Source: Hesseltinella vesiculosa (lineage: Eukaryota > Mucoromycota > Mucoromycetes > Mucorales > Cunninghamellaceae). Taken from it: 64,000 nucleotides of DNA. The notes under the pieces are model-generated. The model saw nothing but the letters and a program-made list of their open reading frames with translations. It searched no databases and was not told the origin of the DNA. Position numbers and translations under genes: made by a program. Of the stretch, positions 1-64,000 are shown in pieces. Location: assembly GCA_002104935.1 (NCBI GenBank), contig MCGT01000018.1:124001-188000 (forward strand). Reading direction: 5' to 3'. The stretch's first letter is position 1, and each line of letters starts with the position of its first letter.

Positions 1-1669
1 TTCCTCGCGGCACGTTGATTATTTTGGACCGCACCATTGACCCAGCCTCCCCTTTCTTGCACGAGTTCACCTACCAAGCAATGCTGGCCGATCTGCTACC
101 CACCGAAGATACACTCTCCGGCGTCAAATACTCGTATGAATACACCCAGGAAGACGGTACTTCCAAAGACACTGAAATCGTCCTCAACGAACAAGACACC
201 GTCTACACCTCCATCCGCCATATGCACATTGCCAATACCACCGAACAATTGATCGACGACTTTAACAAGTTTGTGGAAGAAAACAAAGGATCCTCGGGAG
301 GGTGAGTCGCTGCTGGAAAACAAAAAGAAAAAAAAAACCGTTGGACCTAACGCTCCTTCCCTAGCCAATCGTCTGTGCGCTCGCTAAATGATATGAAAAA
401 CGTCATTGCCAATCTGCCCCAGTTCCAAGAAATGAAAACAAAGGTAAGAAATGGTAAGAGGCATCCAATACAACAAGCTCAACTCTTTTTCCTGCTAGTT
501 CTCGGCTCACATGGCGATCGCCAGCGATTGTATGTCTGAATTTACAAAGCAAAACTTGGAAGCGATCGGGTTGATAGAACAGGTAACGATGGGGATGACA
601 CCAAGGGATCAAGCAGCTCGATCTCAAAGACGCTGACGTTGGTTTGTAGGATATGGCCTGTGGCGAAACCCCTGATGGACACGCCCCAAAGCACCTTGTG
701 GATGAATTGGTGCCCATTTTGGATGACCCATACACGAGGTAAAAATTGCCGCTTCGTTTTGAGAAACATCACATCTTATTTTTTCTTCTTCCATAAGCCA
801 AATGATCAAAACACGATTAATCATGCTTTGGATCTCGACGGCTGACAAGGTGGATACGGAAGAGTTAGAGTTGCTGCTTGCCCATGCCCGTCTTGACCAG
901 GAATACAAGGATGCCATTGACAATTTGTCATTGCTCGGTGTCCAGCTGTCCAAGAGTGCGAGCAAATTTGGGAAAAAGTCCAAGAAGGAGCGTAAGAAAC
1001 AAGCAAACATCGTTAACCCCAACGATGTGCCTTTTGATTTGTCCCGCTATGTACCTGTGGTCAAGCGAGTTGTCGAGGGCCATATGAACGAAACCATCGA
1101 CCAGAGCCTGTTCCCTTTGCTGCGCATGCCCGAACCTGAAAATCTCAAGGCCGATGCTTCGTCTGCTCGCAAACAGCACCATCAATTGCGTGTGTACAAG
1201 ACCCAATGGCACAAGAAAACCATCGGCACCACAGTAAGCAGCCCTGGCACTTTCTATTCATCCACCGATACATAGAAAAGGCTTGAGAATTGATCCATTC
1301 TTTTTCATCTGCAGACGTCCAAACCACCTTCGGGCCCACCTGTGATTATTTTTGTTGCCGGGGGCATCACTTGGTCTGAAGCCCGATCTGCCTATGAACT
1401 TGCTGCTACGTTTGACCGTGAGGTGTATATTGGTAAGCTAAGAAGTATGGCGGCGGGACGTGGTGTGCACTTACGCATTTCCTTTTACATCACAAGGCTC
1501 CACCCACATCCTTTCCCCTGACAGCTTTGTTCGCTCTCTTGGTAACTTGGACAAGCCTCTGCCACCTTCCAAGAGTATGGTACCTCACTATGATGGATCG
1601 TCTCGTACTTCAGCAGCAGCCTCCAGCACCGCTTCACCTGCGCACAAGAAGATTTTGAAAAAATGGTAG
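1..1669 (+). CDS. SEC1: Sec1/Munc18-family syntaxin-binding protein, 3' part
   Basis: SM proteins bind syntaxin-type SNAREs and are needed for vesicle fusion at the plasma membrane. The visible protein opens with RGTLIILDRTIDPASPFLHE, the hallmark of the central Sec1 domain, and later has KTRLIMLWIS and PPVIIFVAGGITWSEAR, both typical of the C-terminal domain. The 5' end lies outside the window, so roughly the first third is missing. Exons read by eye end at about 301, 443, 582, 738, 1233 and 1432, and the last exon is 1497-1669 with stop TAG. Introns are 50-80 bp with GT-AG ends; the splice at 738/798 rebuilds a Ser codon. The C-terminus is a Ser/Ala-rich tail ending in KKILKKW. The exocytic Sec1 type is more likely than Vps45 or Sly1, from the LDR.IDP..P.LHEFTYQAM string. 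A copy of the last 680 bp lies at 4985-5663. Confidence 0.9.
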
Positions 1670-1878
1670 AACCACCTTATTTCCAAGTAACATTAAATGA
1701 AGATTTATCAAGGCAAGAGAACCAAAATGGTAGCCGAAAAAAAAAAAAAGAGAGAGAGAGAGAGTATTTAATGTACAAAAAAAAAAGGTAATAAGATGAA
1801 GGGTATGTATAAAAAATGAAAAGGGGTAAAAATGATGTTGTTGAGAGCAAGGGAAGTGGCAAAAGCAAGCAAAAAAAA

Positions 1879-3855
1879 TTATACCAGTGCTTCCCGAACG
1901 CTGGGGCCTTCATAGGGCGTCACCCCGGCAGCGGACTTGTCCAACTCCAAGCCAAGTCGTTCCATTCGCTCCAATTCCAACTAGGAATAAAAAAATGAGG
2001 CACTGTTACTAATGATACGATAGCTTACCATCAAAGTTGCGAGCAGTTCAAAGACTTTGACCAAAAGATAACGTTGCTCCCATGAGACGGGCAGAGTTGC
2101 AGAGCGAAGCTGGACAAATGACCAGCGCTTGTTTTCCAAGATGCCAGTCGAGCAAAGGGTCAGTTGGTTCTTGATGACAAGGAGAGACATGACCTTGGAT
2201 TGCTTGAAGAGATCGAACGCGGCATCCTTACGCTGGCTTGCTTCGGCTTTCAGGACCATGGTGCTGCACTCGATCACCTTCAAGGTGTCTTCTTGGGCGT
2301 GCTTGACATTTTCTTCGAAGTTGCCGCTAACAAAAAATAGGGTAACTCTTTAGTTCTAGTCATGATGCGATTTCTCTCAAATTGGCTATATTTTGCTTAC
2401 CCTGATGACTCCACAAGAAGATCTTCCATGGTGGTCGAAGTATTCAGCGTTCCCAGGGCATCGATCTTGCGAATGACAGCGTTCTTGAGCGTATCATTTC
2501 TGTTCAGCACGATCAATTTGTTCGCATTGAGGTCTTTTTCACACCTAACAAGGAGCAAAGAAAAAAAGTTAGATATGAATGATTGTGTGAAGGTGAGGTG
2601 GGCAAGTGGGACTACCATCCAATCTTCACCAAGCCGGTGCATTTGTCCAAAGCCTTGAGATATGGAATTACAAACTCAACGAATGCCGTTCGCTCGTGCT
2701 TCACTTGAACAGAAGGAGCTTGGCAGATCATGTGGAAGTCAGTCAATGCATACTTGATTATTAAAGCAAACTCATGAGATCGGCGATTGCTTGTGGTGTC
2801 AAAATCCATGGACCAAAGAGCTTCTGCAAACCCTTCATAGCTCAATTCCAATGCATCGGTCAAGAAGGTGAATGTCCCGAGAACGTTGAGAGAATGATTC
2901 ATGCGTTGGTCCTTCAGGTTATCGGCAAAAAGGAGGTCCATGGCGGAGGATCCTGGGGACGCGCTGGAGCTGGTGCAAATCTCAACGTGATTGGTGATGG
3001 CATCCATATCAAGGCGGGGCACCTTTGGTCGATGGGGAGAATTTCCTAGATCAGCCAGTGCTTGGATAGAAAATTCTTTTGTACTATGCTTGACAAGAGC
3101 AGGGCTGCGTGGAGGAGATTCGGGGCAAGTGGACTGGATCAAGATTGCGAGAGAAAACGCGAAGGTGATGAGCGATACCGCAGCAACGGCGTTTTTTTTT
3201 TTTTTTGACCATCTCGCGCTTACCTCAGCACCTTCAAAGACTTCACGATCAGGATCAATTGGCTCTGGCCACTCGTCGTCATGCACCCTTTTTCTAATGA
3301 GGGCCATTCTACCATTATCAAGCAAAGAATATCAGTAACCGGGTTCTAGTTGTTTTAACCTAAAGTTTACCTTTGCACTGTATAGTTTTGTTCCATAAAC
3401 GTAGCGTTATTCGTGACAATGTTGGTGCCAGGGGTAGGGCTAGGAGTGCAGACACCTTCGTAAGGGATGGATGATCCAGTGGTTTGAGTAGACACACCTT
3501 GGTTGGCAGTGGGGAGATCATTTGCGACAGGGGTAGTTGCGAAGCATGGGTCGGCTTGTTCACGGACACCCTTCACATAAAAAAGTTAGTATTTATATTC
3601 TTGGCATCATTTAAGGTGATCTCAAGCACTTACTTTCCAATTAGACAATAGTTTTTTTGCAGCTTCTTTGACATGCTTCTTGAGATTGTCAATATCATTG
3701 ATATCCGTGAGCCGGCATTTGAGAGCGAGCAAAAAGTTTGCATGAGAAATCAGAGGGACTTGCTCCAGGACTACGTCGTAAACTTCCTTGACTTTCCACT
3801 TTTTACATGGCGTAGTTACCAGATACTTGAATATGATATGATCCTCTTCTCGCAT
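1879..3855 (-). CDS. Hypothetical protein, repeated family (paralogue of the gene at 7383-9162)
   Basis: Not a family I can name. Seven exons can be joined by consensus splice sites, from ATG at 3855 (MREEDHIIFKYL) to TAA at 1879-1881. The order is a small N-terminal domain rich in charged residues, a Ser/Thr/Pro-rich linker, then a helical region with ERTAFVEFVIPYLKAL, followed by WCEKDL, LLVESSG, KVIECSTMVLKAEAS and a C-terminus ending in VREALV. The gene at 7383-9162 shows the same order of landmarks (ERTPFMESLVPLFKA, WGEKSL, ILVESSG, FELIFCLA), so the two are distant paralogues. The intron between the EGAE and STCPES exons contains a long A-run and reads through without a stop, so automated calling may miss it. 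A partial copy lies at 5843-6335. It is convergent with SEC1 (210 bp apart). No catalytic motif is obvious and the function is unknown. Confidence 0.65.
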
Positions 3856-3859
3856 TCCA

Positions 3860-4500
3860 AAAAAATAAAAAAATAAAAAAAAGTGAAGAAAAGAGTCGCG
3901 ACCTCACTTCCCAGCGCCGCTTATTTTTTTTCTGCGTGGAAGCTTGTTTTTTTTCCCAACTTATTTTTCTTTTTGTTTTTGCATTATTCTTGGCAGAGCA
4001 TGTGTACTTTTTTCTCTAACGGTATAGCAATGATCATATCAGCAGCAATAGATTGACGTCATAGTATACCTTGTATTCTGCTGCGTGCGTGCGTTGACAA
4101 AGTGTGCAGCTCTGTTGCACAACCGTCCGTTTAAGCTCTCTATCTGGTGTCTGACACCGTGATAGAAACAGATGCCTGATTGTTATGATACTGGCTTGCT
4201 CTTCTGCTAGCCCTCTGTATTGTTGTACGTGGAACGAAAGGGGAAGCATTTCGGGTCCGTCCTTGGATGCGTCAGGGTCCGTCCTTGCCCCTTTTTGATA
4301 TGATCCTCTTGCCTCTGTGAAGGAGAAGAAAAAAGTTGCCTTGCCTTTGCCATTGGCCGATTCAGTAAATATTTTCTACAGACAATGACGACTCGGTTAC
4401 TCGCCCATCTTTTTTTTTCTTTAGTTGTTATGGTGCACTCTTGCTTTTGCTAATATCAAGAAGGCAATGGCTTGGCATCTCTTTTTTTTTTTTTTTTTTT
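3860..4500. repeat. Dispersed repeat R1, copy 1
   Basis: AT-rich start (A-runs, then CTTCCCAGCGCCGC and long T-runs), followed by GCAATGATCATATCAGCAGC, a block rich in GCGTGCGTGCG, and TGTCTGACACCGTGA. The same blocks recur at 4508-4935 (lacking the AT-rich start) and at 10060-10310. The start of this copy lies only a few bases upstream of the ATG of the gene at 1879-3855. It ends in a 20-nt T-run. No credible protein is encoded. It sits at the junction between the two halves of the local segmental duplication, so it may have mediated it. Confidence 0.7.
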
Positions 4501-4507
4501 TTACAGT

Positions 4508-4935
4508 GGAGCAATGATCATATCAGCAGCATAGATTGACGTCATAGTATACCTTGTATTCTGTTGCGTGCGTGCGTTGACAAAGTGTGCAGCTCTGTTG
4601 CACATCCGCCCGTTTAAGCTCTCTATCTGGTGTCTGACACCGTGACAGAAACTGCCAGCCCTCTGTGCTGTTGTACGTGGAACGAAAGGGGAAGCATTTC
4701 GGGTCCGTCCTTGGATGCGTCAGGGTCCGTCCTTGCCCCTTTTTGATATGATCCTCTTGCCTCTGTGAAGGAGAAGAAAAAAGTTGCCTTGCCTTTGCCA
4801 TTGGCCGATTCAGTAAGTATTTTCTACAGACAATGACGACTCGGTTACTCGCCCATCTTTCATTTTCTTTAGTTGTTATGGTGCATTTTTGCTCTGCCAG
4901 TGCCAGTGCCATTGTCAGATTTAGTAAGTATTTTC
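4508..4935. repeat. Dispersed repeat R1, copy 2 (tandem)
   Basis: Second copy of the block seen at 4026-4430, in the same orientation, with matching CAATGATCATATCAGCAGC, CTCTATCTGGTGTCTGACAC and GATTCAGTAAGTATTTTCTAC segments. The last segment is repeated once more at about 4918-4962, so the copy has a partial internal duplication. It directly precedes the duplicated SEC1 3' end. Confidence 0.7.
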
Positions 4936-4984
4936 TACAGACAATAATGACTCGGTTACTCACCCAGTTTTATTCTTAGCTGGT

Positions 4985-5663
4985 TGCAAGAAGCAAGCAA
5001 ACATTGTCAACCCCAACGATTTGCCTTTTGAATTGTACCGCAACGAACTTGTGGTTAAGCGTGTTGTCGAGGGCCATATGAACGAAACCATCGACCAGAG
5101 CCTGTTCCCTTTGCTGCGCATGCCCGAACCTGAAAATCTCAAGGCCGATGCTTCGTCTGCTCGCAAACAGCACCATCAATTGCGTGTGTACAAGACCCAA
5201 TGGCACAAGAAAACCATCGGCACCACAGTAAGCAGCCCTGGCACTTTCTATTCATCCACCGATACATAGAAAAGGCTTGAGAATTGATCCATTCTTTTTC
5301 ATCTGCAGACGTCCAAACCACCTTCGGGCCCACCTGTGATTATTTTTGTTGCCGGGGGCATCACTTGGTCTGAAGCCCGATCTGCCTATGAACTTGCTGC
5401 TACGTTTGACCGTGAGGTGTATATTGGTAAGCTAAGAAGTATGGCGGCGGGACGTGGTGTGCACTTACGCATTTCCTTTTACATCACAAGGCTCCACCCA
5501 CATCCTTTCCCCTGACAGCTTTGTTCGCTCTCTTGGTAACTTGGACAAGCCTCTGCCACCTTCCAAGAGTATGGTACCTCACTATGATGGATCGTCTCGT
5601 ACTTCAGCAGCAGCCTCCAGCACCGCTTCACCTGCGCACAAGAAGATTTTGAAAAAATGGTAG
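4985..5663 (+). pseudogene. Duplicated 3' end of SEC1 (truncated copy)
   Basis: From 5063 to the stop at 5663 every base I compared matches 1069-1669 at a constant offset of 3994, including both introns, and the match runs on into the 3' UTR. The first about 75 bp (4988-5062) are clearly diverged: KKQANIVNPNDLPFELYRNE instead of KKQANIVNPNDVPFDLSRYV. The upstream two-thirds of the gene is absent and replaced by repeat R1, and no start codon or promoter is evident, so this should not make a functional SM protein. The sharp change from diverged edge to near-identity suggests a young duplication followed by gene conversion. Confidence 0.85.
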
Positions 5664-5842
5664 AACCACCTTATTTCCAAGTAACATTAAATGAAGATTT
5701 ATCAAGGCAAGAGAACCAAAATGGTAGCCGAAAAAAAAAAAAAAAAGAGAGAGAGAGAGAGAGAGTATTTAATGTACAAAAAAAAAAGTAATGAGATGAA
5801 AAGTATGTATAAAAAAGTAAAAGGTGTAAAATAACGCTGTTG

Positions 5843-6335
5843 GGAGCGATTGTTTGTGGTGTCAAAACCCATGGACCAAAGAGCTTTTGCACACCCTTCA
5901 TAGCTCAACTCCAATGCATCGGTCAAGAAGGTGAATGTCCCGAGAACGTTGAGAGAATGATTCATGCGTTGGTCCTTCAGGTTTTCGGCAAAAAGGAGGT
6001 CCATGGCGGAGGATCCTGGGGACGCGCTGGAGCTGGTGCAAATCTCAACGTGATTGGTGATGGCATCCATATCAAGGCGGGGCACCTTTGGTCGATGGGG
6101 AGAATTTCCTAGATCAGCCAGTGCTTGGATAGAAAATTCTTTTGTGCTATGCTTGACAAGGGCAGGGCTGTGTGGAGGGGATTCAGGGCAAGTGGACTGT
6201 ATCAAGATTGCGAGAGAAAACGCGAAGATGATGAGAGATACCGCAGCAACGGCGTTTTTTTGTCCATCTCGCTCTTACCTCAGCATCTTCAAAGTCCTCA
6301 GGATCAATTGGCTCTGGCCACTCGTCGTCATGTAC
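5843..6335 (-). pseudogene. Duplicated internal fragment of the hypothetical gene at 1879-3855
   Basis: Reads on the minus strand as the exon STCPES...FAEALWSMDFDTT of the parental gene with scattered substitutions (for example a premature switch to RSQQRYF at the 3' edge). The equivalent parental region is 2780-3290. The portion equivalent to 1790-2780 is missing, so the 3' UTR of the SEC1 copy is joined straight to the middle of this gene at about 5830-5845. The preceding exon and intron are partly present (EDAE then GTAAG). It has neither start nor 3' exons. Confidence 0.8.
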
Positions 6336-6399
6336 CCTTTTTCAAGGGAGCGTTGTCGGTCTGCCATTTCTGACTTGAACGTCAAGTCACGGACCATGC

Positions 6400-7300
6400 T
6401 CTTCAGTAATATCCACCAGCGCCATTTGCATAGGGGAGGTGCAATGTAGACCATGGTCGATTGTAACCAGGTGGTTTGACTTTCCTAAAGACTAAATTGG
6501 AAAGATGAAATATCATTGCTTTTTGTTATTGTCATTTTTGCTTACGGAACAAGGAATGCTGATGCCTAGGTTGGCTGAATCATGAGGTCGCCACTTATGC
6601 CGAACTCTCAGCTCACATGGAATCCATAGAGGTGAGAGCCAAGTGCGTCAGGCGTGCAGGAGCGCGCTTCCACATTGTGGATCCACCTAGCGCTATTTGC
6701 ATAGGGGAGGTGGCAATGCAGAGCAGGGTCAAGCAGGGAGCGCGCACAGGAGCGTGGACAAACCTATGACAAGCCAAGCAGACATCAGCCTTCAAATCAG
6801 TCTTGAAGTTGTCCCATGTGCCGAACTCTCAGCTCATATGGAATTCATAGAGGTGAGAGCCAAGTACGTCAGGCGTGCAGGAGCGCGCTTCCACATTGTG
6901 GATCCACCTAGCGCTATTTGCATAGGGGAGGTGGCAATGCAGAGCAGGGTCGAGCAGGGAGCGCGCACAGGAGCGTGGACAAGCAGCCATCCGCCATTGA
7001 TGGACTTAAGTCAAAAATATTGTAACTAAGTGGTCTGACTTGCCTACAATTAAATAGGAGGGATGAAACATCATAGCTTTTTTTTATTGTCATTTTTACT
7101 TACAGAACTACGAGTACTTTTACCCAGTTTGACTCTTCAGTTTGCAAAATGACGTCGCCACATACGCCGAATCCTCGGCTCATCCATGGAGAGAATCAAG
7201 TACGTCAAGCGTACAGGAGCGTGCTTCCACATTGTGGATCCATTAAGCACTATTTTCATAGGGGAGCTGGCAATGTAAAGCAGGGTCAAGCAGGAAGAAA
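6400..7300. repeat. Degenerate ~220-bp repeats
   Basis: The block beginning CTCAGCTCACATGGAATCCA and containing GCGCTTCCACATTGTGGATC and GCATAGGGGAGGTGGCAATG occurs at about 6606-6768 and 6825-6987, with a more diverged third copy at about 7170-7300 and a short piece at 6410-6440. A second block (GTGGTTTGACTT...TTATTGTCATTTTTGCTTAC) occurs at about 6470-6550 and 7028-7108. No open reading frame across them looks like a protein. They fill the gap between the decayed duplication and the gene at 7383. Confidence 0.65.
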
Positions 7301-7382
7301 GCAAGATGATTGTGGAATAAAAAAAAAAAAACAAAAGAAAAAACTGAAGCGGAAGAAAAAAAGAACTCTTCTTTTCAAGTTA

Positions 7383-9162
7383 ATGAATCTCGACTATTTT
7401 ACAAGAACGCCAACAAGCTCCTGGGACTTGACAGCTGCATTCAAACTGTACCAAGCTGCCAATCCTTCTTTGCGTAGCGATGAAATTGTTGCATTGATGC
7501 ATACTGACATGTGTAAACTGGCAAAACATAGACCATCAAGCGCTTCCAACAGAACCATGGCCATGCTTGATGTAAGTACATTCATGTGTCCGATATGGGT
7601 CCTTTGTTAATTAGTCCATGCATTTTTAGACGTTTATGAACATGTTCAAGCTGTCACAACGCAATGATGCAGTGGCAGATGCTGGCGCTTCTGTTACGGC
7701 TGGCCAGTATATCAAAACGTGGAATTCAAACGGAAAGGTCGATGTGAACAATTATTCGGCTCCCCAACAGCCCACGGTCAGTGCAAGAAAATGTAAAAGG
7801 CATTCCCAACTCATGTATCTTTTAGACTAGCAAACGCGAGCAACCGGATTCTTCTGTGCAGGTATGTTGGTAAAGAATACAAAGGAGGTTCTCACCGACA
7901 TTTTTCGTCAGGAACCCATTTCTATCAAGAAGGGAAAGAAAGAGTTCTCTTTTGCCCCCCAACTCAAACCATCTGTGTCAACAGAAAAGTCGCGGATTTC
8001 GGCCGAAGACCAGCGTACGTTGGCGCCACTGTACCATGTGAAAATCAGCAGTAACCACGCATCCACAACGCCACCAGATTTGATCGACGCATACCAACAC
8101 AATATTGAAAACCAAGCCAGGAATGAATCCTTGCGCAAGCGCCCCAAGGCCTACGCTTTCCTCAAGAGCGCGTTGGAGCAACCTTTGGCCGAACTCAGGA
8201 GATTTCTATGGACTAATGGCAGTGATAAGGACGACGGCGATGGCGAAAACAGTGACAAAGATGATGACGAAGCCAAGGCGATCGAGCTTATCCGTGTGAT
8301 CCTGACAGACTTTACGTTGGTCTGCGAAAAACCACCGTATCCGCGCGGTACCAATGAGCGAACCCCTTTCATGGAGTCTTTGGTTCCATTGTTCAAAGCA
8401 TATTCTGCAATCTACGGCAACGTGTCTTTTATTTGGTAAGTCGTATGGAAAAAGAGGAGGATCATAGCTTGATGTGTTTGAGTTAGGGGCGAAAAAAGTC
8501 TGTCCATTTGCGTACCAGATGCAAGCAAGCTCATGGATGGTATTGGAAATTGTACACTGGACAACGTCGACAGGATCCTTGTCGAATCGTCGGGGTAAGT
8601 CGAGAAACTCATCTTCAATAGCTTATACTCATGCTTTCTTTCATAGACCTAAAGACGGCTCACACACTGATGATGACACGCTGAAGTTGATCGAGTATGT
8701 CAGCCTATCCATGCGTAACGAAATGAAGCAGCTCGAGCAAGCATCTAGGGCAACATTCGAAAAGCGCCGCATTTTTGCCTTGCATATGGTTGGATACAGA
8801 TTGACACTGTGGTCCGCGTTCATCCACCATCATCATTGGGCGTGCCTGCAAGAGAGGACGGCCGTTATACCAAGCACCTGGGCAACCCGAAAGCATTGGC
8901 TGCAATGTTTCGAGCTCATATTTTGCTTAGCTGTAAGAGACATGCATGAATTAACAATGAATGAGTCACTGACCAATTACTGACATGCATGAATTAACAA
9001 TGAATGAGTCACTGACCAATTACTGACAACTAGGACATGCTCAAAGATCAAGACGCCGTCACCAATCGCTTGCTTGATGAGCACACGGGCTACATTGAGG
9101 TGGCCAAGGACGATACCCTGCGCGCCACTAGGCTTCCACACCGTCCTTTCCCCACGTATTAG
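7383..9162 (+). CDS. Hypothetical protein, repeated family (paralogue of the gene at 1879-3855)
   Basis: Seven exons join in frame: 7383-7571, 7630-7776, 7826-7861, 7912-8435, 8487-8594, 8647-8932 and 9034-9162 (stop TAG). The protein begins MNLDYFTRTPTSSW and has an N-terminal helical region, a Lys/Ser-rich linker, an acidic Asp-rich stretch (about residues 230-245), then NERTPFMESLVPLFKAYSA, WGEKSL, ILVESSG and a C-terminal helical domain ending in PHRPFPTY. The last landmarks match the gene at 1879-3855 in order and spacing, which supports both models. No known domain is recognised. The sixth intron carries a perfect 43-bp tandem duplication (8941-9026). The conserved D/E-x-S/K surroundings might be a worn PD-(D/E)XK core, but that is only inference. 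Confidence 0.65.
8941..9026 (+). repeat. 43-bp perfect tandem duplication inside an intron
   Basis: Units 8941-8983 and 8984-9026 are identical, each starting CATGCATGAATTAACAATGA and ending ATTACTGA. They make up most of the intron between exons 6 and 7 of the hypothetical gene. The splice acceptor CAACTAG lies just after the second unit, so splicing should be unaffected. Confidence 0.9.
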
Positions 9163-9401
9163 CTTGTTTATCTTTTTTCATACCTCAATACTGGTACGCA
9201 CAACAATAAATGGCTTTGTCATTCTGCTCGGCACCTCCAGCAACCACTTCCTGTTCAATGTACACCATGCGTTCTCCTGGTTCGTAAAAAATTGAAAATT
9301 TTTGTGTCAGCATCTCAAGCAAAAGAAAAAAGATATGCGACACTTCCTTCATCAGCGACGACACTGCTTTTTTTTTTTTTTGACAGCATGAATGAGATAA
9401 A

Positions 9402-10059
9402 TCAGAGCGCTTGCCTATTGCGACACTTGTCCAAGCATTTGTGAGAATGCCCAACAAACCCTTCAAAATCACTTAACCTCAAGCTATTGGAAGCTTCACT
9501 TGACCCGGGACATCAACGCTTCCTTCTTGAGAAACGTGTTGCGTTTCACTTTACTTTTGACCACTGACCAGAATTGCTCGATTGGATTGAGCTCAGGAGA
9601 ATATGAAGGCAAGTAAGCGCAGCGGTAGCCACGAGATTCTACGTATTTGGCTATGTCCTGTGATGGATGGATAGGAGCATTATCCATCACGAGGTAGTGA
9701 CCTTTCGTGTGCGGATAGTGGTCCATTTCATCCATTGTGGCCTTCAGAAAGCCCACGTAGTGCCCCGTTACTGTTCCTTTGCCCATACACCCAACGCCAT
9801 CTCGCTTTTTCTTTTTATTGGATGGAGGCCGAGGAAGTCTAAGGCTGCATTTGATTAGACCTTCCGCAGAAATCGCGCCTAAAATGGTTGTTGTTGTTGC
9901 TCGCGTTTTGGGAACGGTGACCACTGCCGGAGTACCTTTCTTTGACCATGCCATACTACGTTTCAAATTGATATGGAAAGCAGATTCATCAAGAAAAACA
10001 CAGTTTCTCGTAAAATCCATGTCTGTTTTTTCCCACTTACGAATCTTCTCCCATTCCAA
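9402..10059 (-). pseudogene. IS630/Tc1-type DDE transposase, truncated and frameshifted
   Basis: Catalytic core of a Tc1/mariner-superfamily transposase. The first Asp is in CVFLDESAFHINLKRSMAWS, the second in YLVMDNAPIHPS, and the Glu in SPELNPIEQFWSVVKSK. There are 34 residues between the second Asp and the Glu (DD34E). Near the C-terminus a single extra base after AALMSRVK-type sequence (about 9508) shifts the frame; the conserved tail SDFEGFVGHSHKCLDKC then continues in another frame to a stop at 9402-9404. The N-terminal DNA-binding domain is missing: upstream of 10060 the sequence becomes repeat R1. A Lys/Arg insertion (NKKKKRDG) lies between the first two Asp. No terminal inverted repeats were found. 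It is dead by truncation and frameshift. Confidence 0.85.
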
Positions 10060-10310
10060 AAAAAAAAAAATAACCCCACTTCCCAGCGCCGCATATTTTT
10101 TTTTGTGGGTGGAAGCTTGTTTTTTTTCCCAACTTATTTTTTCTTTTCTTTTTGTTTTTGCATTATTCTTGGCAGAGCATAGTGTACTTTTTTCTCTAAC
10201 GGTAGAGCAATGATCATATCAGCAGCAATAGATTGACGACATAGTATACCTTGTATTCTGTTGCGTGCGTGCGTTGACAATGTGTGTAGCTCTGTTGCAC
10301 ACATGGTGAT
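10060..10310. repeat. Dispersed repeat R1, copy 3
   Basis: Matches 3890-4115: A-run, CTTCCCAGCGCCGC, GGAAGCTTG, long T-runs, CATTATTCTTGGCAGAGCAT, GCAATGATCATATCAGCAGC and GCGTGCGTGCGTTGACAA. It abuts the broken 5' end of the transposase at 9402-10059, so R1 probably inserted into or recombined with that element. The boundary sequence TTCTCCCATTCC resembles TTCTCGCATTCC at the boundary of copy 1 (3848-3859). Confidence 0.65.
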
Positions 10311-11039
10311 TTATCACCAAGAAAAAAAAACGTCAAGCAAGGTTGCTCACAGAGTCGGACCCGGTTGTACTTGTTCATGGTGGTTTGTTTCCAATCACTT
10401 TGCGTTATTTGAAGTATTGTTGGTACAAGGGGTGAGCATGGAAGTGGAAGCAATTGGTTGAGAAAAGCAGGATCAGGGAGTGGGAATGGGAGGACACTTT
10501 CTATTTTTGGTCAATCACACTTAATCACCGCGCATCGTGAGCAGCGACCACGACAACAAACCCAAGCAAGAGATCAGGTGATGATGTTACTACTGGTGGG
10601 GTATGGGTGTTGGAGCTGTGCTATGGAAATGGACTAACCACCACAGCAGAGGTAAAGAATAAAAAATGGATTGCCATACTCAGCCTCTGTGTAGCACCTT
10701 TAGATTCCTGGCCGTGCACGCAGGAAAATTGGATATCAGATATCATTCTTGTACATGTTGGATGACCAATCAATGTGCTGACAGTATGTCTTCCTCAAAT
10801 CGGGACATTAGGTTTGGGCATTGCTTTGGAGATGGTTGGACATGAGCACAAGCTAGGAATCGCAAGCCCTGTGCGGAGGCTGAATATGGAGGTCCGCTTT
10901 TCTTCTTCGTATTCAAAAAAAAAAAAAAAAGCAAACAAAGTGCGGCATTTTTGAGTGATCTGATCGATGTGAGATTTTGTGAAAATGCGCAAATACATGA
11001 ATGATGGCGGTGGTGAAAAAATCAGGCCAATTGGTGAAG

Positions 11040-11200
11040 GTTGCCCAGCCAGCTTTTGGTCCGTTTCGTTTTGACACCTCCAATTCTCCAGCTAAAAAAA
11101 ATGAAAAATCGGCCATTTTCCCCAAGGGGACCCCCAGGCGATCTGATCAAAACTCACAGTGTAAAATTTCTTCAGGTAAATTCACCCAGAATTTTGCATA
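11040..11200. repeat. Dispersed repeat, inverse copy of 53770-53930
   Basis: The stretch with CCAATTCTCCAGCTAAAA, GGCCATTTTCCCCAAGG and GGCGATCTGATCAAAA is the reverse complement, at roughly 75-80 % by eye, of the stretch around 53790-53890 (AATCAGATCGCC, CCCCTGGGGAAAATG, TTTAGCTGGGGAATCGGAGG). The two sites are 42 kb apart and neither codes for a recognisable protein, so this is an old interspersed element. Confidence 0.55.
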
Positions 11201-11695
11201 CCAGCAAGGAATGAACTTTTAAAAAATGGCAACTCTCTCAGACATCGGAGGGAGCAACAAGAAGACTGGCAAATAGGATAAATGGCCATGTTTAACTGCA
11301 AAAGTCTCTCTAACATGGTTGCACTGAGACGGAGGCGCACTCGTATGCCAAAAAGACGTAGCCAGATTCATTAGGACTGATCCCCCCCCCAAAAAAAAAG
11401 CAAGAGTTCCGTGAGATACATGACAAGCCTGTGGAAAAAAAAAAAAAAAAAAAAAAAAAAGAGTGATAGCAATGGTGCGCCCAAAGTCATCCTACCTGCA
11501 AACTCTCAGTTTTTCCTTTCCAAATCAGGGTGACGTTGTACGGTCACTTTTTTTTACAACCACTCTACCTGTGTCTTTGAATTGGTATGATGGACGGTGA
11601 TGCTGGAAAGTCAGTAGCTCCAAAAAAAACGAGAGATTGGATTGATGAAAGATAGCTGGGCTATAGGATATAGCGGGAATCAGGTTTATTCTTGA

Positions 11696-12056
11696 GCTGT
11701 GAATGGATATTTTAGCAAGCAAACCAAAGGGGCGAACTGCTGAATTATTTTCTAGTACGCGCAAAAGTAAAATCTAGTTTGGTGAATCGCGAGAAAAAAA
11801 AATGATGACGAGGTTTAGAAAATGATCATGCTTTGTGTATGGAGTGGTTTTGGGCTCTTGAGTTGGTTAGGTTGGAAAGGCCTGGAGCTGCTGGAGTTTG
11901 GACATGTTGGAAAGCACCAAGCTTTTTGACTATGGACGATAATGTTAGTGCACCAGGCATGATTTCGCGTGCACGTGGTTTTACTATTGCAAGTACTAGA
12001 AAATAATTTAGCAGTTCGTGCCATTGGTTTGCCTGCTAAATAAAATTATTCACGGC
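11696..12056. repeat. Fold-back (MITE-like) element with ~60-bp imperfect inverted arms
   Basis: The arm at about 11696-11758 and the inverse of 11993-12056 align over about 60 bp. The inner 26 bp (11733-11758 against 11993-12018) differ at one position, beginning CGAACTGCTGAATTATTTTC. Outside that both arms share TTTAGCA-GCAAACCA and GTGAAT motifs. The 234-bp centre has no coding potential. Related words occur near 53620-53665. No clear target-site duplication was seen, so the exact ends are uncertain. Confidence 0.6.
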
Positions 12057-12563
12057 TTAAAAAAAAACCAGATTCCAAATGCAAAATGATGAATTGGATG
12101 ACTGTATTCAATCACCGCACAACACATACACTCTACAATGCCAAAAGTTCAGACAACTGTCCGGTATTTTTTTTTTGTATACAGGTAAAATTTTAAGAGT
12201 TTTTTTTTTTTTTGCACGTCGGTCAACTCAAAAAAGACCCGGCGATTCAATGGCCAACAGAGTTTGACTTTTTGGGGCAGTTCTGGTTACTTTCAAAGAA
12301 AAAAAAATGGAATGATGTGTATTAATACGTTACGTCAGTTGCTTGATGTTAACAAAGATAATCAAAGTGACGCTTTGGCGTACTTTTCTAAAATGACAGG
12401 AGACCAAGACCCAAGCTGCCTCGGGCATGGCAGGGCTTGACGGACATTGAAAATTTTTTTCGTTTGTAGCCACCTATTTTTTTTTTTCTCTGATGGCTAT
12501 CTCCCTTTTTTCTTTTCTTAAAAATCCTTTATTTTTCTCTTCTCTTCACAACTCAACATCAGC

Positions 12564-14120
12564 ATGTCTCTTCTTTCTAAATTGAACCGCATTGCTCCTG
12601 TGGCTACCTCTGCTTCTCGTGCCGCTACCAAGAATGTGAAGCCTGCCTTTGCTGCCTATGCCCAACAACGTTTCAACTCTACTGGCGCCACCGAAGTAAG
12701 TTTTTTTTTTCTGTTTACCCAATGGCTGGAGCCAAAGAAACATACCCAAAAAAAAAAAAAAATCAGCAGCAGCAGCCGGTGGAATACCGTGACGGCATGG
12801 GATGAAGAAAGCAAGTGACTCACTCTTTTCTTTCCTGTAGATGACTGTTCGTGATGCTTTGAACCAAGCTCTCGAAGAAGAAATGATTGCCGATGAAAAG
12901 ATTTACATCTTGGGTGAAGAAGTTGCTCAATACAATGGTGCTTACAAGGTAAGGAGTGTGATCAACAAAGGGGCGAGATGTGTCATCCCTTTTTTTTTTT
13001 TTGTTGTTTGTGGGATAACACGGGAAAATACACAAAAAGGTTGGGGCGATGATATGTCGGGAAGGTCGGGGCGGAGTTGGGGCTGACGATGTTGTTTTTT
13101 TTTTTTTAAAAAAAAAAAAAGGTCACCAAGGGCCTGCTCGACAAGTTTGGTGCCAAGCGTGTGATCGACACTCCTATCACTGAAATGGGTTTGGCTGGTA
13201 TTGCTGTCGGTTCAGCTTTCAACGGCCTCAAGCCTGTGTGTGAATTCATGACCTTCAACTTTGCTATGCAAGTAAGTTTCAAACGAAAGAATGGAGATTT
13301 GTTGGGAGCAGTTGTCATTAATTATTTTTATTAGGCTATTGATCAAATTGTCAACTCTGCTGCCAAGACCTTCTACATGTCTGGCGGTAAGGTGACCTGT
13401 CCTATTGTGTTCCGTGGTCCCAACGGTGCTGCTGCTGGTGTGGCTGCCCAACATTCTCAATGTTTCGCTGCCTGGTACGGCTCTGTACCTGGTTTGAAGG
13501 TGGTGTCCCCCTGGAACTCGGAAGATGCCAAGGGTTTGCTCAAGGCTGCTATCCGTGACCCTAACCCTGTGGTGTTCTTGGAAAACGAATTGGAATATGG
13601 TGTGTCTTACCCCATGTCTCAAGAAGCTTTGTCCAGCGACTTTGTCTTGCCCCTGGGCAAGGCCAAGATTGAACGCGAAGGCTCTGATATTACCATTGTT
13701 GCCCACTCCCGTGCCGTTGGCTTTGCTGTCAAGGCTGCTGATGAATTGGCCAAGTCTGGTATTTCTGCTGAAGTGATCAACTTGCGCTCCATCAAGCCCA
13801 TGGACACCGACACCATCTTCAAGTCTGTCAAGAAGACTCACCGTATCATGACTGTCGAAGGTGGTTGGGCTTCGTTCGGTGTTGGTTCCGAAATCGCTGC
13901 TCAAATTATGGAATGTAAGTCAAACAAGTGCGAGGCAAGAGCTAGTACTCAACCGACTTTTTTTATAGCTGATGTCTGGGATGAGTTGGATGCTCCTTTG
14001 AGCCGTGTCACTGGTGCTGATGTGCCCACTCCTTACGCTGCCAACTTGGAAGCCTTGGCTTTCCCTGATGACAAGGTGATCGTCAAGGTGGCCCGTGATA
14101 TCCTTGACAAGAAGTACTAG
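12564..14120 (+). CDS. PDB1: Pyruvate dehydrogenase E1 component subunit beta, mitochondrial
   Basis: The beta subunit of the thiamine-diphosphate E1 of the mitochondrial pyruvate dehydrogenase complex, which decarboxylates pyruvate and passes acetyl to lipoyl-E2. Five exons: 12564-12695, 12841-12948, 13122-13271, 13335-13914 and 13969-14120. The N-terminus [20 protein letters not shown] is rich in Arg, Ser and Ala without acids, as expected of a mitochondrial presequence, and cleavage probably falls before the conserved [15 protein letters not shown]. The conserved [57 protein letters not shown] and ILDKKY C-terminus are all present, and length (about 370 aa) fits the family. The second intron ends in a T12-A14 inverted homopolymer directly before the acceptor AG. 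Codon use is strongly biased, as in highly expressed genes. Confidence 0.97.
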
Positions 14121-14611
14121 ATTGCACTCCTTACCCACCTGTTCTCTCCATCCCTGTTTCCATGCCTCATCCCCCCCTCCATCTATTTAACTTTTTAACG
14201 TCCCAACGCTTCAAACATTTGCTTTTGTAAATATAGATTAAAATTTTTTTTCTCCATGACCTGGTGCCGTTCGATGGGCAGTGGCGTCACAGGTGACAAT
14301 GACCGTCTGACGACGATGGCTGACTGAAAAATGCATGGCTGATCATCGAGGTTCAAAAACAGAATCCATAGGTGATGTCATTTTTATTTCATTTCTTTAT
14401 CCTGAAACACAATTATTGTTTTTATTTGCAAGTAAGGGTTTTATTAGATTGTTGATTTTGTGAAAAAAAAGTTTGGGTTTCCAGAAAAGGAAGGAAGCTG
14501 GGTGAGTGCCAAACGCGGGTGTCACCAAAAAGGCAGAAAAAAGGGGGCCAACTTTTTTTATTTTTCTTTTTCCTGTTTCTGCTCTTTCCATTCTAACCAT
14601 TCCATTTTCAT
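14121..14611. other. Intergenic region between PDB1 and the kinase gene
   Basis: Pyrimidine-rich PDB1 3' UTR followed by T- and A-rich DNA, and a T/C-rich stretch before the kinase ATG at 14612. No gene or RNA recognised. Confidence 0.6.
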
Positions 14612-16757
14612 ATGAACACCATGATACCACAGCGATTGAAAAAGCTATTTCATCGGTACAAGAAGAAGAACAAGCTTGTGGTTTACAACTATACCAGCAA
14701 CTTCCAACAATACCCGAATCAGCCTGAGCCTCCAAGTCCAAAGTCGCCTGCACCGGCAAACTTGCCTTCCACCACCGTCATCCAATTGTCCAAAAAGAAA
14801 TCGTCTTCCATTGATACATCAGCTATTGCAGCCAGCGACATTGCTACACCCCCCTCTTATAGCGAGCAGCTCATTGCCCCCAACGATCCCATACTCTCCA
14901 CTCGCCTGCCCAGCCATCTCGCCACCGAAGAAGTCAAGCAGCATCAAGAACAAGCAACCTTTATCATCAACGAAACCATGCGTCGCAAGTCCACTCTCCC
15001 TACGTTTGACACGCTGCAATTCCGGTATGAAGTATTGCAGAAGCTTGGCGAGTAAGCAACCCTCCTATCCGTTCATTCTTAGCTCACCCTTTCTTTTAGC
15101 GGCGCCTTTTCCAATGTCTACCGCGGTGCTGACAGGAAGTCCGGTCACGTCGTAGCCATCAAAGTAGCACATAAACACACAGAAGAAGATGCTAGCGTAA
15201 AGTGCCCACAATAACCAGCAGGATCTATTTACCCGTTATTTTACAGGGCGATCATCTTCATCCCAGCATGAAAAAAAAACCAAGAGTGACCGAGGTAAAG
15301 AACCACTGGCGGATCACAGCGTTCTCATGTTCCTTTTGGTTTAGCGGGCCAACATTCTGAAAGAGGTCAAGATCATGCAAAATATCGACCATCCAAATAT
15401 CATTCGCCTCAACGACTTTATGGAATCGCAAGAAAACTATTTTCTGGTCATGGAGCTCTGCAACGGTACGCCCTAGGATCCGTTTGTCGGTCGACATGTG
15501 CTCATGCATATTTTTTTTTTCCCAGGAGGCGAGCTCTTCCACCGCATTGTTGATTTGACCTATTTCAGTGAAGATCTGTCCAGACACATTGTCGGCCAGT
15601 TGGCCCAGGCGGTATACCATTTGCATGAAGAATGTGGTGTGGTGCATCGGTAAATAAGCGTTTGTATCCTCTTGCATAAGACCCACTTTTTTTTTTTTTT
15701 TTTTTTTTGTCTTGCAGGGATATCAAGCCCGAAAACATTTTGTTCAATGCAGTACCGTGGATCCCCTCGGAATACCCTAAACGCTATCCGTTTGACGACG
15801 TCACGAAAAAAGATGAAGGCAAGTTCACGCCCGGCATCGGCGGCGGCGGCGTTGGCCGCATCAAACTGGCCGACTTTGGTCTCTCCAAGATTGTGTGGGA
15901 CGCCAAGACAGCGACACCTTGTGGTACAATGCAAGTTGCTCTTTACTTCCTTCACATGTGATCACTCACGAAACTCTGTAAACATTAGGGGATATGCAGC
16001 ACCGGAAATCGTTACGGATCAAACCTACTCCAAAGGTGTTGACATGTGGGCCATGGGATGCGTGCTTTATACCATGTTATGCGGTTTCCCTCCCTTTTAC
16101 GACGAGTCTATCAGCGCGTTGACGAAAAAAGTCGCTCGCGGGGATTATTCGTTCTTGAGCCCGTGGTGGGATCCCATCTCCGTGGAAGCCAAGGATCTGA
16201 TTCAAGGCCTGTTGTGTGTAGACCCTCGGAAACGCTATACCATTCGCCAAGTGCTTCAGCATCCTTGGCTTACCGGCAGCACCATGAACAAATCAGGCTT
16301 TGTCAATCTGTCACCTGGCCCTTATTTTGGCACGCATCATTATAACAGCGAGGGTGGCTCCTTACGTATCCAGGCTCTGCTCAATTCCAGTTTATCACCA
16401 AAGTCCATGTTGGATACCCCACCACCTTCGCACCCTCCCACGAACGGCGTCTCGCCCGCCTCAGCTTCCACTACCAGCAGCTCATCCACGGGCCGAAGGG
16501 ACATCTTCTCCCAAGACGGCATGGCTACCCTCAAAGAAATCTTTGATATCACAACTGCGGTTCAACGCATGGCCGAGGAAAACAGCAACACCCATCAGTC
16601 CCATGACAATGCACCGCCGATTGCCAACGAAGGACTTGGCCAAGCCAAGCCATCCACCGACAACCCGTCTCCGCCTCCTGAAGACCATCGTCCTCCTCGC
16701 ACCTTAGCTTTGAATTTGGACAATGCTACTCTGTTGAAAAACCGGAAACGGTCATAA
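14612..16757 (+). CDS. SRK1: CAMK-family protein kinase of the Srk1/Rck2 (MAPK-activated) type
   Basis: Serine/threonine kinase related to S. pombe Srk1 and S. cerevisiae Rck2, which act below stress MAP kinases. Seven exons: 14612-15051, 15100-15196, 15247-15294, 15345-15465, 15526-15649, 15718-15930 and 15989-16757. The order is a variable N-terminus of about 130 residues, Gly loop [24 protein letters not shown], then the roughly 40-residue insert typical of this subfamily ending [16 protein letters not shown], then CGTMGYAAPE and the C-lobe, and a Ser/Pro-rich tail of about 170 residues. The kinase insert ([10 protein letters not shown] and EGKFTPG) is what separates it from ordinary CaM kinases. 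The intron at 15931 has a GC donor (GCAAGT). No clear MAPK docking motif was identified in the tail, although SP and TP sites are common. Confidence 0.9.
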
Positions 16758-16950
16758 ATAAATGAACGGACCTTGCCAGCAAAATTGGAATGGGGAAGCG
16801 ATCGAATGAAACCATGCCATGCTGGCACGACTGAAACTTACCCATCAGGCTTTTGTGCATGAATTTCCATTCTGATATTTAATACTGTGAAAACATGGGC
16901 ACCCTCGTCCCGTCACCTTTCCAACTTTTTTACTTTTTCTCGTAGACGAC

Positions 16951-18513
16951 ATGGACCAAGTCTACTCACCACCTGATCACCAGGCCGGTCAGCCCACGCC
17001 CAAAAGCTCGTTTGATCAACGTAAACATTCGCATAAAGCAAGAGTGCACGGGTCAAACTTATAATTTATGTGTTTATCATGTCCATAGATACCTCCAACA
17101 AGGCCGGCCCAAAGGACTTTGTCCAAGTTCGTAAGTAAAAAATGGCTCAAATCATGGCGGGGTCGTCTCATCTTTTCTTTGCCGCTCTCTTTCGCATTTT
17201 TCTTGTCTTTCTTTCATTAGAACCTCTGACAGCCAGCCTTCCTAATTCACCACCCCACTCTCCCGTTCTTGACAATCTACCAGTCGAATGTTCTACACAT
17301 ACACCCTATTTTGCAGACAGCAGTCCGCAGCCATGGCTCGGTGATCCTCCTTCATTGCATTCGTATACCATGAATCAGTTTGATATAGTCAGAACCGTCG
17401 GCACCGGGTCTTTTGGCCGGGTGCTTCTTGTCAAAGACCACGAGGAACCACGAAAAGATGATTATTATGCTCTGAAAGTGATGAAGAAAATGGTCGTCAT
17501 CCGCAACAAACAAGTCGAGCATATCAACAATGAACGGAAAGTCCTGGCCGCCACCAACCACCCTTTCCTTGTCAAACTCTTTGGCACTTTTCAAGATAAT
17601 ACCAACCTCTACATGGTCCTGAGCTGGGTCCCTGGTGGCGAACTCTTTTCCATTCTAAGGCGGCAGCAAGTAAATCTCATAGGTCCCCGTCTCAGGACAC
17701 GCATCTTCAACTTTCTATTCTTTCTTTATCCTGGCAGTGTTTCTGTGAAGATACCTCCCGATTCTATGCTGGTCAAATCCTCATGGCTTTGTCTTATTTG
17801 CACGATCGACATATTTTGTACCGGTAGGCCTGTTGTATAAAAACGAAGCAAAGGAAGCACTCACACACTCGCTCCTTTGTTCAGCGACCTGAAGCCTGAG
17901 AATATTTTGGTGGACGCCAACGGGTATTTGAAGTTGACCGATTTCGGCTTTGCAAAGTATGTTGAAGATGTTACTTGGACCCTCTGTGGCACACCCGACT
18001 ACTTGGCACCTGAGATCATTCAATCGAAAGGGTACGGTAAATCCGTGGATTATTGGGCCCTTGGTGTTTTGATCTACGAAATGACAGCCGGGTAAGCGCC
18101 ATTTTTTTCACTCAGGGTCCAGAGGCTCATTTTTTTTTTTTTTTTTTGTCGTCAGCATCCCTCCTTTTATGGCCGCCAACCAATTCCAACTGTACGAAAA
18201 AATCGTGCTCTGTCAGCTAGACTACCCCGAGAAATTTTCAGACGCACTGAAAGATCTCCTCTCGCACTTGCTCACCAACGACCTATCACAACGTTACGGC
18301 AACCTGAAGAATGGAGCGGCAGACGTGTTTCAGCATCCCTGGTTTGACTCGCTGGATTTCGACAAGTTATTGGCGTTCGAGCTGCCTGCGCCCTATGTGC
18401 CACCTTTGGAAAACTGGGGCGACCCTTGCAACTTTGATAGCTATGACGAAGAAAACCTGTCTGTCGGCCATCCCGTCCCTGATCGCTATGCCAACCTGTT
18501 CCCAGCCTATTAA
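16951..18513 (+). CDS. cAMP-dependent protein kinase catalytic subunit (PKA)
   Basis: AGC-family kinase. Six exons: 16951-17020, 17089-17130, 17221-17669, 17738-17823, 17885-18091 and 18156-18513. After a Pro/Ser-rich N-terminus of about 95 residues come the Gly loop [41 protein letters not shown] and the activation segment [15 protein letters not shown], whose first-listed Thr is the expected PDK1 site. The C-terminal AGC tail is present ([14 protein letters not shown]) and the protein ends [11 protein letters not shown], lacking the usual terminal FxxF, as in several fungal PKA paralogues. It follows the Srk1-type kinase in the same orientation with a 193-bp gap and presumably has its own promoter. 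Mucoromycetes carry several PKA catalytic paralogues, so the isoform cannot be named. Confidence 0.9.
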
Positions 18514-18608
18514 TGTTGCTCTTTTTATCCAAAATAAAAAACATGTTCCAATGTCATTCATGCTTTAGGCTGTCCAATTTTTTTTTCATTATCTTGTTAT
18601 CAGTGATG

Positions 18609-18875
18609 TCACTGCTGGAGTACACTTTTATTTGGCAGTGACGTAGCAGAGCAAGAGGTCAAATCAAAGAGGTAGCAGAAGGATGGTGATGGGGATGAGT
18701 GAGGGAGAAGGCGGGCTTCGTCGTGCAAGGGCTGGATGGACTTATTGACGGTGGCAAGTACGTTGGTGGCGGAGAAGGGGACTTCGTCAAAGACATGGCG
18801 CCAGTGAGCTGACCAGATGGCGGCGAGGACGGAGCCGAAGACGAAGGAGGACGAAAGAGACGAGGTGCCCGCCAT
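18609..18875 (-). CDS. Small hypothetical protein, possible membrane segment
   Basis: An 88-residue frame starting MAGTSSLSSSFVFGSVLAAIWSAHW. One hydrophobic stretch (about residues 8-24) could span a membrane. The second half is Ser/Pro/Cys-rich and less convincing. It lies just downstream of the truncated family member at 18894-19490, on the same strand. Sequence composition of the first 55 residues looks protein-like, but there is no recognised family and it may be spurious. Confidence 0.3.
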   Translation of the reverse strand: MAGTSSLSSSFVFGSVLAAIWSAHWRHVFDEVPFSATNVLATVNKSIQPLHDEARLLPHSSPSPSFCYLFDLTSCSATSLPNKSVLQQ

Positions 18876-18893
18876 GGTTTAAGTTGGCGCGTA

Positions 18894-19490
18894 TCATTCG
18901 CTGATGTCGTTCGGGGAGGCAGCAAGTACACAAAGGCGGTCAAATACATCTAGAGCATTGAGGATCTGCGGTGCCTTGGTGACCAAGGCAGGTAAGCTTT
19001 GCAGTACAGCGGGTTTTGCCTCACCATAGGCAAGGCTGTTGCTCCAATTGACGCCGCAGCACTTGGTAAGATCAGGGCGTCTTTGGGACGATCTATCTGC
19101 CTTGGCCGCCAAAGTACGTTCGTCGGTCCAACGCAGATGTGTGCCATTGGAAGGATCGTCAAGGAGACCAGCTAAGTAGGGTTCCACAAATCGAGTGCAG
19201 TGCTCGGTTTCATTCATGTCTTCATTTAATGCCACAAAAGGAAAGCTTGGACACAAGGTTTGCCAATGCATTGGCAATCGTCTTCTCATGGGCTTGCAGC
19301 GACATTGACATTGACTTCAACTGAATCTCGGCTGTATCACGATCGATATCATTGTTTAGAGTCTTCTCAATGACACCGACGAAGTTGTTTGTGGTTGCGA
19401 GGGGAAGCTGTAGGCGTTTGATGCTGAAGAATCGCTGGATAAAATCATTGGTTGCCCAACAGTCATCCTGCTTGTTTCCAATTCAAACCG
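18894..19490 (-). pseudogene. Truncated member of a PD-(D/E)XK-like hypothetical family
   Basis: The minus strand reads FIQRFFSIKRLQLPLATT, then KTLNNDIDRDTAEIQ, and, after a frame change or unrecognised intron near 19245, NEDMNETEHCTRFVEPYLAGL, LRWTDERTL, RRPDLTKCCGVNWSNSLAYG and GEAK. The spacing P-D-x15-E-A-K fits a PD-(D/E)XK nuclease core. The frame stops at 18894 (PNDISE) well before the C-terminal half seen in the intact relative at 34375-36105, and no start codon is evident. It is called a remnant. Confidence 0.55.
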
Positions 19491-20206
19491 CAAGTCTTCC
19501 TTAGTTTAGCCAACATGTTGCTTTCAAGGAAGCTTAATGTGCTCCTGCTAGTATATTAATAATCTCTTTTCAAATATCAATATGATGTCATGCATCGTTG
19601 TAATCGCTAGCCCCAGCTCTTGAATCTCTTGGAGCGAGACGGGGATGTTGAAGGAGATGTGATAAAAAAAAAGAAAGAACGAAAAAAATGACGCCCACAA
19701 AAATTAAAATACCGCACTTTGGCAGAAAGCAAGCAGGCAAGGCAGTTTGAGGGGGAGATTCGTTTTCCAGTACTGTGTGCCATAAAGCTCTTGAGGAATT
19801 GTATGCGTGTCTTTTAGATCCTGATTACAGGGACCTGTACCAGAGAGGAGACCCCCTATGGCCAGTTGTCCCGTAAAATGGCATTGGCATGACGGAACAG
19901 AGAGCTCGTTTGAGCAGCCTGGGCAACCCCCCACCACCACACACACACACACAGACACTTGCCATTGACTTGCTACCAGATGGATAGGATATCACAACCA
20001 AACAGCTCAGAGTGGTAACTTGACATTGCAAGAAGCTCGCCGGCGGTTCAGCTGATGAGCGGTAAGATGGAAGCCGCATGAAGAAAGCCATTGGGCCATT
20101 TCAGGGTTTGAAAGTCCGGCGTTTTTTTTTTTTTATCTTTTGGTTTGCCAGCTCGTTTTTTTTTTTCTTTCTTTTTCCTCCTCTTCAATCTATTCTTTAT
20201 ATCGCC
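19491..20206. other. RPL11 upstream region, no gene recognised
   Basis: Contains a CA microsatellite (about 19936-19952) in a C-rich context and T-rich tracts at 20120-20170 just before the RPL11 ATG, typical of ribosomal protein gene promoters. No coding frame is convincing. Confidence 0.5.
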
Positions 20207-21198
20207 ATGGTAAGTCAGCGCTTGTGAACGTAAATCTTGTCGACAGTAGGAAATACAGATGCAGAGCTGCACAGTATGGATGGTGAAGTGAGCAGTATGA
20301 AACGATGGATGGATGGATGGATGGGCCTGCACCTGCCTTGATTTGCATTCAACCATTCTTGTTGACAACACCCGTAACATTTTGCATTGAAATGATAATG
20401 CAGCCCTCGCAACAACCACAAATGTAAACAGCAACTATGATATGCTGAACACCGCTGCCATTCGATACATCTGATCAGCCATGTCCTGCCCTACTGTCGA
20501 CTTGATTGCAGACTTGCATTCTAAAGATCCATAGCCACTGACAGTTTTTTTATGGCCCCTTCCTTTTTGTAGAGTGCCGAAAAGAAGCCCACTGCCAACC
20601 CTATGAAGGCTTTGAACATCGAAAAGCTCGTGTTGAACATCTCCGTTGGTGAATCCGGTGATCGTTTGACCCGTGCTGCCAAGGTGTTGGAACAATTGAC
20701 TGGTCAAACCCCCGTCTACTCCAAGGCCCGTTACACCGTCCGTACCTTTGGTATCCGTCGTAACGAAAAGATCTCCGTCCATGTGACCGTCCGTGGTCCC
20801 AAGGCCGAAGAAATCTTGGAACGTGGTCTCAAGGTCAAGGAATACGAATTGCGCAACCGCAACTTCAGCGCCACCGGTAACTTTGGCTTCGGTATCGACG
20901 AACACATTGACTTGGGTATCAAGTACGATCCCGCGATCGGTATTTACGGTATGGACTTCTACGTTGTCATGGGCCGCCCTGGTTTCCGCGTTGCTCGTCG
21001 CAAGCGTGCTCAAGCCCACGTTGGTATCAACCACCGCATCAAGAAGAACGAATCTGTTGAATGGTTCAAGTCTCGCGTAAGTGTTTTGCACAAGAAGAAA
21101 AAAAATCCTTGGATGGCAAATGAATGACACTGACCTTTTTCTTATTTTTTTTTTTTTTTTGTTTCTGATAGTTCGATGGTATTGTCTTGAACAAATAA
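20207..21198 (+). CDS. RPL11: 60S ribosomal protein L11 (uL5)
   Basis: Component of the large ribosomal subunit that binds 5S rRNA. Exon 1 is only the ATG (20207-20209); exon 2 is 20573-21076 and exon 3 21172-21198, ending VLNK. The protein reads [20 protein letters not shown] and continues with [40 protein letters not shown] and [16 protein letters not shown], all diagnostic of uL5. Length is about 177 aa, matching the family. A first intron directly after the start codon is common in fungal ribosomal protein genes; this one is 363 bp, longer than most here, and contains a GGAT microsatellite. Strong codon bias agrees with high expression. Confidence 0.97.
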
Positions 21199-22337
21199 AC
21201 ATGTTTACCATTTTCCCCGCTTGTTGATTAAAACTCATTTTGTGTCAAACTCCTATGCTGTCTCTTGTTTCCTCTCATTGCATTTTGTTCCCATCCAATA
21301 AACCAAGAACAAAAATCTAGCCCTTTTGTGTTCATAAAATCGATGAGAGATGGGAGGTTCATCATGTGGGGTAAAGCCGTTGTTTGCCCTTTTTTATTTT
21401 TTATTTTTTAGCCAATGCCTTCAGAGTAGTAGCATGATCTTTGCGCTTCGTTCGTCACCAGCCGAGTCTCTTTCGGTAGGTTGGAGGAAAAGGATAGCCA
21501 CCCCCGTTGGCAAGTGAAGCAAAAACAAGCGGACACCACTCTTCTCGGAAGACGCGTATAAAAGAAAAGAGATGCTTTCCTTTCAAGAGATTGTCAGACA
21601 AAGTCTGAGGCTGCCCCACTTTTTTTCACACGGGACGAAGAGTGTTTGACGCCCTTCTATTTTTCATTCTGCAGATTCAGAAGAAATAGGCGTTTTGTCC
21701 TACTTTGGAGGATGTTTGCATGGAAGTTGGGCGGGGAATTCAGGCCGAGACGGCTGGCCGAGACAATAGGCTCGGTTTCGGTTCAAACGGCAGTCATGGC
21801 CCGCATACGGTCGCATGGTCACATTAGCAATAGAGTTTGTTTTGGATCATGATGAGGAAAAGAAAGAGAGAGAGAGAGAGAAGGAGGGGCGGTTGGGGAA
21901 AAAAAAGCTGGACGTCATCCATGGACGAACGGCAAAGCATATAGGCGTAAATGCTACCACTTCGCTTACCAATAAAAATTGGGGTAGTGATCGGGCGTCG
22001 AATTTTGGCTTTGCTCAAAACAGGAAAAAAGACAACAGCCATCACCACGTCGATTCTGGGGGCATTCAAAGCGATATTTCTTTTGTCGTGTGCTTTGTTT
22101 AAGAAGGAGAGCAATGAAATCAGCCTGGCGCTTTCTTAAAGAAAGAGGACCATGGCCCAAAACAAAATAGGTTGTACAGATGGATTGGACACGACCAATG
22201 AAGTTGCCCGAAATTTCTTTCGCGTGGGAAACTTTCACGAGCTTAAAAATGAGCTGAACTTCAGGGATCCCGTTTCGCTTGCTCCCTCTTTTTGTTTTTC
22301 TTTTTTTTCCTTGATCTTCACTTCCATTTAATTTATC
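21199..22337. other. 1.1-kb intergenic region, nothing firmly identified
   Basis: Holds the RPL11 3' UTR, a GA microsatellite (about 21866-21884) and the acyl-CoA dehydrogenase promoter. A short frame near 22020-22070 reads KTTAITTSILGAFKA, which faintly resembles the TTTTILGAIS segment of the transposase at 9402-10059, but the match is too short to call. Confidence 0.5.
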
Positions 22338-24219
22338 ATGTTGGCCTCCAGACTCTCTTCCAAGCTCCCTCAAATTGCTCGCGTGTCTTCTTCTTTGACT
22401 CGCCAAGCTCTTGCTCGGTAAGATTGAGCTTGCACGCCCCTTTTTCTCGCTGACCTCCTTTTCTCTCTTAGCAACTACTCCGCCATGAAGATGGCTGTTC
22501 CCTCCATCTCTGAACACCCCACTTCTCTCTATGCCTTCACCGAAGAAGAACTCATGTTCAAGGATACCGGTAGGTGGTTCGCATCGACAGTGTCAGATGG
22601 CAACGCTGACCTCCTCCCGTTTTTTTGCTAGTTGCTCGCTTTGCTCGTGAAGTTGTCCAACCCCGTGTCCAAGCCATGGATGACGCTGAAAAGATGGATA
22701 CCGAAGTCATCAACGCCATGTTTGAAAATGGTGTAAGTGCTGGAAGCAGGCGTTTTGAAAAAGTGTCGTCCTTACACCTCTTTTTATGGGCAACTAGTTG
22801 ATGGGTCTCGAAACCGAAGGTGAATACGGCGGTGCCGAAGCTTCTTTCACTGCTGCTATCTTGGCCGTTGAAGGTAAAAGTGAATGATTTCAAGTCTCAA
22901 GGGAACTCAACCCCACCTTTTTTTTTTCTTTCTCTCTTCTAGAATTGGCCAAGGTTGATCCCTCCATCAGTGCCTTGTGTGATATCCACGTAAGTTGAAG
23001 GTGAACCGAAAATAGCAGACGTCTCACCCAGCTTCTCAATAGAACACCTTGACCAACACCATGATCCGCAAGTGGGGTACTCCTGAACAAAAGGAAAAGT
23101 ACTTGACCCGCTTGGCCACTGACACCGTGGGTAGCTTCTGTATTTCCGAATCTGGCGCTGGTAGCGATGCCTTTGCTCTTCAATCTCGTGCTGAAGACAA
23201 GGGTGACCACTATGTGTTGAACGGCGGAAAGATGTGGATTAGTAACTCTGGTGAAGCTGACATCTTTGTCATTTTCGCCAATGTGTAAGTTGGAGTTGTC
23301 ACATGAGCCTGCCCAAACGGGGTAGTCCGGAGTTTCGATTGCCATTTTGACAGGTCATCGGTTGTTGATACTCACCCCATTTTTTTTTTTTAGTGATCCC
23401 TCCAAGGGCTACAAGGGTATCACTGCCTTCATTGTTGAAAAGGAATGGGGTGTCCAAATCGCCAAGAAGGAAAAGAAGGTAGGCAATCAAACGAGATTGG
23501 CTGAGGCTCATCGTTTTATTTTATAGTTGGGTATCCGCTCCTCCTCCACCTGTGTGTTGAACTTTGACGACGTCAAGATCCCCAAGGAAAACGTGTTGGG
23601 TAAGGTTGGTGATGGTTACAAGTATGCCATCGACTCCTTGAACGAAGGCCGTATTGGTATTTCTGCCCAGGTAAGGACAAAGCCAGAAAAGGAGATGTCT
23701 GTCATTCTTCTGTTCACGTGCTAATGATTCCTTCCTATTTTCCATTCGCGCAGATGATTGGTTGTGCCCAAGGTGCCTTTGACATTGCTGTTGCCTACTC
23801 TCATGAACGTAAGCAATTCGGCAAGCCCTTGTCTAGCTACCAAGCCATGCAACACCAATTTGCCCAAGTCGCTGTCGAAATCGAAGCTGCCCGTTTGATG
23901 ACCTACAACGCCTGTCGTCTCAAGGAAGAAGGCAAGCCCTTCGTTGCCGAAGCTGCCATGGCCAAGTTCAAGGCCGCCAAGGTTGCCGAACAAGCTACCA
24001 GCTATGCTGTTGAATGGATGGGTGGTATGGGCTTCCTCCGTGAAACTGGGTAAGCCTAAGAGCTAGCAGGAGTCACTGAGCTGGATGCTGACTTCTTTTT
24101 TTTTTCTTTACAGTGTCGAAAAGTTCTACCGTGACAGCAAGATCGGTTCCATCTACGAAGGTACCAACAACATGCAATTGGAAACCATTGCCAAGATCCT
24201 CTTGCCCAAGTACAAATAA
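22338..24219 (+). CDS. ACADSB: Short/branched-chain acyl-CoA dehydrogenase, mitochondrial
   Basis: FAD enzyme that makes the alpha-beta double bond in short and 2-methyl-branched acyl-CoAs, in isoleucine/valine and fatty-acid breakdown. Ten exons: 22338-22417, 22472-22569, 22632-22732, 22798-22873, 22943-22989, 23043-23284, 23394-23478, 23527-23670, 23754-24049 and 24114-24219. The presequence [20 protein letters not shown] is basic and Ser-rich. Diagnostic segments are [15 protein letters not shown] (FAD/substrate), [27 protein letters not shown] and [11 protein letters not shown], whose Glu is the catalytic base of this subgroup. The end KILLPKYK matches the family. Codon bias is high. Its 3' end faces the NIF3 gene (244 bp between stops). 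Confidence 0.93.
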
Positions 24220-24463
24220 ATCACCTGATGGTTTATGACCCCCCCCCCTCCTGACTCGTATATAGGAAAAGACAAAAATAAAAAATCGAAATGTGCATAC
24301 TCAACTACGTCTGTTATGTCCTCGGGAAATGAAACCACATGGGGTGTTAGGAAGTAGGATCAGCTTAACGTAAAGTTGACTTCGTTGCTGGCTGAGAACT
24401 CGAGGGTCACTTTAGCAGAAATTTTGTTATGAACGCCTGTCGTCTTTAATCCATTTGAACACC

Positions 24464-25658
24464 CTAAACAATTTGTAATGGATCCCTGTCCACCTGGCTG
24501 ACAAACACATCCACTTCATCTCCAAGTTGCTTCTCCAAGAGCGGTTTCAAATTTGCTGTGAGGTAGCCGCGTTCCGTGTTGGAGTGTTCACCTTGTTGGA
24601 AAAAAAAAAAATCAGCTTCGATCCATTATCCCCCCTCGTCAATCGCTTACACAAAATCACGCTCGTATCTTTTGCCAAAGCAGCTAGAGCATCATGGTGG
24701 CCCATTTCGCCAGTTAGATAAAGATCAGCATCCACCGAGTTCAACACTGAGCTCCCCGAGCCGGCACAGATGGCAACGGTTTTGATCAATTCGCCCTGTC
24801 CATGAGGGGCTGCGGTGGCCAATCGTACTACATCGAGTATTAAAATGTTAAGTTCAGCCTCGAATAGCACAGAATCACAGAGTGAAAGAAGGGGGACCCT
24901 TACAGTGCTCTAGTTTAGTCAAGGCCTTGACCCGTTCCACAACGGTGTGAATCGAAGCAGGCTCATCAAATTCAAAGATTCGACCGGTGCCGGCCAATGG
25001 GTGGCCTAAGTCAACGGTTCATTTACGTGAGAGATGTTCTATATTCTTCTTCACAGTCAGATACCTTCAGGAGGGTTGTCAAAAGGCACAATAGGCTTGA
25101 CGGTCCCTTTCCCAAGCCCACTTGCTAACCAGTCGTTCACTGTACAGCGAGAGTCCGTGAGGATCATTCAGTACTTTTAAGTGGAAACTTACCGCCGTCT
25201 TGACAGTTATCGCAGGCTGTATGAGGCGAATAAATCCCTACGCCTTTAGCAATAGCCTTCATCACCATGTCTTGTTTAGGGTCCGAGGTGACCAGGCGTT
25301 TCATGGATCTAAAAATGGGAGGGTGGTACGCCACAATGGCACCTACCTGAATAAAGGAATTTGAGTTTAGCAAAAAATAGCAATCGAATGCATTGGTTTC
25401 AACCGTTACCTTGGGATCGCTCAATGCTTCATCCAAAACTTGAGGGGTCAAGTCAATGGTCAAAAAAACACGGTTAGTGTTTGGGGCAGGGTAGGGTGGT
25501 TCTAATAAAATAAAAATAACAAAAGGTCAGCCTGGCCATTGTTCCAGATAATGCAGTCATTTACCAACAAGGACACCGACATTGTCCCACGACACATCAG
25601 CCAGCTCCAAAGGAGCAATGGTGCGCATGGCGCGAACTACTTTAGAGAAGAGCGACAT
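24464..25658 (-). CDS. NIF3-like protein (DUF34 family)
   Basis: Conserved metal-binding protein of the NIF3/YbgI family; the biochemical role is debated. The minus strand starts MSLFSKVVRAMRTIAPLELA, followed after an intron by VFLTIDLTPQVLDEALSDPK, then IVAYHPPIFRSMKRLV, GIYSPHTACDNCQDG, GHPLAGTGRIFEF, LIKTVAICAGSGSSVL, DADLYLTGEMGHHDALAA and NTERGYLTANLKPLLEKQLG. The metal ligands His in VAYHPP, Asp in TACD and the His and Glu of EHSNTERG are all visible. It ends DPLQIV at TAG 24464-24466. Six or seven exons. It is divergent from GET1 with only 97 bp between start codons, so the two probably share a promoter. Confidence 0.88.
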
Positions 25659-25755
25659 TGAAAAGTGACAGGTGGAAAAAAAAGAACAAGAAAAACCCTT
25701 TTTTGGTTTTTGCGTTCTTTTCTTCGACTTTTTTTTTTTTTTTTTGCTGGACGTG

Positions 25756-26627
25756 ATGTACTTGCCAACCTTTATATTCTTGCTTGTGCTCTTAACAGAA
25801 TCTATTTTATTACTTGGTTATTCCTATGTGTCTTCAACTGTAGTGTGCCGTGTGCCCTACTCCAATTCATGTCACTGACAATTTCTTTTTTTTTGTAACA
25901 GGCATACGATGTTTACTTGAACATGACAAAGGATCCTCGTGCTGCAAAGCAGCACAAACTCAAACGTGATCTACTTAAGCTGAAGACTGAGCTGGCATCT
26001 ACTAGCTCACAGGTCTGTACCACGGAAACAATGATCATGAAAGCATCTTGACTGACATGTTTGGCTTTGGATTGGTAGGATGAGTTTGCAAAGTGGGCCA
26101 AGATGCGACGAAAGCTGGACAAGGGCATGGCTGACTTGGAGAAGCTTAGTAAGTGTGGCCAGCTTCATCCACTTTTCTAATTCGTGAGACTCCTTGCTCA
26201 TTTCTATTTTTCTCGTCCCGTAGATTCTGACATTGCTTTTGCTAAAACTGGCTTTGAGCTCAAAATGAAATCCGTGTTGTGGTTTTTGGTGCATGGGTCC
26301 CAAGTGGCCATGGTCATTTGGTTCCGGAAAACGCCCGTCTTTTATTTACCCACTGGATGGTTTGGCCCTGCTGAGCGATTCCTATGTCTTCCCTTCTCCC
26401 CTAGAGGTAAGCAAGGCGCGCCTCTTTCTCTAACTCACCTTCTCTCGCCTGTAGGCTCGGTGAGTGTGGCTGTTTGGTTTGCCGCATGCCGTCGTATGAT
26501 CAAAGCCCTCATTGTCACTGTGAATGATTTTGTAATGGCTACCCCTCTCACTTCTGAACCGCCATCCTCCGCCCCCGACATGAAATCCTCCAACCTCTCC
26601 TCACCTCAGTTGGCCACTGCGTCTTAA
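25756..26627 (+). CDS. GET1: GET1, ER receptor subunit for tail-anchored proteins
   Basis: Get1 (WRB in animals) with Get2 receives tail-anchored proteins from Get3 at the ER membrane. Five exons: 25756-25839, 25902-26012, 26079-26148, 26224-26406 and 26455-26627. The topology is typical: an N-terminal membrane segment MYLPTFIFLLVLLTESILLL, a charged coiled coil (KQHKLKRDLLKLKTELAS to KWAKMRRKLDKGMADLEKLN) that binds Get3, then two C-terminal membrane segments (KSVLWFLVHGSQVAMVIWF and SVSVAVWFAACRRMIKAL). PVFYLPTGWFGPAERFLCLP is the conserved loop. A Ser/Pro-rich cytosolic tail follows. Start at 25756 was chosen because upstream T-runs encode only Phe. Confidence 0.9.
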
Positions 26628-26829
26628 GTTTTGTGATGATTGGTGCACAGGATAATTTTTTTTAGCAGGCAAACGAAACCCAATTCACAGGCAAAATAAA
26701 TTTCATTGCATGCAAACCAGGATTGATTGCACGCGAAGCTTTTCCACGGAAATCTGGCTGGCGTGAGTCCAACAATAAAAGTGGAATTTCACATTTTTTA
26801 GCAAAGATATGCCATGGCTGGCTCGTTGA

Positions 26830-27476
26830 TGCTCTAAGTATTGGGCGGCTTCTTCCTTAGAGATCGCTTCTTTTACTGCTTTTTCTTGGATTGCCCTGTA
26901 AAGTGCAAGACGTTTGCTGAAAAAAGGCGATTCCTTGCGATCTCTGTGCTATGCCGTTCCATACGATTGCTCCAAGGACCTCCAGTGATACCAGACGCAT
27001 ACTCTCTCCATGCATCCGTGATCGTAGTGGGATCTCTGCTCATCACGTTCTGGGCTGTTCCAGATCACCCACGTTATTGTGGCGATCCTGTCCAGTGTTT
27101 CATTGGACTGCCTTGCTGGTTGCATGATCCAGGTTCTGATGGTTGTGCCACTTGGGGGTCGGCCCAGTTCTTCGATTTGCCAAAATTTGTGCCATATTGC
27201 CGTCTTCTTTGGGCAGGTCCGAAAATGCATGGTGGTTTCTTTCCTTGTCTTCTGGGTCCACCCAGCCTTGGCGCATTCTTGTTGGTAGACTATCTTGCAA
27301 TGTTCGCCTTTGATCGTGATGCAGATCCATCGTTGTGAGGTCTCGTCTATGTTTGCGCTGATTATATCTATTTGCGGGTTGAGAATGATCGGTGTCTTTT
27401 CATTTTTGGGTGAAATCTTGAAGTGCGACACCACCCACTGAACACAGATTAGGTCGTTTTTTTTTTCCATTCATGT
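26830..27476 (-). mobile_element. LINE-like retrotransposon 3' fragment (zf-RVT region)
   Basis: The minus strand carries ETTMHFRTCPKKTAIWHKFW, close to the H..C zinc-binding segment at the C-terminus of fungal non-LTR reverse transcriptases (...HH..W.CP.K..IW). There is no reverse transcriptase catalytic domain, and the next about 400 bp upstream (27480-27880) contain no protein I recognise. It is a 5'-truncated, degenerate copy. No poly-A or target duplication was resolved. Confidence 0.4.
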
Positions 27477-27879
27477 AGAATGCGTTGACCATGTCTAGCT
27501 CTTTCAGCGTCATTCAGTGTGTTTTTGCAGCGGTCTTCAACATTAGCTCGTTTGGATGGGACGCGCTCTCAGTCTAGATTTTTCTAGGAGAGCCCTAACA
27601 AGCGGTCCTCTTGCTGGTCCGTTTGTGTTGGTGCCAAGTGCAGTCAGATGAGTCTCAGGCGTCATATACTGTTCGAGTTTATGGCCTTGGTCAACTGCAA
27701 TTTCTTGAATTGCTGATTTCCCTCTGTCAAAAAAAAAATACCTGATAAAATAACCTTGTCTTTTTTTTTTTTTTTTTTTTACCTTGTCAACAACCCGGCG
27801 TAGTCAAGAAATACAAAGCGAATTGACAATGTGGTGGTTTTGCAAACATTACAAAGCCTAGGTTCGTGAATAAAAGATG

Positions 27880-28163
27880 ATGTCAAAATTGTGGCATGAG
27901 TCTATGTTTTAGCCTACCTTGCACATCTCCGCTGCGATAGCGGTGACAGTCCAAGATTTCTTTTTGTGTAGGTCCCGCAGCACTCCAACAACTTGGCATT
28001 TGCATCGCACAAAAACCTTTCAGATTTCTCGCTTGGATTTTCGGGCGTAACCAATGGTGACCCATCTATTGCTTCTTTCACGGTTTTGCGGTACGATTTC
28101 ACACTTTCGTACATAAAAAAAAGGGGCCGTAAGAATTACAACACTCTATGCTTGTTCAAGACC
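27880..28163 (-). pseudogene. Chimeric fragment: resolvase-like family piece joined to the interrupted gene
   Basis: The minus strand reads MYESVKSYRKTVKEAI, then SPLVTPENPSEKSERF, CDANAK and, in another frame, RSGDVQGRLKHRLMPQF. The words SYRK, CDANA and GD(V/M)QGR recur in the same order in the degenerate gene at 48589-50136 (RKSYRKSVQ, CDANAMIL, KDGDMQGRQKYLFVPRF). The first six residues (MYESVK) instead match MYECVK of the gene at 34375-36105. So two families have been spliced together here by rearrangement, and frame changes show that it is dead. Confidence 0.45.
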
Positions 28164-28754
28164 TTACCATTCTTGCCTTAATATGGGTTCTGCTGCAAAA
28201 ATCGCGTCCAGTAAGCCATCAGCGTTTTGATTAGCAGCCAAAGATTGCAAAAGGACATCATCCCTGATGTCGATTATGTGCGCCAAACGTTCCATTATTC
28301 CAAGCTGGCCTGCCTTGAGAAATCCAATGTCAATCGTAGGGGGGAGGCCATGGAAAATTTCGTAAGGTGTGATGCCATATCGGGTATGCACCTTGGTCCT
28401 GTAAGCATACATGATTCCATCGAGGTAATTGTCCCATTGTGAAGTCGCCTTTCCCATTTCCATGAGGGTCTTGTTTAACGCGCTGAAGATGACTCCATGG
28501 GTCTTTTCGTATCGCCCATTGGTTTGTGGTCGGTAAGGTGCAGTCAATTTGTGGTTGGTTTTGACCAAGTGGAGGAAGGATTCCACACCGTTACTAAAAC
28601 ATGGAGCACCATTGTCAGTTAGGGTCATTCTTGGGGGGTCCAAAATAACAAAAAATGTGAGATAGAGAAACTTGGATACCGTCTCAGCGTCTTGGGTGGG
28701 TGTGACAATGGCAATTGGGTAACCTGACAAGGAGTCTACAGCGAAAAGCACATA

Positions 28755-28775
28755 CAGTCAATATCATTTAAACTT
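28755..28775 (+). repeat. Left terminal inverted repeat of the pogo-like element
   Basis: Begins CAGTCAATATCATTTAAAC immediately after the TA at 28753-28754, and matches the inverse of 31078-31098 over 21 bp. Confidence 0.92.
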
Positions 28776-28916
28776 ATAAAATGGATTTGGGATTTTCGAA
28801 AAAATACAAATTATTAGTTTTGGCTTATTGCCTTATATGGTATTTCCGTGTAACATAAATGACCAAAAAGAGTGACACAGTGCCGCTTTTATTTTGGCTC
28901 AGAAGGTTGGAAGAAA

Positions 28917-30876
28917 TCAGAAACTTTTTTTTTGCTTCAATCTGCTGCTGATGGTTGACTTTAGTTCTGAAGCAACTTTGCCCAATACAATCGACAGTTC
29001 CATTTCAGCTTCAGTGTTGAATGGAATTGCATTCATGGTGTTGTTAACAAGCATGGCAAAATGATGAAGATCCTTGATCGATGTCGTTTTAGGCTCATCG
29101 TCCGTGCCATTGACTTCTTCCAATTGCCTCTTTTCTGTGTCCAAGTCAAAACCATGGCTGATACCATCAGCATTGTCGTTCTCCAAGTTGAACAGGAACA
29201 TCAAATCGTTGACCGTAACATCTTTGCCAGTATCCCAGGGCATTGGGAAGGCTAAGCTGTCAAGGTCAATTTCACTGGCAGAGACAATATCGTCCACGAT
29301 GCCTTTCAGGGGGCCGGCATTTCTGAGTCTTGCGATAGTGACATCCGTTGACTGAGTCATGCCTTCAGTGTTGGCCATTTCTTCGCGCTCTAGCGATCTT
29401 AGCACCGTCGGAGGAGGGGCTTCAAAAAGTCCCGTTTTGATGAAGCAGTTCTTAATGGTCACTGGCGTGACATCGTTCCATGCCATTTTTGCAATGAAAA
29501 TCGCTGTCCTCGCATTGATTTTATAAAGGTCTCTTCCTTTCATATTCTTGCTGAGAGGGTTTTCTGCAGTGCGGAGGACGTGTTCCATTAGCTTTTTGCT
29601 GATAAAAAAATAAAAGTGAGTCACTGGCATCACACACCAGCCATTTGTATTTACCAATAATGACGTTTAAACGAATGGATGATACCAGCATCAAGAGGTT
29701 GGTACTGGCTGGTCGTGTTAGGAGGTAAAAATACAATTTCTACATTTCCAAGGTGCTTTTTAAGCTCATCATCAATTTTATGAGTTGGAGCGTTGTCCAA
29801 GATGAGGAAGCATTTTTGACCCCGGTGTTTTTTGTCAATTCTTGAACATATTTCCACAATGCAGTGCCGGAACACATCACTGGTCATCCAAGCTTTTTTG
29901 TTTCCGTAAACCCAGTTATACCCATAGTTGGCATTGACTATAAAAAAAATAAGACGCCGCTATTTAACCAGAAAAAAAGAGGTGTACCTGAAAAATCAAA
30001 ATTTGGGAAAATTGGTGGATTTGCCATGGATTTTGCAATGACACAAAGAGGGAGTTTGTGAGTGCCATCTCCATTAGTGGTCAGCGAAATGGTAATCCTG
30101 GATTTATCTTGCTTAAATCCCTTTGTGTCATCATCAGAATTTAACAGCATTCTAGTTGGCATTCGGCGGTAAATCAAACCCGTCTCGTCCATGTTATAGA
30201 TCCTATTCAGAGGCACGTCTTCCATGGTTTCCTTCAAAGTTTGTACTTTTTCAACAATTTCAGGTAAACTAATATCAACGTCTGCTGCCTCTCCATGAAC
30301 AACTTTGGTAGTGAGGTTGTGGCGACGCAAAAAGCCCGTTACCCATGAGGGTGAGAATTTAAATTGATGATTCTGGACAAGAGCACGCACTTCTGGGTTT
30401 TTATCGGCAATGACTTTCGCAATATCTTGTATTTTATCTCGAAACAAAGGGACTTGCCTGGTCAAAAGGCTTTTTACTTTTGCATAAAGCACAGTTTCCA
30501 AAATAGGAATTGCTGGAGGTCGCAATCGCTTAAAAAATAAAATAATTTTTATATTCATCCTTCTTGTTGGGTTCCAAATCCCCCCCCCCCCCTCCTTCCT
30601 TTCCCTCCTTCCATTTCCATCTACACTTACTTTTGTATCTGGTGAATTTGCCATATCAGCGAGGGAAGCGTCATCTATTTTCAGCAAACTGGAGGCAGCT
30701 GCTTGGGTGAAAGATACAAGGTTGAACTCTTTTTTTATCCAGGCGGCAAATTCTACTTGAGAATATTTGCCACGCTCTTTTTTGATACGGCTAAAATGGC
30801 TTCGAGCGATTAACCTTTCCTCGTTGGATAAATTTCGCTTTCCAGGCTTGTGAGTCTGCTTTGTTTGTTTTGCCAT
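28917..30876 (-). CDS. Pogo-like transposase (CENP-B/jerky type, DDE_1)
   Basis: Four exons by eye: 30876-30631, 30528-29988, 29937-29655 and 29598-28917. The N-terminus (KRNLSNEERLIARSHFSRIK to KYSQVEFAAWIKKEF) looks like a psq/CENP-B-type helix-turn-helix. A second DNA-binding helix set follows with WVTGFLRRHNLTTKVVHGEA. The catalytic triad is intact: Asp in YNMDETGLIYRRMPT, Asp in LILDNAPTHKID, and Asp in TTSQYQPLDAGII, with 34 residues between the last two. PNTTSQYQPLDAG is the pogo-family signature. The C-terminal 230 residues are acidic and variable. All splice joints keep the frame and no stop interrupts it, so it could encode a working enzyme. About 580 aa. Confidence 0.9.
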
Positions 30877-31077
30877 TACAGTACCGGTACAACAAGAAAT
30901 GAAAAAAGGGGCAAAAAAAATTTTTTTGTTCTATATTCGGAATGCGGAGATTCAATCATCCATCACAGAACTACAAGTTATAAGTTTTTTTCATTCTTGG
31001 CTGAGTGTAACCATGTTTAAGCCCTGTGCAACGTCCTAGTGTCAGTAAAAATATAAGTTATAACTTTATCAAACTAC

Positions 31078-31098
31078 AAGTTTAAATGATATTGACTG
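31078..31098 (-). repeat. Right terminal inverted repeat of the pogo-like element
   Basis: Reverse complement begins CAGTCAATATCATTTAAAC. It is followed by the TA at 31099-31100 and then the gypsy integrase frame. Confidence 0.92.
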
Positions 31099-31671
31099 TA
31101 CTTGTTTCCATTGTCACCTTTGGGTAGCGGACCAACAAAGTCCATGTCAAAGCGTTCAAATAGGCCGGAAACAGGGACCTTCTCGAGCTCTGGTTGGGAG
31201 CAATTTGAGGGTGGTTGTGAGATTTGACATCCAAACGAAGGCGTACAAGGCCGTCTTCGCACAGCTCGTCTGGGTACAGTTGGTTAGCCTTGTCGTTAAC
31301 TGGAGTATACATGTAGCATGTATGACTGGCGATGAAAACATCCACCATATAAATATTCATCAATGGTTGCGTAGGTTTTCTTCATTGGTTGAATCCATTG
31401 CCACGAGATGCTTCTACCAGGGAGTGGAGCACTCTGATTGTACCGTGGCTGCACCGTGGGAACGATTGGCAGGGCCGAAGGAAGTTTCGAACCAGGGAGA
31501 ATGAATCAACATCGTAACTTTGGTGAAGAGGCTGGCCATGGTGAACCGTTCTTGGGATTCCAGGAACGCGGCAGATAAATGCTGCTTGAGGCCTGGATGC
31601 AGATGCAGCGACTGTACAATTTCGCCTGGGTGGTGGTCAACCAAAAAATAAATCATTTTGTCCATTAACCT

Positions 31672-32980
31672 TTTTTTATGGCCAATCACAGAATGTGCCA
31701 AAGGTGCCGTGTAGGCTTAAGGATGCTTTGGCCAATCTCAATCAACCACTAACCTCCCCCCTTTAAGGATGCTCTGAGGCTGTCCTAAGGATGCTCTGAG
31801 GCTGTCCTGAGGCTGTCCTGGCCAATCACAGCAGATCTCCCATTTCCTTACATTAGACTTTTTATGGCCAATCACAGAATGCGCCAAAGGTGCCATGTAG
31901 GCTTGAGGATGCTTTGGCCAATCTCAATCAACCACTAACCTCCCCCCTTTAAGGATGCTCTGAGGCTGTCCTAAGGATGCTCTGAGGCTGTCCTGAGGCT
32001 GTCCTGGCCAATCACAGCAGATCTCCCATTTCCTTACATTAGACTTTTTATGGCCAATCACAGAATGCGCCAAAGGTGCCATGTAGGCTTGAGGATGCTT
32101 TGGCCAATCTCAATCAACCACTAACCTCCCCCCTTTAAGGATGCTCTGAGGCTGTCCTAAGGATGCTCTGAGGCTGTCCTGAGGCTGTCCTGGCCAATCA
32201 CAGCAGATCTCCCATTTCCTTACATTAGACTTTTTATGGCCAATCACAGAATGCGCCAAAGGTGCCATGTAGGCTTGAGGATGCTTTGGCCAATCTCAAT
32301 CAACCACTAACCTCCCCCCTTTAAGGATGCTCTGAGGCTGTCCTAAGGATGCTCTGAGGCTGTCCTGAGGCTGTCCTGGCCAATCACAGCAGATCTCCCA
32401 TTTCCTTACATTAGACTTTTTATGGCCAATCACAGAATGCGCCAAAGGTGCCATGTAGGCTTGAGGATGCTTTGGCCAATCTCAATCAACCACTAACCTC
32501 CCCCCTTTAAGGATGCTCTGAGGCTGTCCTAAGGATGCTCTGAGGCTGTCCTGAGGCTGTCCTGGCCAATCACAGCAGATCTCCCATTTCCTTACATTAG
32601 ACTTTTTATGGCCAATCACAGAATGCGCCAAAGGTGCCATGTAGGCTTAAGGATGCTTTGGCCAATCTCAATCAACCACTAACCTCCCCCCTTTAAGGAT
32701 GCTCTGAGGCTGTCCTACCGGTAGTTATCATCAGAGCGATGGTACCCAGGACACCCAATCTCATGAGGATCATATGTCTACCCAAACTCAACGTCTTACT
32801 ACAAAAACCGTTGGTTCATCAGACAGTCATTCATCTACGGTCGGTAAGGATGCTCTGAGGCTGTCCTAAGGCTATCCTGGCCAATCACAGCAGATCTCCC
32901 ATTTCCTTACATTAGCCTTTTTATGGCCAATCACAGAATGTGCCAATGGCCATGTAGGCTTAAGGATGCTTTGGCCAAAG
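31672..32980. repeat. 186-bp tandem repeat (minisatellite/satellite)
   Basis: The landmark ATGGCCAATCACAG recurs at 31678, 31864, 32050, 32236, 32422 and 32608, exactly 186 bp apart, with near-identical units between. Each unit contains AGGATGCTCTGAGGCTGTCC twice, several GGCCAATCAC boxes and AGCAGATCTCCCATTTCC. The sixth unit breaks off near 32718. About 125 bp of unrelated sequence follows, then a partial unit at about 32845-32980. No coding potential. Confidence 0.95.
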
Positions 32981-33284
32981 GTTTTTTTTTCCTTGTCTCC
33001 TTGCTTTTATTCATTGCTTGCCATGACTATTGGGTTGTTTGAATTCAAATGCTTACAATATTAGCGCATTGATGTACGCAGTGAACAGGACGAAGAAGAC
33101 GAATCCGATGATCCTTGTAGGTCTTTGATCTTGGCATGAACAAAAAGCTTATCACACTTGATATTTACCCCTTGGTAGCGCCGAAATGACAATGAACTGG
33201 GAGGTCACGCTCGACAACCAATAGTAAAAAAATGTCGACGAGAAAAAGACGAAGCAAGGGGTACGCGACGAATTCAATACCAGT

Positions 33285-33776
33285 GTGAATCAACGACGAG
33301 GATCAACGTCCATGCACAATGGCTGCCGTCGCGATCTTTCACCAAGCTGTCGAAACGGAAGCTGCCAACGCTCGCTGGGCCACAGACAGTTTAGACTCAC
33401 GCTATTCAATCTATCTATGTCCGGACCACAAAGACCGGCAGCTGGTCCACACCAAGCCAACGCTCGGCGGAATGACCAAATACTATACTATGGAACACGG
33501 GCAAAAAAAAACCTGATCAGGCACCCGGACGAATCCACCAAGACCAAGCTTATTGAGGCAGTCCAAGTAGTTGTTGACTTCAACACTGACATGACGATAA
33601 AGGCACACTTGGTGTTCGCCAGATATTTCCTCACCACCCAACTTCGCCAGCATCAACCCTCCCTACCTGCCGCTATTTTTTTCACAAATCTTCTTCACAT
33701 CGATATTTCAGCTGCTCCTAGGGAACCCATGACCAACAAAACCACGGTGACAGCTGGTTTTCGTGCCAAGATCTAG
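33285..33776 (+). pseudogene. Possible frameshifted 5' fragment of a Fanzor-like gene
   Basis: Two overlapping frames together resemble the N-terminal part of the Fanzor at 59869-63230. Frame of 33319: SIYLCPDHKDRQLVHTKPT, then GGMTKYYTME. Frame of 33285: IRHPDESTKTKLIEAVQVVV and FNTDMTIKAHLVFARYFL. The Fanzor has LCPFHRTNKKDYINEM, GGERYTIKKSFED and NKNILFRLQLFINHFAL in the same order. A frame change near 33510 (an A-run) would be needed and nothing downstream resembles the catalytic half. The similarity is weak and judged by eye only. Confidence 0.3.
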
Positions 33777-34374
33777 ACTAGCTTCCAGCAATTACAAGGT
33801 AAAAAAGTTGTGTGTACTCAGTCCTGATACTCACTTCTTTTTTTATTTGTGTTAGTTACACAATCCAAATGTCCAATGTTTAACCTTTTCCAAAGCATCT
33901 GAATGTCCAATATCCAAAATCCCACGGCTTTGATCCTCTCCAACCCTTCGAAAATCCAGCAGCCCCAGCGTTCTCCAACCTGCTACCTACTATACCTTCC
34001 CATCATTTTTTTTCTCTTGGATTCACCTAACTGTAATGACAAAATCTGACATGCGTGCACTTGACTTTACTTTCGTGTGTGTACTTGAACCAGATTCCCG
34101 CCAAGTGATGGAGGAAATCCTGTAAAGTGTATGTCCAACTTGAAAGAACAGTTCTTTTTAATTAATTTCACTGAAGTATGATCGAAAATAAGCGCACGAA
34201 TGCCTAGGATTCAATAACTTCGCTAGTTGTTGTTTGGCCAAAAAAAAAAAAAAAAAGAGGGGGGGGTAAATGTTTATTGTATGAACATTCAGGATATCAA
34301 GCGGTGAAAAAAAAAAAACGGGGAATAAGATGATGACAAGAAAAAAGGAGTAAGTGGTCATGAAAAAAAAAGAG
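33777..34374. other. Intergenic region, nothing recognised
   Basis: AT-rich DNA with A/G homopolymers (34240-34267, 34306-34318). It probably includes the 3' UTR of the minus-strand gene ending at 34375. Confidence 0.5.
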
Positions 34375-36105
34375 TTACGATTGCAAGGTTGGGGATCCCT
34401 TAAATTTCTTCCAGCTTGGTGTGGCTTCAGTGTCTGCGATCTCAAATGCACGTTTTTCCTTGGCCAAGATAAGTTGCGCATGCTCGATTTTTTGTGCCAT
34501 TATCAGGGCAAGATCCCTTACTTGTAAAATCGCCCGGAAGAGCATGGGGAACGAGCCAAAGTTTGAAAGTTCAGAAATCAGGGTAGTGCTTGACAATCGT
34601 ACTACTCGGCAGCCATTGACACCCAATTTATCCATGTAATACGTAGTCAGGGAATGCCCTGTAATCAGATGATACCAGGTCTTAGCTCTTTCCTGACTTA
34701 TTTCTTGGCCGGTTCCCGCCTTTTTTTTTCTTACCCTCCACCAAAATGCCGAGAACAAATGGTTGGTCGACTGCATTTTCCATCTTGAAGAGCATTTGTT
34801 TCATTTCCATGCACAGCTTGACATAATCATTAATGGGACCAGCAGCTCTGTTGTTGGGTGCTTTAATTTCGCAAGTGGCCAAATCAAAACGATGGTGCCA
34901 GGGTTTGACATACACAACAAAGTCAGGCTTGAAACTTTTTTCCAAAGTAGTTGAAGTAGCCATCCATCGGTTTGCCCTTTTCACACATTCGTACATATAA
35001 AAAGAGGGGGGCTATCAGAATTACAACACTCTATGCTTGATCAAGAACTTACCATTCTTGCTTCAATCTTGGTTCTGCAGCAAATATCGTGTCCAGCAAG
35101 CCATCCAGATGACGGTGTACAAAGCTGTCCTCACACAACTCGTCCGGGTACGACTTTGTCAGCCTTGTAGCCAGCTGGAGCATGCAAGTGGCAGCGATGA
35201 AGTCGTCTGCGTTGGTGCTGTCTCTGCCTTTAGCCAAGAAATCTGTACACATTTGGGCAACTTGCAACCATACCGGGCGGCAGAGCATCAATTCATTTGA
35301 CCACATTATCACGTTGTTGGTAGGCGGCATTGTCATTTTTTGCATTATGGAGTCGAGATCGGCCATCACAGCTTCATGCACTTTCTGGCCCATGTACCTG
35401 GTGACCGATTTTTGGATGTCCTCGGAAAAGGCAAAAATGGAATACAGGGATAAAATGCGCATATCTTGAATGTTGCCTTTGCTATTAAGATCCAATGAAG
35501 ACAAATGAAATTGCTTAAGGTGCTCCATGACATCAAAGGGGTGGTTGATTTGCCAAGGATGTTCATACTCCCATTCAACTACATCCTCAAAGGTGTAGTT
35601 GTATTTGCGCAAGGGGTGGTGATCATCGCTAGCAAAGCTCTCCTGGCTACATTGTCTAGGTATGAGACCCTCGACAGGAGCAGGTGGAATGGGAGACGCA
35701 TCAACGATGGTGGTTGCTTCGTCGTTGTTATCGCCAGCAACATATTGGATATCATTATTTGCATTATTGATTAATTCGTTTGATCTAAAGAAGTTCAAAA
35801 AAAAAAACGTCAGTACAAATACACACAAAAACATATAAAATATTTTTTATGGCACCCAAAAACTCAACTTACGTTTGAACGTGAATTTGCAAATGTATCT
35901 GTAATTCATCAAGGGATGTAAGCCCGTCATCACAAGAAGGACAGGCAAACGCAATGCTGTTAACGCGATTTTTGCTTTTGACGCCAGTTTTTCCAGGAAC
36001 AAAAAACATATTATGCATTGATCCGTAATGTTGGCGAAGATTGCGCTTTGTCACAAAGCCTTCTTTTTTGCAAACATGGCAACTATACAACAGTGAAGTA
36101 TCCAT
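34375..36105 (-). CDS. Hypothetical protein: N-terminal C2H2-like zinc fingers and C-terminal PD-(D/E)XK-like motif
   Basis: Four exons join in frame from ATG at 36105 to the stop at 34375. The N-terminus has one clear C2H2 unit (YSCHVCKKEGFVTKRNLRQH to HYGSMH) and a second Cys-pair (FACPSCDDGLTSLDELQIHL to QIHVQ). A central helical region follows (FEDVVEWEYEHPWQINHPFD to EPRLKQEW). The third exon contains FKPDFVVYVKPWHHRFDLAT and CEIKAPNN: the spacing P-D-x17-E-I-K fits the PD-(D/E)XK nuclease active site. After GILVEG comes a C-terminal helical domain. I do not know a name for this family. A broken paralogue is at 28164-31363, and a shorter relative is at 18894-19490. Nuclease function is inferred from the motif alone. 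Confidence 0.65.
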
Positions 36106-36503
36106 GATCACAAAAAAAAAAAATAAAAAGAATAAAAAGGAAACAAAAGTTTTTATTTCGTCAATGGTCGCAGGTTTTAAACTGCGGTAGGGCGATAGCA
36201 GGTCCATATTCGTAGATGGTGCAGATGAATTGGCGGTAAATTGGCGGGATCGGAGGCAAGTTAATCGTGTAGCATTAACTCCAAGAAGAGACAGGAACCC
36301 CGTAGCTTTACAAGCTAGTGTAGTATTGTGATAAGCCGGAGGGTGTTTATAAATCCATCAGGCTTGAAGGGCATATCGAGTAAAGGAAAGTAGATAGAAT
36401 AGGCTGGTTTCACCGCATGGGGGTTGTAGCGTACCGGAGATGTTGTGTACTAGGTAGTTTGGGTACGGCAGTAGTTGTGGTGTTGCGCTTGGGATGTATA
36501 GAT
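36106..36503. other. Intergenic region
   Basis: Upstream region of the minus-strand zinc-finger gene. No coding frame or RNA recognised; composition is mixed G/T-rich. Confidence 0.4.
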
Positions 36504-36752
36504 CTACGACCGTTGTGCTTTCGGCATATGAAGTAGCACTAGGGCTGGCAAAGGAGATTTGGACTCCTGCTGGTCATATTGTAGCCTTTCAGTGAGCCTG
36601 CGCCGAGTTTTTCTTGTACTGACGCCCGTCGACATCTTCGAAATGAGCTGTGCCACATTGTCATGAAAAATGACAGTCTGAATCTGAACAAAGGTCTCAA
36701 GGGTACGTTGACGTGACAAGCTCACCATGGAATAATGAAAGCCCGCAACCAA
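36504..36752 (-). CDS. Small hypothetical ORF divergent from EMC3
   Basis: An 82-residue frame, MVAGFHYSMVSLSRQRTLET then IFHDNVAQLISKMSTG and a basic segment RKTRRRLTERL. No intron needed and no family recognised. Its ATG is 63 bp from that of EMC3 on the other strand, so it would share a promoter if real. It could equally be promoter-region noise. Confidence 0.25.
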   Translation of the reverse strand: MVAGFHYSMVSLSRQRTLETFVQIQTVIFHDNVAQLISKMSTGVSTRKTRRRLTERLQYDQQESKSPLPALVLLHMPKAQRS

Positions 36753-36815
36753 AAATAAAAGAAAAACGCACTTTCTCTCCTCTTTCTCTGTCCACCCTAT
36801 TTACATTTTTGCGCC

Positions 36816-38092
36816 ATGAAAGACCCGTAAGCGATTAAATATAGTAGGTATATGGCATGCTGATTTTGTTCTTTTTTTGTTCTAATTTACTTACGCTGGT
36901 ACTAGACAGCAGATGTATCTTGACCCTGGTAAAGACTCATCGTGAAACGATGTTTGAAAAAAAAAAAAGAGGACGGCGTGATGAAACTCAATTATTACCC
37001 TCTTTTTGCTAGCCATTCGTGATTGGGTGCTCATCCCCATCATGCTAGTGATGGTGTTGGTTGGCGTGCTTCGTCATCGCATCACCCTGATGCTGACTGG
37101 TACTCCCAAGAAACCACAAATCAAGGCGATTCGTGAATCGTAAGTCTTGACCATTGCTGATGTATGGATCCTCATCGCCACCTCTTCTGCCTTCCAGAAA
37201 AGCACTGCTTCGCGGTATGCGGCTGCGAACATTTGGCAGGTATGTGCCGTTGCATGCATTTGACAGCCGGAAAGAATATCTCACCAAAGCATACGACGAA
37301 GACACCTACTTGAAGAATCCTGACGCCAAGGACAACACCAACGCCTTGACCGGCCAGCCCAACCCCATGACTGACCCAGAAATGATGGAAGGCATGATGG
37401 ACGGGATGAAAAAACAGCTGGTCAATATGGTGCCTCAGATGCTGATCATGGGCTGGATCAACTTTTTCTTCCAAGGGTTTATCGTCAGTAAGTGGACACT
37501 TAAAATGGGAAGGTTCAACGGAGCGATTCATGGACGCTTTTTTTTATACGACAGTCAAGCTGCCTTTTCCCTTGACGCCACGCTTCAAATCAATGCTTCA
37601 AAGCGGGATCGATACCAAGGATATGGATGTCACGTGGGTATCGTCCTTGTCATGGTACTTCTTGAATCTGTTTGGTCTGGGCAGCGTCTTTTCTCTGATC
37701 CTTGGCAACAATAACGGTACGGTAGATAAGCCAAAGCGCTTTGACGCTGACCTTGTTTTTCTTTTGTTTTTGATGTAGCGGCTGGTGTGGACATGAATGC
37801 GATGGGAGGTATGCCTGGGATGATGCCTGGGATGGGCATGCAACCTGGACAAGGACCCGAGTTTAAGAAACTGTTCCTGGCCGAAAAAGAAAACATCCTG
37901 ATCACTCCTCATGTATGGGACCTCGAAGATATTGAAGTGCGCTTACTCAAGAAATATGGCAAACGGTCGGCCATCACTAAGCCCAATCCTACCGCCCACA
38001 CCTCTACGACTTCTAACAAACCCAAGAAGGAAGTATCTATGAAGGAAAAGATCAAGGCGGCTCAAAAGTCAAACGGATCCAAGCGTCGATGA
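36816..38092 (+). CDS. EMC3: ER membrane protein complex subunit 3
   Basis: EMC3 (DUF106, Oxa1-superfamily insertase core of the EMC) inserts membrane proteins into the ER. Six exons: 36816-36826, 36906-36928, 37013-37139, 37198-37487, 37555-37716 and 37779-38092. The two tiny first exons give [20 protein letters not shown], the conserved N-terminus. Membrane segments are at [34 protein letters not shown] and [35 protein letters not shown] is diagnostic. The C-terminal cytosolic tail is Met/Gly-rich ([12 protein letters not shown]), then Lys-rich ([17 protein letters not shown]), longer than in yeast. A clean in-frame fit across all joints supports this model. Confidence 0.93.
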
Positions 38093-38227
38093 TCTTCTAC
38101 TGTGCTTAGATGTTTGTGCTTTTTTTTAATTCGCCTTTTTTTAAATTTACCATTTTGATTCCATTTTTGTATCAATGAAAGAGAAAAAAAAAATAACCAG
38201 AATAGAGGGAGTAAAGAAATGAAAGAG

Positions 38228-39607
38228 TTATGGGCGTCGGGCGGGGGCAAACCCGATGCGAGCATTTGCATAGTCGTACACGGAGTAGTAGCTGTGAAGG
38301 AATGTGTCACCCATGATCACCAAAGGGGAGTCGGCTTCGGCCACCCCCGAGAAACAAAGGTCGGGCTGCTTTGGTGATGACCGTTCACGAATCAGATCGG
38401 TGGCGTTGACGGGGAACGACTGGTTGCCCAGCAGAAAATCCACTACCAAGTCCGAGGTGGTATTGCAAGGCACGCGCCAGCCGTATGAGTCATTGTAGAC
38501 AGCTCCGGGGATTTGCTCATGGAGACGTCGTGAAAGCGCAATAGGCAGGACGGTCAACGTGGTGCCGGTGTCGATGATCGCCGATTGGTGTTGAGGGCTC
38601 AAATATGTCCGGTTGCCCAGCGTGATTCCATCAAAACGGACTTGCCAATATCTCTTTTCCGTCACTGGGATGTAGGTAAAGTCGCCTTCATAATGCTCAG
38701 AGCTCGTTCCGCCAAAATTCTGCAAAAAAAAAAAAAAATGGCCGTGTCAGAAAAAAAAAAAAAACGTTGGGTCTATTTACAATTTCGCCATAGCCACCAT
38801 CTTGCGATCGACCGAGCCACACACCCACAATGGCTTCGTCTATCAGTTTTTGATCATACATCATCTCCACAAATGGTTTCTTGAGATCGGTATAGGACAG
38901 CTAAGAGCAGAAGGAAAAGTGTCAGCAATTGTGCACTTGCATGGTCCTGTCATACCGCTGGGAAGGCCAGGCCAAAGATGCCGTCTAGGTAGCCGTCACG
39001 AGAAAAATCAGAAGATTCAGAAAACACCAAACCAATAGTGACATTTTTGACAGTGTCATCCTGGACAACAATGTTGTCAGCAGCCGTGTACCCTTGTACG
39101 CCCGACCCATCGCCATAGCGCAAAGACCAAGAACTGTTGAGCATGAGCGCGCTCGATGACTTGTCGTATTCAAATAGCGTGTGGTTGCCACAAGTGGTAC
39201 AATCCTCGCTTGGAATCCAGATATCACTGCTTCCCGTGTCAAAATCCATACTAAAATATTGTGGAGGTGTGCCTACGCCAATGGTGCCGATGTACTGCAA
39301 GGAAAGACCATTCAGTGTCGGCGTCAGAATGCCCAAGGCAGCTTACCTCAACATCAATGTAGGCACTTGTCAAATCCACGGTGGCAGACGCTCTCATGTT
39401 GTGCTCAATACCATATTTTAAAAACGTGCGTTCCAATCGCTCGGGTGTTGATAATGGTTTGCTCTGTTTGGCTTTCAAGGGCATGCTGAGAGATGTAAGA
39501 GGTGAGACGAGGGTCAGATAGACAACCTGGTTTTCTTACGTGAAATGAGCAGCCTGGGACAAAGACACCCAAAGACCCGCCACAAGCAACAAGGACACCT
39601 TTGTCAT
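38228..39607 (-). CDS. Secreted pepsin-type aspartic protease
   Basis: A1-family endopeptidase. Five exons. The start at 39607 gives the signal peptide MTKVSLLLVAGLWVSLSQA, followed by a propeptide (KQSKPLSTPERLERTFLKYG). The mature enzyme has YIGTIGVGTPPQYFSMDFDT with catalytic DTGS, the flap YGDGSGVQGY, DGIFGLAFPAV and the second catalytic IIDTGTTLTVLP. NSSW and NQS-type N-glycosylation sites are present. The end is ANARIGFAPARRP with no GPI signal, so it is probably secreted or vacuolar. Its 3' end faces EMC3 (135 bp between stops). Length about 400 aa, as expected. Confidence 0.92.
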
Positions 39608-40130
39608 GGCAAGAAGATAATGTCTCGAGGGTAACGAAGAACGAGGAAACGAGAAAGAAAAGCTGCTTTATTCTTACTTTTATTCCAGGCCACTTTTTCT
39701 TTTCTCTGAGCTTGGTGTGGAACCGGAGAATCTGAAATCTGACAAGTGTCGGTAGATTTTCAGCCTTTTTGCTATAAAAAAGAACATGCGTTTGACTTCT
39801 TCAATCGCTTGGGTTATCTTTTTTTTTTCTATATTACCACGATGTAAAAGCATGCTGTCTGAAATGAGTGCCGTCATTCACATGCCTTTACGTAGTTTAG
39901 GCTTAAACTGTCAGCTTAACATGTAACAAACAAATCTGGTGTCAATCACTTGTTTCGACTCAAAAGTCATTGGTGATTTTATTTTTTGTTTGCTTGTTGA
40001 GGCAGATCTGGCTAGTTTCCTATTTTGTCACCCCTTGCCTAATTTGACAGGTCGGTTTCATGACAAAGGAATGTTCTGCTTCTTTTCACTTCTCTCTCTC
40101 TTTCACACACACTTTTTTTTCCCTCAAAAA
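39608..40130. other. Shared upstream region of the protease and the LDH-like gene
   Basis: Divergent promoter region with T-runs and a pyrimidine-rich stretch (CTCTCTCTCTTTCACACACAC) just before the ATG at 40131. No gene recognised. Confidence 0.5.
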
Positions 40131-41099
40131 ATGATCAAGACGGTAGCGATCATCGGTGCCGGGTCGATCGGTGGCACGGTTGCCTTTGGGCTTCTAGAGA
40201 CCCTCTTCGGATTGAAAGAGCTGCTGCTGGTGGATATGAGTCCTGATATTGTGCAGGCACAAGCCACGGATTTGCAAGACTGTGCAGCGCATGACACCAT
40301 TGTACGAAGTGCAACCTTTAAAGAGGCAGCCAAATGTGATCTTGTTTTACTGACAGCCAATGTACCCACCCAAAAAGATGAAGAGAGCAGTGAGGTAAAA
40401 AGAAAAAAAAATCGTAGCTCGTCTTTTTTAATCGACAAAGGACTTTTTTTTTGAATAAGATAGTGGGTGAGCAAAAGTATCAAATTCATTGAAGGGATCA
40501 CAAGTGCCATGGTGCCATTGAATCCAGCCATGACGTTTGTTGTTGCTACAGAACCCGTCGATCACCTGGTCAATAAACTCCGGAAAACATGCTCATTACC
40601 GGCCGACCAGATATTTGGCGTTGGTCATTCCAGCCTCTGTGATCGAAGGTTCCATCGCTGGTACCGGGAAATGTCAGATGCTTCTACGCATACCAAGGTG
40701 AATAGCAGCCAAAGCAAACCCAGGGTCGACATTGGATGCTGGGTGATTGGCAGCGGCTTACGGCCATTGGTGATTTGGCCCAAAACAGAAAAGGTAGACG
40801 ACATCAAGTCAGCATGGCCAGGAAGGACCATGTTTTCGTCTTCGGCGATTAGCGATAAAAAAGGAGACATCTGGTATGGTCCAAGTGGTCTTGTGCTGGA
40901 AGCCATCAAAGTGATGGCGGGGCTCGTCAGTGCGACTCCGATGGTGCTGTGCAGTTTCGTACCCAGCCTGAATTTATGTACCTCCTTCCCATGCTTGCTT
41001 GGTCCCAAAGGTGTTCAGTCCCACATCGATCTTGGTTTGACGACAACTGAGCATGAAGAGTTACTATCATCTGTTAATACCATGGCCCAGTTAGAATAA
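40131..41099 (+). CDS. L-lactate/malate dehydrogenase-like protein lacking catalytic residues
   Basis: Two exons (40131-40394 and 40464-41099), joined in phase 0 at GAG|TGG. The N-terminal Rossmann fold is good: MIKTVAIIGAGSIGGTVAFG, LLLVDMSPDIVQAQATDLQD. The NAD-binding ATEPVDHL corresponds to the usual SNPVD(I/V)L. However the active-site loop reads TANVPTQKDEESSE, without the Arg that binds substrate, and the segment that should hold the catalytic His (usually G-E/S-H-G) reads CWVIGSGLRPLVIW, with no His. The Asp/Arg pair of the D..R.. helix may survive in CDRRFHRW. The C-terminus is intact to TTTEHEELLSSVNTMAQLE. It looks like a pseudoenzyme or a changed-function paralogue; an annotation as active LDH would be unsafe. 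Confidence 0.75.
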
Positions 41100-41220
41100 A
41101 CGAAAAATAAAAGAAAGTGAGCAGCGCTTTTTTTGGACACAAGGTTTCAATCCAAGGCCGATCTTTTTTCCCCTCTTTTTTTTTCCTACTTCTTCCCCCC
41201 TTTTTATTTTATTTAAAATC

Positions 41221-43067
41221 ATGTCAGAGAAGCGTCAAACCAAGGCAACACAAGATCGACATGAACGTATCCTCAATGACCTATTGAAAATCCCTGGCAA
41301 TGAATACTGTGCCGACTGTCGATCAAGAAGTAAATGGCACCCACTCGACCCCTTTTTACGGCCACTTTTTTATCATCTGATCCTAACCTTTTTTAAATGA
41401 ACAGATCCTCGATGGGCTTCTCACTCCCTGGGAGTGTTTCTTTGTGTACGATGTGCTGGCTTTCATCGTAAAATGGGAACACATATCTCAAGGATCAAAT
41501 CCATCTCTATGGATAAATGGACTCCTGAGCAAATAGAAGTAAGGCGAATAAGTCATCAACAAATCTCATTTATGAAACCTCCCTCCGTTTTTTTTTTAAT
41601 CAGTCAATGAAGAATGCCGGTGGTAATATCAAGGTCAACAATACAGTCAATCCCAATCCGTCCAAGCATCCTCTGCCTTTGGCTGACGATGAAGGACAGT
41701 AAGTCTTCTCTTAAAAAAAGGGCGTGCGCCTAGTTGGGTTGCACGAGACCATGTGATATGAACCCCTTTTTCTTTGTGTTATTTTTAGTGCAATGGAGAA
41801 GTATATCCGTAATAAGTGGGAAAAACGAGCCTTTATGGAACAGCAGCAACCTCCAGTAAGATGCACATTCAAAAACGGGCATGGCCCATCCGCAAGGCTC
41901 ACCGAGGTTTCATAGGTCGGCGAACAACGCCGTCTCATCAACGCTGGCCGCTCCGCCTCTGTCCCTCTCCTGGTGAACAACGATAACAGCTACAACGAAG
42001 CCCGACTGAAGCTGCGCCAGCTTGGTTTCAACGACGACCAAAAGAACTTGGCCGTTCTTCGACAAACGCTAGGCAAGGTAGACGCAGCTGTCCAAGTGCT
42101 GAGCCGTTCGGAGGATCGCCGCCAGACCTCGCAAAACGAATTGACGGAGCAGCAAAAACTGGTCCAGCTACGCAACATGGGCTTTACGGACATGACCTTG
42201 AATCGGCAGATCCTTCAACGCACCGCAGGCAACGTCGATGTTGCTGTCACCTTGCTGAAAAGTGCCAGCAACCAGCAATCTTCGCCTGTGCCTGCTGCGA
42301 CCCAACCGGAAACGAATTTGCTGTTGGATTTGGGCCACACCTCGGCCTCTCCCACCGCGATGGCTGCCGCCCCTTTTGCTCAGGCACAACTTCAGCAGCA
42401 ACAACAGCAGCTCCAGCAACAGCAGCTCCAGCAACAGCAGCTCCAGCAACAGCAGCTCCAGCAACAGCAACATCAGCAGCAGCAACTGCAGCAGCACGCG
42501 ATGACGCCCCCTGCCACAAATATGAATTCCTTTGGCATGGTCTTTTCGCCTCAACAGCCCGTGCAACAACCTGGGCAGATGCAAATCATGGCATCACCTG
42601 TGCAGCCTTTACAGCAAATGTCTCCATTTATGCAACCTAATGCCACACAGCCGCAGCTTCAGCAGCCACAGCCCCAGCTGCAGCACTTCCCTTTGCAGGC
42701 CCAAATGACTGCTGCCCCAGCCATGGCAACGTCTCCTTTTTCCCAGCCTGGCCAGCCCTTCTCTGCCATGCCAACGACCAATCACTACATTGCCACGACG
42801 AGTGCTTCAGACCCCTTTGGTCAGAATGCCCGCATGACAACGTCCCAACCCAACCTCTTTAATGCCTCACCTTTTACTCAACCTCACAACACCTCCAATA
42901 CCCTCTTCCAGTCGCCACCACCCTCCTCCTCCAACCCGTTTGCCAGCATGAACCCATCTGCTCAGCAACCCCCATTGACTGCTTCTCCTTTTCATCAACC
43001 CCAACCCCCCATGAACTCGCTGGCCTATATGAATCAACAGCAATTATCCAAAAGCAGCTTCTTCTAG
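41221..43067 (+). CDS. ArfGAP with two UBA domains and a Gln-rich tail (Gts1/Ucp3-like)
   Basis: GTPase-activating protein for Arf in vesicle traffic. Five exons: 41221-41329, 41405-41538, 41604-41698, 41789-41855 and 41916-43067. The ArfGAP zinc finger is [20 protein letters not shown] then [14 protein letters not shown] (C-x2-C-x16-C-x2-C with the catalytic Arg in HRKMG). After about 90 residues come two UBA-like helices: [20 protein letters not shown] and [21 protein letters not shown] polyglutamine stretch of LQQQQ repeats (about residues 250-285) and a long Gln/Pro/Ser-rich tail with NPF-type motifs ([12 protein letters not shown]) follow, suggesting EH-domain partners. Domain order matches S. 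pombe Ucp3 and S. cerevisiae Gts1. Confidence 0.88.
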
Positions 43068-43367
43068 ACCTTTTCTTACATCCCCTGCCTCCTTCATCAA
43101 ATAAAATCCCCCCTCTCTTCATCTCAATACTTTAACCTTGTTAACATTTCTACGTCTCTCACTAGTGTACATTTCTCTTTTTTACGTTTTTTCTAACATT
43201 TAGCCTTCCCTCCTTTGTTTGTTTGTTTGCATCGACATTCCCTTTTTTTCTGTCTCCTTTTTTTTTTTTTTTTTTTTGATCTCCTCACTCTTTTTTTTTT
43301 TTTTTTTTTTTTTTTACCTGCCTCTTTCCCCCTTTTTTTATAGAACGGCTTTTTTTTTTGTCTTGAC
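43068..43367. other. Short intergenic region with extreme T-runs
   Basis: Pyrimidine-rich DNA with T-runs at about 43259-43277 and 43291-43314, between the ArfGAP stop and the PLD start. Presumably the ArfGAP 3' end and PLD promoter. No gene. Confidence 0.6.
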
Positions 43368-46300
43368 ATGGCCAATCCTATAGCTGACACGGCCCAATAC
43401 TTCCGTCGGCGACAAGAACAAGCAGCCCGACCTCAAGTAACGGAATCGACCACCCCATTTCGCTATTCAGATGGCGATGGTTATTCACCCATGGCGAGCC
43501 GTACGGACCAGGGCTGGTATGAAGACCGTGGCGGCAGTTTAGACTTTTATACAACAAGATCCAGGGCTTTACCTCTGAGCACTTGGGATCGAGTGGTCGC
43601 AAGATTGGCCGCGCCATCGACAAGAGATGACGATGAAAACTCGCTGTTGGCCACTTCCTCGCCTCTGCCACCCACACATTCCCAAGGTTCAACGCCCGCT
43701 GTCGAAGCTGCAGTGACCACCTCAGGTGACACACGAGACCTCATTCGAGCATGGAAAACCAGGATTCAACATCATTGGCAGCCCGAAGCTGAGATCGCAA
43801 TCACCACCACTTCCTCTTCTCTGGACGCGTCCACCACCGATGTCGATACCCCACCCTTGTACACCAAAGCCATGATGCCCGCTTTCAATCAAGAAGAAGA
43901 CGACCTGCCTTCGATGCAAGAATGGATTGGCCGCCGTCATCTGGAACAGGCTTTTGTTAGCGTGGACGATGATGATGACGATGGCAACTACTTTATGCAC
44001 CCATTTGCCAGTGACGATGATGACGATAAATGTCAACTGCCTGCCCAGCAAGACCCTCAGCCAGCCAGTCGCATGACTGCTGATGTCGAAATCATGCCAA
44101 TTATGGCTCCGCCCCTCGACCACCAAGACCGCGATGAAACAAGCATGCCCGCCGAACCAGCTCCAGCCGTCATCAAAAAGTCAAGCCGCTACCACATCAT
44201 CCCCATCGATACCATGCCTGAGTTTGCACCTGTGCTAGACTCCGCCCCTCCGTCCACCATCGACTCTGTGCCCAAAACCCCATGGGAACGCACACGCGAC
44301 AAGGTCCGCTTGATCTCCTCCATCCAGCCCGGTCGGCCATCATCACAAGTCGACACCACCAATACCAACGCACCTGTCCTTGTTCCTTATTACCCGCCTG
44401 CTTTTGATCCCATCTTCATCGCCTTGTCTCGAGATGAGCATGGTAACAAACTGGTAAACAAGAACCTGGATTTACTTTATTTGGACGTTCAACCTCTTCT
44501 TTTTTCTCTTCCCGCCTTAGCCTCCTATTTTACTTCCATTGTTGAACGTAAGTCCGGTTTTTTTTTTTTTTTTCTGTAGTTCTCCTTGATTCCAATTATC
44601 TTTTTCTTACAGGCATCTGTGACCGATTCCGAATTTTTGCCTGGACAAAACCAATGGGCCTTCCGCATCGAACTCCAATATGGCGATATCAAATGGGTGA
44701 TCTACCGAACCATCGCCGATTTTGTCATGTTGCATTATCTGCTCAAGATTAAATCCAGCCTTTTGGGCAATGTGCCCGCGCCACCTCCATTCCCCAACCA
44801 ACTCCAAAGCCTGTACGACACCTGTATCACCACCATTGGTTGGGACCGGAAAGAAGACGAACAACGTCCGTCATTGGAAACAACAGCTACGCCTACCGAT
44901 GCATCCCCTCACAGTCAGCCAAATCATGACTCGGAAGACCAATATATGGACGAAAAACGCGATGCTCTGGAACGCCGCACTGCCCTCTCTCGTTACTTAC
45001 AACAGCTCCTTCAGCTCGCCCACCGCCAAATTAGTTACGACTTGTGCGAGTTCCTCGAACTCTCGGCCATCAGTATGGTTCAAGACATGGGCTGGAAAGG
45101 CAAGGAGGGTTACCTGCAGCAACGCAATCACTTTGTTCAGCATCGCTGTTGCCAATGGATAACCTCGCGTCTCTGGAAAACACAATGGGTAACAAGTAAA
45201 AATTACCCAAACAAGAAGGCTAACGACCCCTCCTTTTTTTTTTTTGCAGGTCTTGCTTCGTGATTCTTACATTGCCTTTTGCGATGACATTGCAGCATCA
45301 AGTCCTACGGCTGTTTTAATGCTCGACAAAGGCTTCACCATGCATGCCACCAAGCCAAACTTGCTGGGCAATTACCACCTGATCCTTTCCAATCAGACCC
45401 GCCGAATCCAACTCAAAGGCAACAAGCGCGATCTCGATGAGTGGTGGGCCCAAATCAAAAAAGTTCAGCAAGGAAGCCCCTGGATTCGACAGCATCGCTT
45501 CAATTCCTTTGCCCCGGTCCGACGTCATGCCAAAGTCAAATGGTTTGTGGATGCTGAAAGTAACGCCAACAAGAAAATGGGGGGAGGGATGACCAACGCA
45601 TGCGGGTGACCAACAATCTTTTTTTTTTTTGTAGACCACTTCAATGCTGTGGCCGAAGCCATTCTCTCTGCCAAAGCTGAAATCTACATTGCTGATTGGT
45701 GGTTGACACCTGAGCTGGTAAGTGATGAATAGCCACAGATCGCTTGCTCATTTTTTTTATATCTCAGTATCTCCGCAGGCCACCGCATGAAAATGAAGAT
45801 TTCCGCCTGGATCGATTGCTGAAGCGCAAAGCCGAGGAAGGCGTGATGATCTACATTATCGTCTACAAGGAAATGTCGTTAGCTCTCACCATCGACTCGG
45901 CCCATACCAAGCAATGGCTCCAAGGCTTACATCCAAACATCAAAGTCCAACGCCATCCAGACCATGCCTCCATCGACAACAACAATGTGCTCTTTTGGTC
46001 CCATCACGAAGTAAATACCCAAGACATTGGCAAATGCTGGTTATCAAAAATGGAACCATTCACTTTTTGTTCTTGTACTCTATAGAAAATCGTGGTGGTG
46101 GACAACAGACTGGCTTTTATTGGGGGCCTTGATCTGTGTTTTGGTCGTTACGATTCCCATCAGCATACCCTCTCCGATCACAACCCTTTGGAGCCTGCCA
46201 AAGTCAATTTTCCTGGCCAAGACTATTCCAACCCTCGTCATAAAGACTTTGTCAACGGTAACAACGGTCACAGCGGCAGCCCGGGAAGAAGACGAAAAGA

Positions 46301-48241
46301 AAGCCACTCACCCAACGTATCTTTTTATCTATCAAGTTGCCCAGCACGACTTAACATTGGTGGACCGTACCGCTTGCCCAAGAATGCCATGGCATGATGT
46401 GACATTGGCCACTGTGGGACCAGTAGCTAGAGATATTGCTCGCCATTTTATACAGCGCTGGAATTTCATCAAGTCGACCAAGGCCATGCACCGCCACAGC
46501 TTACCCTTTTTGATGCCCAAAGGCGAATATGTGGCTGCACGCGATGAATCAAAATTCAAAGGCTCCTGCCGTGTCCAAGTCTTGCGAAGCTCCTCTGAAT
46601 GGAGCTCCGGTGTGAAGCGTGAGGTAAATGTCTCCGAGAAATAGGGAAAGGCAAAAAACTTACTTTATCTTTCTCCCTAGCACTCGATTTACAATGCTTA
46701 CATTGAATGCATCAGCCAGTCCAAGCATTTTATTTACATCGAAAATCAATTCTTCAGTAGGTGATCCACGAGTGTTTATACATGGCGGCTGCCGCTCACA
46801 CATCCTCTTTTTCCATAGTCAGTGCGACCGAGGACGACAAGATCTTGCGCAACAAAATTGCACAGGCATTGGTGGAGCGTATCATCCGAGCCCATGAAGA
46901 GCGCGAAACATTCAAGGTTATTTTTGTGCTTCCTTTGGTTCCTGCCTTTGAAGGAGACCTGGCATCAAGCGAGGCTGGCTCCGCAAGGTAAGATGGGGTG
47001 TGGATGGGTATTGGGCATAACACTAGCTTGCGCCTCATCATTGCTTTATTTTTTGATCTGTAGAACAGTGATGCATTTCCAATATGCAACAATATGCCGT
47101 GGCGAGGGGTCTATTGTCGAAAGACTACGCCAGGCTGGTATCATTCCCTCAGATTATATTGCCTGGTACTCGCTACGTAACTGGGGAAGTATTCGCACAG
47201 AGGACATGGATATCCTTAGCCCAGACCAGTATGTGACCGAGATTCTGTACATTCATGACAAAATCATGATCGTCGATGACCGCATTGCCTTGATTGGATC
47301 TGGTAAGTGATGCCCCGCAGCACGCAAAAAAAAAAAAAAAAAAGAGCGGGCGCTTATTCCTTCTCTTCCCAGCAAACATCAACGACCGATCCCAACTTGG
47401 AAATAGAGACTCGGAAATCGCCATGATCATCGAAGACACAGAAATGGTCGATGCTTACATGGATGGTCAGCCAGTAAGGAGACACCTTGGAAGAGAGCAA
47501 AAAAAAAAAAAAAAGCAGGCACCTGACAATCTCATTTTTTTTTATCGCAAACAGTACAAAGCTGGCAAGTTTGCTCACACGCTTAGACTTCAGCTGTGGA
47601 AAGAGCATCTTGGACTACTGGACGTCGAGGATTGGTCAAGTTTGCTTGATGCTGACACTGTGCAAGACAATATGGATGTTGTGATTGGCAAGCTGGAGGT
47701 TCTTGCGCGCCAGCAATGCGATGATACGAACGACTCAACGTCCATTACAACATCGACAACCGCTGCCCAGGCAACTGCCTACCTTGCTGTTGACAATGCC
47801 AAAGACATCGAGACCCTCGAGTTAGAAGAGCCTGTGCGTATGATTGACCGCATGAGCCGCAGTCGCAGTCTGTATGATACCACTCGTGGCACCCAGAGCC
47901 AAGATCATGAAGCCTGTGCGCGTGTCCTCGACCCATTGTGCTGCTTCCAAGACCTGTGGGATCGCACTGCTGTCCACAATACTCTTATCTATCGCCAACT
48001 GTTCCACTGCGTCCCGGACGACACCATCCACACATTTGAACAGCATCGCCAATTCGTAAACTCAGCGGAACGGCGCTACGGTCATGTCATCAACCCGCTC
48101 CTGTCCGGCCCGGAAATTCATGTCAAACTGGTCGGCATCCATGGTCACCTTGTACAATTCCCTCTAGACTACCTCAAAAACGAGACCTTGATGGGCTCCA
48201 ATCTTATTGACTCCGTGACTCCCATGGTTATCTTTACCTGA
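43368..48241 (+). CDS. Phospholipase D, PX-PH type (PLD1/Spo14-like)
   Basis: Hydrolyses phosphatidylcholine to phosphatidic acid at membranes. Thirteen exons: 43368-44453, 44521-44547, 44613-45188, 45250-45559, 45635-45717, 45768-46010, 46086-46257, 46337-46623, 46681-46756, 46819-46987, 47064-47302, 47373-47473 and 47555-48241. An unstructured N-terminus of about 370 residues with Asp runs is followed by a PX domain ([20 protein letters not shown]), a PH domain ([20 protein letters not shown]) and the catalytic core. Both HKD motifs are complete: [20 protein letters not shown] and [27 protein letters not shown] is also conserved. It ends [10 protein letters not shown], the conserved C-terminus needed for activity. 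Yeast Spo14 works in sporulation and secretion; a SPO11 gene lies 9 kb away but there is no reason to link them. Confidence 0.92.
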
Positions 48242-48588
48242 ACGCCCTCGCTCTCTTCCTCTCTCGCTTTCATGTATATTCTATTATTTACAATATAACG
48301 CTCGAGACAGGAAGCATCTCATACGGCTTCATGATGGGCAGTCTTTTTTTTCTTTCCTCTCACAACCCACCGAGTCTTTTTCTATCTGGGTTGTTCTTTA
48401 GTTCACTGATGAGGCTTGCATTGTGTCGTGTTGTCAATGACGACCATCGAACTGTCACCCCTTTTTGACCGCACTCCTTAATCATGCTCAGTGTCATTGA
48501 TAAATCCCAAATTTTCTGCTGATTCACTAGCCGTCAATAAAAACGCGACGCTTTTTTTTTTTTTTTTTTTTTCGTTTTACTTGTTGCC
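48242..48588. other. Intergenic region after PLD
   Basis: PLD 3' UTR and a 22-nt T-run (48552-48573) just upstream of the ATG at 48589. No gene or RNA recognised. Confidence 0.5.
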
Positions 48589-50136
48589 ATGTATCTGTCT
48601 TCTGCAAAAGTGTACTCTGCCTGCCTACTCTTGGGTGAATCTATAACTGATATAGCACTTGAGGTTGTTTATACATCTGACCGTGGCAAAATGCAATCGG
48701 TGGGCATTGGAAGACAAGTGCTGGAACGAAATCCATTTACTTACATCGAATATCCTGATACTCCTGTCCCCTTATCAAGCCCGTTACCTGTCATGAGCCA
48801 AGAAGCAGATGCGGTAACAACTGCATTTTATTGGGCGATTGCAAGCCCTGTCAAGAAAAAAAAGTGGAACAGGTCCAAGAAAATAAAACGACCAGCACGA
48901 ATGTGAACTTGAGGCAGCCACCCTCACATAGCTTGTGCAGACAACATTTTCAGCCGCAGTCCGATTGGTCCATGGCTCCTTCTGTCTCGTTATTCAGGCA
49001 GTTAGTAAGTTTGACACTCAAATAAGCGCCTCAATGTCATAATGCCGTTCCTTTTGTAGGCATGAGTTCAGGAGCTTCCCATGACAATGACCTTCGTAAG
49101 GGATGCATGAAGAGCATAAAAGGTTATAACGCCATGTCCTTTAATTTTTTAGGATTAAAACCAACAAAACATTGTATCCTCGACTTTTGGCATCTTGTTG
49201 CGACAAGCGATCCCCCACCACCAATCGAGATCGTTATGTTTTTAAAAACTGGACTCAAGAACAGTTATTTGATATTGCTTCAAAACACATTCCTGACCTC
49301 AGAAGCCAAATAAGCCAAAAGAAAATGACGACCTGGATTTCTTTTGATGAGCACTTTGGCACAAGAAAGAAACTGCGAATTGTGGCAAGCCAACTTGGAC
49401 AAGGCCTTTATGGATACTCAAGGAAAGTTATATTGGTACATGCTAACTTGACAGCTATAAACGCAAAACTAATTTTATTCTAAACGATTTACTCCCCTTA
49501 GGATGAACTACAGAAAGTCTTTAATCGAAAGTCTTACCGCAAATCCGTGCAAAACAACAAAGAGTGGATCACAGTTGGTTACGCGCGCAAATCGAAGTCA
49601 AGCGATAAGCCAGCAACCCGAATTTCCTTGTTATAAAGTATGATTACCAACTTGTACCTCAGCGACCTTTGCGAAAAGGTTTACGTTTCACCTATTTGTG
49701 ACGCAAACGCTATGATTTTACAACGTGATAAATGTCCAACACAGTCAAGCAAAGATGTATTAGATGGCCTCCGCTACAAAGACGGCGACATGCAAGGTAG
49801 GCAAAAATATTTATTCGTGCCACGTTTTTTACATTACCTTTTTTTCATGGACATAGATGTTATAATGTATGCAAAAACTACCTCATTGTCGATTCGATTT
49901 GTAGTTCTTGACTACGCTGGCTTGTCAACATGTCCAATTGATATCAGAGCATTTGCAAAGTAAGAGAAAAAGAAGACAAATGGACGCAACTTGATTATTC
50001 ATGGGGGGGGGGGTTTTTTTTTTGGCGCAGGGAAATCAAGGCAATCCAAGAAATTGTAGTTGATCGTGGACATAAACACGAACAGTTTTCCCGGCGACAA
50101 TTGCTCCATGCTTTAATTGCAGAAAAGGCCCCGTAA
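48589..50136 (+). pseudogene. Degenerate gene of a resolvase-like hypothetical family
   Basis: Recognisable exon pieces occur in order: MYLSSAKVYSACLLLGESIT, PCQEKKVEQVQENK, YPRLLASCCDKRSP, FKNWTQEQLFDIASKHIP, VFNRKSYRKSVQNNKEWITV, GYARKSKSSDKPATRISLL, then a stop codon (TAA at about 49634) followed in the same frame by SMITNLYLSDLCEKVYVSPI, CDANAMIL, a further exon RFVVLDYAGLSTCPIDIRAF and EIVVDRGHKHEQFSRRQLLH. GYARKS near the start of the conserved part recalls the GYARVS of serine recombinases, but no catalytic Ser context can be confirmed and the assignment is speculative. The in-frame stop and an unjoinable exon near 49060 indicate decay. A fragment of the same family is at 27880-28163. 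Confidence 0.45.
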
Positions 50137-50249
50137 AACGATCTTTGATGTACATCCCCAATCAACCTTTTACTACAACCAGCTTCTTACAAATACCACA
50201 ATGACTAAGATTATTTCCCAGTCCCTCCCCCCCCCCCCATTCCATTATT

Positions 50250-51095
50250 GATACCACTTCCCCCTACCTTTGGAACTTACCTGATCGATGAATCCTCCAA
50301 GAAACGAAATGAATATGAAAACTCCCGACATTTCAAATTGGATGCAATGCAACAAAAACCGTCATTGCCCTCAACAAGGCTATGTTTGATACGCACGACC
50401 TGGCCCCCACCTATCCCCGCAAAATCGACTTGCTTTTAAAATGCCAACACTCGAATCAGAAGGATTCGATTGACAAGTGTTCGAACAAATTTAAAAAAGC
50501 AGCAGTCTCCAATTTACCAACCCATACCTTGAAAAAGCATTGCTGCCTTTATCAAGGTTAGCCCCAAGTTTCCTCGGAATAAGACAGATCACAGTGGATT
50601 TTTTTTCCTTCAGCCAAAGCCGAGGGAAAAAAAAAGATTGAGGGGAACTGTTTTACCAAAATCACCCCCCAACATTGACAATGATCCTTCCGCATGTTCA
50701 CTTAAGGAAACCTTGTTACGACTTTTACCTCCTCTAAATAGCCTAGTTTGCCATAGTTCTCAACATCTTCTCGGTGTTGCCACCGTGAAAACGTCGATCC
50801 CACATGCTCACTATGACCATGTTAGTGGTGTTATCTCAACAGACAAAAAATATGCGAATTAGCGCGTCAATTTATTCACAAATGGTCTACTGGTGTCATG
50901 GACACTATGTATTTCGATGTCGTTGGCACCGACATGTACCTGTTAATTTTACGCTATCTTCCCGAGCACCAGTTATACCTTGTATCTCTTGTGACAGATG
51001 TGCTTCATTTCCCAACCAATGCACTATTCCCGGGCGACCTACGCAGCCTTATTACCGCTTTGTTTCAATTCAAACGATTTATGCTTGGTCAATAA
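50250..51095 (+). pseudogene. Degenerate fragment of a D...E-x-K-type hypothetical family
   Basis: Pieces on the plus strand read MFDTHDLAPTYPRKIDLLLK, CSNKFKKAAVSNLPTHTLKK, and, after about 250 bp with frame changes, GTDMYLLILRYLPEHQLYLV and SLITALFQFKRFMLGQ. The pattern RK-hDhhh...K-F-K resembles the core of nuclease-fold families with D...(E/D)-x-K, with Lys or Asn at the usual Glu. Stops and frame changes separate the pieces. No start or end could be set. The assignment to the same broad group as 34375-36105 is inference. Confidence 0.3.
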
Positions 51096-51369
51096 ATGGT
51101 GATTCGTATGGCCATCAACAAGCAGCAGGCAAGGAAGCGCTCGGCCGCAATTGTAGATACGACAAACGTGTCGTCATCATCAGCTTGCGATGATCAACAC
51201 TCTTATCCACCTGGATATATTTTTTTTTCACCAAAGGCACCATAACAAAAGAAGGCACGTACTGATACCGAAAATGACGATACCGACAAGGATAATCAAT
51301 CCAAAGAAGATCCCTTTTTTTCCAACTGATAGGCTGCAACAATACATAATAAAAAATGAGCGTGAGTTG

Positions 51370-51965
51370 GATTTTTTTTCCGTGTATGGAGATGGATCGG
51401 TTCAAGATGTGACAATGATTGGAAGATATTAAGAATGTCGCATTCAATTGCTTCCAAGTGATTGACTAAAAAAAAGGAGCTTGTGATCAACAGAATGACG
51501 TCAAATGAAGTCATGATTTTGTAAATTTGACCAAGAACGTCGTCATACCGTCCAGACCGAGCAGTGACAGCTTGACCTAATGGAAATGGATTGACCAATG
51601 GATGGCATAGACTGGATTGTAGGTGATAAGGGCTGGCTAGGGAACTGGAGAGAGTGCGACGAATCAGCAGTTGATAGCTGTGAAAGGTCGAGCGATGAAG
51701 GGGCAGATGGTATTGGAAGAATGCCGTCCGTGGTTGATAAACTTGGAAGGGCAAAGACGTCACAGGTCTGACTGGTGGCGGCTTCTCCCTCCTCTGGTTC
51801 GATGGAGTCATGAAGGTCATCGTCCAAAAGGGAAGAGACGCGTCGCTTCTGTGGCACAAGATCTTCTGCAAGTGGCGGGGAAGCACTAAGCTCTTCGTCA
51901 AATTCATCAGTAACATCTGACACTGATGCTTCACTATTCAACAAATCCCTAAAATAAGATGACAT
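51370..51965 (-). pseudogene. Truncated 5' copy of SPO11
   Basis: Begins MSSYFRDLLNSEASVSDVTD like the complete gene at 55118-57426, and stays nearly identical through EELSASPPLAEDLVPQKRRV. Near 51578 an 18-bp stretch of the complete gene is replaced by 4 bp, a net loss of 14 bp that shifts the frame and ends the protein at 51543. The equivalent of exon 2 (HLEAIECDILNIFQSLSHLE) is still visible around 51370-51455; homology then stops. The catalytic half is absent. Confidence 0.85.
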
Positions 51966-52316
51966 TGAGAACAGGAATTGAAGGTGAAGAGAAAAGAAAA
52001 AAAAGCAGGGCGGCCCAAGGCTTGAAACAATCATGGCACTTGGATTATTCTCCCAAAAAGGCAATCGTTTCCAACGATGCTTTTTTTTGTTTGCTTTCCC
52101 TGTTGTTATTTTCTTGTTGTCCTTTTTTTTTTTTTAGTTTTCTTTCACCATTTAAAAGTTACCTGTTTTTTTCTAAGCATAAGCACACTACCTTACATAC
52201 ACACTTGTTACATTCATGTAAGCAACCATTCTAAATACTTGCACGGTCGATGTCCTGTGCTTTATTTTATTACGCTCAGCCTTCTTTGACCTTCACCTTC
52301 CTTTTTTCTAATTGCA

Positions 52317-53018
52317 ATGGTTATTTTATATCATAATAGGGATACCTCACTTTCAAATACTGATCCGGGATCTACATCTTCAGCAATGATCATTACCTTT
52401 GAGGTAGATCAGAGTGAAGGAAGAAAGGAAAAATATGGCGGCTGACCACCTTTTTTGAAGGTTGTGTTCTCAGTGGCGATCTTTCTGGTTGTAGCAGGGT
52501 GCTACTTTTTTGGTATTCAACGAAGAAAACGCCAGCGCAAAGCAAACATGGACCAATACGATGCCATGGTTGAACGGGCGCTGACGAGACACGAACAGAC
52601 GTTGATGCGACATATGCGACGGCACTCGTCGACAATTTCGGTCGAAACTACTCACTTGGTACCACCACCACCCTATCAAACAGCTGTGAACGATCCAATC
52701 AACCGGTTGAATGAACATGATGTCCATCGCCTCTCTCAAGCTCTTTTGTCAACGCACTTGGCTAGAAGCATGGATCTGGCATCACCTCTTTCTCCAACGA
52801 TCAACCCTGACATCGCTCAAAGCGACCTTCCCGATTACGATGGGCTCAGCAAACAAGTTTCCTTTTCCCAACAAGATCGCCCGAGCCCATGCCATCGAGA
52901 AGATAGGATAAACGTTGACCCACCATTGGCTATTCCACCACAGGCGATCACACGGCCTGCTTCCACGGAATATCCATCATCAATACCGTCATTCCAATCT
53001 TCAACTCATGCCAATTAG
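52317..53018 (+). CDS. Single-pass membrane protein with PY motif, copy A
   Basis: Two exons, 52317-52403 and 52461-53018. A 29-residue N-terminus (MVILYHNRDTSLSNTDPGST) precedes one membrane segment VVFSVAIFLVVAGCYFFGI and then a basic stop-transfer RRKRQRK, so the N-terminus should be outside and the 160-residue tail cytosolic. The tail has PPPPYQTAV (a PPxY motif that binds Nedd4/Rsp5-type WW domains), LPDYDG, and many Ser/Pro. It may be an adaptor for ubiquitin ligation of membrane proteins, but that rests on the motif only. Divergent from the SPO11 copy with 351 bp between the start codons. Copy B at 57772-58473 is about 80 % identical by eye. Both copies are open, so selection has probably kept both. 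Confidence 0.7.
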
Positions 53019-55117
53019 CCCCCCCCCCTCTCACTCTCTTTCTCTTGCCCTCACTCACGCGTCTTTCTTCCTCTCTTCTTCATTTTTTAATAAAACTACA
53101 GAATAATAGGATGCGTTGTATATCATTTTTTACATATTGTTGTACCAAGGGTTTGGAATACTGTATCTGACGATTTTCTTTAGCACAAAACGAGATTGAT
53201 GAGGCTGGTGATGGACCATCAATTATTTTCATATCCCACGATGGCTTTTTTCATCACGCTTGAAATGTTGCGAAAAAAAAACACCCAAAGAAATTCATCG
53301 AAAACTCACTTCTGTGCCAGGTGGCGCATTTTGACATACCTCTACCTCAGCACCGCACTATCGAGGCAATTCATTGTATAAAATTTGGAATCGAATTGCT
53401 CGAGGTGTGATTTTTGAAGAACGAGGCGTTTAAGAGAAATCCCGGAAGCGGTTATTACAAGGGCATTCCAAAAAATAACTTTCTTTTTGGTATTCTTATT
53501 GACCGTCACCCTTACCTAGATGCAAAATAAAGGGTATCTGTTTGCTATACAGTACTGTATTAATGAGTGGCGAATTTTCGCCGTCAACATCTGGCGGCTG
53601 TCAGGTGTTCCGTAAAGTGGCAAACCGCTGAATCATTTTCAAGTGCGCGAGAAAGTAAATCAATTCCAAGTACACGTTTTCCAACCTTTTAGTCCCTCCC
53701 TTCAAAATTGAAAGACATTCAATTTTAACCAAGGTCATTTTTCGTCATTTTGTACTGGTATGCAAATTTCTGGGTGAATTTTTTTAGAGCACTTTTGCAC
53801 TACGATGTTTAATCAGATCGCCTTGGGATCCCCTGGGGAAAATGTCTGATTTTTCATTTGTTTTAGCTGGGGAATCGGAGGTGTAAAAACAAATGTGATC
53901 AAAAGTTGGCTGGACGACATTAACCAATCGACCTGAGGTTTTCAGTTTCGTTATTGTTCATTCATTTTCGCACTAGGACAAAATTTCAGATCGATTGGAT
54001 CACCCAAAAGTACTATACAGCGTTGGTTTTTTTTTTTTCCAAGTGGAAAAAACGAAAATTGGATGGCCATATTCAATCGCCGCTCACAACTCATTCGATT
54101 CCTTGCTGCGCCTAGTGTACTGCAGTTCCAAAAATCCCATTTGACGGCGGCGATCCAATTTGTACAAGAAAACACTTTCGCTGAGTAAAAATTTTCCTTG
54201 TTGAGTTGGTGTCTCTATCTTGATACAAACCCATGCTGTTCATATAACTTTGTATGCTCGTTTATTTAATAAAATGAAGCTATAATAAACATACTGGAAG
54301 CATCTTTCAATCCAAGTTTAGGGTAGCGTAGTATGGCAGTAGGAGGGATTCTTGTAGCGATGTCCATGCTGCAGCTCCTTGATCGATGGGAGAAGCTTTC
54401 GCAGCTTTCTAGTACGAAAATAAAACGATTTGAACTACAATATGTCATGAACCAACATCTTACCAAGTTTAAGAGCATAATATGCTAAGGATATAGTGTA
54501 CTGCATGTTGCAGTGATATCACCGCTCTCGCACCAACCCACAGTCATGTGCTGGAGCACTGGCTACGCTAGTTCTTCCACAGAATGTCTTCTCTAGGTCG
54601 CTGTAGATAAACCAGGGTACCACATGTACCCTGGAACAAACATGACTGGTCTTGTCAACACCATAATGTAAATGTTTAGTCATGTCGGTCAGAGAAGAAG
54701 GTCAAACACTTACAATGGGAGAGCTCGTATCTAAAAAATAAAAATGATGAAAAAGAAGCACGAGTGAAATTCATCGCGTATTGTTGCACTGGCACACCTT
54801 CAAATCTCAAGCATGATGGTAATGATCATCCAATTACGAATGGCTAACAACAAAAAGAAGGGTAATGGTTTAGTTTCATCACGTTAGCCTTTTCTTTTTT
54901 AAATCATCGCCTTTCCAACGAGCGTTATCAGGGTCAAGATACATCTATTGTCTAGTACCAACGCAAAATATACAGAACAATAAAAAAAAACCGCAATCAG
55001 CACGCAATAACTTCCATATTTAATCACTTGCGAGTCTTTCATGGAGCAAAATGTGAACAGGGTGGGTAATGCTTTTTATTCTGGCTGGGAGCTTTTTTAT
55101 TTTCCTGGCTGCACACA
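53019..55117. other. 2.1-kb gene-free stretch with old repeats
   Basis: No gene supported. 53600-54180 carries segments related to 11.0-12.2 kb (one inverted, two direct). A perfect 9-bp stem with 5-nt loop, CCAGGGTAC-CACAT-GTACCCTGG, lies at 54612-54634. The minus strand at 54290-54480 reads KLGKMLVHDIL, a stop, then RTRKLRKLLPSIKELQHGHR, a likely coding remnant of unknown family. The SPO11 3' UTR begins just below 55118. Confidence 0.55.
53600..54180. repeat. Dispersed repeat cluster related to 11.0-12.2 kb
   Basis: GGCAAACCGCTGAATCATTT resembles the fold-back arm at 11720-11760. The block 53790-53890 is the inverse of 11080-11160. The block at 54050-54110 (AATTGGATGGCCATATTCAA) resembles 12093-12130 directly. 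The order differs between the sites, so these are rearranged remnants. Confidence 0.5.
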
Positions 55118-57426
55118 TCATGGGAAGTGGAAGAGAACAGGCTCGAGCTTGGCTCGAAGATAGTCAACGAATCCTTGGGACCCTTGATCACATAAAGCTT
55201 GCATTTCACATTTGTAGTTTGTCATGATCATGCGGCACAGGTTATTTCTAAGATGTGGACGGGTGTTAGCACAAAAAAAATCGGCGTACAGACTTACTGA
55301 AAGACTTTCATGTCACCAGCAGGTTGAATGTCTGAAGGCTGACGCTGAGAAGCTTTCAGCATGCGGAGAGCCTTTTCTCGTTCCTTGACCGTAAGCGGGG
55401 TGTAGCTACTCGGAGGGATGCCAAATGCACAGCGGTCCTGGCAGAGCACTCCCAACAGTCGAATGGCCGGACTGGTCAGATTGATCGAGTCATGCTGTTG
55501 CGCCTATAAAAATGACATAAATCTTTGATCGACCCCCTTTGTCTTTTTTGAGTCATACAGCACTTCCCCACTTGTAAACAGAGTAAATGTCTAGCCCATA
55601 TGGGTCATTGTCCATGAGTGCAACAATTGGCACGTCTCGATGGCGGTTGGTTAGATGCTTGACCATGTAACGCGTTGCCAAGTCCTAAAAAAAAAGGAGC
55701 GTTGGCGTATGATGACCAGCTTGTACAGCTATGAGCTGTGCAGACTTAGAGGCACACCTACAGGATAACCGCATCCCTGAACTGAAAGGGTTAGTACGTT
55801 CCCGCATCATTTAAGCTAGATTTTACCGTGATAAGGAGGCAAGGTTGGACCAGGCTCTGCACAAATCCAGCAGACACAAGATGACGGAAACTTGCCTAGA
55901 AGCAATGCGGTAAAAAGGACGGTCAGCATCATATGCTCCTAACCACATCCGCTTGCCTCTTTTTCAATGACAATGATGCATCGGGCTCGGGTTTCGACGT
56001 CCAAGATTTGGCTGATGGGAGGAATCAATGTTCCAACTTCGTCGCTGATGTGACCTTCATCTTGTTCTTGAGCGATATTGGACAAACCGTCGCTTGGAGT
56101 GTTATTTGATATGATTCCAGAGAAAGCATTGCTGGATAAGGGCGTGTCTGGGTGTCTTGTTGTATTGTTCAGGCAGTTTAAGTATCGACGGTTCCGGAGA
56201 ATGATGGTGGCAGGGCCGAACATGCGGCCTTTTCCAGAGGCGCTCTTGCATGAAAGAAAAACAATAAATGTGCATGGGATGAGGGGGTGAAGGGCATTTG
56301 AGCTGACTTACGACGTTCAGGGTCGACCGGGGTACATTGTAATTGTATGCAATGTCATCCACGATCTACAGAAAAATAAAGGAGGTGGAGGATCAGACCA
56401 CGGTGACCATTTATGCAAAAGGTTCATTTCCCGTTGTGTTACCCGATCTACCACAGACTGCGTGCGAAACAGTGCAACATCGCGATAGAAAATGTCTCGT
56501 TTGGTCATCACAATATTGGCCATCAATGCTTCATAGATGATTTCCAACACACGGAGATAACGAGCTAGTAAGATGAAGAATTAGATCTGCCTTTTTTCCC
56601 CTCGTTTTTTTTTTAACTTGCTTAGTATTGTACTGTTTTGACCAGAATTCAAACCAATGGAGCGTGTGCGAGGTTGATCTTCTTGTCTTTGACCTGACAG
56701 AGAAGGAACTTGCTGACTCTCTTGTGATTCGTTATTGCCAGCTCGATCACGAGGTCTGCCATGAAAAATGTGAAAACATGAGTAGAGGTAAGGAGAGGAT
56801 GGGGGGTTTGCCTTGTCCGGATATGGAGGTGGATCGGCTCAAGATGTGACAATGATTGAAAAATTTCGAGAATATCGCTTTCAATTGCTTCCAGCAGAGA
56901 TTGACTACAAAAAAAAGAAGACGAAGCTTGTGATCAACAGGATGACGTCAAATAAAGTCATGATTTTCTAATTTTGACCAAGAACGTCGTCATACCGTCC
57001 TGATCGAGTAGTGGCAGCTTGACTTTGAAGTTGTTGACTGGTGGAATTGGATTGGTCAATGGATGACAAAGACCGACTTGTAGGTGAAAGAGACTGGCTA
57101 GGAGGCTGGAATGAGAACGACGATTCAACCATTGATAATTGTGAAAGGTCGAGGGATGAAGAGGCTGATGGTGTTGGCAGAATGCCGTCCCTGGATGATA
57201 TACTTGGAAGCTCAAAGATGTCACAGGTCTGACTGGTGGCAGCTTCTCCCTCCTCTGGTTCGATGGAGTCATGAAGGTCATCGTCCAAAAGGGAAGAGAC
57301 GCGTCGCTTCTGTGGCACAAGATCTTCTGCAAGTGGCGGGGAAGCACTAAGCTCTTCGTCAAATTCATCAGTGACATCCGGCACTGATGCTTCAGAATTC
57401 AACAAATCCCTAAAATAAGACGACAT
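55118..57426 (-). CDS. SPO11: SPO11, meiotic topoisomerase VIA-like DNA break protein
   Basis: Makes the programmed double-strand breaks that start meiotic recombination. Eleven exons in frame: 57426-56979, 56887-56812, 56755-56622, 56564-56443, 56365-56312, 56244-55957, 55895-55827, 55776-55762, 55684-55559, 55503-55298 and 55247-55118. An acidic Ser-rich N-terminal extension of about 150 residues is followed by the winged-helix domain with the catalytic Tyr in TKRDIFYRDVALFRTQSVVD, then DDIAYNYNVPRSTLNV. The Toprim domain has the metal-binding Glu in IVIEKEA, the GCGYPDLATR loop, and the acidic pair in LMDNDPYGLDIYSVYKWGS. Exon 8 is only 15 nt (GCGYP). Introns 2, 3 and 6 have GC donors; intron 1 uses GTCAAA, and its acceptor is uncertain. 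Ends LEPVLFHFP. Confidence 0.93.
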
Positions 57427-58560
57427 TGATAACAAGAAATGGCGCTAAAAAGAGAAAAAGAAAAACAGGACGCCCAAGGCTTGAAACACGGCACTTGGAT
57501 TTTCTCCCAAAAAGGCAATCGTTTCCAACGATGCTTTTTTTGTTTGCTTCTTCCCTGTTGTTATTTCTTGTGGGGTTTTTTTTCTTTTCGTTTTCTTTCA
57601 CCATTTAAAAGTTACCCGTTTTTTTTTCTAAGCATAAACACACTACCCTACACACCCACTCGTTACATTCATGTAAGCAGCCATTCTAAATACTTGTACG
57701 GCCCATGTCCTGTGCTTTATTTTAATACGCTCAGGCTTCTTTCAACTTCACCTTCCTTTTTTCTAATTGCTATGGTTATTTTATATCATAATAGGGATAC
57801 CTCACTTTCAAATACTGATCCCGGATCAACGTCTTCAGCAATGATCATTACCTTTGAGGTAGATCAGAGTGAAGGAAGAAAAGAAAAATATGGCGGCTGA
57901 CCACAGCTTTTGAAGGTTGTGTTCTCAGTGGCGATCTTTCTGGTTGTAGCTGGCTGTTATGTTTTTGGTATTCAGCAAAGAAAACGCCGGCACAAAGTAA
58001 ACATGGACCAATACGATGCCATGGTTGAGAGAGCACTGACAAGACATGATCAAACATTGATGCGACATATGCGACGGCACTCCTCGACCATCTCGATCGA
58101 TACCACCCATTTGATACCACCACCGTCCTATCAAACGGCTGTCAACAATCCGGTTAACCGGTTGAATGATCGGGATGTCCATCGCCTCTCTCAGGCTCTG
58201 TTGACGACGCACTTAGCTAGAAGCATGGACCTGGCTTCACCACTTTCTCCAGCCACCAACCCAGACAACCCTCAATGCGTCCTACCCGATTACGATGGGC
58301 TCCGCAAACAGGTTCCCTTTTTCCAACAAGATCATCCAAGTCCACCCCACCAAGAAGAAAGGATAAACGATGATCCATCACCTTTGGCTATTCCACCGCT
58401 TGCGATCACGCGACCTGTGTCTACAGAGCAATCATCCATTCCATCCATCCATTCTCAAACCCACTCGGGTTAGCAACTTGTCGCTTCTCATTCTCTCACA
58501 CGTCTTTCCACCCCTAGCCTTTTCCTTCTTTTTTACCATAGAACTAAGTAAGCTAGCATG
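56830..58560. repeat. Segmental duplication, distal copy
   Basis: Partner of 51370-53100, about 5.46 kb away in direct orientation. It contains the first exons of the complete SPO11, the shared promoter and membrane-protein copy B. Confidence 0.85.
57772..58473 (+). CDS. Single-pass membrane protein with PY motif, copy B
   Basis: Two exons, 57772-57858 and 57916-58473. The first exon is nearly identical to copy A. The membrane segment is VVFSVAIFLVVAGCYVFGI followed by QQRKRRHK. The cytosolic tail keeps a PPxY motif (PPPSYQTAV) and LPDYDGL, and ends SIPSIHSQTHSG. The intron is 57 bp and its frame is shared with copy A. Divergent from SPO11 with 345 bp between start codons, so possibly co-regulated with it. 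Function unknown; the adaptor idea is inferred from the PY motif. Confidence 0.7.
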
Positions 58561-58946
58561 CGTTCTATTTTATCTGCTTAGTTATCATCGTAACAAAGTT
58601 TTGGAATGTCGGGTGATTTCCTCTCTGCAGTGCATTTTTTTCTTGTACAGCATCTCTGTTAGAATTAAGCTTTAAAAATAAACTACATGATTGACATTCA
58701 TTCTTTGTGCCGTTCCAGGTATGCCTAACATCACAATACGAAGCTTTATTATACATAAAAGAGAAATGCACATAAAAATGAATGCGATAAGAAAAGCATC
58801 GAAGCTGCATTGAGAGAAATGGGGAGTGCATTGCACGGCCTGCGGTAACCATCTCGTCCCAGAATGTCGGAGAAAACATCGGTACTGTTGAGTTATAAGA
58901 ACAGGTGGGAGCAAAGGCTAAAAAAAAAATCGATAACATTATTACT
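58474..58946. other. Intergenic region
   Basis: 3' UTR of membrane-protein copy B, then AT-rich DNA up to the start of the secreted protein gene. No gene or RNA recognised. Confidence 0.5.
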
Positions 58947-59362
58947 ATGGCTTTCTGCTTTCAGTTACTCGTCGTGTTTGGTTTCCTCTTGTTTGCCGTC
59001 AGCGCGCAACTTGACGGGCAGTGCAGAACTTTGGGAATGGCCTGTGGCTCGGAGTCAGATGTAAACGGCCACAAACGAACAGAGAACTGTTGCAATGGTA
59101 TTGTTTTCTTAGTACATTTTTATCTTATTTTAGTCTACTAACTAAATATTGAATAGGCTACGCATGTAAGGGTGGATACTGTGCAATTACATCCAATTTG
59201 AAAGGTGATACACAAGCCTGCATCAACAAGATTCAGCCGAAATCGAATTCAAAGTGTGTCGCTGGCACAGTATCGGTCAGTCCTTTGAGTGGCATAGGAA
59301 CAGCTTGCTACTGTGGCTGCAATGAAATACTATCAAATAGCCAGCTGCATATGCGCTACTAA
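58947..59362 (+). CDS. Small secreted cysteine-rich protein
   Basis: Two exons, 58947-59097 and 59157-59362, rejoining as C-N-G-Y-A-C. The precursor is about 118 residues. A signal peptide (MAFCFQLLVVFGFLLFAVSA) is followed by a short mature chain with eleven Cys. The first six are arranged C-C-CC-C-C (QC, MAC, ENCCNG, YAC, GYC), as in cystine-knot (knottin-like) folds; the rest end in ACYCGC. No pro-region or membrane anchor. Small secreted Cys-rich proteins in fungi act in the cell wall, in antagonism or as effectors, but this one matches no family I recognise. Eleven Cys is an odd number, so one is free or the last intron or stop is misjudged. Confidence 0.7.
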
Positions 59363-59868
59363 GCGCACTAACATGATCCGCTTGCAGAAAGAATTTGTCG
59401 CATCTTTCTGTAAAGCATGTTATTTTTACCACCTTGGATTTATAGACCAAGCATGGTAAGGCATAGGGAGAGGCATGCGTGAAATAGACAGAATGATATG
59501 GATAGTCGCAACTTCTCCAATCTGGAGCATTTTTGTTTAACTGAGGATGACTCTGGGGCCTGAATTTTTTTTTTTTTCGTGGTTTGGTTTGCCAGGCAGT
59601 GTTAAGTTTTTATTTAAGAAGCACAGTAAAATGAGCAATAGAGATAGACAAAGAGTGCTACCTTTATCATTGATGGTACGCTACTTCATTTTATATTTCA
59701 AAAAGAAAGGTACGTAGTAAAAAAAGGGCTAAGGATGTGATTGGCGGTCATGCTCACTGGCATTGGCATTGGTTTGATCTTCCGCAACACGCGATTCTTT
59801 TTGTTTGTTTGTTTATCTAGGCTCTTCTATCTTTTTCTTTATTTCTGCTCATTTTCTATCTTTCCCTG
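59363..59868. other. Region between the secreted protein and Fanzor genes
   Basis: AT-rich with T-runs (59565-59577) and a pyrimidine-rich run before the ATG at 59869 (TTTCTTTATTTCTGCTCATT). No terminal inverted repeat matching the 3' side of the Fanzor gene was seen. Confidence 0.5.
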
Positions 59869-62800
59869 ATGCAATCGCTTCTTCAATCCGTCTACGTAAC
59901 TCTGTGCCACATCCCTGAAGAAGATTTCCGCCGGGCGTTGCCTGATCAGCTGGGCCAAGCTTGGATGACCACCGAACAATTCTACACTGTTTGGTCACAA
60001 GCAAAAGTCTATCGTCAAAGTAAGTCATCCATCACTTCCATCATGTCTTTTTCTTTACCCATCTTCGTAGGACGGGAAACTAGGCCCACGCCACAACGAC
60101 GTGCCCAACAACAGGAACAAAACGATCGCGCCGAGGGGAGACGGCTGCGCCAAGAAGATGAGCGAAATCCTGATGCTGTGGGACCGTGTGCCACATGCGG
60201 CCAAATGGGACACTGTTCGTCTGCCAGCCGCCTCTGTCCTTTCCATCGCACGAACAAGAAGGATTATATCAACGAGATGATGCCAGGTGGTGAGCGCTAC
60301 ACCATAAAAAAAAGCTTTGAAGATGCCGTCCGGCAGCCTTTCAAGATCGCTTTGAAGCGCAACATAGAATCGACCAGCGCCTGCAACAAGAACATCCTTT
60401 TCCGCCTCCAACTGTTTATCAACCATTTCGCTCTCACTCACCCGTCTGACTTTAAAAGCATCATGATCAGCCAGAACGGTCTCCTGTCCATCTCGCAGCT
60501 CATCTACCCCCGCAACCCGCGTCGACCAGGGATTACCAACGCTCACATCCTGCGAAGCCTTCCTCCCACCTTTCTGCCTCACTGGAACCAGTTTGTCCGC
60601 GACCACCCAAACATCGTGTACAACCCCAATGACCACCACGGCATGGATCCGCTCGACAATGCAGCCCTACTCATTCCTGCTGATGACCGCAGCCTTCACT
60701 TCCATCACCCGCATAAATTCTATGGAGGTACTTTTGGGCCATGTTTGTCAACGCTTGCCACCGCTTACTCCAATTGCTTGGTGATCGACTTTGAGAAAAA
60801 GGTCAAGAAGTTTATTCGATTCTCCTTTGCCATCACGGATGTCCAAGTAAGTTTTTTAAAGGGCGGTACCAAAAAAGGGAATGTGTTCTGACTTTTTTTT
60901 GTCTCTTTCAGATCCCTCATATTGACCAGCAGGTGGATGACATCTACACAAACTTCGCAGAAAGACCCTCCCACCCTCAATCAGGGGTCACATCTGGATC
61001 GGCCACAAACAGTGTCCCTGGCGTGTCTGCCGAAGAAGCGGCCATTGCCAGTGTGAAGGCGAAAACACTGGCCTTGAAACCCCACTACGTTGGCAAATTG
61101 ACGTCGACAACCCTGTCCCGAAACCCCAGCAGTGCCTTGCTTGTCTACATCAACATCAACAAGCACTACGAGCAATACAAGTGCCAGCCCAATGCCAACC
61201 CTAAAAAATGCCCGAAGCTTACCATCCTTCCTGAGCCCCACTTTGGTCGCCGATTCATCCCCATTTTATCCGACACGATCAAATATCTAGCCGAATGCGA
61301 TGCTCCTGGTAACGCTGTGGCTACCATTGGCAATGAAACAAACAACGACAACACTGGTGAATGCGACGCCGCTTTCATCCGTGCCTTGCCCATGTTTTTC
61401 AAGGTGTTCCACATGGAAAAGTTTGACTTTGGCTGGCCTGGGTACGGGAGGTAAGTTTCGCAGACACCAAAAAAAAAAAAAAAAAAGAACAGCTTCCAAC
61501 TTTTTTCTTCTTCTTCTTCTCACCTAGTGTCCAGGACATGCTTGAGGGTATACTATACAACCGTCCACTGTTTGCTTGCCACATTTGGTGTGATGGCGTT
61601 TCGTGCTGCTTTGAATTTATTCGTTTGCCAACCACGCATCGCCCAACGATGAAGCTGCCCAGCCTGGACCACTGGGATACCGAACTGGTAGAACGCTTCG
61701 ACATGGTCGCCGTCGATCCAGGCCGCCGTGCCATCGTCACCGGAAGCTATGGCACACCTTATCCACTTTCTATGCTCCCTGAAACCCGGGATGACGAAGA
61801 CTCTGCAGGTGAAGGTGAACCCGATAACGATAATGACGAAGAACAAATGGCTATCGACACCCCATGTCCTATTCGTACTGCTCAGCCTGCACATCAACAT
61901 CAGGACTTTGACAACGCCACTGGTAGCACAGATATGGAACAAGGAAATCTCTCTATGCCTATGATTGACGATGCCGATCCTACCACCCCGATCCCCCAGT
62001 CTCACCATCTGCCTTACCGAGTCATCAAAGTTTCTGCAAAGGAATACCGCTCGCAATGTGGAACGCAGCGACGAATTCAACAATTGGAACGACGCAAGGT
62101 TTCCACGACATACTCTTTCCGAGGTCAGCAATTACCGTTCCATCAGCTGGAGGCTGCCATCCCTTCCCACCGAAGCACCAGCGCCTCCGAATATGCCATC
62201 CGAATCCAATACCTGCTCGATCGTCTCCCGCTCTTCTTCGACTTTTACGGCCTTCAGCATTCCATCGACCGCTTCAATGCTTACAGAGGGCGCCAGCGGG
62301 GTGTTGCATACGTTGCCAGTGTTCTTGCTGGACTGTCCAAGAAGTATGTCAAGTCCCAGCGCAATGTGCGTGGCCACCGCAAACGTACCCACCGCAATCG
62401 GCGCAAGCGTCAGAAGAAAGCTCGGAAGAAAAAGGCCTTCAAGATCAGCAATGCCAAGAAGGCGATGGTGGAACACCTTGCCACAATGGATATTGCTATA
62501 AAGAAGATCGAGGATTTAGTGAACTGCTGTGCTGGCTCGACATTACCTGGGGCGATGGATACTTTGGTTGCAACATTGCAAACCATGCGCACCCAACGCG
62601 ACCTGGACCATGACATCCGCTTTACTCTGATCAGCCAAATGGAAGAAAAGAGGCAAGTCATCACGGCTTTCAGGAGGTCCACCAGGTGGTGCTGATTTTT
62701 TTTTTCCAGTGGTAGACCTGCGCCACCAATGAAACCAACCACACGAATGCGCCATGGCGTGACAAAATACCCCAGCCAAAGAATTCCATTGATCCTCTTT

Positions 62801-63230
62801 GGTGATGGCCTCAAGGGCCGGAAGGTCGCCACCCCTTTGAAAAAGCAACTTCCTGGTTCGTCCTCCCTGGTGTTCAACCAATTGGAAGACCGGCAACGAC
62901 AGGGCAAGCTTTCTGTTATCTCGCTAAATGAGTTCAAAACAAGCAAGGTGAGTAAAAAAAAAAAAAGAGGTGTGTCAATAGCAACGAGGCGACTCATTCT
63001 TTTCTTCAACACAGCTCTGCTCCATGTGCCATGGCCCAACGAAGAGCCCAGCCATGAATGGTAGCAAGGTGTATGGGCTTTTGCGCTGCAGTTCTTGTAA
63101 TGTCACCTTTGACCGGGATGTGATGGCGGCCTGCAACATGGTGTCTATTGGCCAGCACTTTTTCCAACACAAGCAACGCCCCCTGGCCTTTTGCCCACGC
63201 CGACGGCCTCCAACCTCTCCTACCGCTTAG
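59869..63230 (+). CDS. Fanzor: eukaryotic TnpB-like RNA-guided nuclease family protein
   Basis: Fanzors are eukaryotic relatives of transposon TnpB and Cas12 that cut DNA guided by an omega RNA. Six exons fit in phase: 59869-60019, 60071-60846, 60912-61450, 61528-62652, 62710-62947 and 63015-63230, giving about 1014 residues. An N-terminal zinc knuckle-like CATCGQMGHCSSASRLCPFH comes first, then a long helical recognition region. RuvC-I is FDMVAVDPGRRAIVTG (catalytic Asp); a roughly 90-residue acidic linker follows; a basic helical stretch (GHRKRTHRNRRKRQKK) lies before RuvC-II, with IPLILFGDG and Glu in SLNEFKTSKLCSMC; the zinc ribbon is C-x2-C...C-x2-C (CSMC, LRCSSC); RuvC-III is FDRDVMAACNM. 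So D, E and D are all present. The Glu just before TSK..C fits the rearranged site described for Fanzor. Intron 4 has a GC donor; intron 1 is 51 nt and could be retained in frame. Confidence 0.85.
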
Positions 63231-63400
63231 TTTTCATATTTATTCACCAAAGCAACCCTGCAAAAGGGGTTACCGTCTGCTCTGGCAAGAACGTGTTTAA
63301 TGCTTTTATCCGGTAACTGGTGCTTTTAGCCAACACTTAACACACGTTCTGATTGGTAACGGAGTTTTCTTTTTTTCCATAGTGGAAGGCAACGGAAAAG
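63231..63400 (+). ncRNA. Candidate omega RNA region downstream of Fanzor
   Basis: Fanzor and TnpB guide RNAs come from the 3' end of the gene and its flank. Here the flank is rich in structure: AACCC/GGGTT stem (63254-63271), a 13-14 bp near-perfect inverted repeat AGAACGTGTTTAA (63288-63300) against TTAACACACGTTCT (63337-63350), a direct repeat TGCTTTTA-(T/G)-CC in its loop, and three copies of GTTACC/GGTAAC (about 63269, 63312 and 63356). These could form a compact scaffold. Ends are not defined and transcription is unproven. Confidence 0.3.
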
Positions 63401-63533
63401 GGGGTGCAAGTCCTTTTTTGTCTCTTTCCCTTTTCTCCACCTTTTCTTTTTTGGCAATTGACATCCTTCATGGTGACTGTTTGAGTCATCCTATTCCTTG
63501 ATTGATTCTCATCCGTTCCTCGCTTTTTATGCA

Positions 63534-64000
63534 ATGAAAGGTGGAGGACTTCCCAATGAGCTGCTACTCCACATCATCAGCTTTGTTCCTCGACGTTCTC
63601 GCTCGGTGTTTTTGCTGGTCAGCCGCTATACCAACCAACAATGCGGACCGGTTTACGAACGTACAAATTTCCCTGATGGATTGACCATGAATGAGGTGCT
63701 TGAGTTTTGCCAACGGCATGGCAAGTCTCTCCGCACTGTGAAGCTGCCTCTGGGCAAACGGTTTTCCGACACGTTTTATCAGCTGCTGTTCCGCCTGTGC
63801 CCTTGCCTCGGTTTCTTGCAGGCCAGCCTGACGGCCAAGCAGCTTGCCCGTCTCTTACTCCAAAAACGATATCCATCGACCAGCTTTCTGTTAACCCATT
63901 GTCCATCAACGGAAGCCGACGTGGAGGTGCTGATGGACACCAGCCAAGATCACTACCATGTACTGGAGGTGCCATGCTGCTGTTCGTCCTTTTTCATATT
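63534..64000 (+). CDS. F-box protein, 5' part
   Basis: F-box proteins are the substrate receptors of SCF ubiquitin ligases. Starting at ATG 63534 the protein reads MKGGGLPNELLLHIISFVPR then RSRSVFLLVSRYTNQQCGPV, a good F-box (LP.ELL..I...). Leu/Cys-rich sequence typical of degenerate leucine-rich repeats follows (TVKLPLGKRFSDTFYQLLFR, LTAKQLARLLL). The frame is open to the window edge. An upstream ATG at 63529 is out of frame and ends at once. Target unknown; Mucoromycetes have many such F-box/LRR genes. Confidence 0.75.
   Translation, partial: MKGGGLPNELLLHIISFVPRRSRSVFLLVSRYTNQQCGPVYERTNFPDGLTMNEVLEFCQRHGKSLRTVKLPLGKRFSDTFYQLLFRLCPCLGFLQASLTAKQLARLLLQKRYPSTSFLLTHCPSTEADVEVLMDTSQDHYHVLEVPCCCSSFFI

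Follow-up and report, generated by a model that had tools for sequence, protein, structure and literature searches.

A Fanzor1 gene on a multi-copy, probably non-autonomous transposon of the mucoralean fungus Hesseltinella vesiculosa

Fanzors are eukaryotic relatives of the CRISPR nucleases, believed to rely on a guide RNA to select the sites at which they cleave DNA. Among the described systems, the closest in our comparisons is SpuFz1 of Spizellomyces punctatus (Fanzor1, PDB 8gkh), a protein of 633 residues encoded by a single open reading frame in the element Spu-1. Spu-1 is bounded by repeats of 30–33 bp and duplicates TA. It is present in many copies, most of which hold the Fanzor as the only gene between the inverted repeats, gene-less 'ghost' copies keep the RNA region at the right end, and no transposase with the same ends is reported in the accounts drawn on here (PMC10432273, PMC3627910). 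The TAM of SpuFz1 is CATA (PMC10432273). Fanzor1 elements have also been described from the Mucorales, the order of H. vesiculosa, namely ROr-4, PBl-3, MCi-2, MCi-4 and MCi-5 (Bao and Jurka 2013, PMC3627910). They are described there as having MuDR-like repeats with 9-bp duplications, except for MCi-2 and MCi-5, in which repeats cannot be recognised. MCi-2 occurs in 11 copies with fuzzy 5′ ends and 11–12-bp duplications that have a fixed start, and ROr-4, PBl-3 and MCi-4 are listed without a transposase of their own; outside this set, the Fanzor elements CRe-1/2/3 show 5′ truncations with duplications of 7–19 bp (PMC3627910). Another mucoralean Fanzor1, PpFz1 of Parasitella parasitica, has a RuvC insertion of about 100 residues, the FRI domain, which binds cyclophilin (PMC11423790).

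The DNA analysed here, referred to as the window, is a stretch of 64,000 nucleotides of H. vesiculosa (contig MCGT01000018.1, positions 124,001 to 188,000). It holds a member of one more Fanzor1 family; Fanzor1 as such was already known, also in mucoralean fungi. Our main reading, to which we assign a probability of roughly 0.85, is that this Fanzor1 is the only gene of a non-autonomous transposon of about 4.05 kb, which occupies at least 23 places in near-full length and further places as fragments, and which would operate in the omega-RNA and YGA mode proposed below. The six in-phase exons, their coordinates and their strand, as suggested by an earlier sequence-only reading, were borne out: the frame is free of stops from the ATG at 59869 to the stop codon at 63228–63230 (Table 1), and the predicted joining of the exons is based on the sequence and its conservation among the copies. 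Intron 4 is of the GC-AG type and has two in-frame acceptors 6 nt apart; since most sister copies have AG at the downstream one only, the protein may comprise 1,012 rather than 1,014 residues. Compared with SpuFz1 and its single open reading frame, this longer, six-exon Fanzor1 has an extra N-terminal zinc module and inserts in RuvC. A secreted protein, which has paralogues, is encoded beside the element.

Table 1. Features of the Fanzor element, in positions of the window.
Feature	Position	Strand	Basis or remark
Fanzor element, window copy (39 bp missing from its left terminus)	59332..63386	+	Abrupt ends of similarity to 22 other copies
Left noncoding region	59332..59868	+	3.3% mean pairwise divergence among 23 copies
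Fanzor1 gene	59869..63230	+	Six exons, 1,014 aa
Exons of the Fanzor1 gene	59869-60019, 60071-60846, 60912-61450, 61528-62652, 62710-62947, 63015-63230	+	
Introns of the Fanzor1 gene	60020-60070, 60847-60911, 61451-61527, 62653-62709, 62948-63014	+	
N-terminal zinc module, C90-X2-C93-X4-H98-X7-C106-X2-H109	60187..60246	+	Motif, conservation
RuvC-I DPG motif with catalytic D552	61715..61723	+	Motif search, alignment
Acidic linker, aa 571-640	61772..61981	+	Weakly constrained, pN/pS 0.53
Basic insert, aa 771-870, between RuvC-I and RuvC-II	62372..62728	+	24 K/R, 10 D/E
Alternative catalytic glutamate E938	62930..62932	+	Aligns with SpuFz1 E541
C4 zinc ribbon (C945, C948, C968, C971) and RuvC-III D978	63018..63119	+	D978 aligns with SpuFz1 D606
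Candidate omega RNA (guide-RNA scaffold)	63246..63386	+	3′ noncoding region, conserved and structured, extending to the right end
Right terminal inverted repeat CCATAGTG	63377..63384	+	Comparison of copies
GA adjoining the right end	63385..63386	+	Also in 21 of 22 other copies; target duplications share it
Predicted guide segment in the right flank	63387..63406	+	Predicted by analogy with characterised Fanzors (PMC10432273)

Judged by its sequence, the gene encodes a Fanzor1, a eukaryotic TnpB-like protein that is predicted to be an RNA-guided DNA nuclease. The molecular fingerprint of Fanzors has been given as DPG in RuvC-I together with a glutamate six residues before the first CxxC (PMC10711439), and both parts are found here, D552 being followed by P and G and E938 standing at the repositioned place six residues ahead of C945. 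D978 lies in FDRD (R977-D978), behind the ribbon. The three acidic positions that had been picked out from the letters are thus intact in the Fanzor arrangement, and when six Fanzor sequences of the same genome are aligned, neither these positions nor the C4 ribbon vary. The fingerprint residues are all in order, yet the D552–E938 distance is 386 residues and the gap between the two CxxC is 19, and the spacing from the aspartate to the ribbon exceeds the ranges of both published patterns, D-X(125,275)-[TS][TS]XX-C4-X(5,50)-RD and DPGx(120-160)E...CxxCx(12,18)CxxC. The long D552–E938 spacing is due to the inserts in RuvC, and we take the published limits as search ranges rather than functional limits.

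Profile comparison, chosen beforehand as the test of a place in the Fanzor/TnpB clade, agrees. A profile of the window protein and five relatives matched 34 PDB sequences, with SpuFz1 in first place (E 1.3e-9) and GtFz1 in seventh (E 1.7e-5); E938 and D978 fall on E541 and D606 of SpuFz1 (numbering of PMC10432273). Between these two rank a pair of LaTranC entries, the TnpB-like L79, a Cas12m and an entry named Transposase, with their best stretches in the profile's C-terminal third. With bacterial TnpB and Cas12f the protein has the zinc ribbon and RuvC-III in common (Pfam PF07282, E 1.8e-9, 38.1 bits against a cut-off of 26.3), whereas the glutamate in its alternative position, the introns and a score of only 20.1 bits for NCBIfam guided_TnpB (cut-off 100) set it apart. 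When 5.8 billion proteins were searched with the full-length sequence, 6697 candidates came up, none at E ≤ 0.001; with profile A2 the collection yielded 7 proteins, of which two carry the name Hesseltinella vesiculosa.

The N-terminal CX2CX4HX7C motif was likewise seen correctly in the sequence-only reading and is followed by X2-H109. Its last spacing, X7, departs from the retroviral-type CCHC zinc knuckle, CX2CX4HX4C, and Pfam zf-CCHC stays below its cut-off on the window protein (E 0.4), so that this class was rejected; one of two other aligned N-termini reaches zf-CCHC_6 at E 4.3e-4. Positions 60132–60231, which hold most of the module, are the least diverged of 41 100-bp windows along the element, and synonymous divergence is likewise low in the half of the gene that contains it. 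The module recurs in a second Fanzor family of the same genome, the two families being only 20–25% identical. Among the openly licensed papers searched, none mentions Fanzor along with a zinc knuckle or CCHC. The long acidic linker reported after RuvC-I is real, with 20 D/E against 2 K/R, and is under weak constraint. The basic insert, interrupted by intron 4 and, by eye, closing with a proline-rich stretch, resembles the FRI domain of PpFz1 in size; none of the 34 PDB matches bears the name Parasitella.

At least 63 matches to the family were found in the genome, at least 23 of them near-full-length and 89–100% identical; these counts, like that for the 3′ strip below, are lower bounds. As in Spu-1, the copies are many and the Fanzor is the only gene between the inverted repeats, which measure 12 bp (CACTATGG, seen in sister copies). 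The left repeat CACTATGGAAAA, the inverse of the right end TTTTCCATAGTG, is kept in 8 of the 22 other copies. The earlier statement that no terminal repeats flank the gene therefore holds for the window copy in so far as its left terminus is missing, and fails for the family; even the window copy has the right end, CCATAGTGGA, at 63377–63386. Of the 22 other copies, 21 lose similarity to the right flank at 63386–63391 and the remaining one at 63397. Leftward of the break in the window copy, 18 of 21 other copies match copy L010 by BLAST, and L027, L031 and L032 have shorter shared stretches by eye. The right end is thus nearly invariant, whereas the junctions on the left are irregular, with erosion at many of the ends there. 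Left-end statistics cover 22 copies, the window copy being left out for its missing end, and 6 of them have no GGAAA anchor; in the 16 anchored ones, YGA precedes the left end in 11 (all 11 that are GA-aligned), and GA is missing at the fixed place in five. For this reason, and because the CATA of SpuFz1 can be read as a conserved CA plus the TA duplication, a YGA-type TAM is predicted for the family.

The strip between the stop codon and the right end is a candidate omega RNA supported by covariation. In an alignment of 14 of the 37 extracted 3′ regions, with fragments and near-identical copies dropped, 7 of 24 consensus pairs have double changes, against 2.3 in shuffled alignments, and none of 500 shuffles reaches 7. 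The strip is present at no fewer than 40 places genome-wide, 23 of them full copies, and, as in Spu-1, is also kept by gene-less ghost copies; the gene-less derivatives L036 and L065 keep both ends. Folded singly, the window RNA does no better than shuffles (z 0.21), the window has no Rfam match at the gathering threshold, and an RNA model built from 12 sequences (R1) finds nothing up to E 1 in the second Fanzor family (L001-L003, L005, L007, L008 and L061). We propose that processing of the strip would yield an omega RNA, with the DNA immediately to the right of the element serving as guide, that the resulting RNP could cut a matching empty site beside the YGA motif, and that repair from the occupied allele may then restore or copy the element and so help it persist. 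The window copy is probably immobile, having lost its left terminus; it can, as far as its sequence goes, still give rise to protein and guide RNA.

Transposition itself would probably be supplied in trans by some other enzyme, and two modes of insertion have to be weighed. The first is cut-and-paste by a DDE-type transposase, with 4-bp GANN duplications blurred later by recombination and erosion of the ends. CACTA/CMC DNA transposons have ends that begin with CACTA, short duplications of 3–4 bp and a cognate transposase. The ends of the Fanzor element also begin with CACTA, and in three copies (L016, L018 and L019) an intact CACTATGG goes with the same GANN at the two flanks. However, L010 and L011 have the same intact repeat with flanks that fail to match at all four bases, four others (L015, L024, L027 and L028) have GA-anchored matches of 10–12 bp, and no partner element was found in the genome by its ends. 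In that search the right-end 16-mer (≤1 mismatch) had 33 matches, 26 in copies, fragments or a ghost of the family and 7 outside (2+4 for the reversed-pattern control); the left-repeat pattern had 45, those outside the listed copies being only C34:392220 and C85:260221, the latter a place that also carries the 3′ strip. Loci L059 and L060, similar at the left end only, had no protein match. We regard this mode as tentative. The second, also possible though short of an even chance, combines long or variable duplications with an imprecise left end, through a MuDR-like enzyme, a Crypton-like tyrosine recombinase or one-ended transposition. It would suit the nearly invariant right and variable left ends and the 10–12-bp matches in 4 of 22 copies (none of 2000 permutations reaches 8), and MCi-2 and CRe-1/2/3 offer precedents among Fanzor elements (PMC3627910). 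Against it, 18 of 22 copies have no match of 8 or more, and the short terminal inverted repeats seen here are absent from MCi-2. By description, the present combination of CACTATGG with YGA targets and GA-containing, variable duplications differs from both Spu-1 and the mucoralean set, although ROr-4, PBl-3 and MCi-4 likewise go without their own transposase in that account (PMC3627910).

Purifying selection acts on the protein. Under the transferred exon model, frames are intact in 12 of the 23 near-full-length copies and broken in 11. The median dN/dS among the intact copies is 0.26 (66 pairs), and pN/pS is 0.27 (55 pairs of 11 intact copies, L031 left out), with the smallest values in aa 641-770, in RuvC-I and in the zinc module and the largest in the two linkers. 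The fingerprint patterns are present in 11 of the 12; the exception is L031, which does not match the patterns for the glutamate and the zinc module and whose intron 2 has AT as its donor. These values argue against the family being a decaying relic, once active, in which no copy now makes a working nuclease and the intact frames are left over. The broken copies and the eroded left ends would fit such a relic, as would the 0.7% that separates even the most similar pair, so that no identical, brand-new pair is seen; we consider it unlikely.

It is very doubtful that the family represents an undescribed class of Fanzor-only transposons, in which the right end and guide RNA are fixed, YGA is both target motif and TAM, break repair, in place of a conventional transposase, makes the left end anew with every insertion, and the zinc module contributes to holding the ends of the element itself. 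Insertion at a GA dinucleotide by an IS607-like serine recombinase is scarcely more than conceivable. IS607 elements use a serine recombinase with a dinucleotide crossover and make no longer duplications. Of 22 copies, 21 do have GA after the right end, and in 11 of the 16 that are anchored GA lies at a constant spacing from the left end, but the stretch between GA and the left end varies, and the 10–12-bp matches in 4 of 22 copies and the inverted repeats led us to reject IS607 membership. Carriage by a non-IS607 eukaryotic transposon, the mark of Fanzor1, is what a multi-copy element with inverted repeats provides, and the parts of Yoon et al. drawn on here report no Fanzor1 in IS607 elements (PMC10711439). 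That the Fanzor was kept at the window locus for a host function, outside any mobile family, is hardly credible: the window copy combines a missing left end with an intact frame, but at least 23 near-full-length copies, 22 of them elsewhere, rule out a domesticated single gene, dN/dS between the window copy and each of the others is 0.16–0.34, its closest sister is 98.2% identical, and nothing found sets it apart. The question left by the sequence-only reading, mobile or domesticated, is resolved in favour of a mobile family by these dispersed copies.

The zinc module common to two distant Fanzor families is a specific, testable addition to the architecture of these proteins. More generally, the family addresses the question of how Fanzor-only elements move and how the Fanzor benefits them. 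With 23 copies, some intact and some broken, with others that lack the gene yet retain the RNA region, and with a predicted YGA TAM and readable junctions, it allows a direct test of how insertion site, TAM and guide are connected.

The gene encodes a real, probably functional Fanzor1 carried within a multi-copy transposon. Its six in-phase exons encode 1,014 residues and are separated by introns of 51, 65, 77, 57 (GC-AG) and 67 nt. A product of 1,012 residues is equally possible, because the downstream of two acceptors in the GC-AG intron is also in frame and is the only one with AG in most sister copies. Pfam finds a single domain in the protein, the TnpB/Cas12f zinc ribbon (PF07282, E 1.8e-9). 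The Fanzor fingerprint given by Yoon et al. (PMC10711439), a RuvC-I DPG and a glutamate six residues ahead of the zinc ribbon, is present as D552-P-G and as E938, followed by six residues and C945; D978 sits in the RuvC-III FDRD. The DPG aspartate, E938, D978 and all four cysteines of the ribbon do not vary among six aligned Fanzor sequences of the H. vesiculosa genome, and a profile of these six, run against PDB sequences, ranks SpuFz1 first of 34 (E 1.3e-9) and GtFz1 seventh (1.7e-5). By hand count on the profile alignment, E938 and D978 correspond to residues 935 and 1000 in the fusion chain of SpuFz1, which a single offset of 394 converts to E541 and D606, active-site residues according to Saito et al. 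(PMC10432273). The spacings in the protein exceed the ranges of two published search patterns because of its inserts. With the fingerprint in place and SpuFz1 found first, the sequence-only reading of a full-length Fanzor with intact RuvC residues and zinc ribbon is upheld.

Features of the Fanzor locus and its surroundings (window positions)
Feature	Position	Strand	Remarks
Cysteine-rich protein gene	58947-59362		two exons; small, secreted-looking product; final residues and stop codon supplied by the Fanzor element; paralogues on other contigs (33-58% identity)
Fanzor element	59332-63386	+	
Fanzor1 gene	59869-63230	+	
GC-AG intron	62653-62715		57 nt; two in-frame acceptors, the second 6 nt downstream
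Conserved 3' strip	63246-63386		from behind the stop codon to the right element end
Open frame	63537-64000		directly right of the element; by eye, resembles the beginning of an F-box-type protein

The element has at least 63 matches in the genome, at least 23 of which are near full length and 89-100% identical; the closest pair diverges by 0.7%, and the window copy by 1.8% from its closest sister. On the right, similarity stops at 63386-63391 in all but one of the 22 other copies, the last of which stays similar up to 63397, and the terminal sequence TTTTTTCCATAGTGGA is exact in 18 of 23 copies, with one change in four. On the left, other copies still share sequence past 59332, the point at which the window copy stops, 39 bp short of a complete left terminus. 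It was for this reason that no terminal repeats had been seen, a description that holds for the window copy but not for the family, as the full left repeat CACTATGGAAAA is kept in 8 of the 22 others. Whether the gene was mobile or domesticated had been left open; the number of dispersed near-full-length copies indicates that the element is mobile. Genome searches by end sequence found no element with the same ends but another gene.

Transferring the exon model to all 23 copies leaves 12 with intact frames, a count that does not demand splice sites and includes one locus (L031) with an AT donor in intron 2. The median dN/dS is 0.26 (66 pairs of 12 copies; Nei-Gojobori script), and uncorrected pN/pS is 0.27 (55 pairs of 11 copies). 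Along the protein, pN/pS is lowest at residues 641-770 (0.14), followed by RuvC-I (0.18), the surroundings of the zinc module (0.19) and RuvC-II/III (0.23), and is higher in the basic insert (0.46) and the acidic linker (0.53), so the zinc module is constrained and the linker, present as noted before, is a spacer under loose constraint. Over the first 310 codons pS is only 0.05-0.085, below most later segments, and the low raw divergence there is therefore only partly due to protein selection. The noncoding ends diverge by 3.3% and 4.1%, against 11.4% and 8.3% for introns 2 and 3.

The zinc motif, C90-X2-C93-X4-H98-X7-C106-X2-H109, is also kept in a divergent relative (L040; 41-54% amino acid identity by exon), and recurs in a second Fanzor family as C-X2-C-X28-H-X7-C-X2-H. 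The knuckle-like motif reported earlier exists and is constrained. It differs from the classical retroviral knuckle, with Pfam zf-CCHC reaching only E 0.4 on the window protein, although one of two other N-termini matches zf-CCHC_6 (4.3e-4). A profile of the N-terminal region had no match among PDB sequences, and among the openly licensed papers searched we found none pairing 'Fanzor' with 'zinc knuckle' or 'CCHC', or joining it to 'Hesseltinella'.

In the 27 Mb genome the zinc-ribbon domain of TnpB/Fanzor is matched at least 46 times (E <= 0.001), and several Fanzor families therefore coexist in it. The second multi-copy family (L003-L006 and L008, on contigs C2, C12, C13, C67 and C1) is 97-99% identical over ~2 kb; four of its five copies end in ...TTTTTGGAAATACAG followed by TA, which looks like mariner-type TA insertion.

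Conservation of the 3' strip reaches beyond the family to L040 (G000:C1:1650300-1656300), where the 3' RNA region is conserved and the right end reads CCCTAGTG followed by CA, against CCATAGTG followed by GA in the family. The RNAalifold consensus, from 14 of 37 extracted sequences, has 24 pairs, in which 93.8% of cells pair; both sides have changed in 7 pairs, compared with 2.3 in shuffles, none of 500 of which reached 7. The window strip alone folds no better than shuffles (z 0.21). We regard the strip as a candidate omega RNA, the guide of Fanzor. It occurs at no fewer than 40 genomic places, 23 full copies and 17 others. Of the 17, two that we inspected, L036 (query 1-567 joined to 3755-4077) and L065 (~0.5 kb), lack the gene but keep both element ends, and in this they are like the ghost elements of S. 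punctatus (PMC10432273).

Immediately after the right repeat, 21 of the 22 other copies have GA and one has GG. A GGAAA anchor at the left end is kept in 16 of 22. In 11 of these, GA is found precisely 10 nt ahead of the anchor and is preceded every time by a pyrimidine (T in 7, C in 4; background 0.51); the other five lack it there. Four loci (L015, L024, L027 and L028) have GA-anchored matches of 10-12 bp between the flanks, while 2000 permutations gave none of 8 or longer; at L015 the copy that abuts the element measures 8 bp. Among copies with intact repeats, identical GANN stands on both sides in L016, L018 and L019, but not in L010 and L011. The left end is therefore irregular, the right end precise. 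At L033 the left terminus is tandemly duplicated ahead of the element, a further sign of irregular left-end joining. Among the Fanzor1 elements of Mucorales, Bao and Jurka (PMC3627910) report some with MuDR-like duplications of 9 bp, as well as the unclassified family MCi-2, whose 5' ends are fuzzy and whose duplications span 11-12 bp; their elements from Chlamydomonas are truncated at the 5' end and have duplications of 7-19 bp. The family studied here has features in common with several of these elements and matches none of them.

The target-adjacent motif (TAM) of S. punctatus is CATA (PMC10432273), which we read, from that paper and PMC3627910, as a conserved CA plus a TA duplication; by the same logic, the TAM of the H. 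vesiculosa family should be YGA. The Fanzor1 described here is of special interest for its conserved N-terminal zinc module and for an irregular left-end insertion pattern with a YGA motif.
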